From NCBI RefSeq assembly GCF_029223525.1, contig NZ_JARHTQ010000009.1, forward strand, positions 62,001 to 126,000: a DNA stretch of 64,000 nt, read 5' to 3'. Numbering within the stretch: position 1 is the first letter of the stretch; each line of letters opens with the position of its first letter. This document shows positions 1-64,000 of this stretch, in pieces. The notes below the pieces were generated by a model, which was not told where the DNA came from, did no database searches, and was given only the letters and a program-made list of their open reading frames with translations. The DNA comes from Streptantibioticus ferralitis (GTDB taxonomy: Bacteria; Actinomycetota; Actinomycetes; Streptomycetales; Streptomycetaceae). The translations under genes and the position numbers were made by a program.

Positions 1-953
1 ATCCCGCGGGTGATGATGATGCCCGGCGCGTCCTCTCGGACGATCTCCGGATTGGTGCCGCGCGAGAGCACCAGCGCCTCGGCGGTCACCCCGAACATCG
101 TCTGCGCCCACTTCTCCCGATCCGGCGGCACCAGCACCCACAGGTCCTCGGGCAGCACCTTGCGGGGCTTGCCGTCCACCCGCACCTGCGCCTTGTAGAA
201 CGTGATCGGCGGCAGGTTGTAGTTGCCCCTGACGACGTTGATTTGCTGCGGGGTGAGCGTCGCGGTCGGCGTGGTCGATGGGTTCACCGACCCGTAGTAC
301 GCCGCCCGGTAGGCGTTGTTCGCCGCCAGGTAGCTGAACGCCTTCCGGCTGGTGATCACCAGCTCCGGCTCCGGGGCGCCGATATCGTCCAGATGCTGAA
401 TCCACCGCAGCTCATCCGCGATCGGATCAGAGGCCGCGTCGGACCACGGCACCGGGGCGACCGGCATGTTCGCCGCCGGGACGTTCCAATCCACCTCCAG
501 CGTCAGCCCGTTCTCCTGCACCAAGCTGAACTTCCCGTCGGCCAGAACGTCTCCGGCGGCCAGCTCCAGCCGGGAGCGGATCGCCTCCACATGCCGCTCG
601 ACATCGTCATACAGCAGCTCGATCAGCCGGTCCTGATCCGAGCCGCGCGAGGCTTCCAACAGGATCTGCTCCTGCTCACCAACGATGAGCTTCTGCCCGA
701 GCGCGGGCAGCGCACCCTCACGGGAGGTCTGCCACGCCTCACGGGTCGCGAACGGCACCGAAGCATCGAACGCCCGGTACTTCGCCACGTTCACATACCG
801 GCCGGAGTCCTTCACCCGCCACTTGACCTCGTTCAGCTCCAGCGTCGGGAAGATCGTCTGGGTGAGCAGGAAGTCCTTCGGCGACGGGATAGCACGGGCG
901 AACGTCGTCAGGTCAGCGACCTGGACGTCCTTCAACAGGTCCTGAATCGTCAC
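1..953 (-). CDS. Phage major capsid protein (Cap_E-like), 3' end outside window
   Basis: The GTG at 953 opens a minus-strand frame that stays open to the left edge, so about 317 residues are visible and the C-terminus is missing. The protein begins VTIQDLLKDVQVADL and has the mixed hydrophilic composition of a shell protein. Its C-terminal visible part (GVTAEALVLSRGTNPEIV) resembles the major capsid protein E family of HK97-fold phages. The identification rests on that resemblance plus position: it directly follows scaffold and decoration genes in a portal-scaffold-decoration-capsid order. It would form the icosahedral head lattice. No better alternative is apparent. Confidence 0.75.
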   Translation of the reverse strand, partial: MTIQDLLKDVQVADLTTFARAIPSPKDFLLTQTIFPTLELNEVKWRVKDSGRYVNVAKYRAFDASVPFATREAWQTSREGALPALGQKLIVGEQEQILLEASRGSDQDRLIELLYDDVERHVEAIRSRLELAAGDVLADGKFSLVQENGLTLEVDWNVPAANMPVAPVPWSDAASDPIADELRWIQHLDDIGAPEPELVITSRKAFSYLAANNAYRAAYYGSVNPSTTPTATLTPQQINVVRGNYNLPPITFYKAQVRVDGKPRKVLPEDLWVLVPPDREKWAQTMFGVTAEALVLSRGTNPEIVREDAPGIIITRG

Positions 954-965
954 AGCCCCGGCCCC

Positions 966-1382
966 TTACACGAACCGGATCTGCGCACCACGCGGGTGCC
1001 ACGACAGCTGCGACAGATCGATCCCCCCGGGCACCTTCGACGCACGCACCGCACCATGCCACAGCAGCGCCGCCGGAATCCGGGTCTGCCCCGGCGCGAA
1101 CGGCACCTCCGCGAACACAAAGCCCCGCAGAACCTGACGGCCGCAAGACGCCTCCGGATCGTACGGCCCGTACAACTTCGACTCGACCACCTTGCCCACC
1201 GGGATACCGGAGAAGACCCGGCCGTACGGCTGGCATGCGTCACCGCACTGGTAGTGCACCCCCTCCTCGAAAAGGCTCAGGTCAAGAGTGATCGTGTCGG
1301 TCGACTCCGTGCCGTGCAGCGCCGCCAGCCAATCGCGGTCAGCGGTCAGGAACTCGTGCGTCGTAACAGGCTGAATACTCAC
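966..1382 (-). CDS. Phage head decoration protein
   Basis: A 138-residue protein. I start it at the GTG at 1382 because AGGAGA lies just upstream; a longer frame reaches 1448 without a better site. It lies 12 bp before the capsid gene, in the slot where small trimeric decoration proteins (lambda D-like) are usually encoded. It begins VSIQPVTTHEFLTADRDWLA and contains two cysteines in HYQCGDACQP. It has no membrane segment. It would bind the outside of the expanded capsid and stabilise it. The function is inferred from size, position and general resemblance, not from a diagnostic motif. Confidence 0.6.
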   Translation of the reverse strand: MSIQPVTTHEFLTADRDWLAALHGTESTDTITLDLSLFEEGVHYQCGDACQPYGRVFSGIPVGKVVESKLYGPYDPEASCGRQVLRGFVFAEVPFAPGQTRIPAALLWHGAVRASKVPGGIDLSQLSWHPRGAQIRFV

Positions 1383-1503
1383 GCCATCTCCTATGGACGA
1401 ATGCGGTTCATCTCCTCCGCACACCGCCCACAAGGCAGTGCCGTCCACGAAGTTCGAGGGGCGTGGTCCCCAACCCTGCTGGCCAGACAGACAGTCCGCG
1501 CGG

Positions 1504-2118
1504 CTACTCGATCACAAGGCCGCGTCGACGAGCCATCTCCAGCCCCGCCGCACCCGGCCGCCGCACCGGCGCCGTACGCGACGGGCCTCGACCAGCCGGA
1601 GCACCACCCGGAGCAGACGGCACCGGCGTGCGCACCTCGCCGAACAGCTCCGGACGCCGCACCCGCAGCACCTCCGCAGCCGCCGCAATCTGCGCCTCGT
1701 CCGCGTCATCCTCCGCCGCGAGCAGCTTCTCCGCGTCTACCAGGTCATCACCTGCAGCGCCAAGAGCCACCAGCGCCGCACGACGCAGTGCCGCCCGCTC
1801 GCGCTCAATCGCGGCCTCCTCGCGTCGGGCTGCCTGCAACTCCCGCTCCGCAGCAGCCTGTTCACGACGCTCGACCTCCGACAGCGCCGCCTGCTCCGCC
1901 TCGCGCTGCACGGTCACGAAATCGTGGAGCGCCTTGGGCGAATCGAACCCCAGGCCCGCAAGCAGTCGCTTGATCGCGGCGCGTTCACCCTGCTGCTTCT
2001 CCCGCGTCAGCAGCTTGCCGAGCCGATCCTGCGTCACCGTCACCTGCTGCGGCTGCGGGCCCGCTTCTTCGGCGTCGTCCAGCTGCTGGTCATTCGGCTC
2101 GTCCTGGGGCGGAACCAT
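1504..2118 (-). CDS. Phage capsid scaffolding protein
   Basis: A 204-residue protein. It starts at the ATG at 2118, which is preceded by AGGAGGA. The middle, roughly residues 60-140, is a long charged coiled coil rich in Glu, Arg and Ala (EAEQAALSEVERREQAAAER). This is typical of scaffolding proteins that template procapsid assembly and are then released. The N-terminus is acidic, and the C-terminus is Pro/Gly/Arg rich with a terminal RRRGLVIE. It lies between the portal and decoration genes, the standard location. The 121 bp separating it from the decoration gene shows nothing notable. Confidence 0.7.
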   Translation of the reverse strand: MVPPQDEPNDQQLDDAEEAGPQPQQVTVTQDRLGKLLTREKQQGERAAIKRLLAGLGFDSPKALHDFVTVQREAEQAALSEVERREQAAAERELQAARREEAAIERERAALRRAALVALGAAGDDLVDAEKLLAAEDDADEAQIAAAAEVLRVRRPELFGEVRTPVPSAPGGAPAGRGPSRTAPVRRPGAAGLEMARRRGLVIE

Positions 2119-2183
2119 ACAACTCCTCCTGGTACGCGCCCCCGCGCTGCCGATCAGTGTAGCCACCACCACCGACTACCAGC

Positions 2184-3938
2184 TCAACTCACCGAGACGG
2201 CTGCCTGCTTCGGCCCCGGCGTTCCAGCCTGCCCCTCCTGCCCACCCCGGCTATCGGCCACCTGCTCGCTCCCATCCGCTGGGTGCGTCCCCTGACCCTG
2301 GCCACCGCGGCCCGCCGCAGCCTCCGCGACCCTCGCCGCCGCCTCCTGATCCGCCCGTGTCCGGATACGGGCCACCTCCTGCGAGGCGTCGTCGATCGGA
2401 TACCCCGCATCGACCAGCATCCGCACCGCGGTCTCCAACGAGATCACCCCGGCCCCATACGCCTGCACCACCTCGTCCAGCACCGCCGCCCGGTCCGTCG
2501 GCGTGTGCGGAGCCCACGCCAGCCGCGCCGACAGCGACTCCCCAGCCGTCCACCCCTGAACCTGGCCGGCCTGGAACAGACGCTGCACGAACTTCAACAA
2601 CAGCCGGTACTTGTGCTCCCTCGCCAACCGCATCGACCCCACCAACGCATCCAGCGGCCCAAGTGCCAGTTGCAGCGCATACCCCGACGGCACCTTCGAC
2701 GCATCCAGCGCCCCCAACCCGGCCGACGTGATCCGCGAGTTCGACGCGATCCGGTCCAACAGGTGCTCCACCCGCGCCCGAAGCTCCGCCAACTGCGGCG
2801 AGGTGTCCAACGCATCCATGCGCCCGCTGTCCCCGAGCTGCCACACCGCACCGGCCTGCACCGTCAACTGCTCCGGCCGCCCCGTGGCCCGGTCGACCGG
2901 CAGCCGCGCACCAGCGAGCCCAATGATCGGCGTGCCCGTCGTCGCCGACGCAGCCGAGGAGTCCGAGTCCGTGGCGGCCAGCTCATCCAGGCCCTGCAAC
3001 ACCTTCGCGATCACCGAGCGGCCCCAATGCTCCCCGCCGTCCGGGATCGTGTTCGTCACGTGCACCACGGGAACGAAGTCGATCAACAAGTCCAGCCGAT
3101 TCAGCGCCGTCCCGTCCGGCCGCACCCGGAACATCGCCTTACCCAGCGGCAGCTGGTCCAGCGTCTCGCCCTGCTTCAAATCGTCCAACGCCCACTCGGC
3201 ATCCGTCAGGAAGCAGGTCACCGACGACGGCTTCCCGGGCTCCCACGGATACTGGCGCGCCACCGTGCCGTCCTCGGAGATCGGGCCAAGCTCGTACGTG
3301 ACCCGGCGAACCCGGGCCTTCAACCCCAACTCCGGATCCTCCGGCAGCTCCCACGCCAGATGCACACGCGAGGGGAAGTCCTGGTCCTGGTCGTCATCCC
3401 ACTGCGGGAAGTAGAAGCCCGGATCGTACGTACGCAGCGTCGGTCGACCCTTGTCCGGGTCCCAGGCCAGTACGTACACGCTGTCGCCGAGCAACACCGC
3501 GTTCCGCTCGGCCTGCTGCACGCGCAGTGTCAGCAGCTCCTTGTCAGCCCACTGCCGCAACCGCTCCTGTGCACCGGCCGCGTCCACAGCACCCGGCTGC
3601 GGAGCCGCCTCATCAGCGTGCTCCGCACCCAGCACCACTACCTGCTGTTCCGAGCCCAACAGATAGCCCAACGCCGTATCGACTAGCTTTGCCGCATCAC
3701 CCAACTCGCGCCGATCCAACGCTGCGTCATCCCCCGACGCAGCGGCAAGCTGACCCGCCTGGTTGTTGTCGTACGCCGCGAGCACCTTGTACGCCGCCAA
3801 TCGGCGCAGCTCGTGCGGGGGAAGCCACGACGCCGCCAGCTCCGGGAACGCCAGGTTGCCCGGTTGATCGGCCTCGGCCATAACCGGCTTGTACGACAGC
3901 CACGACCAGGCATCGATCACGAATTGGCGTAGGCCCAC
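2184..3938 (-). CDS. Phage portal protein
   Basis: About 584 residues. I chose the GTG at 3938 because GGAG sits five bases upstream; an in-frame GTG two codons earlier overlaps that site. The protein would form the dodecameric ring at the capsid vertex through which terminase pumps DNA and to which the tail attaches. Recognisable portal features are the ERNAVLLGDSVYVLAWD segment, the DPGFYFPQWDDD segment and the long helical LDELAATDSDSSAAS region. The C-terminus is an alanine/glycine/glutamine-rich tail. In a typical phage the terminase would adjoin it; here an 850-bp plus-strand insertion separates the two. Confidence 0.8.
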   Translation of the reverse strand: MGLRQFVIDAWSWLSYKPVMAEADQPGNLAFPELAASWLPPHELRRLAAYKVLAAYDNNQAGQLAAASGDDAALDRRELGDAAKLVDTALGYLLGSEQQVVVLGAEHADEAAPQPGAVDAAGAQERLRQWADKELLTLRVQQAERNAVLLGDSVYVLAWDPDKGRPTLRTYDPGFYFPQWDDDQDQDFPSRVHLAWELPEDPELGLKARVRRVTYELGPISEDGTVARQYPWEPGKPSSVTCFLTDAEWALDDLKQGETLDQLPLGKAMFRVRPDGTALNRLDLLIDFVPVVHVTNTIPDGGEHWGRSVIAKVLQGLDELAATDSDSSAASATTGTPIIGLAGARLPVDRATGRPEQLTVQAGAVWQLGDSGRMDALDTSPQLAELRARVEHLLDRIASNSRITSAGLGALDASKVPSGYALQLALGPLDALVGSMRLAREHKYRLLLKFVQRLFQAGQVQGWTAGESLSARLAWAPHTPTDRAAVLDEVVQAYGAGVISLETAVRMLVDAGYPIDDASQEVARIRTRADQEAAARVAEAAAGRGGQGQGTHPADGSEQVADSRGGQEGQAGTPGPKQAAVSVS

Positions 3939-3981
3939 GTCCACTCCAGGAGGGTCGGCCCCGCGCCGTGCTCAACCCTAG

Positions 3982-4128
3982 TGCTGTGACCGCATAGGTT
4001 CGCCCCAGGCCGTACACCGCCACCTGCGCTGGCGCAACGCCAACGCCCGCCACCCCGACGTACTCGCCGCCCAGCGCAAGGAACGCGCCCGCATCCGCTG
4101 GGGCGGGAGATCACTCAAAGCTGCGTGA
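3982..4128 (+). pseudogene. Transposase C-terminal remnant
   Basis: An open frame without a start runs from after a stop at 3979-3981 to TGA at 4126-4128. It reads VHRHLRWRNANARHPDVLAA followed by QRKERARIRW. From memory this RWRNANARHPDVLAAQR.ERARIR pattern is the C-terminal tail of transposases common in Streptomyces; I cannot name the IS family securely. Only the last ~40 residues remain and no transposase core is nearby, so this is a scar. It borders the STAS gene and may mark how that DNA entered the phage late operon. Confidence 0.4.
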
Positions 4129-4457
4129 TGCAGCGGTACCGGACCATCACGCCCTCAATGCGTCTGCTGCTGTTCAGGGGCAAGGGATCCCCGGGCGATG
4201 GCATTGAACGCAAGAAGGGGACGCGCGCATGCACAAGAGGGGCGCGCTTCGAACCAGCTGTGCGACGTTGGCGCCGGGGAGACTGCCTGACCCGCCCTGG
4301 CCGCCGAAGTGCGTGGGGGCGCGATCGGATACGCACGCTGCCACCGACCAGCTACGCTCTGCGTCCGGTCGCGCTGAGCTAGGCTGAGGACACCGGCCGG
4401 GCACCGGGCGTCCACACAAACGCAGCCATACTGCCGCACGCGAAACGGGAGGCTGCC
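4129..4457. other. Non-coding stretch upstream of the STAS gene
   Basis: No convincing gene is visible here. Short open frames exist on both strands, but they lack recognisable sequence and good ribosome sites. The segment ends with the GGGAGG ribosome site of the STAS gene. It presumably carries that gene's promoter, since no other plus-strand gene is upstream; I see no clear -35/-10 pair. Confidence 0.4.
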
Positions 4458-4796
4458 GTGGCACCCGAGGGCCTGACCACGGAAGTGACGGCCTCATCAG
4501 CTGGCCACGCCCTGGTCACTGTCCGCGGTGAACTGGACATCGAGACCACCGACCAATTGCGCAGCCGCCTGCTTCAGGTCGTCGCCGAGAACCCGGAATC
4601 AGTCGTTGACCTCTCCGGCGTCTCCTTCTGTGATTGCTCGGGCCTGAGTGCGCTGGATGCCGCCCGCCGAGCTGCCATCCACGCAGGCCGCAGCCTACGT
4701 CTGCGGGCGGTCCCTCCTACGGTGGCCAGAGTGCTCGCGGCCACAGGCATGGACACAGCCTTCGCCATCGACGACGCGCCGACCAACGGTCGATAG
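4458..4796 (+). CDS. STAS-domain anti-sigma-factor antagonist (phage moron)
   Basis: A 112-residue single STAS domain. It starts at GTG 4458 with GGGAGG upstream. Members bind anti-sigma kinases of the SpoIIAB/RsbW type and release the sigma factor when unphosphorylated. The diagnostic loop is SFCDCSGLSAL, with D59-C60-S61-G62. Aligned with BldG in this same window (D56-S57-T58-G59), the position of BldG Ser57 is Cys while the next residue is Ser. It is encoded against the surrounding phage late genes, between portal and terminase, beside a transposase scar. It is therefore probably an acquired gene expressed from the prophage. No cognate kinase is encoded beside it. Confidence 0.8.
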   Translation: MAPEGLTTEVTASSAGHALVTVRGELDIETTDQLRSRLLQVVAENPESVVDLSGVSFCDCSGLSALDAARRAAIHAGRSLRLRAVPPTVARVLAATGMDTAFAIDDAPTNGR

Positions 4797-4809
4797 CCAG
4801 GCCCTCGAC

Positions 4810-6303
4810 TCACCTGCGACCACTCAGCCTCCGATCGTCCCCGGCACGCGGAGGCGGCATCGTCGGATCGAGGAACAGATCCCACAGCGCCCACACCGCC
4901 GAGTCCAGCAGGTCCGGTGAGTCCTCCGTCTCGCCCTGACCGACGAACGTCGTCATCTGCTCTTCCAATTCCGCGAACACCCGGGCCGACCCGACGTGGT
5001 GCACACGCGCCTGCTCATACAACTGCGCGGCCGGAGCGGCCCGAGCCCGCTTGCCGCGCGTCGCATGAACGATCCGCCAGTTCACCGTCGGATCCACCTG
5101 CTCCAGCAGCGCGGGCAGGTAGTCACCGCCGTTGTTCGCCTCGATGACCACACAGTCCGCACGGTGCTCGTGGTAGAGCCGCGCGGCCCGCTTCATCGCC
5201 TGCGTCGGCGTATGCCGGTCCTGCTCGCAGCGCAGCAGGTACCCACGCGGCCGGTCATCCCCGAACATCGACTCCACCGGATACCCGCGCCCAGCGACCG
5301 TGAACGCCGTCATGTCGGCGTTCTCGTGGCTCTTCGTGGCCGGGTCCACAGCGACAACGACGCGCTGCAAGTCGGGCAAGTGCTCCAGCTTGGGCCGGAA
5401 GCCCTCGACCTCCAGCATCCAGCCCTTCCACAGGGCACCTTCGACGTCTTCCAGCAGCTCACCGGACAGCTCCTGGCGTCCCAGCCGGGTGCCGGCGTAC
5501 TCCTCCTCCAACTCGGCACGGGCAGCCGGGCTCAGGTTCGCGTCGTTCTCGCGCATGTGCCCGCGGGTGAGTACCACCCGCGGTGGCCCCCCGCCATCGC
5601 GGTGCGACTGCTCCTGCGTCCGGCCACGCTCGACCAGTCTCTTCACGTGCGGCAGCGGCTTGGGCGTCGTGGAGATCACCACCTGCGGGGTGTCCGCCTC
5701 GCGAAGACAGAACCACAGCATGTCGTAGACCTCTTGCGCGGTGTGCCGCGACCAGGCCGCGTACTCGTCGCACCACGCCTTGTCGAACGCCCAGCCACGC
5801 AGGTTGTCCGGCGTCTCCGCACCAAACCCGCGTATCAGCGTGCCGTTCTTCAGCCGCAGCGTCGTCTCACCCAGCGACGAGTTGTACTTCGCCACCTCCT
5901 CGGGCGGGATCACCGACAGCAGACCGGACTTCGGGGAGTCGAAGCAGATGTCGCGCACCAGCGTGGCGTTCTTCGCCACCACCGCGATCTGCAACCCCGG
6001 CGTCTTCGCCCACTCCCGCACCGCCTCCGCCGCCGTCCGCGACTTGCCCCAACCACGGCCCGTCAGCAGCATCCACACCGTCCACAGCCACGACGGCTGC
6101 CGCTGTGCCGCACGCGCGTGATGGTGAAGCCATCCCTCGTGCGGCAGCCCATCGCACTCCGGCACAGCGCACGCCCACCGGCGCGCCGACACCTCGTCCG
6201 CGCGCACCAGCGCGGCGACTTCAGCCTTCAACTGCTCCAGGCTCATCACCGCCGGATCGGCCAAGCCCTCAATGGCCCGGCGTTTCGCCCACCCGCCGCT
6301 CAC
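4810..6303 (-). CDS. Phage terminase large subunit
   Basis: A 497-residue packaging motor and nuclease. The ATPase half carries a Walker A-type motif GRGWGKSR (82-89) and a Walker B/catalytic pair in KAWCDEYAAW (D179-E180). The C-terminal RNase H-like nuclease half shows VVVAVDPATKS, VVIEANNGGDY and DLLDSAVWALWD, giving the expected three acidic positions. It cuts the concatemer and drives DNA through the portal. The start overlaps the small-subunit stop by four bases (ATGA), so the two are translationally coupled. The stop lies 13 bases from the convergent end of the STAS gene. Confidence 0.92.
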   Translation of the reverse strand: MSGGWAKRRAIEGLADPAVMSLEQLKAEVAALVRADEVSARRWACAVPECDGLPHEGWLHHHARAAQRQPSWLWTVWMLLTGRGWGKSRTAAEAVREWAKTPGLQIAVVAKNATLVRDICFDSPKSGLLSVIPPEEVAKYNSSLGETTLRLKNGTLIRGFGAETPDNLRGWAFDKAWCDEYAAWSRHTAQEVYDMLWFCLREADTPQVVISTTPKPLPHVKRLVERGRTQEQSHRDGGGPPRVVLTRGHMRENDANLSPAARAELEEEYAGTRLGRQELSGELLEDVEGALWKGWMLEVEGFRPKLEHLPDLQRVVVAVDPATKSHENADMTAFTVAGRGYPVESMFGDDRPRGYLLRCEQDRHTPTQAMKRAARLYHEHRADCVVIEANNGGDYLPALLEQVDPTVNWRIVHATRGKRARAAPAAQLYEQARVHHVGSARVFAELEEQMTTFVGQGETEDSPDLLDSAVWALWDLFLDPTMPPPRAGDDRRLSGRR

Positions 6304-6833
6304 CGGCCATCCTCCGCCAGTCGCCGTTCCAGTTCACGGCGTAGCTGCTCCATACGCGCCTTGCGGTCCTCATCGCTCAGCACCGCGAGATGACTCCCGT
6401 CGGCATCACCGGGGGTAACGGCGCCGGACAACTCCTCGCCTGCGGCGCGGCGTTCGACCTCAGCGGCGACCTGGAAGTAGCGCAGTAGCTCACCCGGCGT
6501 CAGCTCCCGGGGGTCCAGCGCCTGAAGCCGGGCGATCGCCTTGCCCAAGAACGCCTGCGCGAGCTTGGCGTGCCGTCGGGCGACATCCCGCCGCGCCTGC
6601 TTCTGCTCGGCGACGAACAGCCGGTCCTGTTCACGGTCGTAAGCCGCCGCCCGCATCACCCACGCGTACTGCCGTGACCACCGGCCCAGCAGTGTCCGCG
6701 ACTTGTCCAACTCCTGTGCCACCTTCGTGACACTCCGTGCCGGGCCGAGATCGCGGTACACGGCGAACGCCTCGAACGCCTGGGGGGACTCACCGCTCTG
6801 CCGCTCCCAGGGATCCACGGGGCCCTCAGCCAC
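6300..6833 (-). CDS. Phage terminase small subunit
   Basis: A 177-residue protein encoded directly before the large subunit, with a four-base overlap. Residues about 35-60 (SVTKVAQELDKSRTLLGRWS) form a helix-turn-helix typical of small terminase subunits that recognise the packaging site. The rest is helical and charged, consistent with an oligomerisation region, and it ends in the basic/acidic helix RMEQLRRELERRLAEDG. It would bind the pac or cos site and load the large subunit. The identification is by HTH, size and position. Confidence 0.8.
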   Translation of the reverse strand: MAEGPVDPWERQSGESPQAFEAFAVYRDLGPARSVTKVAQELDKSRTLLGRWSRQYAWVMRAAAYDREQDRLFVAEQKQARRDVARRHAKLAQAFLGKAIARLQALDPRELTPGELLRYFQVAAEVERRAAGEELSGAVTPGDADGSHLAVLSDEDRKARMEQLRRELERRLAEDGR

Positions 6834-6858
6834 CGCTCACCTCCTGGCCAACGGCCGT

Positions 6859-7764
6859 CTAGTCGCTGTCGGCAGCGAAAATGTCCAAGGCGCGCCACGG
6901 CTCGGACTCCGGCACGCTGCCGTCCTTCACCAGGCGGTCGATCGCGGCCCGCACCGTGGCCGCCGTCTCGACCGGGATCTCCCGCGCGCCAAACACCGTC
7001 TCCAGGGGTGCCGTGCCGCCGCGGTGCGCCTCACCGGGTGCGGCGTCGAACCAGCCGTCAGCCAGCTCGCCTAGGTGCCGCTCGAACACGGCGAGAATCA
7101 CGCCGAGCGCCGTCGCCGAGTTACCGATCTTGTACGCTGCGCGGGAGGTCTCCAGCGCGTCCAGCACCGGCTCGTACTGCTCCAGCCCTGCTACCCACCG
7201 CTGGTCGGCCGTGGCGGTGGCGCGTGCCGCATCGAATGCGGCCTCGGCGCGCTCCAGCTCATCCGGCAAAAACATCAGCTGTACGGACGCGAAGTCCAGG
7301 TTCGCCTCCCCCAGGCTGGAGACGTCGACCTTCTCCAGCAGCTCCAACGCCTTGTCGTCCAGGCCCGTGTACTGCCGCCACTCCACCGACTCCAGCTCGT
7401 CGTACAGCTCCTTGAGGATCGCCGGATCGTCCTGCCCGGCGATCGCGTTGTGGCTCAGCTGGAGCGCGATCTGCCGCTGTCTCGGCAGCGGCTCGTCTAT
7501 CTGCATCCACCAGATCCGCTCCAGGCCAGCCTCGATCGCTGCCAAGGTGCGGTGGTTGCCGGACAGCACGACCAGCCGCCCCGTAACGGTGTCGTTCCAC
7601 ACCAGCGGCGTCGAGGTCAGGCAGCCGTCTCGCTTGATGTTCGCGACCAGCTGCCGGAACTGCTCGTGCGGCAGGAACCGGGCGTTCACATCTAGCAGCG
7701 TCAGCGTGCGCGGGTCGCCCTCCACCATCTGCGGCCGGGCGAGCGGCGTCGTCTCCTCCATCAT
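6859..7764 (-). CDS. ParB-like N-terminal-domain protein
   Basis: 301 residues, starting at the ATG at 7764. That ATG shares one base with the stop of the upstream methyltransferase-like gene (TGATG); further upstream the frame is out-of-frame read-through. Residues ~10-75 form a ParB/Srx fold: LLDVNARFLPHEQFRQLVANI, then VVLSGNHRTLAAIEAG, where GNHR replaces the GERR box of true ParB. There is no ParB-type HTH. Phages often encode such proteins beside DNA-modification genes or terminase. The role may be nuclease, NTPase or modification accessory and cannot be decided from sequence. It is probably co-transcribed with the upstream gene and the terminase pair. Confidence 0.7.
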   Translation of the reverse strand: MMEETTPLARPQMVEGDPRTLTLLDVNARFLPHEQFRQLVANIKRDGCLTSTPLVWNDTVTGRLVVLSGNHRTLAAIEAGLERIWWMQIDEPLPRQRQIALQLSHNAIAGQDDPAILKELYDELESVEWRQYTGLDDKALELLEKVDVSSLGEANLDFASVQLMFLPDELERAEAAFDAARATATADQRWVAGLEQYEPVLDALETSRAAYKIGNSATALGVILAVFERHLGELADGWFDAAPGEAHRGGTAPLETVFGAREIPVETAATVRAAIDRLVKDGSVPESEPWRALDIFAADSD

Positions 7765-9104
7765 CAGGCTCCTGTCTGGGTATCCGTGGTGCGGGCGCCC
7801 CACCGCTTCGCCCACCTGTCCAGGGCCTCCGCGAGCGTGTGGCCGCCCATCGCGCCCTGGTACTGGAGCTGGAACCTCCAGCCGTCCTCGTTCGACGGGC
7901 CGCGCTTGGTCAGCCGCAGCAGCCCGCGGTACTTCATCGACACCGGGTTGTTGCTGAACGCCGTGGTGGACACCGCCCGTATCCGCCGAGAGAACGCCCG
8001 CTGGCACAGCAACTGCGCCTCGGCGCTGGTGGCCGCGAGCACGATCAGCTTCGACAACCGCGGGTAGTCCGTCGGCGCGACCCCGAAGTCGGAGAGCAGG
8101 TACGCCTCATCCGGTGTGTAGCTGCTCGGCGCCATCGCGAACACGCCCAGGATTCGGCCAGATCCGTCCTTCACCGCCACCGCCAGGTTCGCCGCGCCCG
8201 GTGCGATGCGCGGGTTCAGGTACCGGGAGCGCAGCGCGTTGAACTGACCAGGCTTGAGCAGTGCCAGGGACAACGGCCCCACCAGTTGCTCGTCTTGCCG
8301 CAGACGGGGCGCCGTGACCGGCTCGATGGGCTGCCGAGGAGCGACGATGCGTGTCGGCGCTTCGCTGGCGTAGACGTAGAACGGTGCGGCACGGGGGGTT
8401 GCCTGGATGACCCCGCGCAAGTGCCGGTGCAGCTCGGGCACATCGTGATTGGAGGCCGTCAGCCAGTACGGCCGGTCGGTGATCGCACCCAGCACGTCGA
8501 CCACGTCAGCATCCGACAACGGCTCGTACTCGGGCACGTCCCAGGTGAAGTGCTCGTTCAACGGCTCATACAGCTTCTCGTACCCGCCGCCGTAGAAGGG
8601 AGGGAAGGAGCACACCGGCGCGTCACGGGGCACCTTCCGCAGCCAAGTGCGTACGTCTTCGACCTCGTAGGAGGCGAGCGACACGTCCGCGCGGGACAGG
8701 CGCTCGACCGTCTCGTGGTGCTTGGCCTGCCACTGCTCCCGGTAGGAGCGCACCACCCGCTCGTGCCACAGCCCTTCGCGGCCCACGCTGGCGAGGAACC
8801 GCGTGCCCAGCATCACCGCGGCGACGGTGCCGATGCCGTCGTCCAAGGAGTCGGCCAGCCAGCCGAGTTGCTCGGTGCTCTCCTCGTGCAACCGGATGCC
8901 GACCGGCTGGCCGGTGAGCCAGCGGCCGATGGCCGTGGTGTAGATCGACACATCCGAGGAGTGGAGGGCGAAGCCCATGCCGGCCAGGGACCGCTCGATG
9001 GTGAAGTTGCCGCAGCACGGGACGTACACCTCCCCGCGGGGCCAACTGGCCGCCGTCTCACGCACGATGGCGCGCATCGGGCCCGGGATAGTGCCCTGGA
9101 ACAT
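7764..9104 (-). CDS. Putative DNA adenine methyltransferase fused to a Mom-like (GNAT) domain
   Basis: 446 residues, with a strong GAAGGAGG-type site before the ATG at 9104. The N-terminal half looks like a SAM-dependent DNA methyltransferase. YVPCCGNFTIERSL (27-40) fits the SAM-binding loop. SFPPFYGGGY (166-175) is a variant of the DPPY catalytic motif. The C-terminal half from ~residue 275 has LSDFGVAPTDYPRLSKLIVL, TTAFSNNPVSMKYRG and a conserved Arg/Lys-rich end. These recall Mom-type GNAT proteins that place a larger group on adenine in phage DNA. The fusion and the chemistry are inference. Its neighbours, ParB-like and DUF488-like genes, suggest an anti-restriction module. Confidence 0.55.
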   Translation of the reverse strand: MFQGTIPGPMRAIVRETAASWPRGEVYVPCCGNFTIERSLAGMGFALHSSDVSIYTTAIGRWLTGQPVGIRLHEESTEQLGWLADSLDDGIGTVAAVMLGTRFLASVGREGLWHERVVRSYREQWQAKHHETVERLSRADVSLASYEVEDVRTWLRKVPRDAPVCSFPPFYGGGYEKLYEPLNEHFTWDVPEYEPLSDADVVDVLGAITDRPYWLTASNHDVPELHRHLRGVIQATPRAAPFYVYASEAPTRIVAPRQPIEPVTAPRLRQDEQLVGPLSLALLKPGQFNALRSRYLNPRIAPGAANLAVAVKDGSGRILGVFAMAPSSYTPDEAYLLSDFGVAPTDYPRLSKLIVLAATSAEAQLLCQRAFSRRIRAVSTTAFSNNPVSMKYRGLLRLTKRGPSNEDGWRFQLQYQGAMGGHTLAEALDRWAKRWGARTTDTQTGA

Positions 9105-9142
9105 CTCTCGCCTCCTTCTCGCTTCGGGGGTGCGCGGAACGA

Positions 9143-9179
9143 CAGCGCCCGGCCGGGCGGGCTGCCAGGCCGGGCGCTG
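9143..9179. terminator. Perfect 12-bp inverted repeat between phage genes
   Basis: CAGCGCCCGGCC at 9143-9154 pairs perfectly with 9168-9179 across a 13-base loop. It lies in the gap between the DUF488-like gene and the methyltransferase-like gene on the minus strand. There is no long U-tract, so termination or attenuation is an inference from stem strength and position. Confidence 0.5.
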
Positions 9180-9219
9180 CTCTGGACTCTACCCAAGAAG
9201 CACACAGCTCCTTGGAATC

Positions 9220-9233
9220 TTGTCACCTATCTC
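9220..9233 (+). promoter_or_regulatory. Repeated phage motif, copy 1 (TTGTCACCTATCTC)
   Basis: The 14-mer TTGTCACCTATCTC lies 23 bases past the stop of the DUF488-like gene. An identical copy is at 11455-11468, and an 11/14 inverted copy is inside a promoter at 14258-14271. I infer a binding site for a prophage repressor. Confidence 0.45.
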
Positions 9234-9256
9234 ATGGACATGATGCAGGCTGCCGG

Positions 9257-9667
9257 TCACATGAGGGTGCCTTGCTCGTACTGTCCGGCCATCGGCGCCA
9301 GCTCGCGCACAGCATCTCCGGTGACGTCCTTCCACCAGGCGGCGAAGATGCGCCGGTGGCACCACAGCTTCGCATCGGACAGGTCCTCGAAGCACAGCAG
9401 GACCAGTCGGTGGTCCCCCTCCTTCCTGGCGATCTCCTTCAGCAGGCTGGCGATGCGCGCCGCGCCGAGCCGGTCGAGGTCGGCCCGGTAGGCGGTGGTG
9501 AACTCCGCCAACGACTTGGTGAAGTACTCCCGGCGCGGCGCCAACTCCCGCACGCTGTAGGTGAGCTGGTAGGGGAGCCGGAAGCGGGGAGCGCCCAGGG
9601 TGATCCGCACCGGCACTCCTTGCGCGGGCACGAACTCCTGGTAGCGGTTGGTGAACAGGGTGAGCAA
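9257..9667 (-). CDS. DUF488-like protein
   Basis: 136 residues. I start it at TTG 9667 because a full GGAAGGAG site lies five bases upstream; a longer frame to 9742 crosses a strong hairpin and has no such site. The sequence begins LLTLFTNRYQEFVPAQGVPV and contains ITLGAPRFRLPY, RELAPRREYF, VLLCFEDL and WCHRRIFAAWW. That pattern matches the DUF488 family, whose conserved Cys-His/Arg segment near the C-terminus suggests a small enzyme or nucleic-acid factor. The function is unknown. Position in the block between ParB and the methyltransferase-like gene suggests a role in phage DNA modification or takeover. Confidence 0.6.
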   Translation of the reverse strand: MLTLFTNRYQEFVPAQGVPVRITLGAPRFRLPYQLTYSVRELAPRREYFTKSLAEFTTAYRADLDRLGAARIASLLKEIARKEGDHRLVLLCFEDLSDAKLWCHRRIFAAWWKDVTGDAVRELAPMAGQYEQGTLM

Positions 9668-9714
9668 CCTGGCTCCTTCCGTGCGGGGGGACGGGTGTGT
9701 CCCATGATGCGTCT

Positions 9715-9740
9715 GGCCCCGGCCGATGTCGGCCGGGGCC
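9715..9740. terminator. 12-bp hairpin in leader of the DUF488-like gene
   Basis: GGCCCCGGCCGA and its perfect complement meet with a two-base gap at 9727-9728. This forms a very GC-rich stem 48 bases upstream of the TTG start of the DUF488-like gene. It sits between that gene and the second hairpin at 9809-9838, so the two could act together to stop transcription from parB. Confidence 0.5.
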
Positions 9741-9808
9741 ACGGCCCTCCCGGCCGCCGGGGCCGAGGGGGAGCTGGGGGTGGGCTCTACTGGAGAGCCG
9801 CATGGCGA

Positions 9809-9838
9809 AAGGGGGCGCGGCGAGTGCCGCGCCCCCTT
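9809..9838 (-). terminator. Terminator downstream of phage parB
   Basis: A perfect 13-bp stem (9809-9821 with 9826-9838) and GAGT loop begin nine bases past the parB stop. Read on the minus strand the stem is followed by TTTCGCC, a short U-run. It should end parB transcription or reduce read-through into the downstream phage genes. Confidence 0.65.
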
Positions 9839-9846
9839 GTTCGGTC

Positions 9847-11025
9847 TTACTTCGCCGCCGGGGCCGCCGTCTTCGCAGCCGGCTTGGCCTCCTCGGCCTT
9901 CCCGCTGCTGTCGGTCTTGCGCTGCGTGGGGACCTTGGCCGCGGGCGCCTTGCTCGCCGCGGCGGAGACCGCCTTGGCCCGGGTCCGCGCGGTGCCCACC
10001 GTCTTCGCGGGCGCCTTGGCCGGTGCCGCCTTCTTCGCGGCGGGCTTGGCCTCCTCGGGCTTGACCGGACCTTCCTGCTTCGTCTCGGCCTCCTTGGCCG
10101 CCTTCGCCTCCTGCTGGACCTCCAGAGCCTTCTTGTTGAAGTCGGCCTGCATGGCACGCTGGATGCCCTGGGCCTTGCTCAGCAGGTTCCGCACCATCTG
10201 CACCTGGCTGAAGAGCTTCCCGACCACGCGGACGTGCCGGTCGAGATCGTCACCGAGGATGACCGCCAGGTCCTGGGGCCTCTTCTCCCCCAGCTCCTCC
10301 AGCAGCGGAATCAGGATCTCCTCGGCCTTCCCGAGCCCGTCCTTCGCCTTGGCCTTGGCCTTCTTCCGCTTCTCGGCCTCCTCGGCATCCGGGGCCTGCT
10401 CGCCCGTCAGGGAGGTCTGCTGCTCCATCATCTTCAGACCGTTGGCGAAGTGCTGCGCCTCGGCCTCGCTGTCGAAGTCGCCGCGCACGTACCGCATGGC
10501 CGCCACCATCTGGTTGGCCGGGTTGAGCTGGGCGATGTGCCAGGCCAGGTTGTTCTTGATCTGGCCCTTGTCGACCATCTCCGCGACCTCCGGCCGCAGG
10601 GTGAGCAGGCCCAGCCGCCAGGTGATGTGCGTTTCCGTCTTGCCGAACTGCTTGGCGATCTTCGCCGGGGTCCAGCCGGCCGCCTTGAGATCGGCGTACG
10701 CACCGGCCTCCTCCATGATCGTCATGTCGGAGCGGTTGACGTTCTCCGCAATGCTGAGGACGTATGCCTGCTCCTCGCTGGTGCCCTCGATGACCTTGGC
10801 CGGGACGACCTTCAGGCCGGCCTCCTTGCAGGCCCGCCACCGTCGCTCACCCGCGATCAGCATGTACGGGGCCTCGCCGCCCTCGACCGGTCGGACGACG
10901 ACCGGCTGGAGAAGCCCGTTCTCCTTGATGCTGCCGACGAGCTCATTCAGTGCGGCCTCATCGAAGAACTTCCGGGGCTGGTCCGGGTTGGGGGCAATCT
11001 GGTCGATCTTGAGGTCTGCGAACAT
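9847..11025 (-). CDS. ParB/Spo0J-family DNA-binding protein (no ParA partner)
   Basis: 392 residues. The N-terminal domain has NPDQPRKFFDE and the CTP-binding box AGERRWRACKEAG. It continues with ENVNRSDMTIMEEAGAYADL and the HTH WTPAKIAKQFGKTETHITW. These mark a true ParB-type clamp rather than a ParB-like nuclease. Residues ~300-392 are a Lys/Ala/Pro tail (AKKAAPAKAPAKTVG) like those of histone-like proteins, probably binding DNA non-specifically. No parA lies beside it in this window. It may act in phage DNA organisation or gene control, or in partition if the element can replicate as a plasmid. An AT-rich leader with a plausible promoter lies upstream. Confidence 0.85.
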   Translation of the reverse strand: MFADLKIDQIAPNPDQPRKFFDEAALNELVGSIKENGLLQPVVVRPVEGGEAPYMLIAGERRWRACKEAGLKVVPAKVIEGTSEEQAYVLSIAENVNRSDMTIMEEAGAYADLKAAGWTPAKIAKQFGKTETHITWRLGLLTLRPEVAEMVDKGQIKNNLAWHIAQLNPANQMVAAMRYVRGDFDSEAEAQHFANGLKMMEQQTSLTGEQAPDAEEAEKRKKAKAKAKDGLGKAEEILIPLLEELGEKRPQDLAVILGDDLDRHVRVVGKLFSQVQMVRNLLSKAQGIQRAMQADFNKKALEVQQEAKAAKEAETKQEGPVKPEEAKPAAKKAAPAKAPAKTVGTARTRAKAVSAAASKAPAAKVPTQRKTDSSGKAEEAKPAAKTAAPAAK

Positions 11026-11048
11026 TTCCCGCGCCTTTCTCGAACCGA

Positions 11049-11068
11049 AAACCCATTTGACTGGGTTT
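11049..11068. promoter_or_regulatory. Inverted repeat in the parB leader
   Basis: AAACCCA and TGGGTTT flank TTTGAC, 24-43 bases upstream of the parB ATG and downstream of the proposed promoter. It is placed where an autoregulatory operator or a leader hairpin would act; no parS-like 16-mer was recognised. Confidence 0.35.
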
Positions 11069-11091
11069 CGCTTGCTTGTTCTTACACTTAT

Positions 11092-11119
11092 ATCCTAATC
11101 GCAAATACCGCGAATTCAA
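11092..11119 (-). promoter_or_regulatory. Candidate sigma70-type promoter of phage parB
   Basis: On the minus strand TTGAAT (11114-11119) and TAGGAT (11092-11097) are 16 bases apart, in an AT-rich stretch (11085-11160) that stands out from the surroundings. The distance to the parB ATG is 66 bases. Confidence 0.45.
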
Positions 11120-11234
11120 GTGGGAATTCTTTTAATTTCCGGAATTTCCCTTTCATTTGACGCGTCGATTCACCCGCCTGCGCGTCGAGGTGAGCGGTGG
11201 CGCGGGAGCGGCAGTGCGCGCCGGGAAACAGGGC

Positions 11235-11267
11235 GAGCCCGTCACGGCTTGGCGCCGTGACGGGCTC
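11235..11267. terminator. 14-bp perfect hairpin upstream of parB
   Basis: GAGCCCGTCACGGC (11235-11248) pairs with 11254-11267 across TTGGC. It lies between the small minus-strand gene at 11498-11671 and the parB promoter and so would insulate parB from upstream transcription. Confidence 0.55.
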
Positions 11268-11454
11268 TACTCCCTCAACTGCCCCGGCGACCGCACCGGT
11301 TGCGGCCAGCTCCTCGCGGATGGAGCGCGGGGGGGGGTCGGCCACCCGCGAGGAGCAGGGAAGGGGATGCCGCTTGCGCGGCGTTGCCGGATGCGGGGTC
11401 CTGCGGCTGCTGTGCCCGACCCGGCACCACAGAACCTACATCAGCACTCGAAGG

Positions 11455-11468
11455 TTGTCACCTATCTC
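11455..11468 (+). promoter_or_regulatory. Repeated phage motif, copy 2 (TTGTCACCTATCTC)
   Basis: Identical over 14 bases to 9220-9233 and likewise just downstream of a minus-strand gene, here 29 bases past the stop of the 57-residue ORF. The same orientation relative to transcription at both places is reminiscent of mycobacteriophage stoperators; that is an inference. Confidence 0.45.
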
Positions 11469-11497
11469 TACTGAAAGGCGGCGCCCCGCCTGCAAGT

Positions 11498-11671
11498 TCA
11501 ACCATGGTCGCCCGGCTGCGCGGGCCGCCCTGGGGTCCGACGCCTCGTCAGCGCCTGCCACTCCAGCACCCTCCGCGCCTCGTCCAAGCCTCCAGCCCCG
11601 ACATCGCGCCGCACCAACCTCGAGGGCTCCTTCGCCAGTTCGGCGATCCGCTGTTCATCCAGCTCGGACAT
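11498..11671 (-). CDS. Small hypothetical phage protein (57 aa)
   Basis: The ATG at 11671 is preceded by GGGAGGAA at good spacing. The frame encodes MSELDEQRIAELAKEPSR and continues as an acidic-then-basic helical peptide ending RPAQPGDHG. It has no membrane segment, no cysteines and no recognisable motif. Support is limited to the strong ribosome site, the intact frame and the position in the phage gene series between the XRE cassette and parB. It could be a small regulator; I cannot assign a function. Confidence 0.5.
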   Translation of the reverse strand: MSELDEQRIAELAKEPSRLVRRDVGAGGLDEARRVLEWQALTRRRTPGRPAQPGDHG

Positions 11672-11916
11672 GCGATTCCTCCCGTGAACGGCAACGTGCC
11701 GCCACCGCTGCCCCGTGACTTCCTCGGCGCGTCCCGCCCGAAGCTAAGCGCGAAGAGAGCGTGATCATGCTCACCGTAGACCCACCAACTCCCCCGTGAA
11801 AACTGACGGTTCAATCTAACAACCCCTGTGACCAGCGGAGGGTACTGTATGGCCAGCGATTGACACCAGTCGTTCTCCTTGTCCGGGCAGCTCATGACAC
11901 AGCAGAGAAGACGGAT

Positions 11917-12459
11917 ATGACGGACACCCCCGACCGGCGCGAACCGCTCAACCTGGCCGAGAAGTTGCTCGTGCTGCTGCGCCTGCGCCGCGATCCGGAG
12001 GGCTATACGCCGAGCGCCAAGGACGTCACGAACGCAACGGTTTTGCCGGGCCAGCGCAAACCGGCCGTCTCCCACGGCCAGGTCAGCAGCCTGATCGCTG
12101 GCACCAGCCGCAATCCCCAACTGTCCACCCTCGCCACGCTCGCACGCGCCCTTGACGCCCCGACGGCTTTCCTGATGCCCGGCACAGCCTGGGACGACTT
12201 AGCCGCGCTGACGGTCTATCAACAGTCGTCTGAGGCGCGCGAGACGCTACGTTTGATGCAGGGGCTGGAGGTGCAGGACATTGTTGAAGTATGTATGAGG
12301 CTCAAGGAGATTCGTCGCCGCAGGGGACTGCCTGAGGACGTCCCGGCGATCCCCCCACCTCCTCCCGGCGTGGACCAGCCACGCGAGGGTCGGCCCCGCC
12401 GCCGACTGAGCTTGAACGAGGCCGCTGAGAGGGCGGCAGATGATCTGGAAGGACGTTGA
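11917..12459 (+). CDS. XRE-family helix-turn-helix regulator
   Basis: 180 residues from the ATG at 11917; AGAGAAG precedes it, and a 19-residue longer form is possible. The N-terminal ~75 residues form an XRE/EspR-like domain. It runs LAEKLLVLLRLRRDPEG, then SHGQVSSLIAGTSRNPQLSTL, then LARALDAPTAFLMPG. The C-terminal part is helical with a proline-rich linker (IPPPPPGVDQP). It overlaps the following membrane-protein gene by four bases. Streptomyces genomes have many such regulator plus multi-pass membrane protein pairs. It faces the opposite way from the phage genes on both sides, so it is either the lysogeny regulator or cargo. Confidence 0.75.
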   Translation: MTDTPDRREPLNLAEKLLVLLRLRRDPEGYTPSAKDVTNATVLPGQRKPAVSHGQVSSLIAGTSRNPQLSTLATLARALDAPTAFLMPGTAWDDLAALTVYQQSSEARETLRLMQGLEVQDIVEVCMRLKEIRRRRGLPEDVPAIPPPPPGVDQPREGRPRRRLSLNEAAERAADDLEGR

Positions 12460-13232
12460 GCCCCTTGGACGGCCCCATATACGGCGCCTGTGCCCTGTTC
12501 ATGGCAATCGCTAGCGCGATGTGCCTGCGCTTAGCGCACACACGTCGGCACCAGGCGGCGTACCGCGTGGCCAGAAGAGCGCGGGTGTCGGCCTCTCTCT
12601 CGGGCTTCGTCGTCTCTCTCCTGACGATCCCCAAGGTCGCCGACGCAGCCGACGCCCTCGCCGGGTACGACGACCTTTCCACCCTCATGGCGTGCCTCGC
12701 AGCGGTTATCTTCTGCGCCAGCCTTCAGATCATGATCGTGGACTGGACGTACTCAAGAGCGCACGTCAACGGAGGCGTCACGCTGCGCATTGGAATGGCC
12801 TGTGCAGTCATCGCGCTGCTGGTCTGGGAGTTCTGCCGCACCGATAGCAACGCCACAGACCTCACCACGGCATACGCGGCAAACATTGCGGTCAGGCAGT
12901 ACCTTCTGACCTACTTCGCCTTTGTGGCCATCGCCGGATCGGAGGTCAGCGTCTTCTGCATCAGGCTGGCTCGCGCTGCCTGGAACCAGCGGCGCGCTGC
13001 CGCTACCGGCCTCGCCTTCTCCGCCGCAGGGGGCGCGTTCTGCGTCGCCCACGCCATCAGCCGAGGCGGCTACCTCATTGCTTTCCGCACTGGCCACGCG
13101 TGGCCGCTGGCTATGGATGACTCCATCAGCCCCGCCTTGGCAGGGCTGTCCCTCGTGTGCATGGCCGTCGGTCTCATCCTGGCCACCACCGGCCGCCGGA
13201 TCGGCCGGAGTGACGTGGGCTGCGAGGTCTAA
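12456..13232 (+). CDS. Multi-pass membrane protein paired with XRE regulator (MAB_1171c-like, short)
   Basis: 258 residues from a TTG overlapping the regulator stop (TTGA), with GGAAGG upstream. At least six hydrophobic segments are visible, among them IYGACALFMAIASAMCLRLA, MACLAAVIFCASLQIMIV, MACAVIALLVWEF, YLLTYFAFVAIAG and LAGLSLVCMAVGLILATT. The layout resembles MAB_1171c-type putative transporters, which usually sit next to XRE regulators. Those are longer and carry a C-terminal cytoplasmic domain that is absent here. The substrate and role are unknown. Its stop overlaps the convergent recombinase-like gene by four bases. Confidence 0.65.
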   Translation: MSPLDGPIYGACALFMAIASAMCLRLAHTRRHQAAYRVARRARVSASLSGFVVSLLTIPKVADAADALAGYDDLSTLMACLAAVIFCASLQIMIVDWTYSRAHVNGGVTLRIGMACAVIALLVWEFCRTDSNATDLTTAYAANIAVRQYLLTYFAFVAIAGSEVSVFCIRLARAAWNQRRAAATGLAFSAAGGAFCVAHAISRGGYLIAFRTGHAWPLAMDDSISPALAGLSLVCMAVGLILATTGRRIGRSDVGCEV

Positions 13233-14203
13233 GCGGACCCCTCTTCCACAGCGGCGTCCCCCCACTGGCGCCACTTGAACGCCACCCGGTCCGCGTCCAC
13301 GGTCCGCGAGCCCCTGGACGCGGCCGGGAACACCGCCACCTGCTCCAGCAACAGCACCAGGACACCCTTCTTCGCTGCCAGCGGCGCGTGCTTCCACCAG
13401 CGCACCAGGTCCGGGATCGCCCCGACGGGCACGTGCTTGGCCTGCTCCAGCAGCCGCGCCTGCGTCATGTTGTCCCGGATCCGCTGCGCCAGTTCCTTGT
13501 CGGCGGCCTTGAATGCCTCCAGCGACAGGTCAGACGACCGGGCGAAGTCCTCGCCCAGCTTCTTCTGCCGACGCCGGTCGGCTTCGACCTGCTTGCGCAG
13601 CCCGGCGGCCTCGGCAAGCAACTCGTCGCGTGCCTGCTCGAGCAGCGCGCTGACCTCCGGCTTGGCCAGCTCCGCAAGCACGTGCTCAGCCACGTATTTC
13701 TCGAACAGGTCCGCGTTGATGCGGACCTTGCCGCAGCCGCCGGGGTGCTGGGCCGTATTCGGCGGGCAGCGGTAGCCGCGGCTGCCGCTGCCCGACGGCG
13801 ACGAGCCCAGCGCGCAGGTGCACAGGCCGCAGACACCGAGGAGCCCGGAGATCAGGTAGTCGCGCTGGTCAGCGCGCTTTCTATCTTGCTTGCTAGAACG
13901 TAGGGCACGGATAGCTAGGAAATCCTCGCGCGGGATGATCGCCGGGCCACCCGACTCGACGAGCTCACCCTCCTCGTTCTCCTCAAGACCCGCGATGGCC
14001 GGGTGATCGAGCACGAGAGCGAGCACGCTCGGCCGCCACAGGCCGCCAAGCGTGGTGCGGTATCCCGCACCGTTCATCCACTCAACGATCGCGGGATAGC
14101 TCTGTTGGAGCAGCCGCCGCGAAGCGGCTGCCCGGATACCTTCTGCCTCACTCTCGCGTACGCGTCGGTGCGCCTGGTCCTCGAACCCGTACAACCGTGG
14201 CAT
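13229..14203 (-). CDS. Serine-recombinase-like protein lacking the catalytic domain
   Basis: 324 residues; ATG at 14203 with GAGGGGA upstream. It begins where the central recombinase domain of large serine integrases would begin (PRLYGFEDQAHRRVRESEAE). It continues through the recombinase domain (IVEWMNGAGYRTTLGGLW, LVLDHPAIAGL), the zinc ribbon (CGLCTCAL ... RCPPNTAQHPGGCG) and the long coiled coil of the C-terminal domain. The N-terminal resolvase domain with the catalytic serine is absent, and no remnant lies upstream. Yet the gene has its own promoter and ribosome site. It may be a decayed integrase or a DNA-binding partner retained for regulation or directionality. Confidence 0.7.
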   Translation of the reverse strand: MPRLYGFEDQAHRRVRESEAEGIRAAASRRLLQQSYPAIVEWMNGAGYRTTLGGLWRPSVLALVLDHPAIAGLEENEEGELVESGGPAIIPREDFLAIRALRSSKQDRKRADQRDYLISGLLGVCGLCTCALGSSPSGSGSRGYRCPPNTAQHPGGCGKVRINADLFEKYVAEHVLAELAKPEVSALLEQARDELLAEAAGLRKQVEADRRRQKKLGEDFARSSDLSLEAFKAADKELAQRIRDNMTQARLLEQAKHVPVGAIPDLVRWWKHAPLAAKKGVLVLLLEQVAVFPAASRGSRTVDADRVAFKWRQWGDAAVEEGSA

Positions 14204-14250
14204 CTGCTGGTCCCCTCGCTCCTCCGGCCGACCCCCTGCATTGCTTAACT

Positions 14251-14279
14251 CTTATAGAAGATAGGTCACAGTAGTGCAA
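14251..14279 (-). promoter_or_regulatory. Promoter of the recombinase-like gene with operator in the spacer
   Basis: On the minus strand TTGCAC (14274-14279) and TATAAG (14251-14256) are separated by exactly 17 bases. The spacer, 14258-14271, contains the third copy of the phage motif (AAGATAGGTCACAG against GAGATAGGTGACAA, 11 of 14). A protein bound there would block RNA polymerase, so this looks like a repressor-controlled promoter. Confidence 0.6.
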
Positions 14280-14321
14280 AACACTCAACGACCTCCCATG
14301 CACGCGGCGGCCCCGCCCCCG

Positions 14322-14615
14322 TCACATACCCGCCCCCGTCGCCTGCCGCTCCTCGACGCCGAGGACCTTCCACAGCTCCGCCGTCGGCACCCGGATCGTG
14401 CCGCCCAACGGCAGCGTCCGAACCGGGAACGCCCCCGACCGGATCAGTTCGTACGCCTTGTCACGCCCAATACCCAACGCCCGCGCGGCAGTTGTCACAT
14501 TCACCGTGGCCGGAAGAGCCAACAGCTCCTCCACACCCATCGCTCCAGTTGCCACTGAAGCCTGCCCGCCACTGCCCTGAGCCGTCATGCCGTTGTCGCA
14601 ATCTCCCCCGCGCAC
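14322..14615 (-). CDS. Xis-like helix-turn-helix DNA-binding protein
   Basis: 97 residues from GTG 14615, or 88 from ATG 14588. The core is a MerR/excisionase-type winged HTH: ATVNVTTAARALGIGRDKAYE, then LIRSGAFPVRTLPLGGTIRV and PTAELWKVLG. Proteins of this size and fold next to a Streptomyces integrase usually act as recombination directionality factors or control int. It is divergent from int. A promoter at 14628-14655 would make the longer form almost leaderless. A role in excision is the best inference. Confidence 0.75.
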   Translation of the reverse strand: MRGGDCDNGMTAQGSGGQASVATGAMGVEELLALPATVNVTTAARALGIGRDKAYELIRSGAFPVRTLPLGGTIRVPTAELWKVLGVEERQATGAGM

Positions 14616-14627
14616 AACTTGGACGGG

Positions 14628-14655
14628 ACTTTACAACACTGTCCGACAGCCCCAA
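14628..14655 (-). promoter_or_regulatory. Promoter of xis-like gene with palindrome in the spacer
   Basis: TTGGGG (14650-14655) and TAAAGT (14628-14633) on the minus strand are 16 bases apart. The spacer contains the palindrome CTGTCCGACAG (14639-14649), a likely operator between xis and int. Confidence 0.4.
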
Positions 14656-14750
14656 CAAGATGAAGAAGGATCTTGCGCCATCCCTTACGGCCAAGCTCCA
14701 CATCATCCGCACGATCGCTGGCTCCCAGCCAGCCGCCCGGGGGGAGACCC

Positions 14751-16337
14751 GTGTCCAAGGCGTTCAAGGACAAGACCTACCAGCGGTGCGCTTGCAAGGG
14801 CCCACTCGTCGACAAGGCAGGCAAACCGATCCTCAACGAGGACGGCACCCCCAAGATCGGCTACCTGGAGAAGCGTTGCCCCAAACTCAAGCGGCGTGAC
14901 CACGGCTCCTGGTACTACTCCATCGAGATCCCCGCCGGCCCCGGCGGAAAGCGCCGCCGCCCCAAGAAGGGCGGATTCAAGACCCAGGAGCAGGCCGCCG
15001 CCGAAGCCGCCAAGGTCTACAACGACGCCCAAGCGGGGGTCGACGTGCTGTCCGACGAGACCGTCGGCGAGTACCTGCGCCGCTGGCTCAACAACCAGCA
15101 CGACCTCAAGGCCACCACGAAGAACGGCTACGAGGACTACCTACGCCTGTACTTCACCCCGCACCTCGGTCACATCAAACTCCGCGAACTTCGCCCCCGT
15201 CACATAGAAGAGATGTTCGCCGCCATCCAGGCCGAAAACAAGGTGAAGGAGAAGAACCAGGAGGCCGCCCAACTGGCCCGCGAGGCCGAGGAGAAGACAC
15301 GCGCAGCATGGCGCGACGCCATCGCCCCGCGCGACCCACAGCTCAGGAAAACCTGGAACGACGCCAAGGCCGAACTGAAGGCCGCCCTCGCGCGTCCGCG
15401 TCGCGAAACCGGTCCGGCGACACAGCACCGCATCAAGATGGCACTCAGCTCCGCCCTCGAAGACGCCCGCAAGCGCCGCATGATCACCGACAACTGGGCA
15501 GCCATGGTCCAGACACCTCGCATGCGCAAGGCCAAAGCCCTGGAGTGGACCCCCGCCCGCGTCGAAGCCTGGCGCAAGACCGGCAAGAAGCCATCACCAG
15601 TCATGGTCTGGACGCCCGAGCAGACCGGCACGTTCCTCGACTCCGTGGTCTACGACCGGCTGTACCCCCTCTGGGTCATCATCGCCTTCCTCGGCCTACG
15701 CCGAGGCGAAGCGTGCGCACTGCCCTGGGCCGAAGTCGACCTCGACGCCGGCGTCATCCACATCACCGAGGAGATCGTCACCGTCGCGTACGAGCCTCAC
15801 GAGGACACCCCCAAGTCCGACAACATCCGCGACATCGCGCTGGACGAGGACACGATCGCCCTCCTGCGCTGGTGGCGCGACCAGCAGCAGGCCGAGAAGA
15901 ACGAATGGCTCGAAGCCACAGGTGAATGGACCGACACCGGCCGGGTTTTCACCCTTGAGGATGGCGCGGAATACCACCCCCAGTACTTCTCCGACCGCTT
16001 CGAACGCCTCTACAAGAAGGTCGACCTGCCGCCTATCCGGCTGCACGACCTCCGCCACGGCTCAGCAACACTCGCCCTGCGAGCGGGCGTCGCCATGGTC
16101 GCCGTCCAGCGCAGGCTCGGGCACTCCTCGATCCGCGTCACCTCCGACATCTACACCACCGTGCTCGCGGAGGTGGAGCGCGAGGCCGCCGAGGCGACCG
16201 TCGCCGTGGTGCCCCGATCGCGCAAACGCGTGATCCCGGAGCCCAAGGCCGACGACGAGCCCTCGCAGGACCAGGAGGAGAGGGACGGCAAAGACGCCGG
16301 GGAAGACCAGAACGTTCCCGATCAGGACGCCGCCTGA
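14751..16337 (+). CDS. int: Tyrosine-recombinase integrase of the prophage
   Basis: 528 residues; GTG 14751 has GGGGGAG five bases upstream, better than the earlier in-frame start. An N-terminal cysteine-containing segment (QRCACKGPL ... EKRCPKLKRRD) and an Arg/Lys-rich patch precede the SAM-like core-binding domain (TVGEYLRRWLNNQHDLKATT). The catalytic domain has R317 in LGLRRGE, H432-x-x-R435 in LHDLRHG, H458 in RRLGHSS and the nucleophile Y468 in TSDIYTTV. It integrates the element into the adjacent tRNA-Thr gene. The coiled insertion at ~160-215 (AENKVKEKNQEAAQLAREAE) is long for the family. Confidence 0.93.
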   Translation: MSKAFKDKTYQRCACKGPLVDKAGKPILNEDGTPKIGYLEKRCPKLKRRDHGSWYYSIEIPAGPGGKRRRPKKGGFKTQEQAAAEAAKVYNDAQAGVDVLSDETVGEYLRRWLNNQHDLKATTKNGYEDYLRLYFTPHLGHIKLRELRPRHIEEMFAAIQAENKVKEKNQEAAQLAREAEEKTRAAWRDAIAPRDPQLRKTWNDAKAELKAALARPRRETGPATQHRIKMALSSALEDARKRRMITDNWAAMVQTPRMRKAKALEWTPARVEAWRKTGKKPSPVMVWTPEQTGTFLDSVVYDRLYPLWVIIAFLGLRRGEACALPWAEVDLDAGVIHITEEIVTVAYEPHEDTPKSDNIRDIALDEDTIALLRWWRDQQQAEKNEWLEATGEWTDTGRVFTLEDGAEYHPQYFSDRFERLYKKVDLPPIRLHDLRHGSATLALRAGVAMVAVQRRLGHSSIRVTSDIYTTVLAEVEREAAEATVAVVPRSRKRVIPEPKADDEPSQDQEERDGKDAGEDQNVPDQDAA

Positions 16338-16371
16338 CGGCATGTTCCCAGGGCGTTCCCATCCGCTCACG

Positions 16372-16406
16372 CAGAAGGCCCCCGCGATCTTCGCGGGGGC
16401 CTTCTG
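16372..16406. terminator. Bidirectional terminator between int and tRNA-Thr
   Basis: A perfect 16-bp stem (CAGAAGGCCCCCGCGA with its complement) closes on a three-base TCT loop. It lies 35 bases past the int stop and 28 bases past the CCA end of the tRNA, so it can serve both converging transcripts. Confidence 0.85.
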
Positions 16407-16433
16407 TTCGGACCGTTTTCCCTGGTCAGAGGG

Positions 16434-16460
16434 TGGAGCCGCCTAAGGGAATCGAACCCT
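16434..16460. other. Prophage attachment junction (attachment core inside the tRNA 3' end)
   Basis: The integrase stops 97 bases from the tRNA 3' end and all phage genes lie on that side, so the crossover core should lie within the 3' part of the tRNA. The exact core cannot be set, because the other end of the element, which should repeat part of this sequence, is outside the window to the left. Confidence 0.6.
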
Positions 16461-16510
16461 TGACCTACGCATTACGAGTGCGTCGCTCTGGCCGACTGAG
16501 CTAAGGCGGC
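16434..16510 (-). tRNA. tRNA-Thr(CGT)
   Basis: Read on the minus strand, a 7-bp acceptor (GCCGCCT with AGGCGGC) encloses a canonical D-arm. The anticodon loop CTCGTAA sits on the stem ACGCA/TGCGT and the T-arm contains GGTTCGATTCC. The 3' CCA is encoded. The anticodon CGT reads ACG threonine codons. The gene is intact although the prophage is attached to its 3' side, so the integration restores the tRNA end. Confidence 0.97.
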
Positions 16511-16683
16511 ATGTTGCTGTGCACGTGGTGGCAGCAGCAACGGCGCTAAGTCTACACAGTGAGCGGGGGTGCTCCGCACGGTGGTTTTCTGGGGTGCGGG
16601 GTGCGGGGTGGTACGTATCGCCACGGACAGTAGCCATTGCCGTGAGCGTCATGAGGTGGCCCGAGGTGCGAGGAGAGGGCTCG

Positions 16684-17817
16684 GTGGGGGCCGTGCGGTG
16701 GGGCATGCTCGCTGTGCTGTGCGTGAGTCTGCTGCTGGTGGCGATGGACGCCACGATCCTCAACGTGGCGTTGCCGTCGCTGATTGACGATCTTCGGCCG
16801 GGGGCGCTTCAGCAGTCGTGGATCATCGACATCTACGGGCTGGTGCTGGGCGGGGTGCTGGTTTCCACGGGGGCGCTTGGGGACCGGTATGGGCGCAAGG
16901 CGCTGTTCCTGGCCGGGTTCGGGCTGTTCGGGGTGGCGTCCGTGGTCGCCGCGACGGCGGGCAGTTCGTGGCAGCTGATCGCGGGGCGGGGGCTGCTGGG
17001 GCTTGGCGGGGCACTGGTGATGCCGTCCACGCTCTCGTTGATCCGGAACATCTTCACCGATCCGCGGGAGCGCACGCTGGTCATCGGGATCTGGGCAGCG
17101 GTGGCACGGCCGGGGGCGGGGGCGTCCATCGGGCCGTTGGTGGGTGGGCCGCTGGTGGAGCGGTACGGGTGGTCGGCGGCGTTCTGCGTCAATGTGCCGG
17201 TGGTCGTGGTGGCGGTGGCCGCCGGGGTCCGGTTGCTGCCGGAGTCCAAGGATCCGCACCCCCGGGCGCTTCGACTGCTGGCTGATGCACCACGTAGGCG
17301 TGCAGGCGCTGCCGGGTGGGAGTCTGCGGGCGCTCTCCGCCGGGTTCGCGGTGCTCGCGGTGGTGCCGGAGCCGACGACGTACCCGGGGGTCGCGGTCGT
17401 CCTCGCGGCGCTCGGCATCGGGGACGGGCTGGCGGTCACCACCGGGGCGGCGGTCATGTTGTCCGCGGTTCCGGCGGCGCGGGCCGGGCAGGCAGGTGCC
17501 GTCTCGGAGGCCTGCTACGAGCTCGGGGTGGGGCTCGGTGTGGCGCTGCTCGGCAGCATCCACGCCGCCATCTACCACAACAGGTTCCCTCAACTACCGC
17601 TTCATGGCAGTCATTTGGAGACGGCACCGCAGTCGGTCGGCGGCGCGGCCGAGGTCGCCCGGCAGGTGGGCGGCGCGGCCGGGGCGGCCGTGCTGGCCGC
17701 CGCGCGTTCGACAGCGCGCTCACCACCACCGCGTACGTCTCGGCCGGCATCGTGCTCGCCGCCGTACTCGCCACCGTTCTGGTACCGCGCGGCTTCACGG
17801 TGACCGCCGCGCACTGA
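16684..17817 (+). pseudogene. Decayed MFS drug-efflux (DHA2-type) transporter
   Basis: GTG 16684 with GAGGAGAGG upstream opens a good DHA2-type N-terminus. It has AVLCVSLLLVAMDATILNVA, GALGDRYGRKALF and FCVNVPVVVVAVAAG, about six membrane segments. At ~17270-17290 the matching sequence moves to the next frame (LRALSAGFAVLAVVPEPTTY, then GLAVTTGAAVMLSAVPAARA). It returns to the first frame for the final segment (TTAYVSAGIVLAAVLATVLV). The total span is ~378 codons against the usual ~480-500, so a central deletion plus at least two frameshifts are implied. It should be non-functional. Confidence 0.8.
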
Positions 17818-17828
17818 ACGTGCGGCGG

Positions 17829-19421
17829 TCAGGTGCAGGTCTTGCCGTTCTGCGGGGTGATCCCCTCCAGCAGATAGCGGTTGACGGCGGTGTCGACGCA
17901 GTCGTCACCGCTCGCGTAGGCGGTGTGCCCGTCGCCCTGATACGTCAGCAGCGTTCCGGAGGACAGTTGACCGGCGAGCGAACGCGCCCAGTCGTAAGGG
18001 GTCGCCGGATCGCGCGTCGTGCCGACGACGACGATGGGCCCGGCGCCCTTGGCCTCGATCCGCATCGGCCGCCCGGTCGCCTTGACCGGCCACGACGCAC
18101 AGCTCAGGCTCATCCAGGCGAAGTCCGGTCCGAGGTGCGGCGACGCCTTGCGGAAGGAGGGCAACGCGGCCTGGACATCGGCCGGGCTGTTGGTGGCGGG
18201 CGGTAGGTCGAGGCAGTTCACGGCGGCGTTGGCGTACATCAGGTTGGAGTAGGCGCCATCGGCGGAGCGTTCGTAGTACTGGTCGGACAGGGCGAGCAGA
18301 GGTCCGCCGTCGCCGCGGTTGGCCGACGTCAGCGCGTCCCGCAGTACGGGCCACAGCTGCTTGGCGTACATCGCCTCGATCAGGCCGGAGGTGCCCAGCG
18401 ACTCGCCGAGTTGGCGGCTCTGGCCGGTGCGCAGCGGATGCGCGTCGAGGTTGCTCAGGAACCTGACGATGTACTGGTCCGCCGCCGCCCTGGTCTGGCC
18501 CATCGGGCATCCGGTGTGCTGTACGCAGTCCGCGACGAAGGACTGGAAGGCGGTCTCGAAGCCCTGTGCCTGGGTGCGGCTCTCATCGAGAGCGGACAGC
18601 GAGGGGTCCATCGCGCCGTCGAGCACGAGATGGCCCACCCGGGACGGGAACAGGCCCGCGTAGGTGGCACCGAGCATGGAGCCGTAGGACTTGCCGACGT
18701 AGTTGAGCTTGGCGTCGCCGAGCAGTGCCCGCAGGATGTCCATGTCGCGGGCCGCCTCGACGGTGCTGACGTGCGAGAGCAGCTTCGCGGAACGCTGCTC
18801 GCAGCCGTTCGCGAAGTTCTTGTCGGCGGCGGTGATCGCATTGATCTCGGCCTGGCTGTGCGGATCGTTGTCGACCTCGGTGAACGCGTCCATCTGCGGG
18901 TCCGTCAGGCACACGACGGGCTCGCTGCGGGCGACACCGCGCGGGTCCATGCCCACGATGTCGTAGCGGGCGCGCACCGGCGCCGGGTAGCGCGCGGCAG
19001 CGATCTGCGCGTAGTCGACCGCGGAGCCGCCGGGACCGCCCGGGTTGACCAGCAGTGAGCCGATCCGCTGCCCGGGGCCGGTGGCCTTCTTGCGGGCGAC
19101 GGACAGGGTGAGGTCCTGCGCGGCGACGGGGTGGTTGTAGTCGAGCGGGGCCTTCATCGTGGCGCACTGGAAGCCGGCGGTACCGCAGTCACGCCAGGTC
19201 AACTGCTGCCCGTAGTAGGGCTTGAGGGCGTCCGGGATCGCCGCGGGCAGCGGTGCCAGGGGGGCCACCGACCGCTTGGCCGGCCCCGCGTCCGAGGCGG
19301 CGGCTCCGGTCGGCCTCGAGGCGGCCGCGCTGCGGACGGAACCGGCCGAACAACCGGAGAGCATCAGGCCCGCGACGGCGAGCACGGTGGTGGAGGTACG
19401 GAGCAGGCGTGCGGTGTCCAT
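17829..19421 (-). CDS. Secreted lipoprotein alpha/beta-hydrolase, TAP-family peptidase (SlpD/E-like)
   Basis: 530 residues from ATG 19421; a GTG three codons earlier sits closer to GGGAGGA and is equally possible. A signal peptide ends in the lipobox LSGC with C24 as the lipidated cysteine, so the enzyme is anchored outside the membrane. The hydrolase core has the oxyanion motif LLVNPGGPGGS, the nucleophile in YVGKSYGSMLG, an acid in GTTRDPATPYDWA and the histidine in YQGDGHTAY. The TAP-like C-terminal domain is complete. It probably removes short peptides from the N-termini of extracellular proteins, like the tripeptidyl aminopeptidases of Streptomyces. It converges with the MFS pseudogene. 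Confidence 0.9.
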   Translation of the reverse strand: MDTARLLRTSTTVLAVAGLMLSGCSAGSVRSAAASRPTGAAASDAGPAKRSVAPLAPLPAAIPDALKPYYGQQLTWRDCGTAGFQCATMKAPLDYNHPVAAQDLTLSVARKKATGPGQRIGSLLVNPGGPGGSAVDYAQIAAARYPAPVRARYDIVGMDPRGVARSEPVVCLTDPQMDAFTEVDNDPHSQAEINAITAADKNFANGCEQRSAKLLSHVSTVEAARDMDILRALLGDAKLNYVGKSYGSMLGATYAGLFPSRVGHLVLDGAMDPSLSALDESRTQAQGFETAFQSFVADCVQHTGCPMGQTRAAADQYIVRFLSNLDAHPLRTGQSRQLGESLGTSGLIEAMYAKQLWPVLRDALTSANRGDGGPLLALSDQYYERSADGAYSNLMYANAAVNCLDLPPATNSPADVQAALPSFRKASPHLGPDFAWMSLSCASWPVKATGRPMRIEAKGAGPIVVVGTTRDPATPYDWARSLAGQLSSGTLLTYQGDGHTAYASGDDCVDTAVNRYLLEGITPQNGKTCT

Positions 19422-19575
19422 GAGTGCCACAAGTCCTCCCGTCGTGTTTCGCGAGCCTATCCACACCGTCGTCCGGTATGCGCACTTCCGCGAGTTCTTA
19501 TGGGTGATTATTCGGGTGAATTTTCGATCAGACCTGTGGTGGGGTGCTCTACCGGGCGGTACCTGGCAGGGAGTC

Positions 19576-20721
19576 TCAGGTGGCCTCCATCGGGGTGATC
19601 CGGTGGCTTCCGCGGCCGTGCCCGAAGCGGTGGCGGTGGTGACGGCGGTACGGGTGGTGACGGCGGTACGGGTGGCGATGGCGGTACCGGTGGTGATGGC
19701 CGTACGAGTGAGGCCGCAGCTCCTCCGTGAGGTAGCCGGAGACCAGCGCGAGCAGATGGCGCCGCGCGCCGCCGCCGAGATCGGGGTCGGGGGCGACCTC
19801 GTCGAGGAATCGGGCCCTTACCCCGCCGCGCCGCAGCGCGGTCCGCAGCCGCAGACCGGAAGCCCGCTCCCGGTCCTCGTCCACGGCGGCGGCGAGCAGC
19901 AGCCGCGGCCGGGAGCCGGGCGACGAGGGCGCGGCGGCGATGCCCGCGGTGTCGTACGTGCCGGAGACGCCCGCTGCCGCGCGGTACCGGTCCGGGTGAG
20001 CGAGCTCGGCGCGCACCGCGCAGGGGGCGAGGTCCCCGACACCGATGACGGCGCGGGCCTCACGGCCGCCGTCGGCGCGGTAGTAGCGGGCGGCGGTGTC
20101 CAGTGCGGCGGACGGATCCGCCGAGCAGTCGCGCGGCATGACGACGATCAGCGGATCGGCCGTCCCCTGGGTGATGGAGCCCGCCAACGCCGCGTACAGC
20201 TGCTCGCTGTCCGGCTCGGCCGGTAGATAGGCCGCGACCATCGGGAACGCCGGGGCACCCGGACGGCCGTACTGCGCAGGCAGCCAGACTCGGGTACCGC
20301 CGGGCAGCTCCTGCAGCGTGCCGCCGACCGAGTGGGCCACGGTACGCGGGGGGTTCCCAGCCGCGTCCTGGGGAGCCGCGTGGGGCACGGGCTGCGGCGG
20401 GGCGGCGGGGGCACGGCCGGGGCGGCCCGCGGTCGGCGGTTGGGCTTTGGCGACGGAGTGTCGGGCGGCCGACGCGTCGGCGGCCGAGGCGGTACGCGGA
20501 CGCGTTCCGGTGTGCGCCAGCTGGATCGCGTAACCGATCGCGGTGGCCAGGACCAGCAGGGCCGCGGCCGCACGGAACACCACCGGGCGGTAGTCGGTGG
20601 GGAGTTCGTACACCCGGCCGCTGCGCTCGGCGGACCAGCGCACGACGGCGGCGCGGGCGAGCAGCGCCGCGACAACGGCGAGTGACGCGAGCGGCGCCGT
20701 ACTCAGCAGGGCAGAATCCAC
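19576..20721 (-). CDS. Membrane-anchored esterase-like protein, probably catalytically dead, with His/Arg repeat tail
   Basis: 381 residues. Two membrane segments (LLSTAPLASLAVVAALLAR and FRAAAALLVLATAIGYAIQ) precede a Pro/Ala linker. An esterase-D-like domain follows. At the nucleophile position the sequence is VIGVGDLAPCAVRAELAHPD instead of GxSxGG, so the serine is missing. After GGARRHLLALVSGYLTEELR the protein ends in a tail of six-residue units (YRHRHP, YRRHHP, YRRHHR) very rich in His and Arg. The fold assignment is moderate and the function unknown; the tail could bind metal or polyanions. Confidence 0.6.
   Translation of the reverse strand: MDSALLSTAPLASLAVVAALLARAAVVRWSAERSGRVYELPTDYRPVVFRAAAALLVLATAIGYAIQLAHTGTRPRTASAADASAARHSVAKAQPPTAGRPGRAPAAPPQPVPHAAPQDAAGNPPRTVAHSVGGTLQELPGGTRVWLPAQYGRPGAPAFPMVAAYLPAEPDSEQLYAALAGSITQGTADPLIVVMPRDCSADPSAALDTAARYYRADGGREARAVIGVGDLAPCAVRAELAHPDRYRAAAGVSGTYDTAGIAAAPSSPGSRPRLLLAAAVDEDRERASGLRLRTALRRGGVRARFLDEVAPDPDLGGGARRHLLALVSGYLTEELRPHSYGHHHRYRHRHPYRRHHPYRRHHRHRFGHGRGSHRITPMEAT
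19634..19705. repeat. Four tandem 18-bp repeats coding the His/Arg tail
   Basis: Four consecutive 18-bp units of the type GGGTGGTGACGGCGGTAC run without gaps and differ at one to four positions each. Being a multiple of three, copy-number change would keep frame and lengthen or shorten the tail by six residues. Confidence 0.85.
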
Positions 20722-20858
20722 CTACGCACCAACCTGAGGGGGACAACCGGGCCAACCGGCCCGGGGCAGCGTGCAAGGCTTCCCCCCGCCGGGTGCGCCG
20801 CCAACCGCGCGATACCCGAGGATCACCCGAAGGCACCAACCTCGAACGGGGCCCTGCG

Positions 20859-20882
20859 GCCAGTCGGGTTCAGCCGACTGGC
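20859..20882 (-). terminator. Hairpin downstream of the delta' gene
   Basis: GCCAGTCGG and CCGACTGGC flank the loop GTTCAG, 78 bases past the delta' stop on the minus strand. The string AGTCGGGTTCAGCCG of this hairpin is repeated directly 28 bases to the right. No U-tract is present, so termination is only likely. Confidence 0.45.
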
Positions 20883-20959
20883 TGCAGAGCAGTCGGGTTC
20901 AGCCGGATCCGTCTCGCGGCGCCGCCCACGAGCAGGTGCGGCGGCCCGCGAGGGCGGGG

Positions 20960-22174
20960 TCAGCCCGCGCGGAGCGCCATCGTCATCGCCTCCACCGCGA
21001 GCAGCGGCGCCACATTGCTGTCCAGGGCCTCGCGGCAGGCCAGCACCGCCTCTATGCGGCGCAGGGTGTTCTCCGGGCGGCCGTTCGCCGCTATGCGGGT
21101 GATGGCATCGCGGACCTCGGTGTTGGCGATCGGCGTCGATGTGCCCAACTGGACGGCCAGCACATCACGGTAGAAACCGGCGAGGTCGGTCAGTGCCAGG
21201 TCCAGGGTGTCCCGCTGGGTACGGGTCGAGCGGCGCTTCTGCCGGTCGGCCAACTCCTTCATCGCGCCCGCCGTTCCGCGCGGCATCCGGCCGCCGGTGC
21301 CGGCCGCGGCGCCCAGCGCGGCGCGTAGCTCCTCGGTCTCCTTGGCGTCGACCTCCTCCGCGACCTGCTTGGCGTCCTCGGTGGCCGAGTCCACCAGCAT
21401 CTGGGCGGCCTTCAAACACCCGCCTATGTCGTCGAGTTGGAGCGGCAGCCGCAGCACGGCGGCCCGGCGCTCCCTGGCCCGCTCGTCGGTCGCCAGCCGT
21501 CGCGCCCGGTCGATGTGGCCCTGCGTCGCGCGGGCGACGGTCGCGGCCAGCTCGGGCTCGATCCCGTCACGTCGTACGAGGACATCGGCGACGGCGTCCA
21601 CCGGCGGGGTGCGCAGGTTCAGATGACGGCACCGGGAACGGATCGTCGGCAGTACGTCCTCGATCGACGGCGCGCACAGCAGCCACACCGTGCGGGGCGC
21701 GGGCTCCTCGACCGCCTTGAGCAGGACGTTTCCGGCGCCTTCGGTGAGCCGGTCGGCGTCCGCCATGACGATCACCTGCCAGCGGCCGTTCGCCGGGGAC
21801 ATGGAGGAGCGGCGCACCAGATCGCGGGTGTCCTTCACACCGATCGACAACTGGTCGGTGGCGACCACTTCGACGTCGGCGTGCGTGCCGACCAGTGTCG
21901 TATGGCATCCGTCGCAGAACCCGCAGCCAGGCGCGCCGCCGAGCGCGCGGTCCGGGCTGACGCACTGCAGGGCCGCGGCGAAGGCACGGGCAGCGGTGGA
22001 ACGGCCGGCGCCGGGGGGGCCGGTGAACAGCCAGGCGTGCGTCATCTTCGATGCCGCACGCGGCGGTTCGGCGCCCTCGGCGGCGGCGGTGACCAGTGCG
22101 TCGGCGTCGCGGGCGGCGGCGGTGAGCTGCGCGATGACGGGCTGTTGCCCGATCAGGTCGTCCCAGACTGCCAT
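20960..22174 (-). CDS. holB: DNA polymerase III subunit delta'
   Basis: 404 residues from ATG 22174, preceded by AAAGGGGG. It is the clamp-loader subunit that, with tau/gamma and delta, opens and loads the sliding clamp. The AAA+ domain has WDDLIGQQPVIAQL, the P-loop-like GPPGAGRSTAARA, a zinc finger (CGFCDGC, first Cys in SPDRALGGAPGCG), and the sensor-type AVEEPAPRTVWLL. It is separated by 230 bp from the thymidylate kinase gene upstream; the pairing of tmk and holB is common. The C-terminal collar region is helical. Confidence 0.92.
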   Translation of the reverse strand: MAVWDDLIGQQPVIAQLTAAARDADALVTAAAEGAEPPRAASKMTHAWLFTGPPGAGRSTAARAFAAALQCVSPDRALGGAPGCGFCDGCHTTLVGTHADVEVVATDQLSIGVKDTRDLVRRSSMSPANGRWQVIVMADADRLTEGAGNVLLKAVEEPAPRTVWLLCAPSIEDVLPTIRSRCRHLNLRTPPVDAVADVLVRRDGIEPELAATVARATQGHIDRARRLATDERARERRAAVLRLPLQLDDIGGCLKAAQMLVDSATEDAKQVAEEVDAKETEELRAALGAAAGTGGRMPRGTAGAMKELADRQKRRSTRTQRDTLDLALTDLAGFYRDVLAVQLGTSTPIANTEVRDAITRIAANGRPENTLRRIEAVLACREALDSNVAPLLAVEAMTMALRAG

Positions 22175-22259
22175 CGGTGTCCCCCTTTCCTCGATGCGTG
22201 CTCTCTTTATTGTGGGGGGCGGGTCTGACAACGGTTTCTCACCCACCCGCCCGCTCTTT

Positions 22260-22340
22260 CCGGGGGCTGCGCCCCCGGGCCCCCGGTTCCTGGGGCTGCG
22301 CCCCGGGCCCGTTCTTGGGGCTGCGCCTCAAACCCCCTTT
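22260..22340. repeat. Three copies of the GGGGCTGCGCCCC intergenic repeat
   Basis: The palindromic core GGGGCTGCGCCCC and close variants occur three times between tmk and holB. The same core makes up the large array at 57190-57870. Each copy can form a hairpin and may end tmk transcription. Confidence 0.7.
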
Positions 22341-22404
22341 TCACAGGGAGCAGCCGCGGCGGCGGCGACCGGAGCGGGCCGGCCGCCGGTCCGCCGGTCA
22401 GGGC

Positions 22405-25400
22405 CTATCGGCGGCCCTTGCCCCGGCGGTTTCGGGGGTCGTCCTCGTCGTGGGGGCCCAGGAGTTCGTCGGCCAGGGTGGGGAGGTCGTCCAAGGGGGT
22501 TTCCTCGGCCCAGCTGGGGCGAGGGCGCTTACGTGCCTGCTGGGGGTCGACCTGGGGGAGTTCGCGGGTGCGCTCCGGTGTCTGCTCCTCGCGGAACAGC
22601 CACGGCGGAACGCGGTCCGCCGGGTCGCCCTCAGGCTGGACCGGCGGCAGTACCGCCGTCTCCTCCTGTGCGGACTCCGGCCGCACCGGTGGCAGTACGG
22701 TCGTCTCCTCGGCGTCCGAGGGACGGGGGACCTCGATCGTGTGCGTGGTCTCCGCGTCCGGCGAGGTGGCGCGCGGGGTCTCGACGGTCTGCGTGGTGTC
22801 GTTCGGCTCGGCGGCGACCGGGGTCTCGATGGTCTGGGTCGCGTCGTTCTCGGTGGCGGCCGCCTGCGCGGCCTGGCGGGCCTGTTCCGCGCGGAGCAGA
22901 GCCTCCTCGGCCTTGCGCTGCTTCTCCAGGCGGCGTTCCTCGGCTTCGGCGCGCAGCCGGTCCTGCTCCTCCTTCTGGCGGCGCAGCCGCTCCTGCTCCT
23001 CGGCCCGGGCGCGCTCCTCGGCCTCCTTGCGGGCGCGCTCCTCCTCGGCCCGCTGACGGGCCTCCTCCGCAGCCTTGCGCTCGGCCTCCGCCTGGCGCTC
23101 CGCCTCCTCGCGGAGGCGCTGCTCCTCGGCGAGGCGCTTGCGCTCCTCCTCCGCGGCGCGCAGCCGCGCGAGCTGCTCCTGGCGTTCGCGCTCCTGGCGC
23201 TCCTCCTCGGCCTTGCGGGCGGCTTCCTCCTCGGCCCGCTGACGGGCCTCCTCCGCAGCCTTGCGCTCGGCTTCGGCGCGGGCCTCGATCTCCTGGTCGG
23301 AGAGCGGCAGCAGCTGGTCCAGACGGTGCCGTACGATCCGGGTCACCGCGTCCGGCTCCTGGCCCGCGTCGACCACCAGGTAACGCGACGGGTCCGCCGC
23401 GGCCAGCGTCAGGAAGCCCTTGCGCACCCGCTCGTGGAACTCGACGGGCTCGGACTCCAACCGGTCCGGCGCCTCGGTGAACCGCTCCCTGGCGGTCTCC
23501 GGCGAGACGTCCAGAAGCACCGTCAGATGCGGTACCAGGCCGTTGGTGGCCCAACGGGAGATCCGGGCGATCTCGGTCGGCGACAGATCGCGGCCCGCAC
23601 CCTGGTAGGCCACCGACGAGTCGATGTACCGGTCGGAGATCACGATCGCACCGCGCTCCAGCGCCGGGCGGACGACGGTGTCGATGTGCTCGGCGCGGTC
23701 GGCCGCGTAGAGCAGTGCCTCGGCGCGGTGCGAGATGCCGGTACTGGAGACGTCCAGCAGGATCGACCGCAGCCGCTTGCCGATGGCGGTCGCGCCGGGC
23801 TCGCGGGTGACCACGACCTCGTGGCCCTTGCCTCGGATCCACTCGGCGAGGGCCTCGACCTGGGTGGACTTGCCCGCGCCGTCGCCGCCCTCGACCACGA
23901 TGAAGAAACCGGATCCGGCCGGCGCCTGCGCCGGCTCGCCGCCACGCAGTGCCTCGCGCAGGTCGCGCCGCAGCGACACGCCCTGCCGGTCGTCGAGCTT
24001 GCCGAGCACCAGCGCGGCAACCGGCAGCAGCAGCGCGCCGACCAGCATCAGCGTGTACGCGGCTCCGCCGTGGTCGAAGGTGAAGTGCCCGGCGACCACC
24101 CGGTGCGGCCCGATCGCTCCCGCGACCAGCGGCGCGGCGACCACGGCCGCGCCCACCGCGACCCGTACCACCGCGTGCAGGTGCTCGGTGGTCCGCGCCC
24201 GGCGCGGCTCTTCGGCTTCCTGGTCGATCACCGTGTGGCCGGTGTTGGCGGCGACTCCGGCGGCATAGCCCGCGAGCAGCGCGAGCAGCAGCACGGTGGT
24301 GGCGTCGGGGACGAGTCCGATGAGCAGCAGCGCGATCCCGCTGACCGCGATGGCGAGGCCGAGCAGTCGGCGGCGGGAGAAGGCGGGCAGTACCCGGGTC
24401 GCGGTACGGATCCCCAGCACCGGCGCCGCGGTCAACGCCAGCACCATCAGCCCGAACTCCACCGGCCCGCCGTCGAGGTCCGCGGCCTGCAGCACGGTGA
24501 GCGACACCGCCGCCGCTATGGCACCGGCGACCGCACCGCACGCGATGACCAGCGTCGGCAGCGCACCGGTACGGCCGCGCTCCTGGCCCGCGGGCCCCTT
24601 GGGCAGCCGCAGGCCCTCCAGCGGCGAGCGCGGGCGCGGCGTGGCGGCGCCCGGCAGTTCGAGGAAGTACAGCACCACGATGGAAGCGGCGAACAGACCG
24701 GCCGCGACGTACGAGGAGAGCGCGACCTGGTGCAGGGAGAACCAGTCGGAGCCGAGCGCGACCACGTTGTTGATCAAGGTGATCACGATCAGGGCGGCGG
24801 CGGCCACCGGCAGTGCGACGAATCCGGTGCGCAGGTTCAACCGGCGCAGCGCGTCGAGGTGATCGGGCGCGGGGCGTACGGCGCCGCCGTCGGCCGGCGG
24901 CGCGGGCAGCAGCGCCGGGGCGGCGCCGTCCCTGGCGACCTTCCAGAAACGTTCCGCGACACCGGTGGCGAAGACCGTGACCAGCAGCCAGGCGAGCGCG
25001 GTGTTCGGTACCCACTCGATCCACAGCGGGGCCACGACGAACAGCGCGAGCCGCACCGCATCCGCGCCGATCATGGTCCAGCGCCGGTCCAGCACCCCGG
25101 AGGACGCGGTGAGCGCCGACAGCGGCCCGAGCAGCACCGCGCCGAAGATCAGCGTCGACAGCAGCCGCAGGCCGAAGACGGCGGACAGGGCGAAGGCCAC
25201 CCCGCGGTAGCCGCCGCCGAGGCTCTGCGCCTCGTCGGCCGCCTGGACCGCGAGCACCAGTAGCACCAGCAGTCCGAGCCGGTCACCGACGGCTCCGGTG
25301 AACTGGGCGGTCCACAGCTTTCGCAGGGGCGGAATACGCAACAGCGAGGTCACGGCACGCTCGCGGGAGTCCGCGGCGAGTACTTCCGTGAAGTCGGTGG

Positions 25401-25440
25401 AACCGTGGGCCTCGCCCATTGGCTGCTCGGCACGCGTCAT
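22405..25440 (-). CDS. tmk: Thymidylate kinase with N-terminal MFS-like membrane domain and C-terminal coiled coil
   Basis: 1011 residues. Residues ~40-480 form about twelve membrane segments of an MFS-type fold (LLVLLVLAVQAADEA, LVIACGAVAGAIAAAVSL, ALLLLALLAGYAAGVAA). The kinase follows: P-loop VVEGGDGAGKST near 515, VVTREPG, and ISDRYIDSSVAYQG near 603, completing dTMP to dTDP phosphorylation. From ~716 to ~860 is a Glu/Ala/Arg coiled coil (QRAEEEAARKAEEERQERER), then a Thr/Pro acidic tail. This architecture is characteristic of Streptomyces. The transport domain may be vestigial or membrane-tethering. Confidence 0.92.
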   Translation of the reverse strand: MTRAEQPMGEAHGSTDFTEVLAADSRERAVTSLLRIPPLRKLWTAQFTGAVGDRLGLLVLLVLAVQAADEAQSLGGGYRGVAFALSAVFGLRLLSTLIFGAVLLGPLSALTASSGVLDRRWTMIGADAVRLALFVVAPLWIEWVPNTALAWLLVTVFATGVAERFWKVARDGAAPALLPAPPADGGAVRPAPDHLDALRRLNLRTGFVALPVAAAALIVITLINNVVALGSDWFSLHQVALSSYVAAGLFAASIVVLYFLELPGAATPRPRSPLEGLRLPKGPAGQERGRTGALPTLVIACGAVAGAIAAAVSLTVLQAADLDGGPVEFGLMVLALTAAPVLGIRTATRVLPAFSRRRLLGLAIAVSGIALLLIGLVPDATTVLLLALLAGYAAGVAANTGHTVIDQEAEEPRRARTTEHLHAVVRVAVGAAVVAAPLVAGAIGPHRVVAGHFTFDHGGAAYTLMLVGALLLPVAALVLGKLDDRQGVSLRRDLREALRGGEPAQAPAGSGFFIVVEGGDGAGKSTQVEALAEWIRGKGHEVVVTREPGATAIGKRLRSILLDVSSTGISHRAEALLYAADRAEHIDTVVRPALERGAIVISDRYIDSSVAYQGAGRDLSPTEIARISRWATNGLVPHLTVLLDVSPETARERFTEAPDRLESEPVEFHERVRKGFLTLAAADPSRYLVVDAGQEPDAVTRIVRHRLDQLLPLSDQEIEARAEAERKAAEEARQRAEEEAARKAEEERQERERQEQLARLRAAEEERKRLAEEQRLREEAERQAEAERKAAEEARQRAEEERARKEAEERARAEEQERLRRQKEEQDRLRAEAEERRLEKQRKAEEALLRAEQARQAAQAAATENDATQTIETPVAAEPNDTTQTVETPRATSPDAETTHTIEVPRPSDAEETTVLPPVRPESAQEETAVLPPVQPEGDPADRVPPWLFREEQTPERTRELPQVDPQQARKRPRPSWAEETPLDDLPTLADELLGPHDEDDPRNRRGKGRR

Positions 25441-25544
25441 CCTGCCAGCCTAACCGCAGGGACGCGGCGCGAGCCGCCCTGGCCGAGGGGTCGGCCGGGG
25501 CGGTTGCCCAGTCGTAACGGAACGATCATGCGCCGATCAAAGAT

Positions 25545-28415
25545 CTACTCGGGCTGCTCCGCGACAGCCGCCTTCTTCGCCGCCGTCGTCTTGGCGGCGG
25601 TCGTCTTGGCGGCGGTCTTCTTGGTGGTCGTCTTCTTGGCCGCGGTCTTCTTCGCCGCCGTGGTCTTCTTCGCGGCGGCCGTGGTCTTCTTGGCCGTCGT
25701 CCTCTTGGCGGCGGCCTTCTTCGCCGGGGCCTTCTTCGCCGGTCCCTTGGCGCGCTTCTCCGCGAGCAGCTCGAAGCCGCGCTCCGGGCTGATCGTCTCC
25801 ACGTCGTCTTCCCGGCGCAGCGTCGCGTTGGTCTCGCCGTCGGTGACATACGGGCCGAACCGGCCGTCCTTGACCACCACCGGCTTTCCGCTGGTCGGGT
25901 CGGTGCCCAGCTCCTTCAGCGGCGGCTTGGCGGCGGCCCGGCCGCGCTGCTTGGGCTGCGCGTAGATGGCCAGCGACTCATCCAGGGTGATGGTGAAGAG
26001 CTGCTCCTCGGTCTCCAGCGAGCGCGAGTCGGTGCCCTTCTTCAGGTACGGGCCGTAGCGGCCGTTCTGCGCGGTGATCTCGGTGCCGGACTCCGGGTCG
26101 ACGCCCACGACACGCGGCAGCGACATCAGCTTCAGCGCGTCCTCAAGCGTCACGGTGTCCAGCGACATCGACTTGAACAGCGACGCGGTACGCGGCTTGA
26201 CCGCGTTCTTGCCGGTCTTGGGGGTGTCCTCGGGCAGCACCTCGGTCACATACGGCCCGTAGCGCCCGTCCTTGGCGACGATCGGACGGCCGGACTGCGG
26301 GTCCGTGCCCAGCTCGAAGTCGCCGCTGGGCTTGGCCAGCAGTTGCTCCGCGTACTCGACGGTCAGCTCGTCCGGCGGCAGATCGGCGGGCACGTCGGCG
26401 CGCTGGCTGCCTTCCTCGCCCTTCGCGCCCCGCTCGACGTACGGCCCGTACCGGCCGACGCGCAGCACGATGTCGTCGCCGACGGGGAAGGACGAGACCT
26501 CCCGGGCGTCGATCGCGCCCAGGTCGGTGACCAGTTCCTTCAGGCCGCCGAGGTGGTCGCCGTCGCCGTTGCCCGCCTCCGCGGCGCCGCCCTCGGTGCC
26601 CTCGCCGAAGTAGAACCGGCGCAGCCACGGAACGGCCTGGGCCTCGCCGCGTGCGATGCGGTCGAGGTCGTCCTCCATCTTGGCGGTGAAGTCGTAGTCG
26701 ACGAGCCGGCCGAAGTGCTTCTCCAGCAGGCCGACCACGGCGAAGCTCAGGAACGACGGAACGAGCGCCGTGCCCTTCTTGAAGACATAACCGCGGTCCA
26801 GGATCGTGCCGATGATCGACGCGTAGGTGGACGGGCGGCCGATCTCGCGGTCTTCGAGCTCCTTGACCAGCGACGCCTCGGTGTAGCGGGCCGGGGCCTT
26901 GGTGGCGTGCCCGTCGGCCTCGATGTGCTCGGCGGCCAGCGGGTCGCCCTCGGCGACCTGCGGCAGCCGACGCTCACGGTCGTCCAGCTCGGCGTTGGGG
27001 TCGTCGGCGCCCTCGACGTAGGCCTTCATGAAGCCGTGGAACGTGATGATCTTGCCGGAGGCGGAGAACTCGGCGTTCCGGCCGGCCCACTGTCCACCTT
27101 CGGCGGCGCATCGGCCGCCGACCTTGACGGTGACCGACTGGCCGACCGCGTCCTTCATCTGGGAGGCGACGGTGCGCATCCAGATCAGCTCGTAGAGCCG
27201 GAACTGGTCGCCGGTGAGGCGGGTCTCGGCCGGGGTGCGGAAGCGGTCGCCGGAGGGGCGAATCGCCTCGTGCGCCTCCTGGGCGTTCTTGACCTTGGAC
27301 GCGTACGTGCGCGGCTTGTCCGGCAGGTAGTCGGCGCCGTAGAGCTCGGTGACCTGCGAGCGGGCGGCGGCGATCGCGGTGTCCGACAGCGTGGTGGAGT
27401 CGGTACGCATGTAGGTGATGAAGCCGTTCTCATACAGCTTCTGCGCCACCTGCATGGTCACCTTGGCGCCCATGCCCAGCTTGCGGCTGGCCTCCTGCTG
27501 CAGCGTGGTGGTACGGAACGGGGCGTACGGGGACCGGCGGTACGGCTTGGACTCGACGGACCGTACGGAGAACTGGCTGTCCGCGAGGGCGGCGGCGAGT
27601 GCCCGGGCGCCCGCCTCGTCCAGGTGGAGCACGTCGGCGCCCGGCTTGAGCCGGCCGTTCGGGCCGAAGTCCCGGCCCTGGGCGACCCTGCGGCCGTCGA
27701 CGCTGGTCAGTCGGGCGCCGAAGGTGCCGGGGTCGGTCTTGTCACCGGCCCGGCCGGTGCCGAAGGTGCCGGTGAGGTCCCAGTACTCGGCGGAGTTGAA
27801 GGCGATCCGCTCCCGCTCGCGCTCGACCACGAGGCGGGTGGCGACCGACTGCACCCGGCCGGCCGACAGCCGTGGCATGACCTTCTTCCACAGCACCGGG
27901 GAGACCTCGTAGCCGTACAGCCGGTCGAGGATGCGGCGGGTCTCCTGGGCGTCGACCAGGCGCTTGTTCAGCTCGCGCGGGTTGGCCACCGCCTCCTGGA
28001 TCGCGTGCTTGGTGATCTCGTGGAAGACCATCCGGCGCACCGGGACCTTGGGCTTGAGGACTTCCTGCAGGTGCCAGGCGATGGCTTCGCCCTCGCGGTC
28101 CTCATCGGTGGCGAGGAGGAGTTCGTCAGCGTCGGCGAGCAGCTCCTTGAGCTTCTTGACCTGGCTCTTCTTGTCGCTGTTGACGACGTAGATCGGCTGG
28201 AAGTCGTGCTCGACGTCGACGCCGAGACGGCGGACCTCGCCGGTGTACTTGTCGGGCACCTCGGCGGCCCCGTTCGGCAGGTCGCGGATGTGCCCCACGC
28301 TCGCCTCAACCACGTACCCGGGACCCAGGTAGCCCTTGATCGTCTTCGCCTTGGCAGGCGACTCGACGATGACTAGGCGGTGGCCGCCCTGCGCGGTGTC
28401 GGTGGTCGGGGACAA
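25545..28415 (-). CDS. topA: DNA topoisomerase I
   Basis: 956 residues, type IA enzyme that relaxes negative supercoils. The Toprim domain has LVIVESPAKAKTIKGYLG and ATDEDREGEAIAWH. The active-site tyrosine lies in GFITYMRTDSTT near residue 335. The C-terminal region carries four FGPYV/YGPYV-type repeats, as in actinobacterial enzymes lacking zinc fingers. It ends in a ~60-residue Lys/Ala/Thr tail (AKKTTAAKKTAAKKTT) that in Streptomyces TopA supports processivity. The start MSPTTDTAQGGHRLVIVE fits the family. It is monocistronic, with its promoter in the 178 bp upstream. Confidence 0.96.
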   Translation of the reverse strand: MSPTTDTAQGGHRLVIVESPAKAKTIKGYLGPGYVVEASVGHIRDLPNGAAEVPDKYTGEVRRLGVDVEHDFQPIYVVNSDKKSQVKKLKELLADADELLLATDEDREGEAIAWHLQEVLKPKVPVRRMVFHEITKHAIQEAVANPRELNKRLVDAQETRRILDRLYGYEVSPVLWKKVMPRLSAGRVQSVATRLVVERERERIAFNSAEYWDLTGTFGTGRAGDKTDPGTFGARLTSVDGRRVAQGRDFGPNGRLKPGADVLHLDEAGARALAAALADSQFSVRSVESKPYRRSPYAPFRTTTLQQEASRKLGMGAKVTMQVAQKLYENGFITYMRTDSTTLSDTAIAAARSQVTELYGADYLPDKPRTYASKVKNAQEAHEAIRPSGDRFRTPAETRLTGDQFRLYELIWMRTVASQMKDAVGQSVTVKVGGRCAAEGGQWAGRNAEFSASGKIITFHGFMKAYVEGADDPNAELDDRERRLPQVAEGDPLAAEHIEADGHATKAPARYTEASLVKELEDREIGRPSTYASIIGTILDRGYVFKKGTALVPSFLSFAVVGLLEKHFGRLVDYDFTAKMEDDLDRIARGEAQAVPWLRRFYFGEGTEGGAAEAGNGDGDHLGGLKELVTDLGAIDAREVSSFPVGDDIVLRVGRYGPYVERGAKGEEGSQRADVPADLPPDELTVEYAEQLLAKPSGDFELGTDPQSGRPIVAKDGRYGPYVTEVLPEDTPKTGKNAVKPRTASLFKSMSLDTVTLEDALKLMSLPRVVGVDPESGTEITAQNGRYGPYLKKGTDSRSLETEEQLFTITLDESLAIYAQPKQRGRAAAKPPLKELGTDPTSGKPVVVKDGRFGPYVTDGETNATLRREDDVETISPERGFELLAEKRAKGPAKKAPAKKAAAKRTTAKKTTAAAKKTTAAKKTAAKKTTTKKTAAKTTAAKTTAAKKAAVAEQPE

Positions 28416-28593
28416 CTTCGGCTCTCTCTCCGGATCGAAAGGGTGACGCTGCGGAGTGTGACCGTAACCCAGCCCCCCGTGTCAAACGGGAAAAGTCCAC
28501 AACGCCACTCGAACGGTAACCCGACAGTCGGGCTTTCTGCCCCACGGCCCACCCTGCCGGATGGCTTCCGGCCGCGCCCGCGCACCGCCCCGG

Positions 28594-30144
28594 TCAGTCC
28601 ATCGGCTCGATAAATCCCTGTTCAACGAGGAGGCGGATAGCGGCCGGGGTGCGGTCGCGCAGTACGACCGGATCTTCCCCGAGCAACTGCGCGATCGCGT
28701 CCAGAATCCGTCCGGCGGTCAGTGTCCCGTCACAGACTCCGGCGAAGCCGGCGCCGACCGTGTCCACCTTCGTAGCCCGTCGCATACCCCGATTTGACCT
28801 GAGCACAACATGCTCGGGGTCCTCGGAACCGGGCAGTCCGACCTGTTCCTGGACCACCTCGTCGGCCAGCCGGAAGCGGGCCGCGAGCAGTGCCGCGTCG
28901 TCATGGGCGCGCAGGAAGTCCTGGCGTTCGAACCACCTCTTGATCTCCGGGCCCAGCGGCTGCTCGACCGGATGCGGCCACTCCTCCGCTGTGACGGACG
29001 GCATATCGGAACCCGAGTTCCGCAGCGTGATCCAGCCGAATCCCACGCCCTTGACCCTGCGGCGTTCGAATTCTTCCAGCCATGCGTCGTACCGGGCCGC
29101 GTAGCCGGCCGGATCGGAGCGGTGGTCGCCGCCGTCGCGCAGCCACAGTTCCGCGTACTGCGCCGGGTCCTGCACCTCGCGCTGGACGATCCACGCGTCA
29201 CAGCCGGATGGCACCCAGGAGGTGACGCGTTCCCGCCAGTCCTCGCCGTCCACGTGTTGCCAGTTGGCGAGCAGCTGGCAGTAGCCGCCCTCGGTGAGAT
29301 GGTCCGCCGCCTGTCGCACCAGCGTGCGGCACAGATCGTCGCCCGCCATACCGCCGTCGCGGTAGACGAAACGCTCACCCGGGGAGATCACGAACGGCGG
29401 GTTGGAGACGATCAGATCGAACCGCTCCTCACCCACCGGTTCGAACAGGCTGCCCAGCCTCAGGTCCGCCTCCCGCACCCCGGAAAGCGCGAGGGTGAGC
29501 CGGGCGAAGTGCAGGGCGCGCGGGTTGACGTCGGTCGCGGTGACGCGGGAGGCGTGCGGGGAGGCGTGCAGCGCCTGGATGCCGGAGCCGGTACCCAGGT
29601 CCAGCACGCGCGACACCGGGTTGCGGATGGTGATCCCGGACAGCGTCGTGGAGGCGCCACCCACACCGAGTACGAGCTCGGAACGGTTGACCGTGGCGCC
29701 CCCGGCCCCGATCCCTCCCGCCCCGCCCACCGCGCAGCCCAGGTCGGACACGATCCACCAGTCCTCGCCGGACTCGCCCGCGTAGGGGCGTACGTCGACG
29801 GTGGCCCGCACGCCGTCGCCGTCCTCCGCCACGGGGCACAGCCAGCCGTCGGCGAGGGCGTCCTCCAGCGGGAGCGCGGCGCGGGCCTGCTCCCTGGAAA
29901 CCGGCTGCTGCAACAGGAACAGCCGGACGAGGGTCTCCAACGGGCTGCCGCCGCGTGTCCCGCGCAGCGCCGGAACGGTCTCGCTACGGGACAGCGCCGT
30001 GTACGCCGTGACGCCGAGCAGATCGAGACAGCCGTCGGCGGTGAAGGCGGCGGCCCGTAGCGCGTCGCGCAGACGGGCGGTGCGGTCGGGGTCCGCGATC
30101 GGGAGGCCGGGGACGCTGCTGGCACTGAGGCTGTTCTGGCTCAC
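28594..30144 (-). CDS. Class I SAM-dependent methyltransferase (HemK/MTS-like)
   Basis: 516 residues. The centre has a Rossmann methyltransferase domain: SRVLDLGTGSGIQALHASPH (SAM motif I), VTATDVNPRALHFARLTL, and LIVSNPPFVISPG (motif IV, NPPF). NPPF motifs are used to modify amide or exocyclic nitrogens in proteins, rRNA or DNA. Unusually long N- and C-terminal domains flank it, and the family is conserved next to topA in Streptomyces. The substrate is unknown. It is downstream of the lipoprotein gene, with a GC-rich palindrome (30168-30205) in the gap. Confidence 0.8.
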   Translation of the reverse strand: MSQNSLSASSVPGLPIADPDRTARLRDALRAAAFTADGCLDLLGVTAYTALSRSETVPALRGTRGGSPLETLVRLFLLQQPVSREQARAALPLEDALADGWLCPVAEDGDGVRATVDVRPYAGESGEDWWIVSDLGCAVGGAGGIGAGGATVNRSELVLGVGGASTTLSGITIRNPVSRVLDLGTGSGIQALHASPHASRVTATDVNPRALHFARLTLALSGVREADLRLGSLFEPVGEERFDLIVSNPPFVISPGERFVYRDGGMAGDDLCRTLVRQAADHLTEGGYCQLLANWQHVDGEDWRERVTSWVPSGCDAWIVQREVQDPAQYAELWLRDGGDHRSDPAGYAARYDAWLEEFERRRVKGVGFGWITLRNSGSDMPSVTAEEWPHPVEQPLGPEIKRWFERQDFLRAHDDAALLAARFRLADEVVQEQVGLPGSEDPEHVVLRSNRGMRRATKVDTVGAGFAGVCDGTLTAGRILDAIAQLLGEDPVVLRDRTPAAIRLLVEQGFIEPMD

Positions 30145-30312
30145 GGTGTCATTCTCCCGGACATGGACCCGGCCGGGCGCCCCCTGAACGGGTCACCCGG
30201 CCGGGCCGTGGCCCGACGTCCGCCGGTCAGCCCATTCAGGGCGCGCCCGGCGGCACGGGGCGCGCCGGACGGATCCCGGCCGCGACCGGCGCTCGGCCCG
30301 TCACGGCCGCGC

Positions 30313-31008
30313 TCAGCTCGACTTGGACGGCGCGGCGGAGGCCGAGCCGGACGGGTGCGAGGAGGGCTTGGCGGACGGGTGCGCCGACGAGCTCGCCGAC
30401 GGCGTCTGGGAGCTTTCGGGGTTGCCCGCCGCGCCGGAGGGTGAGTTCGCGGCGCCCGCCGCGGGGGACGGCTTCTGGCAGCCGGGCTGCTTGGCCATCG
30501 CCTTGCCGACGTCACCGGACTGCAACTTGTTCAGCGCGTCGTCGCCGCTCTTGCCGACGTTGCTGAGTTGGCCGACGACGCCCTTGAGGCCGTCCGCGAA
30601 CTTGCCCTGGTCGCTGGTGTTCAGACCATCGACGTCCTTCTTGAGGGTGCCGTACGCGCCAGCCGTGTCGTTCAGCTGCTTGACGGCGTTCTGCTGCAGC
30701 GTCGCTCCGTTGTTGACGGGCGGTGCACCCGCCTTGTCCACCGCGTCGGCCAACGCCTTGTACGCGCTGGAAATCTGCGAGAACGCCGCCGAGTCGGTGT
30801 TCTTCACGTCCTCGGGCTTGTGGTCGCCGCTGGAGACCGACGCGATGGAGTTGCTGGCGTCCTGAATCTTCTTCAGCTGGGGTTGCACCTGGTCGCAGAC
30901 CGACTTGGCGTACTTGTCGACCTTGTCGTTCGAGCTGCTGCTGCACCCCGCGAGCGCCAGCGTCAAAGTCGCCGCACCGGTCGTTACGGCCATGAGCTTC
31001 TTGTTCAC
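30313..31008 (-). CDS. Secreted small lipoprotein of unknown function
   Basis: 231 residues from GTG 31008, preceded by GGAAGGGA; longer in-frame starts cross the poly-C region. The signal peptide ends LTLALAGCSS with C22 as lipid anchor. The mature part is helical and Asn/Asp/Lys rich (VCDQVQPQLKKIQDASNSI, QISSAYKALADAVDKAG), like a four-helix or coiled domain. A Ser/Pro/Ala-rich C-terminal tail of ~55 residues follows, typical of cell-wall-spanning segments. No enzyme motif is seen. It is conserved between topA and hppA in Streptomyces, as far as I recall. Confidence 0.8.
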   Translation of the reverse strand: MNKKLMAVTTGAATLTLALAGCSSSSNDKVDKYAKSVCDQVQPQLKKIQDASNSIASVSSGDHKPEDVKNTDSAAFSQISSAYKALADAVDKAGAPPVNNGATLQQNAVKQLNDTAGAYGTLKKDVDGLNTSDQGKFADGLKGVVGQLSNVGKSGDDALNKLQSGDVGKAMAKQPGCQKPSPAAGAANSPSGAAGNPESSQTPSASSSAHPSAKPSSHPSGSASAAPSKSS

Positions 31009-31172
31009 CGGGTGAGTCCCTTCCGTGGCTCTACGGCCCCGGAACATACACGGAGAACCGGGAGCGCTCGCGAGTCGATCAACCGGTACGCCCGGTATCA
31101 CCGCCAATTGCACCACGCCAAGGGCGCCAAGTGACGCTTCTCGCACGGGGGCGGGGGGCGGTGCCCACACCA

Positions 31173-31189
31173 CCCCCCCCCCCCCCCCC
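31173..31189. repeat. Homopolymer of 17 cytosines
   Basis: An uninterrupted C17 run lies in the 215-bp gap between hppA (stop 31224) and the lipoprotein gene (start 31008), 165 bases upstream of the latter. G-rich runs flank it on the left. Such a tract is prone to slippage and to sequencing error. Confidence 0.9.
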
Positions 31190-31223
31190 GCCCCGGTATT
31201 GACGCTGTGCCGGAGCTCCCGGG

Positions 31224-33626
31224 TTAGGACACCACCGCCGGGTCGGCCGAACGGGCAGCCTTCTCGCTGTTGTCTTCGTCACCCACGGCGATTCCGCGCC
31301 GCTTGGAGACGTAGACCGCACCGGTGATCACGGCCAGTGCGAGGGCCGCGACACCGATGCGCAGCGGCAGGCTCGCCTTGTCCCCGTAGGAGTAGGTGAC
31401 GATGGCCTGCGCGATGAGCAGCGAGACCAGGTTCATCACCTTCAGCAGCGGGTTGATGGCCGGTCCCGCGGTGTCCTTGAACGGGTCACCGACCGTGTCG
31501 CCGATCACCGTCGCGGCGTGGGCGTCGCTGCCCTTGCCTCCGTGGTGGCCGTCCTCGACCAGCTTCTTGGCGTTGTCCCAGGCACCACCGGAGTTGGCCA
31601 GGAAGACCGCCATCAGCGTGCCCGTGCCGATGGCGCCCGCGAGGTACGAGCCGAGCGAGCCGACACCGAGCGCGAAGCCGACGGCGATCGGCGCCAGCAC
31701 CGCCAGCAGCCCGGGCGTGGCCAGCTCGCGCAGCGCGTCCTTGGTGCAGATGTCCACCACCCGGCCGTACTCCGGCTTCTCGCTGTAGTCCATGATCCCC
31801 GGGTGCTCACGGAACTGGCGGCGCACCTCGAAGACCACCGAACCCGCCGACCTGGACACCGCGTTGATGGCGAGCCCGGAGAACAGGAAGACGACCGCCG
31901 CGCCGAGCAGCAGCCCGACGAGGTTGTTCGGCTGCGAGATGTCCAGGCTCAGGGCCAGACCGTGGGCGGCCGGGCCGACGCTGTCCTTCGCCGTGTTGAT
32001 GGCGTCGGTGAACGAGCCGAACAGCGCGGTGGCGGCCAGCACCGCCGTGGCGATGGCGATGCCCTTGGTGATGGCCTTGGTGGTGTTGCCGACCGCGTCG
32101 AGGTTGGTGAGCACCTGGGCGCCCTCGCCCTCGACGTCACCGGACATCTCGGCGATGCCCTGTGCGTTGTCGGAGACCGGGCCGAAGGTGTCCATCGCCA
32201 CGATCACGCCGACGGTGGTGAGCAGACCGGTACCGGCCAGCGCCACCGAGAACAGCGCCAGCATCAGCGAGCCGCTGCCGAGCAGGAACGCGCCGTACAC
32301 GGCCAGGCCGATCAGCACCGCCGAGTAGACCGCGGACTCCAGACCGAGCGAGACCCCGGCGAGCACCACGGTGGCCGGGCCGGTCAGCGAGGTCTTGCCG
32401 ACATCGCGTACCGGACGGCGGTTGGTCTCGGTGAAGTAGCCGGTGAGCTGCTGGATGAGGGCGGCGAGCACGATGCCGATGGCGACCGCGACCAGGGCCA
32501 GGATCCGCGGGTTGCCGCTGTGGCCGGTGATCGAGGCCGGAACGCCCTTCAGATCGGCGAAGCGCGCGGGCAGGTAGACGAATACCGCGGCCACCACGAG
32601 AGCCAGGGAGATCGCCGCGGAGATGAAGAACCCGCGATTGATCGCGGTCATTCCACTTCGATCACGGCGACGCGGCGCGACGGCGAAGATTCCGATCATC
32701 GCAGTGATCACACCGATTGCCGGGACGAGCAGCGGAAATGCCAGCCCTGAATTACCGAAGGCGGCCTTGCCCAAGATCAGTGCGGCGACCAGGGTCACCG
32801 CGTAACTCTCGAACAGGTCAGCCGCCATACCGGCGCAGTCGCCGACGTTGTCGCCCACGTTGTCCGCGATGGTCGCGGCGTTGCGCGGGTCGTCCTCCGG
32901 GATGCCCTGCTCGACCTTGCCGACCAGGTCCGCGCCGACATCCGCGGCCTTGGTGAAGATGCCGCCGCCGACCCGCATGAACATCGCGAGCAGCGCGGCT
33001 CCGAAGCCGAAGCCCTCCAGCACCTTCGGGGCGTCCGCCTTGTAGACGAGCACGACCACGGACGCGCCGAGCAGGCCGAGGCCCACGGTGCACATGCCGA
33101 CCACACCGCCGGTACGGAAGGCGATCTTCATCGCACGGTGCGAGACGGTCGTCAGGTCGGCCGCGGGGGCGTCGGGGCCCGGCGTCGCCGCGCGGGCGGC
33201 GGCGGCCACCCGGACGTTGCTGCGTACCGCCAGCCACATGCCGAGGTAGCCGGTGGAGGCCGAGAAGACGGCACCCACCAGGAAGAACGCCGAACGCCCG
33301 ATGCGCTGCGTCCAGTTGTCCGCGGGCAGCAGCATCAGCAGGAAGAAGACCGCGATGGCGAACACGCCGAGGGTGCGCAACTGCCGCTTGAGGTAGGCGT
33401 TCGCGCCTTCCTGTACGGCAGCGGCGATCTGCTTCATCGCCTCGGTGCCCTCGTCGGCGGCGAGCACCTGGCGGACCAGGGCGACCGCGACGAACAGCGC
33501 GACAACGGCGACGGCGGCGATGACCAGTACGAGGTTGCGGTTGCCGCCGGTCAGTACGGCCGCCGCTGCGAGCGGTGGGTGAAGCTGGGTCAGGTCCTGC
33601 ACGTGAGGGGTGAGAGGCCCCGCCAT
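31224..33626 (-). CDS. hppA: Membrane proton-translocating pyrophosphatase
   Basis: 800 residues from ATG 33626, with AAGGAGG directly upstream. About sixteen membrane segments are present. The pyrophosphate-binding loop shows KAADVGADLVGKVEQGIPEDDPRN and the downstream acidic loops DNVGDNVGDCAGMAADLFE and GDTVGDPFKDTAGPAINPL. The segment GNTTKAITKG has Lys where K+-dependent enzymes have Ala, so this is the K+-independent, H+-pumping class. It hydrolyses PPi in the cytoplasm and exports protons. It is transcribed alone; 244 bp upstream of the start lies a perfect inverted repeat. Confidence 0.96.
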   Translation of the reverse strand: MAGPLTPHVQDLTQLHPPLAAAAVLTGGNRNLVLVIAAVAVVALFVAVALVRQVLAADEGTEAMKQIAAAVQEGANAYLKRQLRTLGVFAIAVFFLLMLLPADNWTQRIGRSAFFLVGAVFSASTGYLGMWLAVRSNVRVAAAARAATPGPDAPAADLTTVSHRAMKIAFRTGGVVGMCTVGLGLLGASVVVLVYKADAPKVLEGFGFGAALLAMFMRVGGGIFTKAADVGADLVGKVEQGIPEDDPRNAATIADNVGDNVGDCAGMAADLFESYAVTLVAALILGKAAFGNSGLAFPLLVPAIGVITAMIGIFAVAPRRRDRSGMTAINRGFFISAAISLALVVAAVFVYLPARFADLKGVPASITGHSGNPRILALVAVAIGIVLAALIQQLTGYFTETNRRPVRDVGKTSLTGPATVVLAGVSLGLESAVYSAVLIGLAVYGAFLLGSGSLMLALFSVALAGTGLLTTVGVIVAMDTFGPVSDNAQGIAEMSGDVEGEGAQVLTNLDAVGNTTKAITKGIAIATAVLAATALFGSFTDAINTAKDSVGPAAHGLALSLDISQPNNLVGLLLGAAVVFLFSGLAINAVSRSAGSVVFEVRRQFREHPGIMDYSEKPEYGRVVDICTKDALRELATPGLLAVLAPIAVGFALGVGSLGSYLAGAIGTGTLMAVFLANSGGAWDNAKKLVEDGHHGGKGSDAHAATVIGDTVGDPFKDTAGPAINPLLKVMNLVSLLIAQAIVTYSYGDKASLPLRIGVAALALAVITGAVYVSKRRGIAVGDEDNSEKAARSADPAVVS

Positions 33627-33869
33627 TCGTCCTCCTTGACGTTTGGCACGTGGGCGCGCGGCTCCTGCGACTGCAACAGCCGCGGCGCTCAGGCTGCTTG
33701 AGCTAACTGAGCAAAGATGGACGGATTGTAGGTAGTGGGAACGGATCAAAACAGAGCGCAGGAACGAGAATTCGCCGGTGACGCGCGTGCGGTACGGGCT
33801 GGCAATTTTCGGAAGCGTTCCAGAAATCACCGCTTACGGTGAACGGCGAGGCGCCGGGTAGACCCCGAA

Positions 33870-33890
33870 TTGATCACTGGTATTGATCAA
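33870..33890. promoter_or_regulatory. Inverted repeat TTGATCA-N7-TGATCAA upstream of hppA
   Basis: Perfect 7-bp arms with a 7-bp spacer give a centre-to-centre distance of 14 bases, between one and two helical turns. It is typical of a dimeric repressor or activator site. Candidate target is the hppA promoter; the regulator is unknown. Confidence 0.45.
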
Positions 33891-33947
33891 GGGGTTGACC
33901 GCGGAGATCTTGAGCGCACCGTGGGCGCGTCCCGGGCACACGAAAAA

Positions 33948-33965
33948 GGCGCCCCGCAGGGCGCC
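33948..33965 (-). terminator. Terminator of the anti-sigma factor transcript
   Basis: GGCGCCC and GGGCGCC enclose CGCA. Read on the minus strand the stem is followed by five Ts (TTTTTCG), an intrinsic terminator 57 bases past the gene's stop. Confidence 0.8.
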
Positions 33966-34022
33966 GGATGATCGGGAAGATCGAAAGTCGAGAACCGGGG
34001 GCGGGCGGCCGACCCGCCCGCG

Positions 34023-34493
34023 CTACGGGAGCTCGACCGTGGGCGTGGTCGGCCAGCTCATACGGATGACGCCGCCGCCCGGCCCGGAGACGACCTCGAC
34101 GTCGTCCACCAGCCCGCTGATCACCGCGAGGCCCATCGTGCCCTCGTCCTCACCCTCCTCGGACCCGGACTCCCCGGAAGCCCCGGGGGCCGGGTGCCCG
34201 GAGGCCTCATCACCGGCGCGGGCCCCGGGCCCGGAAGGTGTCTCCGGCACTTCGTCCCCGACCTCGATGGAGAACTTCTTCTCCTCCTCGGTCAGCACGA
34301 CGCGCACCGGCATGTCGACACCGTTGCTGCGGTGCAGCCCGACCGCGCGCGTGCAGGCCTCGCCGACGGCGAGCCTGACCTCGTCGAGTACGGCCTCGTC
34401 CACCCCCGCACGGCGCGCCACCGCGGCCGCCACCAGGCGTGCGGTGCGGACGTGCTCAGGCAGGGCGCTGAAGCGCAGTTCAACGGTGGCCAT
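34023..34493 (-). CDS. Anti-sigma factor kinase of the SpoIIAB/RsbW type, partner of BldG
   Basis: 156 residues. The HATPase fold has the N-box LDEVRLAVGEACTRAVGL and a C-terminal GTMGLAVISGLVDDVEV that stands for the ATP-lid glycine motif. An acidic Gly/Ser/Glu insertion (~residues 88-115) separates them. Such proteins bind sigma factors and phosphorylate their STAS antagonists. It lies 120 bp downstream of bldG, as in other Streptomyces, where it is known as the adjacent anti-sigma factor (SCO3548-like). It likely transmits BldG state to stress or developmental sigma factors. Confidence 0.9.
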   Translation of the reverse strand: MATVELRFSALPEHVRTARLVAAAVARRAGVDEAVLDEVRLAVGEACTRAVGLHRSNGVDMPVRVVLTEEEKKFSIEVGDEVPETPSGPGARAGDEASGHPAPGASGESGSEEGEDEGTMGLAVISGLVDDVEVVSGPGGGVIRMSWPTTPTVELP

Positions 34494-34613
34494 GGCCTCC
34501 CCCTCGGGCGAACGCGGGCGTGCTTGACAGGGGTCCGGGCTCCCAGCCAGGCCCGGTACCCCCGTACTCGGTCAAACAACGGAGATCACACTGACGACGC
34601 TACGCCGTCAGGG

Positions 34614-34955
34614 TCAGTCCGTCGCCGAGACAGCCTCTTGCACCGAGGTGTGGATCGGGAACACCTTGGTCAGACCGGTAATGCGGAAAATCTTCAGAAT
34701 GCGCTCCTGGTTGCACACCAGTCGAAGCGAGCCCTCATGGGCGCGCACGCGCTTGAGCCCGCCGACAAGCACACCAAGGCCGGTGGAGTCGAGGAAGTCC
34801 ACGCCCTCCATGTCCACGACCAAGTGGTAGCTGCCGTCGTTGACGAGCTCGACCAGCTGCTCGCGCAGCTTGGGCGCGGTGTATACATCAATCTCGCCAC
34901 CGACCTCGACGACCGTACGGTCGCCAACGGTCCGGGTCGACAGGGACAGGTCCAC
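34614..34955 (-). CDS. bldG: Anti-sigma-factor antagonist BldG
   Basis: 113 residues from GTG 34955 with GGAGG upstream. Length and sequence match S. coelicolor BldG almost residue for residue, as I recall ([20 protein letters not shown] ... [20 protein letters not shown]). The phosphorylation loop is D56-S57-T58-G59; Ser57 phosphorylation controls binding of anti-sigma factors. BldG is required for aerial growth and antibiotic production and acts upstream of several sigma factors. Divergent from the helicase gene, with a 129-bp shared promoter region. Confidence 0.97.
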
Positions 34956-35084
34956 GGATCCTCCAGCACCTTGCATCGAGCGGTCGCCCCCCATGGATCG
35001 GCAGCCGCGATGGCATTCAATCACTTACCACCGGGCGAAGACGACGCCTTGAAGCGATTGTCCGTCATGCCGGTGACACACTGA

Positions 35085-37457
35085 GTGCCGATGGCCCACG
35101 ATGATCCACCGCAGCCTACGCGCGGTCGCCCAGCCCCAGCCACGGTCCTGCACCGGCTCGCCACCGGGGCGGGCCGCGCCGCGCGTATCACTCATACGGA
35201 GCACCTGCCCCCTAGGACCGGTCGGCATGCCGATTGGCCTGATCAGATCCGCTCCGAAGTGATCGACGCGATCCGTGCGGCCGGGATCGCCCGTCCCTGG
35301 GAGCACCAGGCCCGGGCCGCGGAGCTGGCGCTACGGGGCGAATCCGTGGTCGTCGCCACCGGAACGGCGTCCGGAAAGTCACTCGGATACCTGGCCCCGG
35401 TGCTCAGCGCGCTGCTGGACGGCTCGGAGGCGCCCAATGGGCGTGGCGCGACGGCGCTGTATCTCGCCCCGACGAAGGCGCTCGCCGCCGACCAGCGACG
35501 AGCCGTGGCCGATCTGGCCGCCCCGCTCGGCACCGCCATCCGGCCCGCGGTCTACGACGGCGACACGCCGTTCGAGGAGCGCGAGTGGGTCCGCCAGTAC
35601 GCGACGTATGTGCTCACCAACCCCGACATGCTGCACCGCGGCATCCTGCCCGGCCATCCCCGCTGGTCCTCCTTCCTGCGCCAGCTGGCGTATGTGGTGA
35701 TCGACGAGTGCCACACCTACCGGGGCGTGTTCGGCTCGCACGTCGCCCAGGTGCTGCGGCGGCTGCGCCGGGTGTGCGCGCGTTACGGCGCGGATCCTGT
35801 CTTCCTCCTCGCCTCGGCCACCGCCGCCGACCCCGCCGCCGCGGCGGGACGGCTCACCGGAGTGCCGGTGACCGAGATCACCGACGACGCGTCCCCGCGC
35901 GGCGAGCTGGTCTTCGCCCTGTGGGAGCCGCCGCTGACCGAACTGAGCGGGGAGCGCGGCGCGCCGGTGCGCCGTACCGCGACCGCCGAGTCGGCCGACC
36001 TGCTGACCGACCTGGTGGTCCAGGGCACCCGCACGGTGGCGTTCGTACGCTCCCGGCGGGCGGCCGAGCTGATCGCACTGCTCGCACAGGACAAGCTCAG
36101 CGCGGTCGACCGCTCGCTCGCCGGGCGGGTCGGCGCCTATCGCGGCGGTTATCTGCCCGAGGAGCGCCGGGCGATCGAGCGGGAGCTGCACAGCGGCCGC
36201 CTCCTCGGCCTCGCCTCGACCACCGCCCTGGAACTGGGCGTGGACATCTCCGGTCTGGACGCGGTGCTGCTGGCCGGATATCCGGGCACCCGGGCCTCGC
36301 TGTGGCAGCAGGCGGGGCGCGCCGGGCGGGCGGGCCAGGGGGCGCTGGCGGTGCTCATCGCCCGCGACGATCCGCTGGACACCTATCTCGTGCACCATCC
36401 GGAGGCGCTGTTCGACCGGCCGGTGGAGTCCACCGTGCTGGATCCGGACAACCCCTATGTGCTGGCACCCCACTTGTGCGCGGCCGCCGCCGAACTCCCG
36501 CTCACCGAGGCCGACCTCGCGCTCTTCGGCCCCGAAGCACTTGATCTGATACCCCAGTTGGAGAAGCGCGGTCTGCTGCGGCGCCGTAGGGACTCCTGGT
36601 ACTGGACCCGGCGGGAGCGCGCCGCCGACCTCACCGACATCCGCGGCGAGGGCGGCCGTCCCGTCCAGGTGGTCGAAGCGACGACCGGACGGCTGCTGGG
36701 CACCGTCGACCCGTCCGCCGCGCACGCCACCGTCCACGACGGTGCGGTCCACCTCCATCAGGGACGCACCTACCTGGTGAACCACCTTGACCTCGACGAC
36801 AACGTGGCGCTGGTCGAGGAGGCCGATCCGCCGTACTCCACGATGGCCCGCGACACGACCGCCATCTCCATCCTCGGCACGGAGACCGAGGAGCCGTGGG
36901 GTGAGGCCCGGCTGTCCTTCGGCTCGGTCGAGGTGACCCATCAGGTCGTCTCGTTCCTGCGTCGCAAGCTGATCACCGGCGAGGTGCTCGGCGAGACCAA
37001 ACTCGATCTGCCGCCGCGCACGCTGCGCACCAGGGCGGTGTGGTGGACCCTCACCGAGGACCAGTTGGAGCGGGCCCGCATTCATCCGGAAGAGCTGCCG
37101 GGCGCCCTGCACGCGGCGGAACACGCCTCCATCGGCATCCTGCCGCTGTTCGCGACCTGCGACCGCTGGGACATCGGCGGGGTCTCCTTCCCACTGCACC
37201 CCGACACGGGCCTGCCGACCGTCTTCGTCTATGACGGCCACCCGGGCGGTGCGGGCTTCGCCGAACGCGCCTACCGGACCGCGCGGGCCTGGCTCACGGC
37301 GACGCGCGAGGCGATCGCCGCGTGCGAGTGCGAGTTCGGATGCCCTTCGTGCATCCAGTCCCCCAAGTGCGGAAACGGCAACGACCCGTTGGACAAGCCG
37401 GCCGCGGTACGCCTGCTGGACTGCCTGCTGGCCGCCGGCATCGGCGACGCCGGCTGA
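35085..37457 (+). CDS. DEAD/DEAH-box helicase with C-terminal DUF1998 zinc domain (MrfA-like)
   Basis: 790 residues. Helicase core motifs: I in ATGTASGKS, DECH box in VVIDECHTYRG, III in LLASATA, V in GLASTTALELGVDISGLDAV, VI in LWQQAGRAGRAG. The C-terminal domain has four cysteines in CECEFGCPSCIQSPKCGNG, the signature of MrfA/YprA-type 3'-5' DNA helicases that act in a UvrABC-independent repair of mitomycin-C damage. GTG 35085 and ATG 35091 are both possible starts and no clear ribosome site is seen. It is divergent from bldG. Confidence 0.9.
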   Translation: MPMAHDDPPQPTRGRPAPATVLHRLATGAGRAARITHTEHLPPRTGRHADWPDQIRSEVIDAIRAAGIARPWEHQARAAELALRGESVVVATGTASGKSLGYLAPVLSALLDGSEAPNGRGATALYLAPTKALAADQRRAVADLAAPLGTAIRPAVYDGDTPFEEREWVRQYATYVLTNPDMLHRGILPGHPRWSSFLRQLAYVVIDECHTYRGVFGSHVAQVLRRLRRVCARYGADPVFLLASATAADPAAAAGRLTGVPVTEITDDASPRGELVFALWEPPLTELSGERGAPVRRTATAESADLLTDLVVQGTRTVAFVRSRRAAELIALLAQDKLSAVDRSLAGRVGAYRGGYLPEERRAIERELHSGRLLGLASTTALELGVDISGLDAVLLAGYPGTRASLWQQAGRAGRAGQGALAVLIARDDPLDTYLVHHPEALFDRPVESTVLDPDNPYVLAPHLCAAAAELPLTEADLALFGPEALDLIPQLEKRGLLRRRRDSWYWTRRERAADLTDIRGEGGRPVQVVEATTGRLLGTVDPSAAHATVHDGAVHLHQGRTYLVNHLDLDDNVALVEEADPPYSTMARDTTAISILGTETEEPWGEARLSFGSVEVTHQVVSFLRRKLITGEVLGETKLDLPPRTLRTRAVWWTLTEDQLERARIHPEELPGALHAAEHASIGILPLFATCDRWDIGGVSFPLHPDTGLPTVFVYDGHPGGAGFAERAYRTARAWLTATREAIAACECEFGCPSCIQSPKCGNGNDPLDKPAAVRLLDCLLAAGIGDAG

Positions 37458-37796
37458 CTGCGGCCCCGCACGGGCGCGCACCTGGGCCGGGCCCATCGGC
37501 ACTGGTAGCCCGCCGCCCCGCACCTCCGCCACCACATCGGCCACCGCGCCTCGCACCGAGCAGGACACCAGCCGCGCGCCCTGTGCCACGGCCACCCGCT
37601 CCGCGCCCCGGCAGGCCGATTCCTGGCCGTCCAGCGCATGGTCCGCGGCCGCGAGGGCGGCCAAGTCGGCGGCGGCGCCCGCCCGATGGCGTACCGCGAC
37701 CGCCTGACCGAGCGCGAGCAGGGCGGCGAAGACCGTGCACAGCGCTCCGGCGAGCACCAGCGCCCAGATCGTGGCCGACCCGCGGTCCCGGCTCAC
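37458..37796 (-). CDS. Rv3654c-family TadE-like secreted protein, 3' end unclear
   Basis: GTG 37796 overlaps the previous gene's stop (GTGA). The product starts VSRDRGSATIWALVLAGALC with one membrane segment. It continues FAALLALGQAVAVRHRAGAA, then DLAALAAADHALDGQESACR, ending in the family's usual RARAGP. It is a pseudopilin-like partner in the tad locus. The frame does not stop near the normal end: it stays open through the antisense of the helicase gene to 35379. I give only the recognisable part; the true end is undetermined. A lost stop codon or a frameshift is possible. Confidence 0.6.
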
Positions 37797-38176
37797 CGGA
37801 CCGTGTCCTCTGCCAGCGCCGCCGCCTCCGCGCCGACCGTGGCCGAGAGCAGCCCGGCCAGCCGCCCCGGCCCCAGCGACCGTGCGGTCACCCGCACCCG
37901 CACCAGGTCCCCGTCCCGCCGCAGATCGACAACTGCCCCGCGCGGAGCGGCCGTTGCCGCCGCCGCCAGCGCGGCGGACCGTGGCTCGGATCGTGCGGCG
38001 GCCCGTGCCCCGGCGCGGGCGGCGTCCACGCACCGGATCTGTGCGGCCGCCGTCATCAGGCCCCACAGCAGCATCGCGGTGAACACCACCAGCACCGGGA
38101 CCACCACCGCCGCCTCGGCGGTCACATAGCCGGTGTCGCCGGACACCTGATGTACGGCAGGCTCAGAAGGAGACAT
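37793..38176 (-). CDS. TadE-family pilus minor pilin
   Basis: 127 residues. A short N-terminus is followed by the TadE signature GYVTAEAAVVVPVLVVFTAML with the conserved Glu after the membrane-segment start. The mature part AAQIRCVDAARAGARAAARSE contains the single conserved Cys. TadE-like proteins are pre-pilins processed by a prepilin peptidase and incorporated in or regulating Flp pili. Start overlaps the upstream gene by 14 bases and stop overlaps the next by four, showing tight coupling. Confidence 0.85.
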   Translation of the reverse strand: MSPSEPAVHQVSGDTGYVTAEAAVVVPVLVVFTAMLLWGLMTAAAQIRCVDAARAGARAAARSEPRSAALAAAATAAPRGAVVDLRRDGDLVRVRVTARSLGPGRLAGLLSATVGAEAAALAEDTVR

Positions 38177-38378
38177 CGAGCGCCCTCTTGATCATCCCGC
38201 TGAGCGCCGAGCTCACCGCCCCACTGGTGACGACCTTGTACAGCACGGCCGCGAAGGCACAGGCCGCCAGCGTGCCCACGGCGTATTCGGCCGTGCTCAT
38301 TCCGGCGTCCGCGGCCGCCCCGCGTACCCCGCTCCATCGGCCGCGCAGCCGACCGACGATGCTTACCGCTGCGAACAT
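38163..38378 (-). CDS. DUF4244 Flp-pilin-like protein
   Basis: 71 residues from ATG 38378, preceded by GGGGGAGAG. It contains DAGMSTAEYAVGTLAACAFA, with Glu at position +5-like spacing after the Gly and a single hydrophobic helix. It ends GMIKRALDVSF. This is the Flp major pilin equivalent in actinobacterial tad loci, cleaved after the basic/Gly segment. It begins the distal half of the tad cluster, 160 bp after tadC, and could be separately transcribed because a pilin is needed in excess. Confidence 0.85.
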   Translation of the reverse strand: MFAAVSIVGRLRGRWSGVRGAAADAGMSTAEYAVGTLAACAFAAVLYKVVTSGAVSSALSGMIKRALDVSF

Positions 38379-38538
38379 CTCTCCCCCTGAGGTTTGTTGG
38401 GTTGTGTTGTGTGCCGTGAGTGGCAGATGTGCCTTATGGGGATGGCGCGTTGTGATCCGCGCCAAGTCCTCCGTGAGTTGTGGTCCCGTCCGTTCGGTCC
38501 GTCCGTCCCTGCGTGCGTGTCCGCAGTGCGGTACCGCA

Positions 38539-39321
38539 TCACCTCGCTCGTGTCATCGCCTCCGCCAGTCCGATCACCACCGGAACCACGCCGATCACCA
38601 GGAACGCCGGAAGGAAGCACAGGCCCAGTGGCGCTGTGGCCACCACTCCGGCGCGGCGCGCCCGGCTGTTGGCCGACCGGCTCCGCTCGGCGCGGCATTC
38701 AGCGGCCAGCCGCGAGACGGCGGCGACGGGCGGCACTCCCGTGGTGGAGGCACGCGCCATCCAGCTCCCAAGTCCGGCCGCTCCAGGGAGCGTTCCCAGC
38801 CGGATCCAGCACTGGATCGGGTCGGCGCCGAGCCGTAGCTCCGCCGCGACCCTGCGCAACGCCTCACCCAGCGGCCCGTCGAGGGTGCGGCCCACCGCGT
38901 CGGCGGCGTCCGCCGGGGCGGCCCCCGCCGTCAGGCAGGCGGCCAGCAGATCTGCCGCGAACGGCAGTTGGCGCCCCGCGCCGCGCGCCTCGTCGGCGGC
39001 TGTCCGCCTGGGCCTTCGCTGCCAGCGGCGTATGCCGTACGCCCCGGCGACTCCAGCCGCACACCCGATCGGGCCGCCCACCACGACGGTGAGCCCGATT
39101 CCGGCCGCCGCCGGTCCCGCCCACTCATGGAGCTTCCGCTGGGCGACCAAGCGCAGTCCGGGCCACGGCGTACGCCGGATGCGTTCGACGCCGAGCAGCC
39201 GTTCGCGGCGCCGTCTGGCCGCCCGCTCGCGGTGCGCCGAGACCAGTGCCGCCGCTGTGCACAGGGCAGCCGCCACCAGCGCCCCCGCCGTCCCCAGCCT
39301 GTGGACAACATCCCCGCTCAT
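38539..39321 (-). CDS. tadC: TadC-like type II secretion F-domain protein
   Basis: 260 residues from ATG 39321, with GGAGG upstream and a four-base overlap with tadB. It has an N-terminal membrane segment (AGALVAAALCTAAALVSA) and a pair in the middle (GIGLTVVVGGPIGCAAGVAG). The T2SSF domain has PFAADLLAACLTAGAAPADA and a final segment LCFLPAFLVIGVVPVVIGL. It is the second inner-membrane platform protein of the Flp pilus machine. The following 160 bp are T/G-rich repeats without a gene. Confidence 0.85.
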   Translation of the reverse strand: MSGDVVHRLGTAGALVAAALCTAAALVSAHRERAARRRRERLLGVERIRRTPWPGLRLVAQRKLHEWAGPAAAGIGLTVVVGGPIGCAAGVAGAYGIRRWQRRPRRTAADEARGAGRQLPFAADLLAACLTAGAAPADAADAVGRTLDGPLGEALRRVAAELRLGADPIQCWIRLGTLPGAAGLGSWMARASTTGVPPVAAVSRLAAECRAERSRSANSRARRAGVVATAPLGLCFLPAFLVIGVVPVVIGLAEAMTRAR

Positions 39322-40250
39322 GTCGCCTCCTGTGCCGCGCTGACGATGCGGGCGGTCCATGCCAGCCCGGCCCACTCCAACGCACCGCCGCTCAACAGGC
39401 AGCCGAGCCCGGTCGGGGTACGCAGCAGCACCCGCAGCGGATCGGCGCCGAGAGTGGCGCCCAGCACCACACCGAAGACCGGGAGCAGTGCGAGCATCAC
39501 GGCGGTCGAGCGCGGACCCGCCAACTGAGCCCGCAAGTCCTCCCGTTGATCACGCTCGGCCCGTAGGGCGGCCGCCACCCGGTCGAGGCCGTCGGCGAGT
39601 CCGGCGCCGCCGTCCACCGACACCTCCCAGCACGCGGCGACCCCCGCCAGCCCCTCGGCGCCCGGCCTGGCGGCCGCCTCCCGCAGTGCGGCCGCCACAT
39701 CACCGCCGAAGCGGGCCGCCGCCAGCAGCGGTGTCACCCACTCCGCCGTGCCGGGACCGTCCGGCCCACGCAGCCGTTCAACTGCCTCGGCCAGCGCGGC
39801 GTCCGGCGGTCGGCCAGCGCGCAGATCTCCGGCGACAGCGGTGCACAGACCGGCTACCGCCTCCTGCCAACGCTCAGTCGCCAGCCGCCGCGCCCGGACC
39901 CGCAGCAGGCGCCGGACGTACGGTGTGGCGAGCCCGCCGACCAGCGCCGGGACCGGCGAGTGGGCGAACAGCGCCAGCGCCGTCCCAGCCACCGGGCACC
40001 ACACCTCACGACCGAACCGGAATCCCAACCGGTCCTCGATGCCCGCTCTGCCCCGCCGCAGCCCGGCTCGCGCTCGGCCTCGATAGGCCCGCCAGCGCAT
40101 CACGCCCAGAGGGGCCGCGGCGGCCCGGCCGCCGTCCGCGAGCATCAGCCGGGCCCTGCGTGCCGCCTCGTCCTGCCGGTGCAGCCGCCACACGGCGCCA
40201 GCCGCGCAGACCGCCGCGCACCACACCGTGAGCAGTTCGGCGCCCCTCAT
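39318..40250 (-). CDS. tadB: TadB-like type II secretion F-domain protein
   Basis: 310 residues. N-terminal membrane segment LLTVWCAAVCAAGAVWRLH, then a basic cytoplasmic region, a membrane pair near residue 90-110, and a T2SSF domain (LCTAVAGDLRAGRPPDAALA, ACWEVSVDGGAGLADGLDRVA). C-terminal segments include VMLALLPVFGVVLGATLG. It forms the membrane platform with TadC that couples TadA ATPase to pilus extrusion. Overlaps both neighbours by four bases. Confidence 0.88.
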   Translation of the reverse strand: MRGAELLTVWCAAVCAAGAVWRLHRQDEAARRARLMLADGGRAAAAPLGVMRWRAYRGRARAGLRRGRAGIEDRLGFRFGREVWCPVAGTALALFAHSPVPALVGGLATPYVRRLLRVRARRLATERWQEAVAGLCTAVAGDLRAGRPPDAALAEAVERLRGPDGPGTAEWVTPLLAAARFGGDVAAALREAAARPGAEGLAGVAACWEVSVDGGAGLADGLDRVAAALRAERDQREDLRAQLAGPRSTAVMLALLPVFGVVLGATLGADPLRVLLRTPTGLGCLLSGGALEWAGLAWTARIVSAAQEAT

Positions 40251-41443
40251 CGGGCACCTCGCTCACACAACGCGGCCAACCGCGGCCAGCCGCGCTCCCG
40301 CTCATAGCGGCCGTCGGCGCCGCGCAGCACGGCCGGAACGGTACCGACGAGCCCGCCGCTGTCCCGCTCCAGTACGTGGATCTCGGCGACCCGGCGCTGC
40401 CCGGACCGGTCACGGACCAGATGGACGACGACCGAGAGCGCGGCCGCGAGCTGGCTGTGCAGCGCCGCGCGCCCCAGCCCGGCCGTGGAACCCAGCGCCT
40501 CCAGTCTGGCGGGGACATCGCAGGCCGCGTTGGCATGCACGGTTCCACAGCCGCCCTCGTGCCCGGTGTTGAGCGCGGAGAGCAGGTCCAGCACCTCGGG
40601 CCCGCGCACCTCGCCGACCACCAGGCGGTCGGGCCGCATACGCAGTGCCTGCCGGACGAGGTCCCGCAGCGTCACGATGCCGACGCCCTCCTGGTTGGCT
40701 GGGCGGGTCTCCAGCCGCACCACATGCGGGTGTTCGGGCCGCAGCTCCGCCGAGTCCTCGGCGAGCACGATCCGTTCGCCCGTTCCGACCAGCCCGAGCA
40801 GCGTGCTCAACAGCGTTGTCTTTCCACAGCCCGTCCCGCCGCTGACGAGGAAGGACAACCGGGCGTCGACCACCGCTCGCAGCAGCCGCGCCGCCTCGGC
40901 GTCCACGTTGCCCGCCTCGACGAGCTCGGCGAGGGTGAAGGCGCGGGTCCGAACCACCCGCAGGGACAGGCATGGCGCGCCGATCGCGACGGGTGGCAGC
41001 ACCGCGTGCAGCCGGGTGCCATCCGGCAGCCGTGCGTCGACCCAGGGACGGGCGTCGTCCAGCCGCCGACCGGCCGCTGTCGCAAGACGCTGTGCGAGCT
41101 TGCGGACGGCCGCCGCGTCGCGGAACCGGATCCCGGTCCGCTCCAGGCCCGAGCCGCGGTCCACCCACACTTCATCCGGCCCGTTGACCAGTACGTCCGT
41201 AACCCCGGGTTCGGCCAGCAGTGGCTCAAGCAACCCGGCACCCACCATCTCGGAGCGCAGCGCCCGGACCACCCCGAGCACGGCGGTGTCGCCGAGCAGC
41301 CGTCCCTGAGCACGTAACGCGGCGGCGACCGCCGCCGGTGTGGGTTCGCGCCCGGACTCGGCCAGCGTGAGTCGCACCGCGTCGAGCAGCGCCGCACGGT
41401 CGCCCGGGTCGGTGCGGAGGCGTGGGGTGTCGATGGTGTTCAT
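40247..41443 (-). CDS. tadA: TadA-like secretion ATPase
   Basis: 398 residues. Hexameric GspE/TadA-family ATPase powering Flp pilus assembly. Visible: N-terminal N1 domain (GVTDVLVNGPDEVWVDRGSG), Walker A SGGTGCGKTTLLS at ~201-209, Asp box RIVLAEDSAELRP, Walker B-type RPDRLVVGEVRGPEVLDLL, and the His box HANAACDVPARLEALG. Cytoplasmic, acting on TadB/TadC. Overlaps tadB (ATGA) and is overlapped by the tadZ/ssd gene, so the operon is ssd-tadA-tadB-tadC. Confidence 0.93.
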   Translation of the reverse strand: MNTIDTPRLRTDPGDRAALLDAVRLTLAESGREPTPAAVAAALRAQGRLLGDTAVLGVVRALRSEMVGAGLLEPLLAEPGVTDVLVNGPDEVWVDRGSGLERTGIRFRDAAAVRKLAQRLATAAGRRLDDARPWVDARLPDGTRLHAVLPPVAIGAPCLSLRVVRTRAFTLAELVEAGNVDAEAARLLRAVVDARLSFLVSGGTGCGKTTLLSTLLGLVGTGERIVLAEDSAELRPEHPHVVRLETRPANQEGVGIVTLRDLVRQALRMRPDRLVVGEVRGPEVLDLLSALNTGHEGGCGTVHANAACDVPARLEALGSTAGLGRAALHSQLAAALSVVVHLVRDRSGQRRVAEIHVLERDSGGLVGTVPAVLRGADGRYERERGWPRLAALCERGAR

Positions 41444-42984
41444 ACGGCCACGCTCCCGCCGCTGGGCAGTGCCTCGGCGAGGAACGCCGTACAGAACCTG
41501 GCGAGGGGTCCGCGGCCGTTGCCACCGGGCGGCCTACCGCCATTGACGGCTTCCAACAGCCCGTGTTCCGGTGGGAGTTCCCCGGCGAGCCGCAGCCCCA
41601 GCAGCCGAGCGATCTCCTCGTCGTCGAGGCCGGAGGGGTAGGGGCCGCGCGCCACCACCCGTAGGTCGGGCAGGATCATGCCGATCCGGGACGCCACCCG
41701 GTCGGCCGCCGCGACGGCCCGCAACTCGGCGGGGACCACGAGCAGTCCGACATCGGCCTGGGAAAGCGCCTCGACCACGCCGTCGTCCACCCGGCGCGGA
41801 AGGTCCACCACGACCACCCCGCCGCGCCGCCGGGCGGCGCCGAGGACCGAGCGCATCGCGTCCGGGGTGATGACGACCGAGTCGCCGCGGTCCCAGCTCA
41901 GCACGCTGAGATCGTGCAGCCGAGGCAGGGACTCCTCCAACGCTCCGCTGCTGACCCGGCCCTGGGACTCGGCGAGGTCGGGCCACCTCAGACCCGCGGA
42001 ACGCTCACCGCCGAGCAGTACGTCCAGTCCGCCGCCCAGTGGATCGCCGTCGATCAGCATCGTGCGGCGCCCGCCGCGCGCTGCGGTCACCGCGAGCGCG
42101 CAGGCGAGGGTGCTGGCCCCGGCGCCGCCCCTGCCGCCGACCACGCCGATGGTCAGCGCCGGTTCGCCAACGCCCTCCGCGGCGTCGGCGATCCGGTCCA
42201 CCAGCCAGCTCTCGGCGTCGGGCAGGAACAGCACATGGTCGGCGCCGATGCCCACCGCCCGCCGCCACACGCCCTGGTCGTCGAGGTCCCGTCCGATGAG
42301 CAGGACTCCGGAACGCCGCTGCATACCGCGCAGGGCCACCGAGCGGTCATCACCGACGAGGATCAGCGGCGCCGATGCCCAACTTCCGGGACTGGCCGGC
42401 GAGCCGTAGGCGACTTCCGGCTCCACGCCCGCGGCCGCGCACAGCCGCAGCAGATCATCGAGCAGGTCCTCGTCCTCGGTGACGATCAGCGGGACCCCGG
42501 CCCTGAGCGCGCGGGGGACACGGCCCGGCCGTGGCTCCGTACGCCCGGGCCGCGGGTCCGACCCAGTCGGCCCCGGTCGCGGCTCTGGCTCCGCGGGTTC
42601 GGGCCGGACACTCCGCTTCCGGTCTTCCACGGACGCCGGTGGCGTTTTCTGCTCCCGGTTCTCGGCGGGTTCCCCACTCCGATCCCCAGCCAGATCCCCG
42701 GCCTCCCGGGCTCGGCACCGTTCCCTGCCGCGCGGCACGGTCTCCCGGCCGCAGTCTTCCGGTTCCCCGTTCCGATCCCCCGCCTGCCGAGCCTGCCCGC
42801 GCCGCAGCGCGACCGGACTCCACTCCTCCTCTTCCTCGTTCAGCTGTGCGGGCTCCTGGGTCTGGCCACGGGAGACCGCACTGCGCGGACCTGGCCGCTT
42901 TTCCTTTGGCGTTTGGCCCGCCCGTCCAGTCCGGCCGATCCTCCCGGTCCGTTCTGGAGTGTCCGGTGAGATGGATTCGGTCAT
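41440..42984 (-). CDS. ssd: TadZ/CpaE-like ATPase (Ssd, septum-site-determining family)
   Basis: 514 residues. The first ~165 are a disordered, charged Pro/Arg/Glu-rich extension. A response-regulator-like domain (VPLIVTEDEDLLDDLLRLCA) follows. Then comes a MinD-like ATPase with a deviant Walker A VVGGRGGAGASTLACALAV, DGDPLGGGLDVLL and VVVVDLPRRVD. TadZ proteins localise the pilus machine, and the mycobacterial homologue (Rv3660c) influences septum formation. First gene of the tad operon; its upstream region contains a DnaA-box-like site and two hairpin-forming repeats. Confidence 0.85.
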   Translation of the reverse strand: MTESISPDTPERTGRIGRTGRAGQTPKEKRPGPRSAVSRGQTQEPAQLNEEEEEWSPVALRRGQARQAGDRNGEPEDCGRETVPRGRERCRAREAGDLAGDRSGEPAENREQKTPPASVEDRKRSVRPEPAEPEPRPGPTGSDPRPGRTEPRPGRVPRALRAGVPLIVTEDEDLLDDLLRLCAAAGVEPEVAYGSPASPGSWASAPLILVGDDRSVALRGMQRRSGVLLIGRDLDDQGVWRRAVGIGADHVLFLPDAESWLVDRIADAAEGVGEPALTIGVVGGRGGAGASTLACALAVTAARGGRRTMLIDGDPLGGGLDVLLGGERSAGLRWPDLAESQGRVSSGALEESLPRLHDLSVLSWDRGDSVVITPDAMRSVLGAARRRGGVVVVDLPRRVDDGVVEALSQADVGLLVVPAELRAVAAADRVASRIGMILPDLRVVARGPYPSGLDDEEIARLLGLRLAGELPPEHGLLEAVNGGRPPGGNGRGPLARFCTAFLAEALPSGGSVAV

Positions 42985-43109
42985 GGCCCCCTCACTTCCC
43001 TCGCTGATACCGCGTACCTCGCGGGCCTTCTTGCCTCGCGGTTCTTCACGGTGGAGGAAGACCAGGAATCGAGTGGATCTTGGTCAAAAACAGGGGATAA
43101 CTCGACGGT

Positions 43110-43118
43110 TGTGGATAA
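43110..43118 (-). promoter_or_regulatory. DnaA-box-like site TTATCCACA
   Basis: Minus strand reads TTATCCACA, the E. coli consensus DnaA box. Eighteen bases away is TTATCCCCT, a degenerate second copy. It lies 126 bases upstream of the ssd start. Confidence 0.35.
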
Positions 43119-43273
43119 CTCCGCCACTCACACGGGTGAGTTCTCCGCGATAGCGCAACGATTACGGACCGTCACGCGTCGTATGTGTCACCAGACAGGG
43201 AGGGGCAGAGAAATGATCATGAAAAATGCGGCGGCCGAACCGGCCAGGCGGTGTGAAATGTACCCGGACATGC

Positions 43274-43308
43274 GACGACCCCCGCCGGGGGGGAGAGCGG
43301 GGGTCGTC
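43274..43308. terminator. 12-bp GC-rich hairpin in the ssd-HAD intergenic region
   Basis: GACGACCCCCGC (43274-43285) pairs with 43297-43308. It sits 136 bases upstream of the HAD start and could act as a leader hairpin; no gene ends here, so it is not an ordinary terminator. Confidence 0.4.
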
Positions 43309-43443
43309 CCCACGGCCGACTCGGGGGGGGAGGAGCCGGACCGGGTTAGCACGGTCGCGAACGATCCGTGACTTCCATGGTGTACCCGAAGGCCTTCTCA
43401 GGCAAACCCACGCGCCTGAGCTTACGCCGAATGGTGGGTGCCT

Positions 43444-44268
43444 ATGCTCGTCCTCGTGGAAAACCACTCCTTGCCGCGAACAGCCGCCTTCTTCGATCTC
43501 GACAAGACGGTCATCGCGAAGTCGAGCACCCTGGCCTTCAGCAAGTCCTTCTATCAAGGCGGACTGATCAACCGTCGGGCCGTGCTGCGCACTGCTTATG
43601 CCCAGTTCGTCTATCTGCTCGGAGGTGCGGACCACGATCAAATGGAACGTATGCGGGAGTATCTGTCGGCGCTCTGCCGTGGCTGGAACGTCCAGCAGGT
43701 ACGGGAGATCGTCGCCGAGACGCTGCACGACCTGATCGACCCGCTCATCTACGACGAGGCCGCCTCTCTGATCGAGGAGCACCACGCCGCCGGTCGCGAC
43801 GTGGTCATCGTGAGCACCTCGGGCGCCGAGGTCGTCGAGCCGATCGGGGCGATCCTCGGCGCCGACCATGTGGTCGCCACCCGCATGGTGGTCGAGGACG
43901 GCCGCTACACCGGAGAGATCGAGTACTACGCGTACGCCGACACCAAGGCGAAGGCGATCGCCGAGCTCGCCGAGACCGAGGGATACGACCTCGACCGCTG
44001 CTACGCCTACAGCGACTCGGCGACCGATGTCCCGATGCTGGAGTCGGTGGGGCATCCGTACGCGGTCAACCCGGACCGTGCGCTGCGCCGCGAGGCGATC
44101 GCGCGGGAATGGCCGGTGCTGACGTTCAGCCGCCCGGTCCGGCTACGCCAGCGGATTCCGTCGATGCCGAGCCGCCCCGTTCTCGCCGTGGCCGCCGCGG
44201 CGGGGGCCGTCGCCACCGCGGGCCTCGTCTGGTACGTGTCCCGCCGCCGCAAGCCCGTAATGCCCTGA
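43444..44268 (+). CDS. HAD-family hydrolase (SerB-like, IB subfamily) with C-terminal membrane anchor
   Basis: 274 residues from ATG 43444, or two more from GTG 43438. Motif I FFDLDKTVIAKS has nucleophile D18 and acid D20. Motif II is VIVSTSG and the motif III/IV region is CYAYSDSATDVPMLESVG. The cap domain is helical (GWNVQQVREIVAETLHDLID). A C-terminal segment VLAVAAAAGAVATAGLVWYV followed by RRRK would anchor it in the membrane. A phosphomonoesterase, perhaps lipid or serine phosphate; the substrate is unknown. Same context in mycobacteria (Rv3661) beside ssd. Confidence 0.9.
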   Translation: MLVLVENHSLPRTAAFFDLDKTVIAKSSTLAFSKSFYQGGLINRRAVLRTAYAQFVYLLGGADHDQMERMREYLSALCRGWNVQQVREIVAETLHDLIDPLIYDEAASLIEEHHAAGRDVVIVSTSGAEVVEPIGAILGADHVVATRMVVEDGRYTGEIEYYAYADTKAKAIAELAETEGYDLDRCYAYSDSATDVPMLESVGHPYAVNPDRALRREAIAREWPVLTFSRPVRLRQRIPSMPSRPVLAVAAAAGAVATAGLVWYVSRRRKPVMP

Positions 44269-44349
44269 GCGCACCATTAGTTGTTCCTTGAGGCTAAAAG
44301 TAAAGAACTGCGGCCGGGGGTTCCGCTTCCCCGGGGCGCGGAGTAGAAA

Positions 44350-44579
44350 GGACTTGACGGCCCGCGAGACCACGGACATCCGAGAGGAACCCCGTTGAAT
44401 CAGGCCCCACGGACCGAAGCACGAACGCTGGGCACCCACGCGAAGCCAGCCCGCTGACCGGGTTAGCCGCACCAGGTGACGGGCAAAGTCCCCGACCTGA
44501 TGGGCCAAAGAGAGTGCACGCATGGTCACTCAGCGGACGTGCCAGCGGCGGCACCCGCGGGTGCCGCCGCACATTTTTG
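44350..44579 (+). ncRNA. Ms1/6S-like small RNA (scr3559 homologue)
   Basis: This 357-bp gap between the HAD gene and the Fic-like gene has no coding frame. It ends in a textbook terminator (44545-44579). Mycobacterial Ms1 (MTS2823) lies in the same gap between the Rv3661 and Rv3662c homologues, and S. coelicolor scr3559, described as 6S-like, lies at the corresponding place. Ms1 binds core RNA polymerase without sigma and stores it in stationary phase. The 5' end is my estimate, from a TAGAAA element at 44345-44350; a promoter cannot be set confidently. Identification is by synteny and terminator, not by a covariance search. Confidence 0.75.
44545..44579 (+). terminator. Terminator of the Ms1-like RNA
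   Basis: GCGGCGGCACCC and GGGTGCCGCCGC form a 12-bp stem with a two-base gap at 44557-44558, followed by ACATTTTTG, an intrinsic terminator for the plus strand. Confidence 0.85.
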
Positions 44580-44625
44580 CCCGCGTGCGTTTCGCCGCCT
44601 TCGGCCGCGCACCGAGGATCGCCGC

Positions 44626-45483
44626 TCAGGCGGCGCCCCGCTGGAGCGCCTCGCACACCGCGGTGCTCTCCCGGACGCCTAGCCGCACGGCCTCCGCGCA
44701 GTGAGCGATCCACTGCGCCATACCCTGCGGCGTGCCTGACATGTACGCCCCCAGGGCCTTGAGGTACTCGGCACGCCCCAGTTCCGCGTGCCCAACCTCC
44801 GCCGGGCAGATCGACTTCGGGTCGAGCCCACTGCCCACCAGGACGATGCGCTGCGCCGCCAGCGCCACCGGCCCGTTGTAGGAGCCGAACGGACGCAGCG
44901 CCAGCAGCTCACCGTGCACCACCGCGGCGACCACCAGCGCGGGCGCCGTACTCCCGCCGAGCAGCAGCCAGGCCAGCCCCTCCAACCGCGCCACGACCTC
45001 CGCCGCATCGGGAAGCGGCAGTGCGGCCAACTGCTCCTCGGCCACCGGCTCGCCCGCCCGACGCGGCCGCCCCACCGTGTCGTCCGGCACCACTCCGCCC
45101 GCCGCGACCAGGTGCAGACGCGCCAGCGCCTGCAGCGGGGACTGCCGCCAGACGCTGAGAAGTTGACCGGATTCGGCGGTCAGCCGCAGCGCGGCGCCGA
45201 CCGTACGGGACTCCTCATCGGCGCCGAAATCGCTACGCCGCCGCACCTCTTCCAGCGGCCAGTCGGCCCCGGCCAGCGCCGCGGAGGCACGCGCACCACG
45301 CAGCGCCGCCTCCGAGGTGATCTCGTTCGAGCGGCGTCGCATCACCCGGTGCCCGTACGCCCGGTCCACGGCCTGGCGTACCGCTTCCACCGAGTCGGAC
45401 ACCCCGGGCAGCGTGCCCAGCACGGCAAGCGGATCGGACGACACCGGGGAACCGGGGGCCGTCCCCCGGGAGAACGCAGTCAT
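44626..45483 (-). CDS. Fic/DOC-like protein with degenerate catalytic motif
   Basis: 285 residues from ATG 45483. The helical core (RVMRRRSNEITSEAALRGAR, ... LEGLAWLLLGGSTAPALVVA) leads to HGELLALRPFGSYNGPVALA. This is positionally the Fic motif HPFxxGNGR, but the catalytic His is Leu and the Arg of GNGR is replaced. AMP transfer is therefore unlikely. The family is conserved between the Ms1-like RNA and the acs region in actinobacteria (Rv3662c-like). The start has no ribosome site but a TAGTGT element seven bases upstream, so the mRNA may be leaderless. Confidence 0.7.
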   Translation of the reverse strand: MTAFSRGTAPGSPVSSDPLAVLGTLPGVSDSVEAVRQAVDRAYGHRVMRRRSNEITSEAALRGARASAALAGADWPLEEVRRRSDFGADEESRTVGAALRLTAESGQLLSVWRQSPLQALARLHLVAAGGVVPDDTVGRPRRAGEPVAEEQLAALPLPDAAEVVARLEGLAWLLLGGSTAPALVVAAVVHGELLALRPFGSYNGPVALAAQRIVLVGSGLDPKSICPAEVGHAELGRAEYLKALGAYMSGTPQGMAQWIAHCAEAVRLGVRESTAVCEALQRGAA

Positions 45484-45490
45484 GGGTACG

Positions 45491-45496
45491 ACACTA
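45491..45496 (-). promoter_or_regulatory. -10 element of a likely leaderless promoter (Fic-like gene)
   Basis: TAGTGT on the minus strand ends seven bases before the ATG at 45483, where transcription would begin at the start codon. No Shine-Dalgarno sequence is present. The -35 region is weak. Confidence 0.4.
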
Positions 45497-45571
45497 CGCA
45501 CCGATTCCGGCGCACCCCTCGTTGGAGTGGTCTTCTTCACTTCGGTATCGCACCAGGGCCGGACCTCCCGC

Positions 45572-45577
45572 TATCTT
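45572..45577 (+). promoter_or_regulatory. -10 element of a likely leaderless promoter (MinD-like gene)
   Basis: TATCTT ends seven bases before the ATG at 45585, the same spacing as the divergent gene. No ribosome site lies in between. The two promoters lie back to back within 102 bp. Confidence 0.4.
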
Positions 45578-45584
45578 GTTGAAC

Positions 45585-46601
45585 ATGAAGATCGCTTTCG
45601 TTGGGAAGGGCGGGAGCGGCAAGACCACGCTCTCCTCCCTGTTCATCCGGCACCTCGCCGCCGCCGGCATCCCGGTCATCGCCGTCGACGCCGACATCAA
45701 CCAGCACCTCGGCCCGGCCCTCGGACTCGACGAGGCGGACGCCGCGGCGCTCCCGGCGATGGGCGCCCACCTGCCGGCGATCAAGGAGTACCTGCGTGGG
45801 GCCAACCCGCGGATCGCCACGGCCGAGAACATGATCAAGACGACCCCACCGGGCCATGGCTCACGTCTGCTGCGCGTGACCGAGAGCAACCCGGTCTACG
45901 CGGCGTGCGCCCGGACCGTGGCACTTGACGGCGGTGCGGTGCGGCTGATGGTGACCGGCCCGTTCAACGAGTCGGACCTCGGGGTCGCCTGCTACCACTC
46001 CAAGGTCGGGGCGGTCGAACTCTGCCTGAACCACCTGGTCGACGGCCGCGACGAATACGTCGTCGTCGACATGACCGCGGGCAGCGACTCCTTCGCTTCC
46101 GGAATGTTCACCCGCTTCGACATGACGTTCCTGGTGGCCGAGCCGACGCGCAAGGGCGTCGCCGTGTACCGCCAGTACAAGGAGTACGCAAGGGACTTCG
46201 ACGTCAGCCTGCGCGTGGTGGGCAACAAGGTGCAGAGCCAGGACGACGTTTCGTTCCTGCGCGACGAGGTGGGCGAGGATCTGTTCACCACCGTCGGCCA
46301 CTCCGACTGGGTGCGCGCCATGGAGAAGGGCCGTCCGCCCCGGTTCGAGCTGCTGGAGGAGCCCAACCGCCAAGCGCTGCAAGCTCTTCACGAGGCCGCT
46401 GACGCCTCCTACGAGCGACGCGACTGGCAGCGGTACACCCGCCAGATGGTGCAGTTCCACCTGAAGAACGCGGAGAGTTGGGGCAACGAGAAGACAGGGG
46501 CCGACCTCGCCGCGCAGGTCGACCCCGCGTTCGCGCTGAGCGAGGACCTGCTCGCCGGGAGGCGCACCCCGGAGTTCGCCGCCGCGGGGACGAGCGCCTG
46601 A
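45585..46601 (+). CDS. MinD/CooC-like P-loop ATPase
   Basis: 338 residues from ATG 45585. Deviant Walker A is AFVGKGGSGKTTLSSLFI, Walker B-like VVVDMTAGSDSFASG, and A-type loop VDADINQHLGPALGL. The fold is that of the SIMIBI ATPases (ParA/MinD/CooC), which act in metal-cofactor insertion or protein positioning. No partner enzyme lies nearby, so the target is unknown. The C-terminus is unusually long and acidic. It is divergent from the Fic-like gene. Confidence 0.85.
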   Translation: MKIAFVGKGGSGKTTLSSLFIRHLAAAGIPVIAVDADINQHLGPALGLDEADAAALPAMGAHLPAIKEYLRGANPRIATAENMIKTTPPGHGSRLLRVTESNPVYAACARTVALDGGAVRLMVTGPFNESDLGVACYHSKVGAVELCLNHLVDGRDEYVVVDMTAGSDSFASGMFTRFDMTFLVAEPTRKGVAVYRQYKEYARDFDVSLRVVGNKVQSQDDVSFLRDEVGEDLFTTVGHSDWVRAMEKGRPPRFELLEEPNRQALQALHEAADASYERRDWQRYTRQMVQFHLKNAESWGNEKTGADLAAQVDPAFALSEDLLAGRRTPEFAAAGTSA

Positions 46602-46825
46602 CGCACCCGGCGCCCGCCCATACGGCCGCCCGGCCGTTACCCTGCGGGCGCTGCTTCAAAGACGTCCAGTGCACGCTTCACCCGATGGAGGCAATTCGAG
46701 CCGGTCCGGCTTGTTCGACCTTCCCGGCGGCTTTGGCATCCATTACCCTCCATTTACCGATCCTTGAAAGTAACGGAGTCATCACACTCCGCGACCGACG
46801 TTCCGCCGGCCTGCTGGAGACCCAT

Positions 46826-47611
46826 ATGCCCGAAGCCCACAGCTGCTCCCCCTGGACACCCTGGCGCCACCACCGCTGCGCTCACCCGCGGCAAGCGCCG
46901 CATGGAACGAGTCAACTCCTCGGCGGCGTCAGCGCGTTCCAGAGCCACACGGCACCGCTGGTCCGGGACGAGTTGGCCCGGCTCGCCCGTGAAGGACAGC
47001 GCCCCACCCACACCTTCTTGACCTGCGCGGACTCCCGACTGGTCACCAGCATGATCACTTCAAGCGGCCCCGGCGACCTGTTCACCGTGCGCAATGTCGG
47101 CAACCTGGTACCGCCGCCAGGCAGCGAGGGCGCCTGCGACTCGGTGGCGGCCGCCATCGAGTACGCGGTGGAGGTCCTGCGGGTCGACTCGATCACGGTC
47201 TGCGGCCACTCCGGCTGCGGCGCGATCCAGGCGCTCCTCGCTTCAGCGGCACCACCAGCGACCAGGGGAGCACGGTGTCCGATGGAACAGCCAGAAGGGC
47301 AAACCCCGTTGGCCCGCTGGCTGCGACACGGTCGCCCGAGCCTGGACCGCCTCGCGGCGGGCGCGGCCGTACCGCTCGCCGACCGCGAGGTGTCCGACGC
47401 GGCCGAGCGGCTCTGTCTCGTCAACATCACGCAGCAACTGGATCATCTGATCGCGCATAGTTGCGTGGCGCGGCGCGTGGACGAGGGGACGCTACGGCTT
47501 TACGGGATGTACTTCCATGTCGGCGAGGCCCAGGCGTACCTGCTCGACAGCGGGGCGGGCGTGTTCCGTGCCGTACGTCCCGAGGGGCAACCACAGATCG
47601 CACAGGTCTAA
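46826..47611 (+). CDS. Beta-carbonic anhydrase (carbonic anhydrase part of a SulP-CA family)
   Basis: 261 residues from ATG 46826, with GGAGA upstream. Catalyses CO2 + H2O to bicarbonate. Zinc ligands lie in FLTCADSRLV (C, D) and VCGHSGCGAI (H, C); the rest matches class beta enzymes, e.g. DLFTVRNVGNLVPP. In many actinobacteria this domain is the C-terminal part of a SulP anion transporter fusion. Here no transporter segment precedes it, and the first ~35 residues are Pro/His-rich (SCSPWTPWRHHRCAHPRQAP). The start is therefore less certain than usual. Confidence 0.85.
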   Translation: MPEAHSCSPWTPWRHHRCAHPRQAPHGTSQLLGGVSAFQSHTAPLVRDELARLAREGQRPTHTFLTCADSRLVTSMITSSGPGDLFTVRNVGNLVPPPGSEGACDSVAAAIEYAVEVLRVDSITVCGHSGCGAIQALLASAAPPATRGARCPMEQPEGQTPLARWLRHGRPSLDRLAAGAAVPLADREVSDAAERLCLVNITQQLDHLIAHSCVARRVDEGTLRLYGMYFHVGEAQAYLLDSGAGVFRAVRPEGQPQIAQV

Positions 47612-47735
47612 ACCAATATTCGCCCGGTAACCCTTGTCAGCGCGCCGCTGGGCTGGTGAGCTATGCCGAGGGACACATAGGACATCCCAAGGGACATCCT
47701 GCGGCCAAGCGGATAAGCGGATAAAGGGAGATGGC

Positions 47736-49700
<1,965 letters not shown>

Positions 49701-49719
49701 CCGCTAGACACACACCGCC

Positions 49720-49756
49720 ATAAGGGGCGCCCGGCAACATGCCGGGCGCCCCTTAT
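49720..49756. terminator. Intrinsic terminator of acsA
   Basis: A perfect 16-bp stem (arms 49720-49735 and 49741-49756, core AAGGGGCGCCCGGC) with loop AACAT lies 19 bases past the acsA stop. It is flanked by A/T pairs that supply the short U-run. Confidence 0.9.
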
Positions 49757-49912
49757 GCACTTAATGTAACCACCAGCCGCTATCCGTTCGAATCCGCCCG
49801 GTAAAGTGGTTGCCGCGTCAAGAGCACGCAAAGATTTCGGGTGTGCCGGGAAGTCTGGTCGGCGGGTGCAACAGCCGTATCCAGCCACCGAGCCCGACCG
49901 GAGGTCATCCTC

Positions 49913-51307
49913 GTGACGCAGCCCCGCCGCCGTTCCGTCTTCCTCGGACGCCTGTCACTGCCCGAGCGGAACTTCGTGGCGGACGCGCTGCGCGCCGAAA
50001 CCGTCGGCGGCGTCCTGCTGCTGATAGCCGCCGTGGTCGCGCTCGTCCTGGCGAACACGCCGCTGAGCAGCGGCTATGCCGCGCTACGGGACTTCCATCT
50101 GGGCCCGGCGGCGCTCCATCTCCACCTGTCGGTGGCCGACTGGGCCAAGGACGGCCTGCTCACCGTCTTCTTCTTCGTGGCGGGCATCGAGCTCAAACGC
50201 GAGTTCGTCGCGGGCGAGCTGCGGTCCCCGTCGGCCGCCGCGCTGCCGGTGATCGCCGCCGTCTGCGGAATGGCGGTACCCGCGCTGGTGTACACCACGG
50301 TGAGCCTGTCCGGGGACGGCAGTCTGCGCGGCTGGGCGGTGCCCACCGCCACCGACATCGCGTTCGCGCTCGCCGTCCTCGCGGTGATCGGCACCGCACT
50401 GCCCTCCGCACTGCGGGCCTTCCTGCTCACCCTCGCGGTGGTCGACGACCTCTTCGCCATCGTGATCATCGCGATCTTCTACACCACCAGGATCGACTTC
50501 GCGGCCCTCGGCCTGGCCGCGGCCGGGCTGTTCGTCTTCTGGCTGCTGCTGCGCAGGCGGGTGCGCGGCTGGTACGTCTATGTGCCGCTGGCCCTGGTGG
50601 TCTGGGCGCTGATGCATGCCAGCGGGGTGCACGCCACCATCGCGGGCGTCGCCATGGGGCTGATGCTCCGCTGCACCAAGGAACCCGGCGAAAGCGTTTC
50701 TTCGGGCGAGCGCATCGAGCACCTGGTCCGCCCGCTGTCCGCCGGGATCGCGGTTCCGCTGTTCGCCCTCTTCGCCGCGGGGGTGTCGCTCTCCGGCGGG
50801 GCGCTCAGAGGTGTCTTCACCAGCCCGGAGACGCTCGGTGTGGTCCTCGGCCTGTTCCTCGGCAAGGCTGCGGGGGTCTTCGGCGGCGCCTGGTTCGCCG
50901 CCCGGTTCACCAGGGCCGAGCTCAACCCCGAACTGGCCTGGGCGGATGTGGCAGCCGTGGCCTGCCTGGGCGGGATCGGCTTCACCGTCTCGTTGCTGAT
51001 CGGCGAACTCGCCTTCGCCACGGATCCGGCACTCACCGACGAGGTCAAGGCCGCGGTCCTGATCGGCTCGCTGATATCGGCGGTCACCGCGGCCGTGCTG
51101 CTGAAGATACGCAACACCAAGTACCGCAAGCTCTGTGACGAGGAGAACCTCGACGAGGACCAGGACGGCATCCCGGACGTCTACGAGAAGGACAAACCGG
51201 AGTACCACCTACGGATGGCCGCCATCTTCGAGGCGAAGGCCGCGGAGCACCGCAGACTCGCAGAACTGGCCCGCAGCGGCACGAACGGGGACCATGGTTC
51301 AACATGA
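49913..51307 (+). CDS. nhaA: Na+/H+ antiporter NhaA
   Basis: 464 residues from GTG 49913, with GGAGG eight bases upstream. About twelve membrane segments. The ion-binding pair is in LLTLAVVDDLFAIVIIA (D178-D179 from this start). VPTATDIAFALAVL and GVHATIAGVAMG are other NhaA marks. It exchanges external H+ for internal Na+ and controls cytoplasmic pH. The C-terminus carries an extra soluble tail (YRKLCDEENLDEDQDGIPDV) with an acidic, Ca2+-like DxDxDG stretch and a coiled helix. The tail is longer than the E. coli protein. Confidence 0.95.
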   Translation: MTQPRRRSVFLGRLSLPERNFVADALRAETVGGVLLLIAAVVALVLANTPLSSGYAALRDFHLGPAALHLHLSVADWAKDGLLTVFFFVAGIELKREFVAGELRSPSAAALPVIAAVCGMAVPALVYTTVSLSGDGSLRGWAVPTATDIAFALAVLAVIGTALPSALRAFLLTLAVVDDLFAIVIIAIFYTTRIDFAALGLAAAGLFVFWLLLRRRVRGWYVYVPLALVVWALMHASGVHATIAGVAMGLMLRCTKEPGESVSSGERIEHLVRPLSAGIAVPLFALFAAGVSLSGGALRGVFTSPETLGVVLGLFLGKAAGVFGGAWFAARFTRAELNPELAWADVAAVACLGGIGFTVSLLIGELAFATDPALTDEVKAAVLIGSLISAVTAAVLLKIRNTKYRKLCDEENLDEDQDGIPDVYEKDKPEYHLRMAAIFEAKAAEHRRLAELARSGTNGDHGST

Positions 51308-51379
51308 TTCCGGCATGATCGAACGTGACGACGCACCCGATCCACTACGGGACACGAACCGAATACGACGGAGGACGCG

Positions 51380-51820
51380 ATGAGCGCAGTCGACCGGACC
51401 GATGAGCGGAGCCTCGGCCAACTGGTCGCCACGGCCACGGCCGAGATGTCCGCACTCGTCCACGACGAGATCGCGCTCGCCAAGGCCGAGCTGCGGGAGG
51501 ACGCCAGGCGCGCCGGGATCGGCGGCGGCGCGATCGCCGGAGCGGGGGTCTTCGCGCTCTTCGCGCTGCCGGTGCTGAGCTTCGCGGCGGCGTACGGCAT
51601 CCACAACCTCGGCCTGGGGCTCGCCTGGTCGTTCCTGATCGTGGGCGCCGCGTACCTGGTCATCGCGGCGGTCCTGGGGGTCTTCGCGCTGGCCAAGTTC
51701 AAGAAGGTCAAGCCCCCGGAGCGGTCGATCGCCTCCGCCAAGCAGACCGCGTCCGTGCTGCAGAGCGTCAAGCCGCATCCTCGCTCCCTCGCCGACCACA
51801 CGTCGGCGGGTCAAATGTGA
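51380..51820 (+). CDS. Phage-holin-family membrane protein (Pfam Phage_holin_3_6 type)
   Basis: 146 residues; ATG 51380 with GGAGG upstream. An N-terminal amphipathic helix (SLGQLVATATAEMSALVHDE) precedes two membrane helices (GGAIAGAGVFALFALPVLSF and LAWSFLIVGAAYLVIAAVLG). A basic C-terminus follows. Despite the family name this is a chromosomal protein found widely in Streptomyces, with no lysis role implied. It probably influences membrane or cell-wall processes; function unknown. It is followed after 13 bp by a hydrolase gene. Confidence 0.8.
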   Translation: MSAVDRTDERSLGQLVATATAEMSALVHDEIALAKAELREDARRAGIGGGAIAGAGVFALFALPVLSFAAAYGIHNLGLGLAWSFLIVGAAYLVIAAVLGVFALAKFKKVKPPERSIASAKQTASVLQSVKPHPRSLADHTSAGQM

Positions 51821-51833
51821 CACGCTCTCGGAC

Positions 51834-52754
51834 ATGACGGTCGCTGACTCAACAGGTGTACGCCTCGACGGCCCCTGGACCCACCGGGACGTGGCCGCCA
51901 ACGGCGCCCGGTTCCACATCGCCGAGCTCGGTGACGGTCCGCTGGTCCTGCTGCTGCATGGCTTTCCGCAGTTCTGGTGGGCCTGGCGGCATCAGCTGAC
52001 GGCGCTGGCCGAGGCGGGGTTCCGCGCGGTGGCGATGGATCTGCGCGGTGTCGGCGGCAGCGACCGTACGCCGCGCGGTTACGACCCGGGCAACCTCGCC
52101 CTGGACGTCACCGGCGTGATCCGCTCGCTGGGCGAGCCGGACGCGGCGCTCGTCGGCCATGATCTGGGCGGCTATCTGGCATGGACCGCGGCGGTGATGC
52201 GGCCCAAGCTGGTGCGCAGGCTCGCGGTCTGCTCGATGCCGCATCCGCGGCGCTGGCGCTCCGCGATGCTCGCGGACTTCCGACAGACCGCCGACAGCTC
52301 CTACATCTGGGGCTTCCAGCGGCCCTGGCTGCCCGAACGCCAGCTGGTCGCCGAGGACGCGGCGCTGGTCGGGCGGCTGATTCGGGACTGGTCCGGGCCG
52401 CGGCTGCCGGATGACGAGGCAGTGGAAACGTATCAGCGCGCGATGCGGATCCCGTCCACGGCGCACTGCTCGATCGAGCCGTACCGCTGGCTGCTGCGGT
52501 CCATGGCGCGGCCGGACGGTGTGCAGTTCTACCGGCGGATGAAGCGGCCGGTGCGGGTGCCCACGCTGCATCTGCACGGCTCGCTCGATCCCGTGCTCCG
52601 CACCCGCAGTGCGGCCGGTTCCGGTGAGTACGTGGAGGCGCCGTACCGCTGGCGGCTCTTCGACGGGCTCGGGCACTTCCCGCACGAGGAGGACCCGGTG
52701 GCCTTCTCCACCGAGTTGATCAACTGGTTGAAGGACCCGGAACCGGACAGGTGA
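51834..52754 (+). CDS. Alpha/beta-fold hydrolase, epoxide-hydrolase-like
   Basis: 306 residues. The oxyanion motif is VLLLHGFPQFWWAW. The nucleophile loop ALVGHDLGGYLAW places Asp at the catalytic position, as in epoxide hydrolases and haloalkane dehalogenases rather than serine esterases. The catalytic acid and His lie in HLHGSLDPVLRTR and DGLGHFPHEEDP. The cap domain is helical. Its substrate is unknown. It lies 13 bp past the holin-like gene and is likely co-transcribed. Confidence 0.88.
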   Translation: MTVADSTGVRLDGPWTHRDVAANGARFHIAELGDGPLVLLLHGFPQFWWAWRHQLTALAEAGFRAVAMDLRGVGGSDRTPRGYDPGNLALDVTGVIRSLGEPDAALVGHDLGGYLAWTAAVMRPKLVRRLAVCSMPHPRRWRSAMLADFRQTADSSYIWGFQRPWLPERQLVAEDAALVGRLIRDWSGPRLPDDEAVETYQRAMRIPSTAHCSIEPYRWLLRSMARPDGVQFYRRMKRPVRVPTLHLHGSLDPVLRTRSAAGSGEYVEAPYRWRLFDGLGHFPHEEDPVAFSTELINWLKDPEPDR

Positions 52755-53160
52755 CATGCCGAACGGGTGACACACCAGGCACCCTCCGGATACTACTTTC
52801 TGACGATCGGCCAAATGCCGCGCGCATAGGCCAATTGAGCGACCGCGAGGTGGTTACCGACCTTGCGGCGCGGGCACGTAGCTCGGTATGGGCTGGACGC
52901 ACGACTACCGTGACGTATCACGCGACCACCGCGACACCACCGCTACGGGCCGATCGGCGCCCACTGCGGGGCTTCACCGCCAAGGGCAGTTGCTACCCAT
53001 CCCGCGCATCCTGGGGCGCCGCGCCCGGTGGGTAAGTGCCCGGCTGCGCCATTCCGCGCGCAGTTGACCGCGGCACGCGACTTAAACCCCCATACCCGGC
53101 GGACATCGGGCCTCGAGTCGGCCCGACGCAGGCCCCTACCCGTGGCTGAAAGCGCACGGG
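52755..53160. other. Convergent intergenic region with no recognisable gene
   Basis: 406 bp between the 3' ends of the hydrolase and the marP-like gene. A short plus-strand open frame (52751-53035) overlaps the hydrolase stop but has no recognisable sequence. Base composition is slightly less GC-rich at 52780-52920. No strong hairpin with U-tract was found by eye. Confidence 0.5.
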
Positions 53161-54360
53161 CTACAGGGCGCACTCCTGGGTGTCCGCGGTCCGTACCGCA
53201 TTGCGGCCCGCGGTGATGTCGTCGGTCACCTCGTGCGCGGTCAGGGCGTAGCCGGTGGAGTCGTCGTCCAGGGACTTGGCGAAGACCACCCCGTACGCCT
53301 TGCCGTCCGGAGTGAGCAGCGGGCCGCCGGAGTTGCCCTGCCGCACCATCGTGTAGAGCGAGTACACATCGCGGCTGACGTTGCCGCGCCGGTAGATGTC
53401 CGGTCCGTGCGCCTGGATACGGGCCCGCACCCGGGCCGCGCGCACGTCGTAGCCGCCGTTCTCCGGGAAACCGGCGACGATGGCGTCGTCGCCGCTGTGC
53501 GCAGGGTGGTTGACGAAGTCCAGCGCGGGCGCGTCGAGTGACGGCACGTCGAGTACGGCGATGTCGCGCTGCCAGTCGTAGAGCACGACCCTGGCGTCGT
53601 ACTGCTTGCCCTGGCCGCCGATCTGCACGGTCGGGCCCTTCACACCGCCCACCACATGCGCGTTGGTCATCACCCGGTGCGAGGCGAAGACGAAACCGGA
53701 ACCCTCCAGCACCTTGCCGCAACTCGGCGCGGTGCCAACGACCTTGACGATGCTGTGCTCGGCGTTGGTCGCCGTCGGGCTCGTGGCGAGCTTCGGGTCG
53801 GGCGGGTGTACGGCGGTGATCGGCTCGCTGGAGAACGGTGTGAAGACCTGCGGGAAGCCGTTCTGGGCGAGGGCCGAGGAGAAGTCCGCGAACCACATGT
53901 CGGCCCGCTGCGGAATCATCCGCGAGACGCCGGTGAGGACCTTGGAGGCGCGTACCTCACGGCCGATGGTGGGCAGCGCGGTGCCCGCGAGCGCCGAGCC
54001 GATCAGCCATGCGACGAGCAGCATCGCCAGCACGTTCACCAGCGCGCCGCCGGTCGCGTCGACGGCGCGCGCCGGTGACCAGGTGATGTGTGTACGCAGT
54101 TTGTTGCCGAGATGGGTGGTGAACGCCTGCCCCACGGAGGCGGACACGATCACCACGACGACGGCGGCGATCGCACCGAAGGTACCGGGCGGTGCGTTAC
54201 CCGTCGTCTGGTCCCAGACCAGCGGAAGGACGTAGACGGCGATCAGCCCGCCCCCGAGGAAGCCGAGCACCGACAGGATGCCGACCACGAATCCCTGCCG
54301 GTAGCCGACAATCGCGAACCAAACGGCGGCGAGCAGCAGCAGGATATCCAGCGCGTTCAC
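53161..54360 (-). CDS. Membrane serine protease of the MarP family (CvpA + trypsin-like)
   Basis: 399 residues. Four membrane segments of a CvpA-type domain occupy ~1-125 (LDILLLLAAVWFAIVGYRQG, GILSVLGFLGGGLIAVYVL). The protease domain has the triad H235 in MTNAHVVGG, D266 in QRDIAVLDV and S344 in RQGNSGGPLL. MarP in Mycobacterium (Rv3671c) is a periplasmic protease needed for acid resistance. The next genes, a Nudix and nth, are also its neighbours there. Last gene of the nth-Nudix-marP series, 12 bp past the Nudix stop. Confidence 0.93.
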   Translation of the reverse strand: MNALDILLLLAAVWFAIVGYRQGFVVGILSVLGFLGGGLIAVYVLPLVWDQTTGNAPPGTFGAIAAVVVVIVSASVGQAFTTHLGNKLRTHITWSPARAVDATGGALVNVLAMLLVAWLIGSALAGTALPTIGREVRASKVLTGVSRMIPQRADMWFADFSSALAQNGFPQVFTPFSSEPITAVHPPDPKLATSPTATNAEHSIVKVVGTAPSCGKVLEGSGFVFASHRVMTNAHVVGGVKGPTVQIGGQGKQYDARVVLYDWQRDIAVLDVPSLDAPALDFVNHPAHSGDDAIVAGFPENGGYDVRAARVRARIQAHGPDIYRRGNVSRDVYSLYTMVRQGNSGGPLLTPDGKAYGVVFAKSLDDDSTGYALTAHEVTDDITAGRNAVRTADTQECAL

Positions 54361-54372
54361 CGGGATACCGTC

Positions 54373-55044
54373 TCACGCGCGGGCGCTGAGCGGGACTTCC
54401 CTGGCACGGTCCCATGGTCGTTCCCACCCGGAGAAGTGCAGGATGCGGTCGATCAATCCGGCCGTGAACCCCCAGACCAGGACATCTGACACCAGGAACG
54501 CGGGACCGCGGAAGCCGCTCGGATGCGTGACCGTCCGCCGGTTCCCCGGGTCCACGAGATCGGCGATCGGCACGCTGAACACCCGCGCGGTCTCCGCCGG
54601 ATCGACCGGCCGCACCGGGCTGGGGTCCCGCCACCAGCCGAGGACCGGCGTCACCACGAAGCCGCTCACCGGAATGTACAGACGCGGCAGGACGCCGAAG
54701 ATCTGTACGCCGCGCGGATCGAGTCCGGTCTCCTCCTGCGCCTCACGCAGGGCGGCACGCAGCGGACCATCGCCGTCCGGATCTCCGTCCACCGGATCGA
54801 CCGCGCCACCGGGAAACGACGGCTGCCCGGCGTGCGAGCGCAGCTGCCGGGCGCGCTCCATCAGCAGCAGCTCAGGGCCGCGCTCGCCCTCCCCGAACAG
54901 GATCAGCACGGCGGACGGGCGGCCGCCCGAGGCGGGCGGCAGAAAGCGGCTCAGCTGCTCGGGCCGTACGCCCGGCGCCACCTTCGCCACCTTCGCCAGC
55001 CACTCGGGCAGCTCGCTCAGCGACACCTCCGGCGCTCTCGTCAT
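54373..55044 (-). CDS. Nudix hydrolase, CoA-pyrophosphatase type
   Basis: 223 residues; ATG 55044 overlaps the nth stop by four bases (ATGA). The Nudix box is [10 protein letters not shown]-x5[17 protein letters not shown], with Glu residues of REAQEET as metal ligands. The preceding [22 protein letters not shown] carries the coenzyme-A Nudix (NUDT7/8) signature. It would hydrolyse CoA or its derivatives to phosphopantetheine and 3',5'-ADP. Operon with nth and marP. Confidence 0.85.
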
Positions 55045-56318
55045 CCCTCCCCCAGCGGGGGCGCGGGCTTGCCGGGAAAGTCCGACGGCGGCTTGAGTCG
55101 CTGGCCGGGACCGCCGCCCAACTCGTACTTGAGCAGCTTCGCCGCCTTGGCCGGGTCGGTCTCGCCCTCCCCGTACGAGGGGCACAGCGGGGCGATCGGG
55201 CAGGCGCCGCAGGCGGGCTTGCGCGCATGGCAGACGCGACGGCCGTGGAAGATCAACCGGTGCGAGAGCATGGTCCACTCGCTCTTGGGGAAGAGCGAGC
55301 CGACCTCCTGCTCGATCTTCACCGGGTCCTCCGAGGTCGTCCACCCGAAACGGCGTGCCAGCCGGCCGAAGTGGGTGTCGACCGTGATGCCGGGAACCCC
55401 GAAAGCGTTACCCAGCACCACATTTGCCGTCTTTCGCCCCACACCGGGCAGGGTGACCAGATCCTCCAGCCGGTTCGGCACCCGGCCGCCGAAGCGGTCG
55501 CGGATCGCCGCCGACAGACCGAGGCAGGCCTTGGCCTTCGCCCGGAAGAACCCGGTCGGCCGCAGCAACTGCTCCAGTTCCTCGGGGTCGGCGTCCGCCA
55601 TCGCCTCGGGGGTCGGGTACTTGGCGAAGAGCGCGGGCGTCGTCTGGTTGACCCGCAGATCGGTGGTCTGGGCGGACAGGACCGTGGCGATCAGCAGTTG
55701 GAAGGGGTTCTCGAAGTCCAGCTCGGGGTGGGCGTACGGGTACGCCTCGGCGAGTTCGCGGTTGATGCGACGGGCGCGGCGCACCAGCGCGGTCTGCGAT
55801 TCCGGCTTCGCCGCGGCCTTACGGACCGGAGCGGCGGATTTCGAGGCGGCGACCGCCGAAGTGGCGGTATTCGCCGCGCCCTTGGCCGTGGTCTTGGTCG
55901 CGCGCTTCGCGGTGGACTCGGTCGCGGGCTTCGCCGTGGACTTGGTGGCGGGCTTCGCCGCCGACGTGGCGGCGGTCTTGGTCGCGGGCTTGGGAGCGCT
56001 CTTGGCGGCGGCCTTGGCGGGCGTTCGTGAGGCGCTCTTGGCGGTGGCCTTGGCGACCATCTTGGCGGCGGCGTCCGCGGCCGCCTTGGAGGTGACCTTG
56101 CCGGTCCGCCGGGACGTGGCCCTACCGGTCGCCTTCGCGGCGGGCGCGGTCTTCGGCTGGGCGCCCGGCTTCGTCTCCGCCCGGGCTTCGGGCGCGGCAT
56201 CCGGCGTCGACCGGGCCGTACTGGCAGCTTGTTCGCTCACAGCGGAATCCCGGTCGCGAGTCACCCGTACGGACCCTCCACCCTGCTGCTTCTTGCGCGC
56301 ACTTGGCGTATCAGGCAC
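55041..56318 (-). CDS. nth: Endonuclease III with long basic N-terminal extension
   Basis: 425 residues; the enzyme proper starts near residue 176. Before it is a ~170-residue Ala/Lys/Thr-rich segment with repeats such as [20 protein letters not shown], histone-H1-like. The HhH-GPD core has [15 protein letters not shown] with catalytic Lys295 and [12 protein letters not shown] with Asp313. The iron-sulfur cluster is C361-x6-C368-x2-C371-x5-C377. It removes oxidised pyrimidines and nicks the strand. A shorter start such as a GTG inside the extension cannot be excluded. Divergent from crp. Confidence 0.92.
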
Positions 56319-56421
56319 CCGGCCAGCCTAAGCCTCAGCACCGACATCCGCCCTTGTGCATCACGATTCACGGCACAATCCGACCCCGGGCGACGCAGGC
56401 GCGGCACTATAGGTCACACTT

Positions 56422-56435
56422 GTGATCGATAGCAC
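56422..56435. promoter_or_regulatory. CRP-type site upstream of crp
   Basis: GTGATCGATAGCAC has the GTG-N8-CAC spacing reported for Streptomyces Crp sites. It lies 64 bases upstream of the crp start, and GGTCACAC adjoins it. It suggests autoregulation. It is also within the nth promoter region. Confidence 0.45.
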
Positions 56436-56498
56436 TGTTTTACCGTCCGGCATTATGGGGACTGGACACGGTCGGTGAAATCAACAAGGAGAAACCTC

Positions 56499-57173
56499 GT
56501 GGACGACGTTCTGCGGCGCGCTCCGCTGTTCGCGGCGCTAGACGACGAGCAGGCCGCTGAGCTGCGCGCCTCCATGACGGAGGTCACGCTCGCGCGCGGT
56601 GACTCCCTCTTCCACGAAGGCGACCCGGGCGACCGGCTCTACGTGGTCACCGAGGGCAAGGTGAAGCTGCACCGCACCTCGCCGGACGGCCGGGAGAACA
56701 TGCTCGCGGTGCTGGGCCCCGCCGAGATGATCGGCGAGCTGTCCCTGTTCGACCCGGGCCCGCGCACCGCCACCGCGACCGCGCTGACCGAGGTCAAGCT
56801 GCTCGGCCTCGGCCACGGCGACCTGCAGGTGTGGATCAACGCCAGGCCCGAGGTCTCGGTCGCGCTGCTGCGCGCCGTCGCCCGCCGTCTGCGCCGCACC
56901 AACGACAACATGTCGGACCTGGTCTTCTCCGACGTGCCCGGCCGGGTGGCCAAGGCCCTGCTCGACCTGTCGCGCCGCTTCGGCGTGCAGTCCGACGAGG
57001 GCATCCACGTCGTGCACGACCTGACGCAGGAGGAGCTGGCCCAACTGGTCGGCGCCTCACGCGAGACGGTCAACAAGGCGCTCGCCGACTTCGCGGGCCG
57101 CGGCTGGCTGCGTCTGGAGGCGCGCGCGGTGATCCTGCTCGACGTCGAGCGGCTTGCCAAGCGGTCGCGCTGA
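56499..57173 (+). CDS. crp: cAMP receptor protein Crp
   Basis: 224 residues from GTG 56499, preceded by AAGGAG; length matches S. coelicolor Crp. The cyclic-nucleotide domain shows GEGDPGDRLYVVTEGKVKLH-type strands (FHEGDPGDRLYVVTEGKVKL) and the phosphate-binding GELSLFDPGPRTATATA. A long linker helix (RAVARRLRRTNDNMSD) leads to the winged HTH (LTQEELAQLVGASRETVNKA). It binds cAMP and controls germination, development and antibiotic production in Streptomyces. Divergent from nth. Confidence 0.96.
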   Translation: MDDVLRRAPLFAALDDEQAAELRASMTEVTLARGDSLFHEGDPGDRLYVVTEGKVKLHRTSPDGRENMLAVLGPAEMIGELSLFDPGPRTATATALTEVKLLGLGHGDLQVWINARPEVSVALLRAVARRLRRTNDNMSDLVFSDVPGRVAKALLDLSRRFGVQSDEGIHVVHDLTQEELAQLVGASRETVNKALADFAGRGWLRLEARAVILLDVERLAKRSR

Positions 57174-57189
57174 CGCTTGGTCGTTGGGG

Positions 57190-57870
57190 GAAACTTCTCG
57201 CGGGGGCTGCGCCCCCGCGTCCCCTGGACTGAGTTCGCGGGGCTGCGCCCCGGCACCCCCTGGGGCTGCGCGCCCGCGTCACCCTGGGTTGGGCTGTGCG
57301 GGGCTGCGCCCCGGCGCCCCCTTGGGCTGCGCGCCCGCGACCCTGGGTTCAGGTTTCGCGCGGCTGCGCCCCCGCGTCACCCTGAGCTGAGTTCGCGCGG
57401 CTGCGCCCCGGTACCCCCTGGGGCTGCGCGCCCCCGTCACCCTGGGTTGGGCTGTGCGGGGCTGCGCCCCCGTTTCGCGGGGCTGGCGCCCTGGCGCCCC
57501 TGGGCTGCGCGCCCGCGACCCTGGGTTCAGGTTTCGCGCGGCTGCGCGCCCGCGTCACCCTGAGCTGAGCTCGCGGGGCTGCGCCCCGGCACCCCCTGAG
57601 TCGGGGCTTCGTGGAGCTCCCTGGGCTGCGTCCCCGTTTCGCGGGGCTGGCGCCCTGGCGCCCCTGGGCTGCGCGCCCGCGACCCCTGATTTGGGCATTG
57701 CGGGGCTGCGCCCCAGCACCCCGGGGTGCGGGCGCGCGACAGCTGGGTTCGGCTTTGCCGAGCTGCGCGCCCGGGCCCCCGGGCTGCGCGCCCGCACCTT
57801 GGCGGCGCCCCTCCCCCCGGCTACGGGCGCACGTACCCCCGGCTGCGCCCCCGCGTGCCCGCGCCCCCGG
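57190..57870. repeat. Dense array of GGGGCTGCGCCCC-type palindromic repeats
   Basis: Nearly 700 bp between crp and the MBL gene consist of about twenty copies of a GCTGCGC core flanked by runs of G and C. They are joined by short spacers such as CACCCTG, CTGAG and GTTCAGG. Larger blocks are duplicated: the block near 57469 recurs ~163 bases later, and the block at ~57353 recurs ~178 bases later. Each core can fold into a hairpin. The related triplet between tmk and holB has the same core. No gene is present. Confidence 0.85.
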
Positions 57871-57912
57871 GCTGGGTCCCGCGCCATCGGCGGGGGGAGC
57901 TTGCTGGGGGCG

Positions 57913-58737
57913 TCAGATGAGGCCGTGTTCGCGTAGGTAGTCGAGTTGGGCCCGGACGGAGAGTTCCGCCGCGGGCCACAGGCTGCGGTCCACGTCCGCA
58001 TAGACGTACGCGACGACTTCCGACGGCGCGGTGTGCCCCTGCTCGACCGCGGTCTCGACCTGGGCGAGCCGGTGGGCGCGGTGCGCGAGGTAGTACTCGA
58101 CGGCGCCGCGCGCGTCGGACAGCACTGGGCCGTGTCCGGGCAGGATCGTTTCCACACTGCCGTCGGCGGTCAGCGCCTGAAGGCGGCGCAGCGAATCCAG
58201 ATAGTCGCCGAGCCGACCGTCGGGGTGGGCGACCACGGTCGTACCGCGCCCGAGAACGGTGTCGCCGGTCAACACCGCGCGATCGGCGGGTATTTGGAAG
58301 CACAGTGAGTCCGCCGTATGGCCCGGCGTCGGCACCACCCGCAGCTCCAGCCCGCCCGCCGTGATCACATCACCGGCCGCCAGCCCCTCGTCGCCGAGCC
58401 GCAGCGCCGGGTCCAGCGCGCGGACGTTGGTACGGGTCAACTCGGCGAAACGAGCGGCGCCCGCCGCGTGGTCGGGGTGGCCGTGGGTCAGCAGGGTGAG
58501 CGCGATGCGCTTGCCCTGCTGCTCGGCGACGGAGAGGACGTTGCGCAGATGCGCCTCGTCGAGCGGTCCCGGGTCGATCGCCACAGCGAGGTCGGAGCCG
58601 GGCTCGGAGACCAGCCAGGTGTTCGTACCGTCCAGCGTCATGGGCGACGGGTTCGGCGCCAGTACGCACACCGCGCGCGCGGTCGCGGGCCCGCCGACGG
58701 AGGGCTGGGGGGCGCCGGGCAGGATCGCGGCGGTCAT
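57913..58737 (-). CDS. MBL-fold hydrolase (LACTB2-like)
   Basis: 274 residues from ATG 58737, one base overlapping the Nudix stop (TGATG). Metal ligands are in LTHGHPDHAAG, VVPTPGHTADS and LTGDTVLGRG, the last His in LPGHGPVL. It has the length and C-terminal helix set of LACTB2-type metallo-hydrolases, some of which are endoribonucleases; substrate unknown. The C-terminus is a winged-helix-like segment VRAQLDYLREHGLI. Operon with the Nudix gene. Confidence 0.88.
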   Translation of the reverse strand: MTAAILPGAPQPSVGGPATARAVCVLAPNPSPMTLDGTNTWLVSEPGSDLAVAIDPGPLDEAHLRNVLSVAEQQGKRIALTLLTHGHPDHAAGAARFAELTRTNVRALDPALRLGDEGLAAGDVITAGGLELRVVPTPGHTADSLCFQIPADRAVLTGDTVLGRGTTVVAHPDGRLGDYLDSLRRLQALTADGSVETILPGHGPVLSDARGAVEYYLAHRAHRLAQVETAVEQGHTAPSEVVAYVYADVDRSLWPAAELSVRAQLDYLREHGLI

Positions 58738-59663
58738 CACTCGGCTCCTCGGGGGTCGTCTGCGGTGGCGTCCTGCACCGCCTGCCTCGGTATGCGCCTG
58801 GTGAACTCGTCGTGCCCCGGCCAGCTCAACACGATCTCGTCGCCGACGAGTTCGGCGCGCGCGAGTACCGGCGTCAGGTCACGCGCGCCGCAGTCCGCGT
58901 GGGCCACGGCCACGGACTCATAGCGGGCGAGCGGCCGCAGCGTGGCGATCGTCGGCGGCATCATCAGCAACTCGCCCCGGTCGTAGCCTGATGCCGCGTC
59001 CCGCGGCAGCAACCAGGCGGTACGGTCCGCCTCGCCGGATACATCGCGGGTGCGCTGGCCCTCGGGCAGCGCGGCGAGGAAGAACCACGTGTCATAGCGC
59101 CGTTCCTCGAACTCCGGCGTGATCCACCGCGCCCACGGGCCGAGCAGATCGGAACGGAGTACGAGGTCGCGGCGGGCGAGGAACTCCGCGAAGGAGAACT
59201 CACGCCCGACGAGCGCTTGGCGGTCCGCCTCCCACTCGTCCCCCGTGGTGTCCGCCACGACCGACTCGGCGTCCGGCCCGGCGAGCAGGACGCCGGATTC
59301 CTCGAACGTCTCCCGGACCGCCGCGCAGAGGATGGCCTGGGCGGTCAGCCGCGCCCCCGCGGGATCGCTGTCCGGCAGCAGCCCGAGCCGCTCGGCCCAG
59401 GCCTCCAGCGGCGGCCCCGCCCAGCCGACGGGGCGTTCGTCGCGCGGGTCCACGCCGCCGCCCGGATATGCGTACGCGCCTCCGGCGAAGGCCATGGAGG
59501 CGCGTCTGCGCAGCATGTGGACCTGCGGCCCGGCCGCGGAGTCCCGCAGCAGCAGGACGGTCGCGGCCCGCCGCGGCGGTACGGGGGTGAGCGCACCGCC
59601 CGCGAGCGCACGGATCCGGTCCGGCCAGGTCGACGGGAACCACTGTCCGTTGGTCGTGGTCAT
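58737..59663 (-). CDS. Nudix hydrolase, NUDT19-like
   Basis: 308 residues. The Nudix domain has an unusual long gap: FAGGAYAYPGGGVDPRDE at its start and ILCAAVRETFEESGVLLAG as the catalytic helix with REtFEES. A C-terminal domain with FFLAALPEGQRTRDVSGE and a helical tail resembles NUDT19 (mammalian CoA-diphosphatase type). It is translationally coupled to the following MBL gene by a one-base overlap. The pairing is conserved in Streptomyces, as far as I recall. Confidence 0.85.
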   Translation of the reverse strand: MTTTNGQWFPSTWPDRIRALAGGALTPVPPRRAATVLLLRDSAAGPQVHMLRRRASMAFAGGAYAYPGGGVDPRDERPVGWAGPPLEAWAERLGLLPDSDPAGARLTAQAILCAAVRETFEESGVLLAGPDAESVVADTTGDEWEADRQALVGREFSFAEFLARRDLVLRSDLLGPWARWITPEFEERRYDTWFFLAALPEGQRTRDVSGEADRTAWLLPRDAASGYDRGELLMMPPTIATLRPLARYESVAVAHADCGARDLTPVLARAELVGDEIVLSWPGHDEFTRRIPRQAVQDATADDPRGAE

Positions 59664-59958
59664 GCCGTAACGCTATCGCTGGATGTCGGCTATTTCTTCC
59701 CCGGTTCGCTTCGGGCCGGCGGTTGGGGAGCTTGCCCGCCCCGCCCACCCGTCACCGGGACCGCACGGCTGCCGGGGCGCGAGGCCGGTGCGCGGTCGGG
59801 GCCGCGGTGGGGTGACTCCTCGGGTGGCTCCCTCCCCCGGAAGGGATCCTTCTGGGAAGTTCGATCGCCACCCTGCGGGGACACCCCGTCACGACCCCGT
59901 CTGCTTCACGCTGCGCCGCGGCTTTCCGGGTCGCGGAGCCCGGAGGGGGTAATGGCGA
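59664..59958. other. Intergenic region upstream of the Nudix-MBL operon
   Basis: 295 bp containing the promoter of the Nudix-MBL operon and the end of the ridA gene. I see no gene. A weak hairpin (GAAGGATCC... at 59840-59855) is the only structure. Confidence 0.4.
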
Positions 59959-60474
59959 CTAGGCCACCTCGACCTGGATCTCCACCTCTACCGGAGCGTC
60001 CAGCGGCAGCACCGCCACGCCCACCGCGCTGCGCGCATGCACACCGGCGTCGCCCAGCACCTCGCCGAGCAGTTCGCTGGCCCCGTTGAGCACGCCCGGC
60101 TGGCCGGTGAAGTCCGGCGCGGAGGCGACGAAGCCGACGACCTTCACGACCCGCCTGACGCGTCCCAGGTCACCCACGACCGACTTCACGGCTGCCAGCG
60201 CGTTGAGCGCACACGTACGGGCCAGATCCTTGGCCTCCTCGGCCGTGACCTCCGCACCCACCTTGCCGGTGAGCGGCAGGGTGCCCTCGACCATGGGCAG
60301 CTGGCCCGCGGTGAAGACATAGTTCCCGGACTGCACGGCGGGCTGGTAGGCAGCCAGCGGAGGGACGACATCCGGGAGTTTCAGACCGAGCGAGGCGATC
60401 TTCTCCTCAACGGCGCTCATGCCCGCCCGTCGCCCGCCAGCACCCTCATCCGAGGCGCTTCGCGCCGCAGTCAT
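59959..60474 (-). CDS. RidA-family protein
   Basis: 171 residues from ATG 60474, which overlaps the DUF4177 stop (ATGA) and has GGGAGAAG upstream; a 153-residue form from ATG 60420 is the more usual length. The RidA trimer fold shows YQPAVQSGNYVFTAGQLPMV and GKVGAEVTAEEAKDLARTCA, ending AVLPLDAPVEVEIQVEVA. Family members deaminate reactive enamine/imine intermediates. The conserved Arg of the catalytic site (R105 in E. coli RidA) is not seen in the expected place, so activity is uncertain. Confidence 0.85.
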   Translation of the reverse strand: MTAARSASDEGAGGRRAGMSAVEEKIASLGLKLPDVVPPLAAYQPAVQSGNYVFTAGQLPMVEGTLPLTGKVGAEVTAEEAKDLARTCALNALAAVKSVVGDLGRVRRVVKVVGFVASAPDFTGQPGVLNGASELLGEVLGDAGVHARSAVGVAVLPLDAPVEVEIQVEVA

Positions 60475-60629
60475 GACTTCTCCCTCTTGAGGTAGGCCAC
60501 CAGCTGCTCGGGGTTGTTCGGCCCCGGCACGACCTGGACGAGCTCCCACCCGTCCTCGCCCCAGGTGTCCAGGATCTGCTTCGTGGCGTGTACGAGCAGC
60601 GGTACAGTCGCGTATTCCCACTTGGTCAT
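60471..60629 (-). CDS. Small DUF4177 protein
   Basis: 52 residues: MTKWEYATVPLLVHATKQIL followed by DTWGEDGWELVQVVPGPNNP and a basic tail KREKS. This DUF4177 pattern (KWEY... DxWGxxGWELV) is conserved beside ridA in Streptomyces. Function unknown. There is no ribosome site; a TACAGT element 7 bases upstream suggests leaderless translation. An 11-bp tandem repeat array begins 31 bases before the start. Confidence 0.85.
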   Translation of the reverse strand: MTKWEYATVPLLVHATKQILDTWGEDGWELVQVVPGPNNPEQLVAYLKREKS

Positions 60630-60636
60630 GGCTGCG

Positions 60637-60642
60637 ACTGTA
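60637..60642 (-). promoter_or_regulatory. -10 element of a likely leaderless promoter (DUF4177 gene)
   Basis: TACAGT on the minus strand lies seven bases before ATG 60629. Its -35 region falls just short of the tandem repeat array at 60661-60726. Confidence 0.4.
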
Positions 60643-60660
60643 ATGCCTCGGCGCGGCGGG

Positions 60661-60726
60661 ACCGCCGCCAGACCGCCGCCAGACCGCCGCCAGACCGCCG
60701 CCAGACCGCCGCCAGACCGCCGTACG
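60661..60726. repeat. Five tandem 11-bp repeats upstream of the DUF4177 gene
   Basis: ACCGCCGCCAG is repeated five times exactly and is followed by a variant ACCGCCGTACG. The period is close to one helical turn, so every copy faces the same side of the helix. It is directly upstream of the promoter of the DUF4177-ridA operon. Confidence 0.85.
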
Positions 60727-60823
60727 CCCCGCGCGGGCGGCGGGGGCGTGCCGGGACGGCCGCGACCCGGCCCGGTGCGTAGATCCAGAACCGACTGGTT
60801 AGACACCTCACCTTGCCAAGACG

Positions 60824-62053
60824 TCAAGCTGCGGCGGCGACGTCGGTGGGGAAGCCGGTCTCTTCATCGAACAGCTCGCCATTTTGGAGGCAGTGGTAGA
60901 GCTGGCCGAGCATGCGGTTGAACAGGTGCCTCTGGGCGGACGCGTGCCAGTCGCCGTGCGCGTCGCGGCGGTGCCGGTAATGGGCCATGGCTCCAGGCGA
61001 GGCCCGTAGGGCGGAGAAGGCCCACAGGTACCCAGCGTGGTTGAGGCGGTCATTCTTCACCCACCGGCGGGTGATGCTCGACTTCTTCCCCGACGCCCTG
61101 GTGATGGGCGAGGAGCCGGCGTATGCCTTGAGGCCGCGGGCGTCGGCGAAGCGGTTGCGGTCGTCCCCGATCTCGGCGAGTACCCGGGCGCCGAGCTGGA
61201 TGCCGAGCCCGGGGAAGCTCAGCAGCACGTCAGCGTCCGGATGCTGAGGGAAGGCCTCCTCCACCGCCTCGGCGAGGTCGTCGGCGGCGGTGCAGGCCGC
61301 GTCAAGCTGGACGAGGAGGGCGAGCATCTGCTTGCCGAGCGCGTCCTCCACCAGGGCAGGTTGGTGGGCCCAGTCGGCGCGGAGGACCTCACGAAGCCGC
61401 TCAGCCTCGGCTTCGATACCGCGCTTGCGGCCAGCGCGCTTGAGTGCGGCCGCGATCTGTGTGCGCGTCAGTCGAGCGGCTCTTGTCGGGGTTGGGGCAG
61501 CTTTGAGAAGTTCGCGGGCCTCGGGGCGGCACAGGCCGTTTGCCCAGGTGGCGAAAGCATCCAGGGCAGCGGGGTAGTACTCGCGCAGCAGTGACCGAAG
61601 TTGATTGGACAGCTGCTGGCGATTCCAGATCGCGTCCTGCTGGGCACGGGCCAACACCGCGATGGCACGAGCCAGGTCACTGTCGCCTGGCAGCGGCCGG
61701 TGCGCGTGCATGTCGGTGCGGAGGATGTTGGCGAGCACCAAGGCGTCGCCGGGGTCGGACTTCTTACGCGAGACGCTGTGTCGATCGCGGTAGCGGGCCG
61801 CGGCCATCGGGTTGATCGCGAAGACCTTCCGCTTGCCGGTCCGCAGCACAGCGACCAGCAGTCCGCGGGAGGTTTCGATCGCCACCGGGATCGGGTTGTC
61901 CTCGGTGTCGCCGTACTCGGCGAGCAGGCCCAGCAAGATCCGGTAGCCGGCCGTGTCGTCGGTGATGTGGCGCTTGGCCAGCAGCTGACCAGAGTCGTCG
62001 ACCAGGGCGACATCATGCGACCGTTCGGCCCAGTCGATACCGCAGTAGATCAA
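60824..62053 (-). CDS. IS110-family transposase (DEDD + Ser domains)
   Basis: 409 residues; TTG 62053 has GGGAGGAG upstream. The RuvC-like DEDD domain begins YCGIDWAERSHDVALVDD, with further acidic residues in IPVAIETSRG and KKSDPGDALVLA. The C-terminal Tnp_20 domain has VLLSFPGLGIQLGARVLAEI and KAYAGSSPITRASGKKSSIT with the catalytic serine. A long coiled linker connects them. The gene is intact and so potentially active. Recent work shows IS110 recombinases are guided by a bridge RNA from the non-coding end. Confidence 0.95.
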   Translation of the reverse strand: MIYCGIDWAERSHDVALVDDSGQLLAKRHITDDTAGYRILLGLLAEYGDTEDNPIPVAIETSRGLLVAVLRTGKRKVFAINPMAAARYRDRHSVSRKKSDPGDALVLANILRTDMHAHRPLPGDSDLARAIAVLARAQQDAIWNRQQLSNQLRSLLREYYPAALDAFATWANGLCRPEARELLKAAPTPTRAARLTRTQIAAALKRAGRKRGIEAEAERLREVLRADWAHQPALVEDALGKQMLALLVQLDAACTAADDLAEAVEEAFPQHPDADVLLSFPGLGIQLGARVLAEIGDDRNRFADARGLKAYAGSSPITRASGKKSSITRRWVKNDRLNHAGYLWAFSALRASPGAMAHYRHRRDAHGDWHASAQRHLFNRMLGQLYHCLQNGELFDEETGFPTDVAAAA

Positions 62054-62421
62054 GTGTGCTCCTCCCCTGAGCAATTGGCATTTGCGCTGGTCACGAGCGC
62101 ATGCGGGCCACGCGCCGACCTAATTCCAGGACTCGACCGCAGGGTCGGTCCGCCACCTCACTAGCCGTTCGCGGCACCAGCGCACCGCACGGGCCTCGGT
62201 CTGAAGCGGGAGCTCGGACAGCTCGGGCGTAACGAGAGGTCACCGCGCAGCGGGCTCGCACCACGAAGATCAACGAGCGAGCACGGCATCAGGTGGTGGC
62301 AGCCACGGAGACGCCGAACGCCGCCGCTCTAGGACGAGGCATCAAGGGCCAGGTCAGAGAAAGGCATCCGTCCGGCGCCCACGCGACCGCCACCACCACA
62401 GACACGAGGACCGCCCGCACG
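62054..62421 (-). other. Non-coding flank of the IS110 element, candidate bridge-RNA region
   Basis: 368 bp between the transposase start and the right inverted repeat have no gene. In the IS110 group the bridge RNA is transcribed from the region upstream of the transposase, so it may be encoded here. Several imperfect hairpins are visible (around 62108-62160 and 62215-62240), but loop pairing to the flanks could not be worked out by eye. Confidence 0.4.
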
Positions 62422-62525
62422 GTCTAACCAGAGGCTTCACGAGCCCGGCTCACAACAGACGTGACGGTCCTCACTCGAACAACCCAGTGACGCCACCCGA
62501 CGCCCTGCGGCCGTTGCAAAGGAAT

Positions 62526-62531
62526 TAGGCT
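62526..62531 (+). promoter_or_regulatory. -10 element of a likely leaderless ArsA promoter
   Basis: TAGGCT lies seven bases before GTG 62539, and there is no ribosome site. It lies 95 bases from the right end of the IS110 element, so upstream control sequences may have been displaced. Confidence 0.45.
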
Positions 62532-62538
62532 CACAAGG

Positions 62539-63600
62539 GTGAGCGCCCAACACTCAGCCGCGCCGTCGGTGTCGGCCTCGCCGACGCCGACCCGGCTCCA
62601 CATCGTGACGGGCAAGGGCGGGACCGGGAAGACCACGGTCGCCGCCGCCCTCGCGCTCGCCCTGGCCGACGAGGGGAAGCGCACCCTGCTCGTCGAGGTC
62701 GAGGGCCGGGGCGGCATCGCCCAGCTCTTCGAGTCCGAGGCGCTGCCGTACGAGGAGCGCAAGATCGCCGTGGCGCCGGGCGGTGGCGACGTCCACGCCC
62801 TGGCGATCGACCCCGAGCTGGCGCTGCTCGACTACCTCGACATGTTCTACAAGCTGGGCCGGGCCGGTCGCGCCCTGAAGAAGCTCGGCGCGATCGACTT
62901 CGCGACCACCATCGCGCCCGGCCTGCGCGACGTCCTGCTCACCGGCAAGGCGTGCGAGGCGGTCCGCCGCAAGGGAGCGTCCGGCGGGCGCGCGTACGAC
63001 GCCGTGGTGATGGACGCCCCGCCGACGGGGCGTATCACCCGCTTCCTCAACGTGAACGACGAGGTCGCGGGCCTGGCCCGGTTCGGGCCGATACACAATC
63101 AGGCACAGGCCGTCATGCGGGTCCTCAAGTCGGCCGAGACAGCGGTGCACCTGGTGACGCTGCTGGAGGAGATGCCGGTCCAGGAGACGGTGGACGGTGT
63201 CGCGGAACTGCGCGCCGCCGGGCTGCCGGTGGGCGCGGTCGTGGTCAACATGCTGCGTCCGGCGGTGCTGGACGAAGCGGCGGTACGGATCGCCACCGGA
63301 ACGGCGGAGCGCGGCCACCGTACGGCGGTCGCCAAGGCGCTGTCCCAGGCGGGCCTCGGCGGCGCCCGCCGCGGCGGCCATGCCGAACGGCTGGTGGAGC
63401 CGCTGCTGGAGCAGGCGCGCGAGCACGCCGAGCGGGTGGCACTGGAGCGCCGCGAGCGCGCGGAGATCGAGGGTCTCGACCTGCCGACGTACGAACTCGA
63501 ACTGCAAGGCGACGGCATCGAGGTGGGCGGTCTGTACCGACTGGCCAACTCGCTGAGGGAACAAGGCATCGCGGGCGTGCAGAGGGAGGGCGGGCGATGA
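62539..63600 (+). CDS. ArsA-family ATPase (first of a pair)
   Basis: 353 residues from GTG 62539. Walker A is [13 protein letters not shown] (25-33), Walker B region [15 protein letters not shown], and switch-type [14 protein letters not shown]. The C-terminal part is helical and charged ([20 protein letters not shown]). No arsenic-resistance genes adjoin, so an ion-pump role is doubtful; Get3-like tail-anchored protein or cofactor handling is possible. The stop overlaps the next gene by four bases. In Streptomyces such a pair is followed by wblA. Confidence 0.88.
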
Positions 63601-64000
63601 GCTGGCAGACCCCGTTGCTCGACATCGATCCGCTGCTCGACGACCGTGGGACGCGGATCATCGTGTGCTGCGGCTCGGGCGGGGTGGGCAAGACGACGAC
63701 GGCCGCGGCCCTGGGGCTGCGCGCGGCCGAGCGTGGCCGTACGGCCGTGGTGCTGACCATCGACCCCGCGCGGCGGCTCGCGCAGTCGATGGGGCTCACC
63801 GAGCTGGACAACACACCGCGCCGGGTCGAGGGCATCGACGAGTCCGCGGGCGGTCAACTGCACGCGATGATGCTGGACATGAAGCGGACGTTCGACGAGA
63901 TCGTCGTCCAGCACGCCGATCCCGAGCGGGCGCAGGCGATCTTGGAGAACCCTTTCTACCAGTCGCTTTCGGCGGGGTTCGCGGGCACGCAGGAATACAT
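63597..64000 (+). CDS. ArsA-family ATPase (second of a pair), 3' end outside window
   Basis: 134 residues are visible from ATG 63597, which overlaps the first ArsA stop and has GGGAGG upstream. Walker A is [20 protein letters not shown], and [20 protein letters not shown] resembles the switch/adenine region of ArsA ATPases. The two ATPases probably form a heterodimer or act in series. The remaining sequence, and the expected wblA downstream, lie beyond the edge. Confidence 0.88.

Follow-up and report, generated by a model that had tools for sequence, protein, structure and literature searches.

Mom, whose modification is termed momylation (PMC7824862), is among the closest described relatives of the system reported here. 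ParBc genes occur near the CmoX hypermodification genes (PMC12783734), and the ParB folds of phages have been found fused to methyltransferases and to an acetyltransferase (a GTP binder), with an archaeal DUF488-HTH fusion reported as well (PMC12704722). In the phage genomes that we inspected, true Mom genes of Microbacterium and Arthrobacter phages also adjoin a ParB-like gene.

The fused enzyme at the centre of this study, hereafter MG, combines two domains that are already named in Pfam, namely DAM-like-phage1 (PF22555) and GNAT-phage-like (PF22559). Since these names exist, the phage domains have been recognised by others; their arrangement is not new, and the locus in the window (i.e., the whole stretch of 64,000 nucleotides that was analysed) is a further member. 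A literature search found the PF22555 + PF22559 family to be without established function, and it returned neither a paper naming these Pfam entries nor experimental work on these families. We found no earlier description of the two motif IV forms, of the metK association, of the inteins or of the profile link specific to Mom.

The prophage locus

The window covers bases 62001-126000 of its contig, and its start falls inside a siphophage-type prophage of an 8.8 Mb host genome. To the left of the window the prophage continues with capsid and tail genes and a gene of tape-measure size (1414 aa), while its boundary is given by the integrase adjoining tRNA-Thr, which is the integration site. Close relatives with the same prophage type are Streptomycetaceae. 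The three genes that an earlier note on this DNA had placed between parB and the terminase pair were all recovered there on one strand (Table 1), as were the motifs that it had quoted from MG: PCCGNFTIE, FPPFYGGGY, SDFGVAP and SMKYRG, which start at residues 29, 167, 338 and 389, respectively. The DUF488-like gene has a TTG start and is preceded by GGAAGGAG, and the MG and PB2 genes overlap by 1 bp.

Table 1. Coordinates in the window, strand and supporting matches of the module and of neighbouring prophage genes
Feature	Position	Strand	Matches and remarks
terL, terminase large subunit	4810..6303	-	PF17289 5e-15, PF03237 1e-14
terS, terminase small subunit	6300..6833	-	phrog_6299 7e-29
PB2, ParB-fold partner, 301 aa	6859..7764	-	phrog_7405 4e-67; SGNHR box
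MG, fused enzyme, 446 aa	7764..9104	-	phrog_7858 6e-103, full length
MG C-half, Mom-like GNAT domain	7767..8273	-	PF22559 7.5e-47, residues 278-434
MG N-half, Dam-like methyltransferase domain	8304..9104	-	PF22555 1.3e-82, residues 2-267
DUF488-like protein, 136 aa	9257..9667	-	rhodanese/phosphatase-superfamily type; Cys92, Cys103-His104-Arg105; phrog_2450 7e-13
Canonical ParB, GERR + HTH	9847..11025	-	PF02195 2e-28, PF17762 7e-12
Tyrosine integrase	14751..16337	+	PF00589 4e-18; beside tRNA-Thr 16434-16510

The two halves of the fused enzyme

The membership of MG in its family is far beyond chance level, because it scores 277.6 bits against PF22555 and 159.6 bits against PF22559, compared with curated cut-offs of 27 each. 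Both domains were present in 46 of 46 diverse relatives. A sequence search of solved structures gave nothing credible for MG or for the DUF488-like protein; kinase structures were rejected as relatives of either protein, as the matches look like chance.

The N-terminal half carries a motif I of the form CxGNFTIE (C30-R38), D51, D150 and a motif IV that reads FPPF (167-170). Across 46 MG proteins of the window's clade (clade A), residues G32, E37, D51, D150 and P169 are invariant, and the SAM-binding motifs I-III that mark Dam-type enzymes are conserved as CxGN, D51 and D150. On the other hand, the catalytic [DNS]PP[YF] of Dam-type adenine methyltransferases is absent from the window's MG, which has FPPF instead. 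The residue before the two prolines in clade A is F in 31, Y in 14 and H in one of the 46 proteins, and never D, N or S (0/46). An alternative alignment in which a serine shifted by one position would fill the catalytic place (S-F-P-P-F) was rejected, as this serine occurs in just 24 of 46 sequences. A sister clade (clade B), reached via Faecalibacterium phage FP_Brigit, has ANPPTY at this site and keeps the N in 32 of 37 members. Judged by these motifs, the MG family holds both a canonical amino-methyltransferase motif (clade B) and an aromatic version of it (clade A, including the window).

The earlier description of this half as methyltransferase-type was borne out by the PF22555 match and, through the sister clade, by a link to Dam. 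Specifically, the clade B N-half matched the Dam profile in hhalign with E 4e-4 and a score of 34.9 against a shuffled maximum of 21.4, the shuffles being the better guide since hhalign was run one target at a time and its E-values hold per comparison. In this alignment EPCAGAFAM falls on the SAM motif of Dam and NPPTY on DPPY. The clade A N-half by itself scored 26.0, below its shuffled maximum of 28.0, so the Dam link comes from clade B and from Pfam. The window's MG had no PF02086 match.

Because D, N or S of motif IV is replaced by F, Y or H in all 46 clade A proteins, plain N6-adenine methylation by the window's MG is doubtful. Since the catalytic residue has become aromatic, our guess is that clade A might instead carry out a non-methyl or two-step modification. 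Inteins were found in three MG relatives (two from Streptomyces and one from Micromonospora), inserted exactly in motif IV (FPPF[Y/F] / C...HN / [S/T]G, with slashes at the insertion borders), and NCBIfam intein models match from the inserted Cys or next to it. Inteins favour indispensable active-site motifs, which makes it likely that motif IV of clade A is functional despite its aromatic residue.

In the C-terminal half, Y335, D339, K352-L353, T380-T381 and K391-Y-R-G394 are invariant within clade A. A profile of this half built from both clades matched a profile of 17 Mom proteins with E 2.9e-6 and a score of 43.7 (shuffled maximum 19.8), whereas it scored 12.2 against 27 ordinary GNATs of the same genome and 13.7 against Dam. 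The confident core of the Mom match is short, covering 46 columns, i.e., part of the C-half. This half thus appears to be remotely homologous to Mom specifically, with ordinary GNATs not matched. MG had no match to the Pfam Mom family PF25680 at E<=1, while true Mom relatives score 1e-46 and 4e-61, and the acetyl-CoA motif [QR]xxGx[GA] occurs in none of 83 MG proteins, as compared with 4 of 17 Mom proteins and 21 of 27 ordinary GNATs. Of the earlier proposal of a Mom-like GNAT half, the relation to Mom stood at the profile level, but neither the Mom family of Pfam nor the acetyl-CoA motif bore it out. Compared as profiles, as had been suggested, the C-half leads to Mom and the N-half leads to Dam through the sister clade.

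The GNAT-like nature of this half also raises the reading that the target of MG during takeover is a protein or RNA of the host, not DNA, as host proteins are known or predicted targets of other phage GNATs (PMC7824862, PMC5512222). We consider it highly improbable: the likeness of the C-half is to Mom and does not extend to ordinary GNATs, the partner of MG is ParB-like, and the sister clade retains the amino-methyltransferase NPPT motif.

Partner proteins and conservation of the module

The earlier note saw in PB2 a ParB-fold protein with GNHR in place of GERR, and this was supported. The box reads SGNHR in the window, it is kept as SG[N/H]HR in relatives, and a PB2 profile queried against solved structures retrieved ParB at 3e-4 (a weak match) and sulfiredoxin at 0.22. 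Against ParB_N the window's PB2 reached 12.8 bits for a cut-off of 26.3, and 24 of 38 relatives matched at E<=0.01. The features of a partition ParB were absent from PB2, with no HTH_ParB domain match and no GERR box.

Relatives of PB2 carry the label 'ParB-like nuclease' in phage records and PB2 nearly always accompanies MG, which is what would be expected if MG marked the phage DNA while PB2 and the DUF488-like protein cut or processed unmarked DNA of the host or of competitors. Mom domains of jumbo phages are indeed fused to nucleases that have been read as a restriction part (PMC7824862). However, the nuclease name is an annotation label, Pfam and PHROG profile searches detected no nuclease domain in PB2 or in the DUF488-like protein, and none of the three proteins had a PADLOC match. 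A modification-restriction pair is therefore unlikely in our view, and the PADLOC result likewise led us to reject the module as a known defence system.

The DUF488-like protein of the window matched PF22751 (E 8e-5) and PF04343 (E 5e-4), both slightly under the cut-off, and 19 of 28 relatives matched PF22751 at E<=0.01. The proposed DUF488-like neighbour was supported by its active site, C92 and C103-H104-R105 (C...CHR), which is invariant in 28 of 28 relatives. DUF488-type enzymes of viral systems that modify nucleic acids have reportedly been predicted, in a 2023 review of the rhodanese-phosphatase superfamily, to process DNA ends. Together with the intact active site, this prediction favours a role in which the DUF488-like protein works on DNA termini or on the sugar-phosphate, with MG capping or modifying ends instead of internal bases. 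The similarity of MG to Dam and Mom points to internal bases, however, and we hold end or nucleotide processing to be quite improbable.

The trio of DUF488-like protein, MG and PB2 is a real unit. Separate tblastn searches of PB2 and of the DUF488-like protein against 50,697 phage records returned identical sets of 16 records (eight Mycobacterium, five Gordonia, two Faecalibacterium and one Microbacterium), amounting to approximately four independent lineages. MG was present in all 16, as its C-half matched in 15 and the remaining record, ValentiniPuff, encodes MG as gene 1. When MG proteins were clustered at 70% identity, 42 of 48 clusters had PB2 as the next gene downstream, and a strict rule placed the DUF488-like gene upstream on the same strand in 26 of 38; four more clusters have it nearby under looser rules. 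In clade B it precedes MG at 32 of 32 loci with enough upstream sequence, many of which are close relatives. An unbiased clustering of all MG neighbours yielded PB2, the DUF488-like protein and terminase as the broadly conserved families, whereas neither CmoA nor a ligase family emerged as such. Canonical parB was rejected as a member, being upstream in just 5 of 34 clusters. Gene order is retained in relatives down to about 22-50% identity. The module recurs in phages of Actinobacteria, Firmicutes and others, with Streptomyces, Micromonospora, Bacillus, Thermoactinomyces, Selenomonadaceae, Chloroflexi, Bacteroidales and Nevskia among the hosts.

SAM synthetase genes lie upstream of the DUF488-like gene in clade B (FP_Brigit and eight IMG/VR loci), and in clade A a Gleimia prophage, of which a second locus is a copy, has one a few bases upstream. 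Matches to metK were found in 135 of the 50,697 phage records, most of them streptococcal. The presence of metK in the operon of two distant clades suggests, from gene order, that the module consumes much SAM. At the most divergent loci (Nevskia, Nitrospirales, Bacteroidales and Salmonella) the DUF488-like gene was not detected. The three genes do behave as a unit, but 'self-contained', as the earlier note had called the system, is too strong because the DUF488-like gene is missing from the most divergent loci and metK is added elsewhere.

In the window, as in many relatives from different phyla, terS and terL follow the module directly, and Peribacillus and Salmonella plasmid records have it beside phage terminase genes. 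This position would fit a module that modifies phage DNA or the terminase and thereby controls the start of packaging or late expression, with no part in escaping restriction. Such a packaging or late-gene mark is nevertheless improbable: Mycobacterium phage Jeon and Gordonia phages keep the module intact with no terminase in the flanking DNA, and a position before terminase may merely reflect the timing of expression.

Proposed function and comparison with known systems

The reading that we favour, with a probability of roughly 60%, is that the three genes form a SAM-dependent, Mom-like module for the modification of phage DNA bases that would mask the phage DNA from host defences. The Dam-like half of MG would bind SAM and engage a base, and the Mom-like half would carry out or complete a transfer of the acyl or Mom type, which would leave bases of the phage genome decorated before packaging. 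PB2, as a ParB-fold protein that would bind NTP and probably DNA, may direct or regulate MG, and the DUF488-like protein may supply or process a donor or an intermediate. The purpose would most likely be to hide the phage DNA from restriction and other defences that sense DNA. What the sequences show is the identity of the domains at the profile level, the conservation of residues of catalytic type and of the operon, and the tie to SAM synthesis. We infer that DNA is the substrate, and likewise in which order the steps run, what the product is and that it protects the phage; adenine as the target base and protection from restriction, both put forward earlier, may apply.

It is possible, and we put it forward tentatively from the motifs and gene neighbourhoods, that fused MG couples SAM chemistry at an aromatic, rebuilt site to a Mom-type transfer and so produces an undescribed nucleobase, with the DUF488-like protein and a ParB-fold NTP switch as partners and with some modules bringing their own SAM supply. 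If true, this would mean a new DNA base and a function for DAM-like-phage1, GNAT-phage-like, DUF488-N3a and this group of ParB proteins. New DNA bases are relevant to the conflict between phages and hosts and as tools of DNA chemistry. The module is spread over phages of several phyla, including culturable carriers (Mycobacterium phage Jeon, Gordonia phages Sting and Clawz, and Faecalibacterium phage FP_Brigit), which would make the putative product accessible from virion DNA.

Proteins with PF22555 and PF22559 (phrog_7858) have the same two-domain architecture as MG over the whole length, with no difference at the family level. Dam and MethyltransfD12 proteins share with MG the order of motifs I-II-III-IV for SAM binding, and clade B keeps NPPT, whereas the window's clade has [F/Y]PPF as motif IV and MG adds a Mom-like domain at the C-terminus. 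On the one hand, the C-half of MG is like Mom of phage Mu (PF25680) at the profile level, and most Mom and all MG proteins are without the standard acetyl-CoA motif. On the other hand, MG differs in its methyltransferase-like half, the missing PF25680 match, the conserved residues KYRG and TT, and its partnership with the DUF488-like protein and, in some phages, metK. The fusions and orphans of the ParB-CTPase fold in phages (PMC12704722) likewise tie this fold to methyltransferases, an acetyltransferase and DUF488-HTH, but PB2 is a separate gene with SG[N/H]HR and no detected HTH_ParB. Finally, CmoX is a cytosine C5 enzyme that uses Cx-SAM, in which it differs from MG, yet both are methyltransferase relatives with an altered motif IV (SPPC in CmoX) and often a ParBc gene nearby, and the module may be likened to CmoX/CmoY (PMC12783734) in that a second enzyme elaborates a group from a SAM-derived donor.

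Inteins in the methyltransferase/GNAT gene

Motif IV of the fused Dam-like methyltransferase/Mom-like GNAT gene (MG) was the common insertion site of related inteins in Streptomyces (L034, L158) and Micromonospora (L167). In L158, the intein-bearing reading frame was split into two ORFs.

Features and their coordinates
Feature	Location	Details
Intein in MG	L034:9769-11898	Streptomyces
Intein in MG	L167:6714-8816	Micromonospora
Intein in MG	L158:4002-5593	Streptomyces
STAS-domain (anti-sigma-antagonist-like) gene	window 4458-4796	opposite strand; between portal and terminase
Recombinase + zinc-ribbon protein	window 13229-14203	PF07508, PF13408
Host-like prophage cargo	L033, contig C110, about 49.9-60.5 kb	left of window
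Neighbouring DUF488-type genes (two)	L291:2889-3796	Microbacterium phage ValentiniPuff
Mom gene (PF25680) + ParB-like neighbour	L209:3469-4621	Microbacterium phage Pickles13
Mom gene (PF25680) + ParB-like neighbour	L219:1193-2561	Arthrobacter phage Grekaycon

Cargo and recombinase-like genes

The spot of the STAS-domain gene held other cargo genes in related prophages L006, L009, L011, and L038. The L033 cargo (phosphomannomutase-like, GHMP kinase, radical SAM, and histidyl-tRNA synthetase genes) was flanked by prophage head genes on one side and tail genes on the other. The recombinase-like gene adjoins the tyrosine integrase, a pairing kept in related prophages L007, L009, and L038; no serine-recombinase catalytic domain was detected in its product, possibly a domesticated DNA-binding or excision factor.

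DUF488-type and Mom genes of other phages

One ValentiniPuff DUF488-type gene belongs to the clade of the module's DUF488-like gene, and the other carries MCSEG...CHR. ParB-like genes also adjoin true Mom-family genes, in Pickles13 and Grekaycon.
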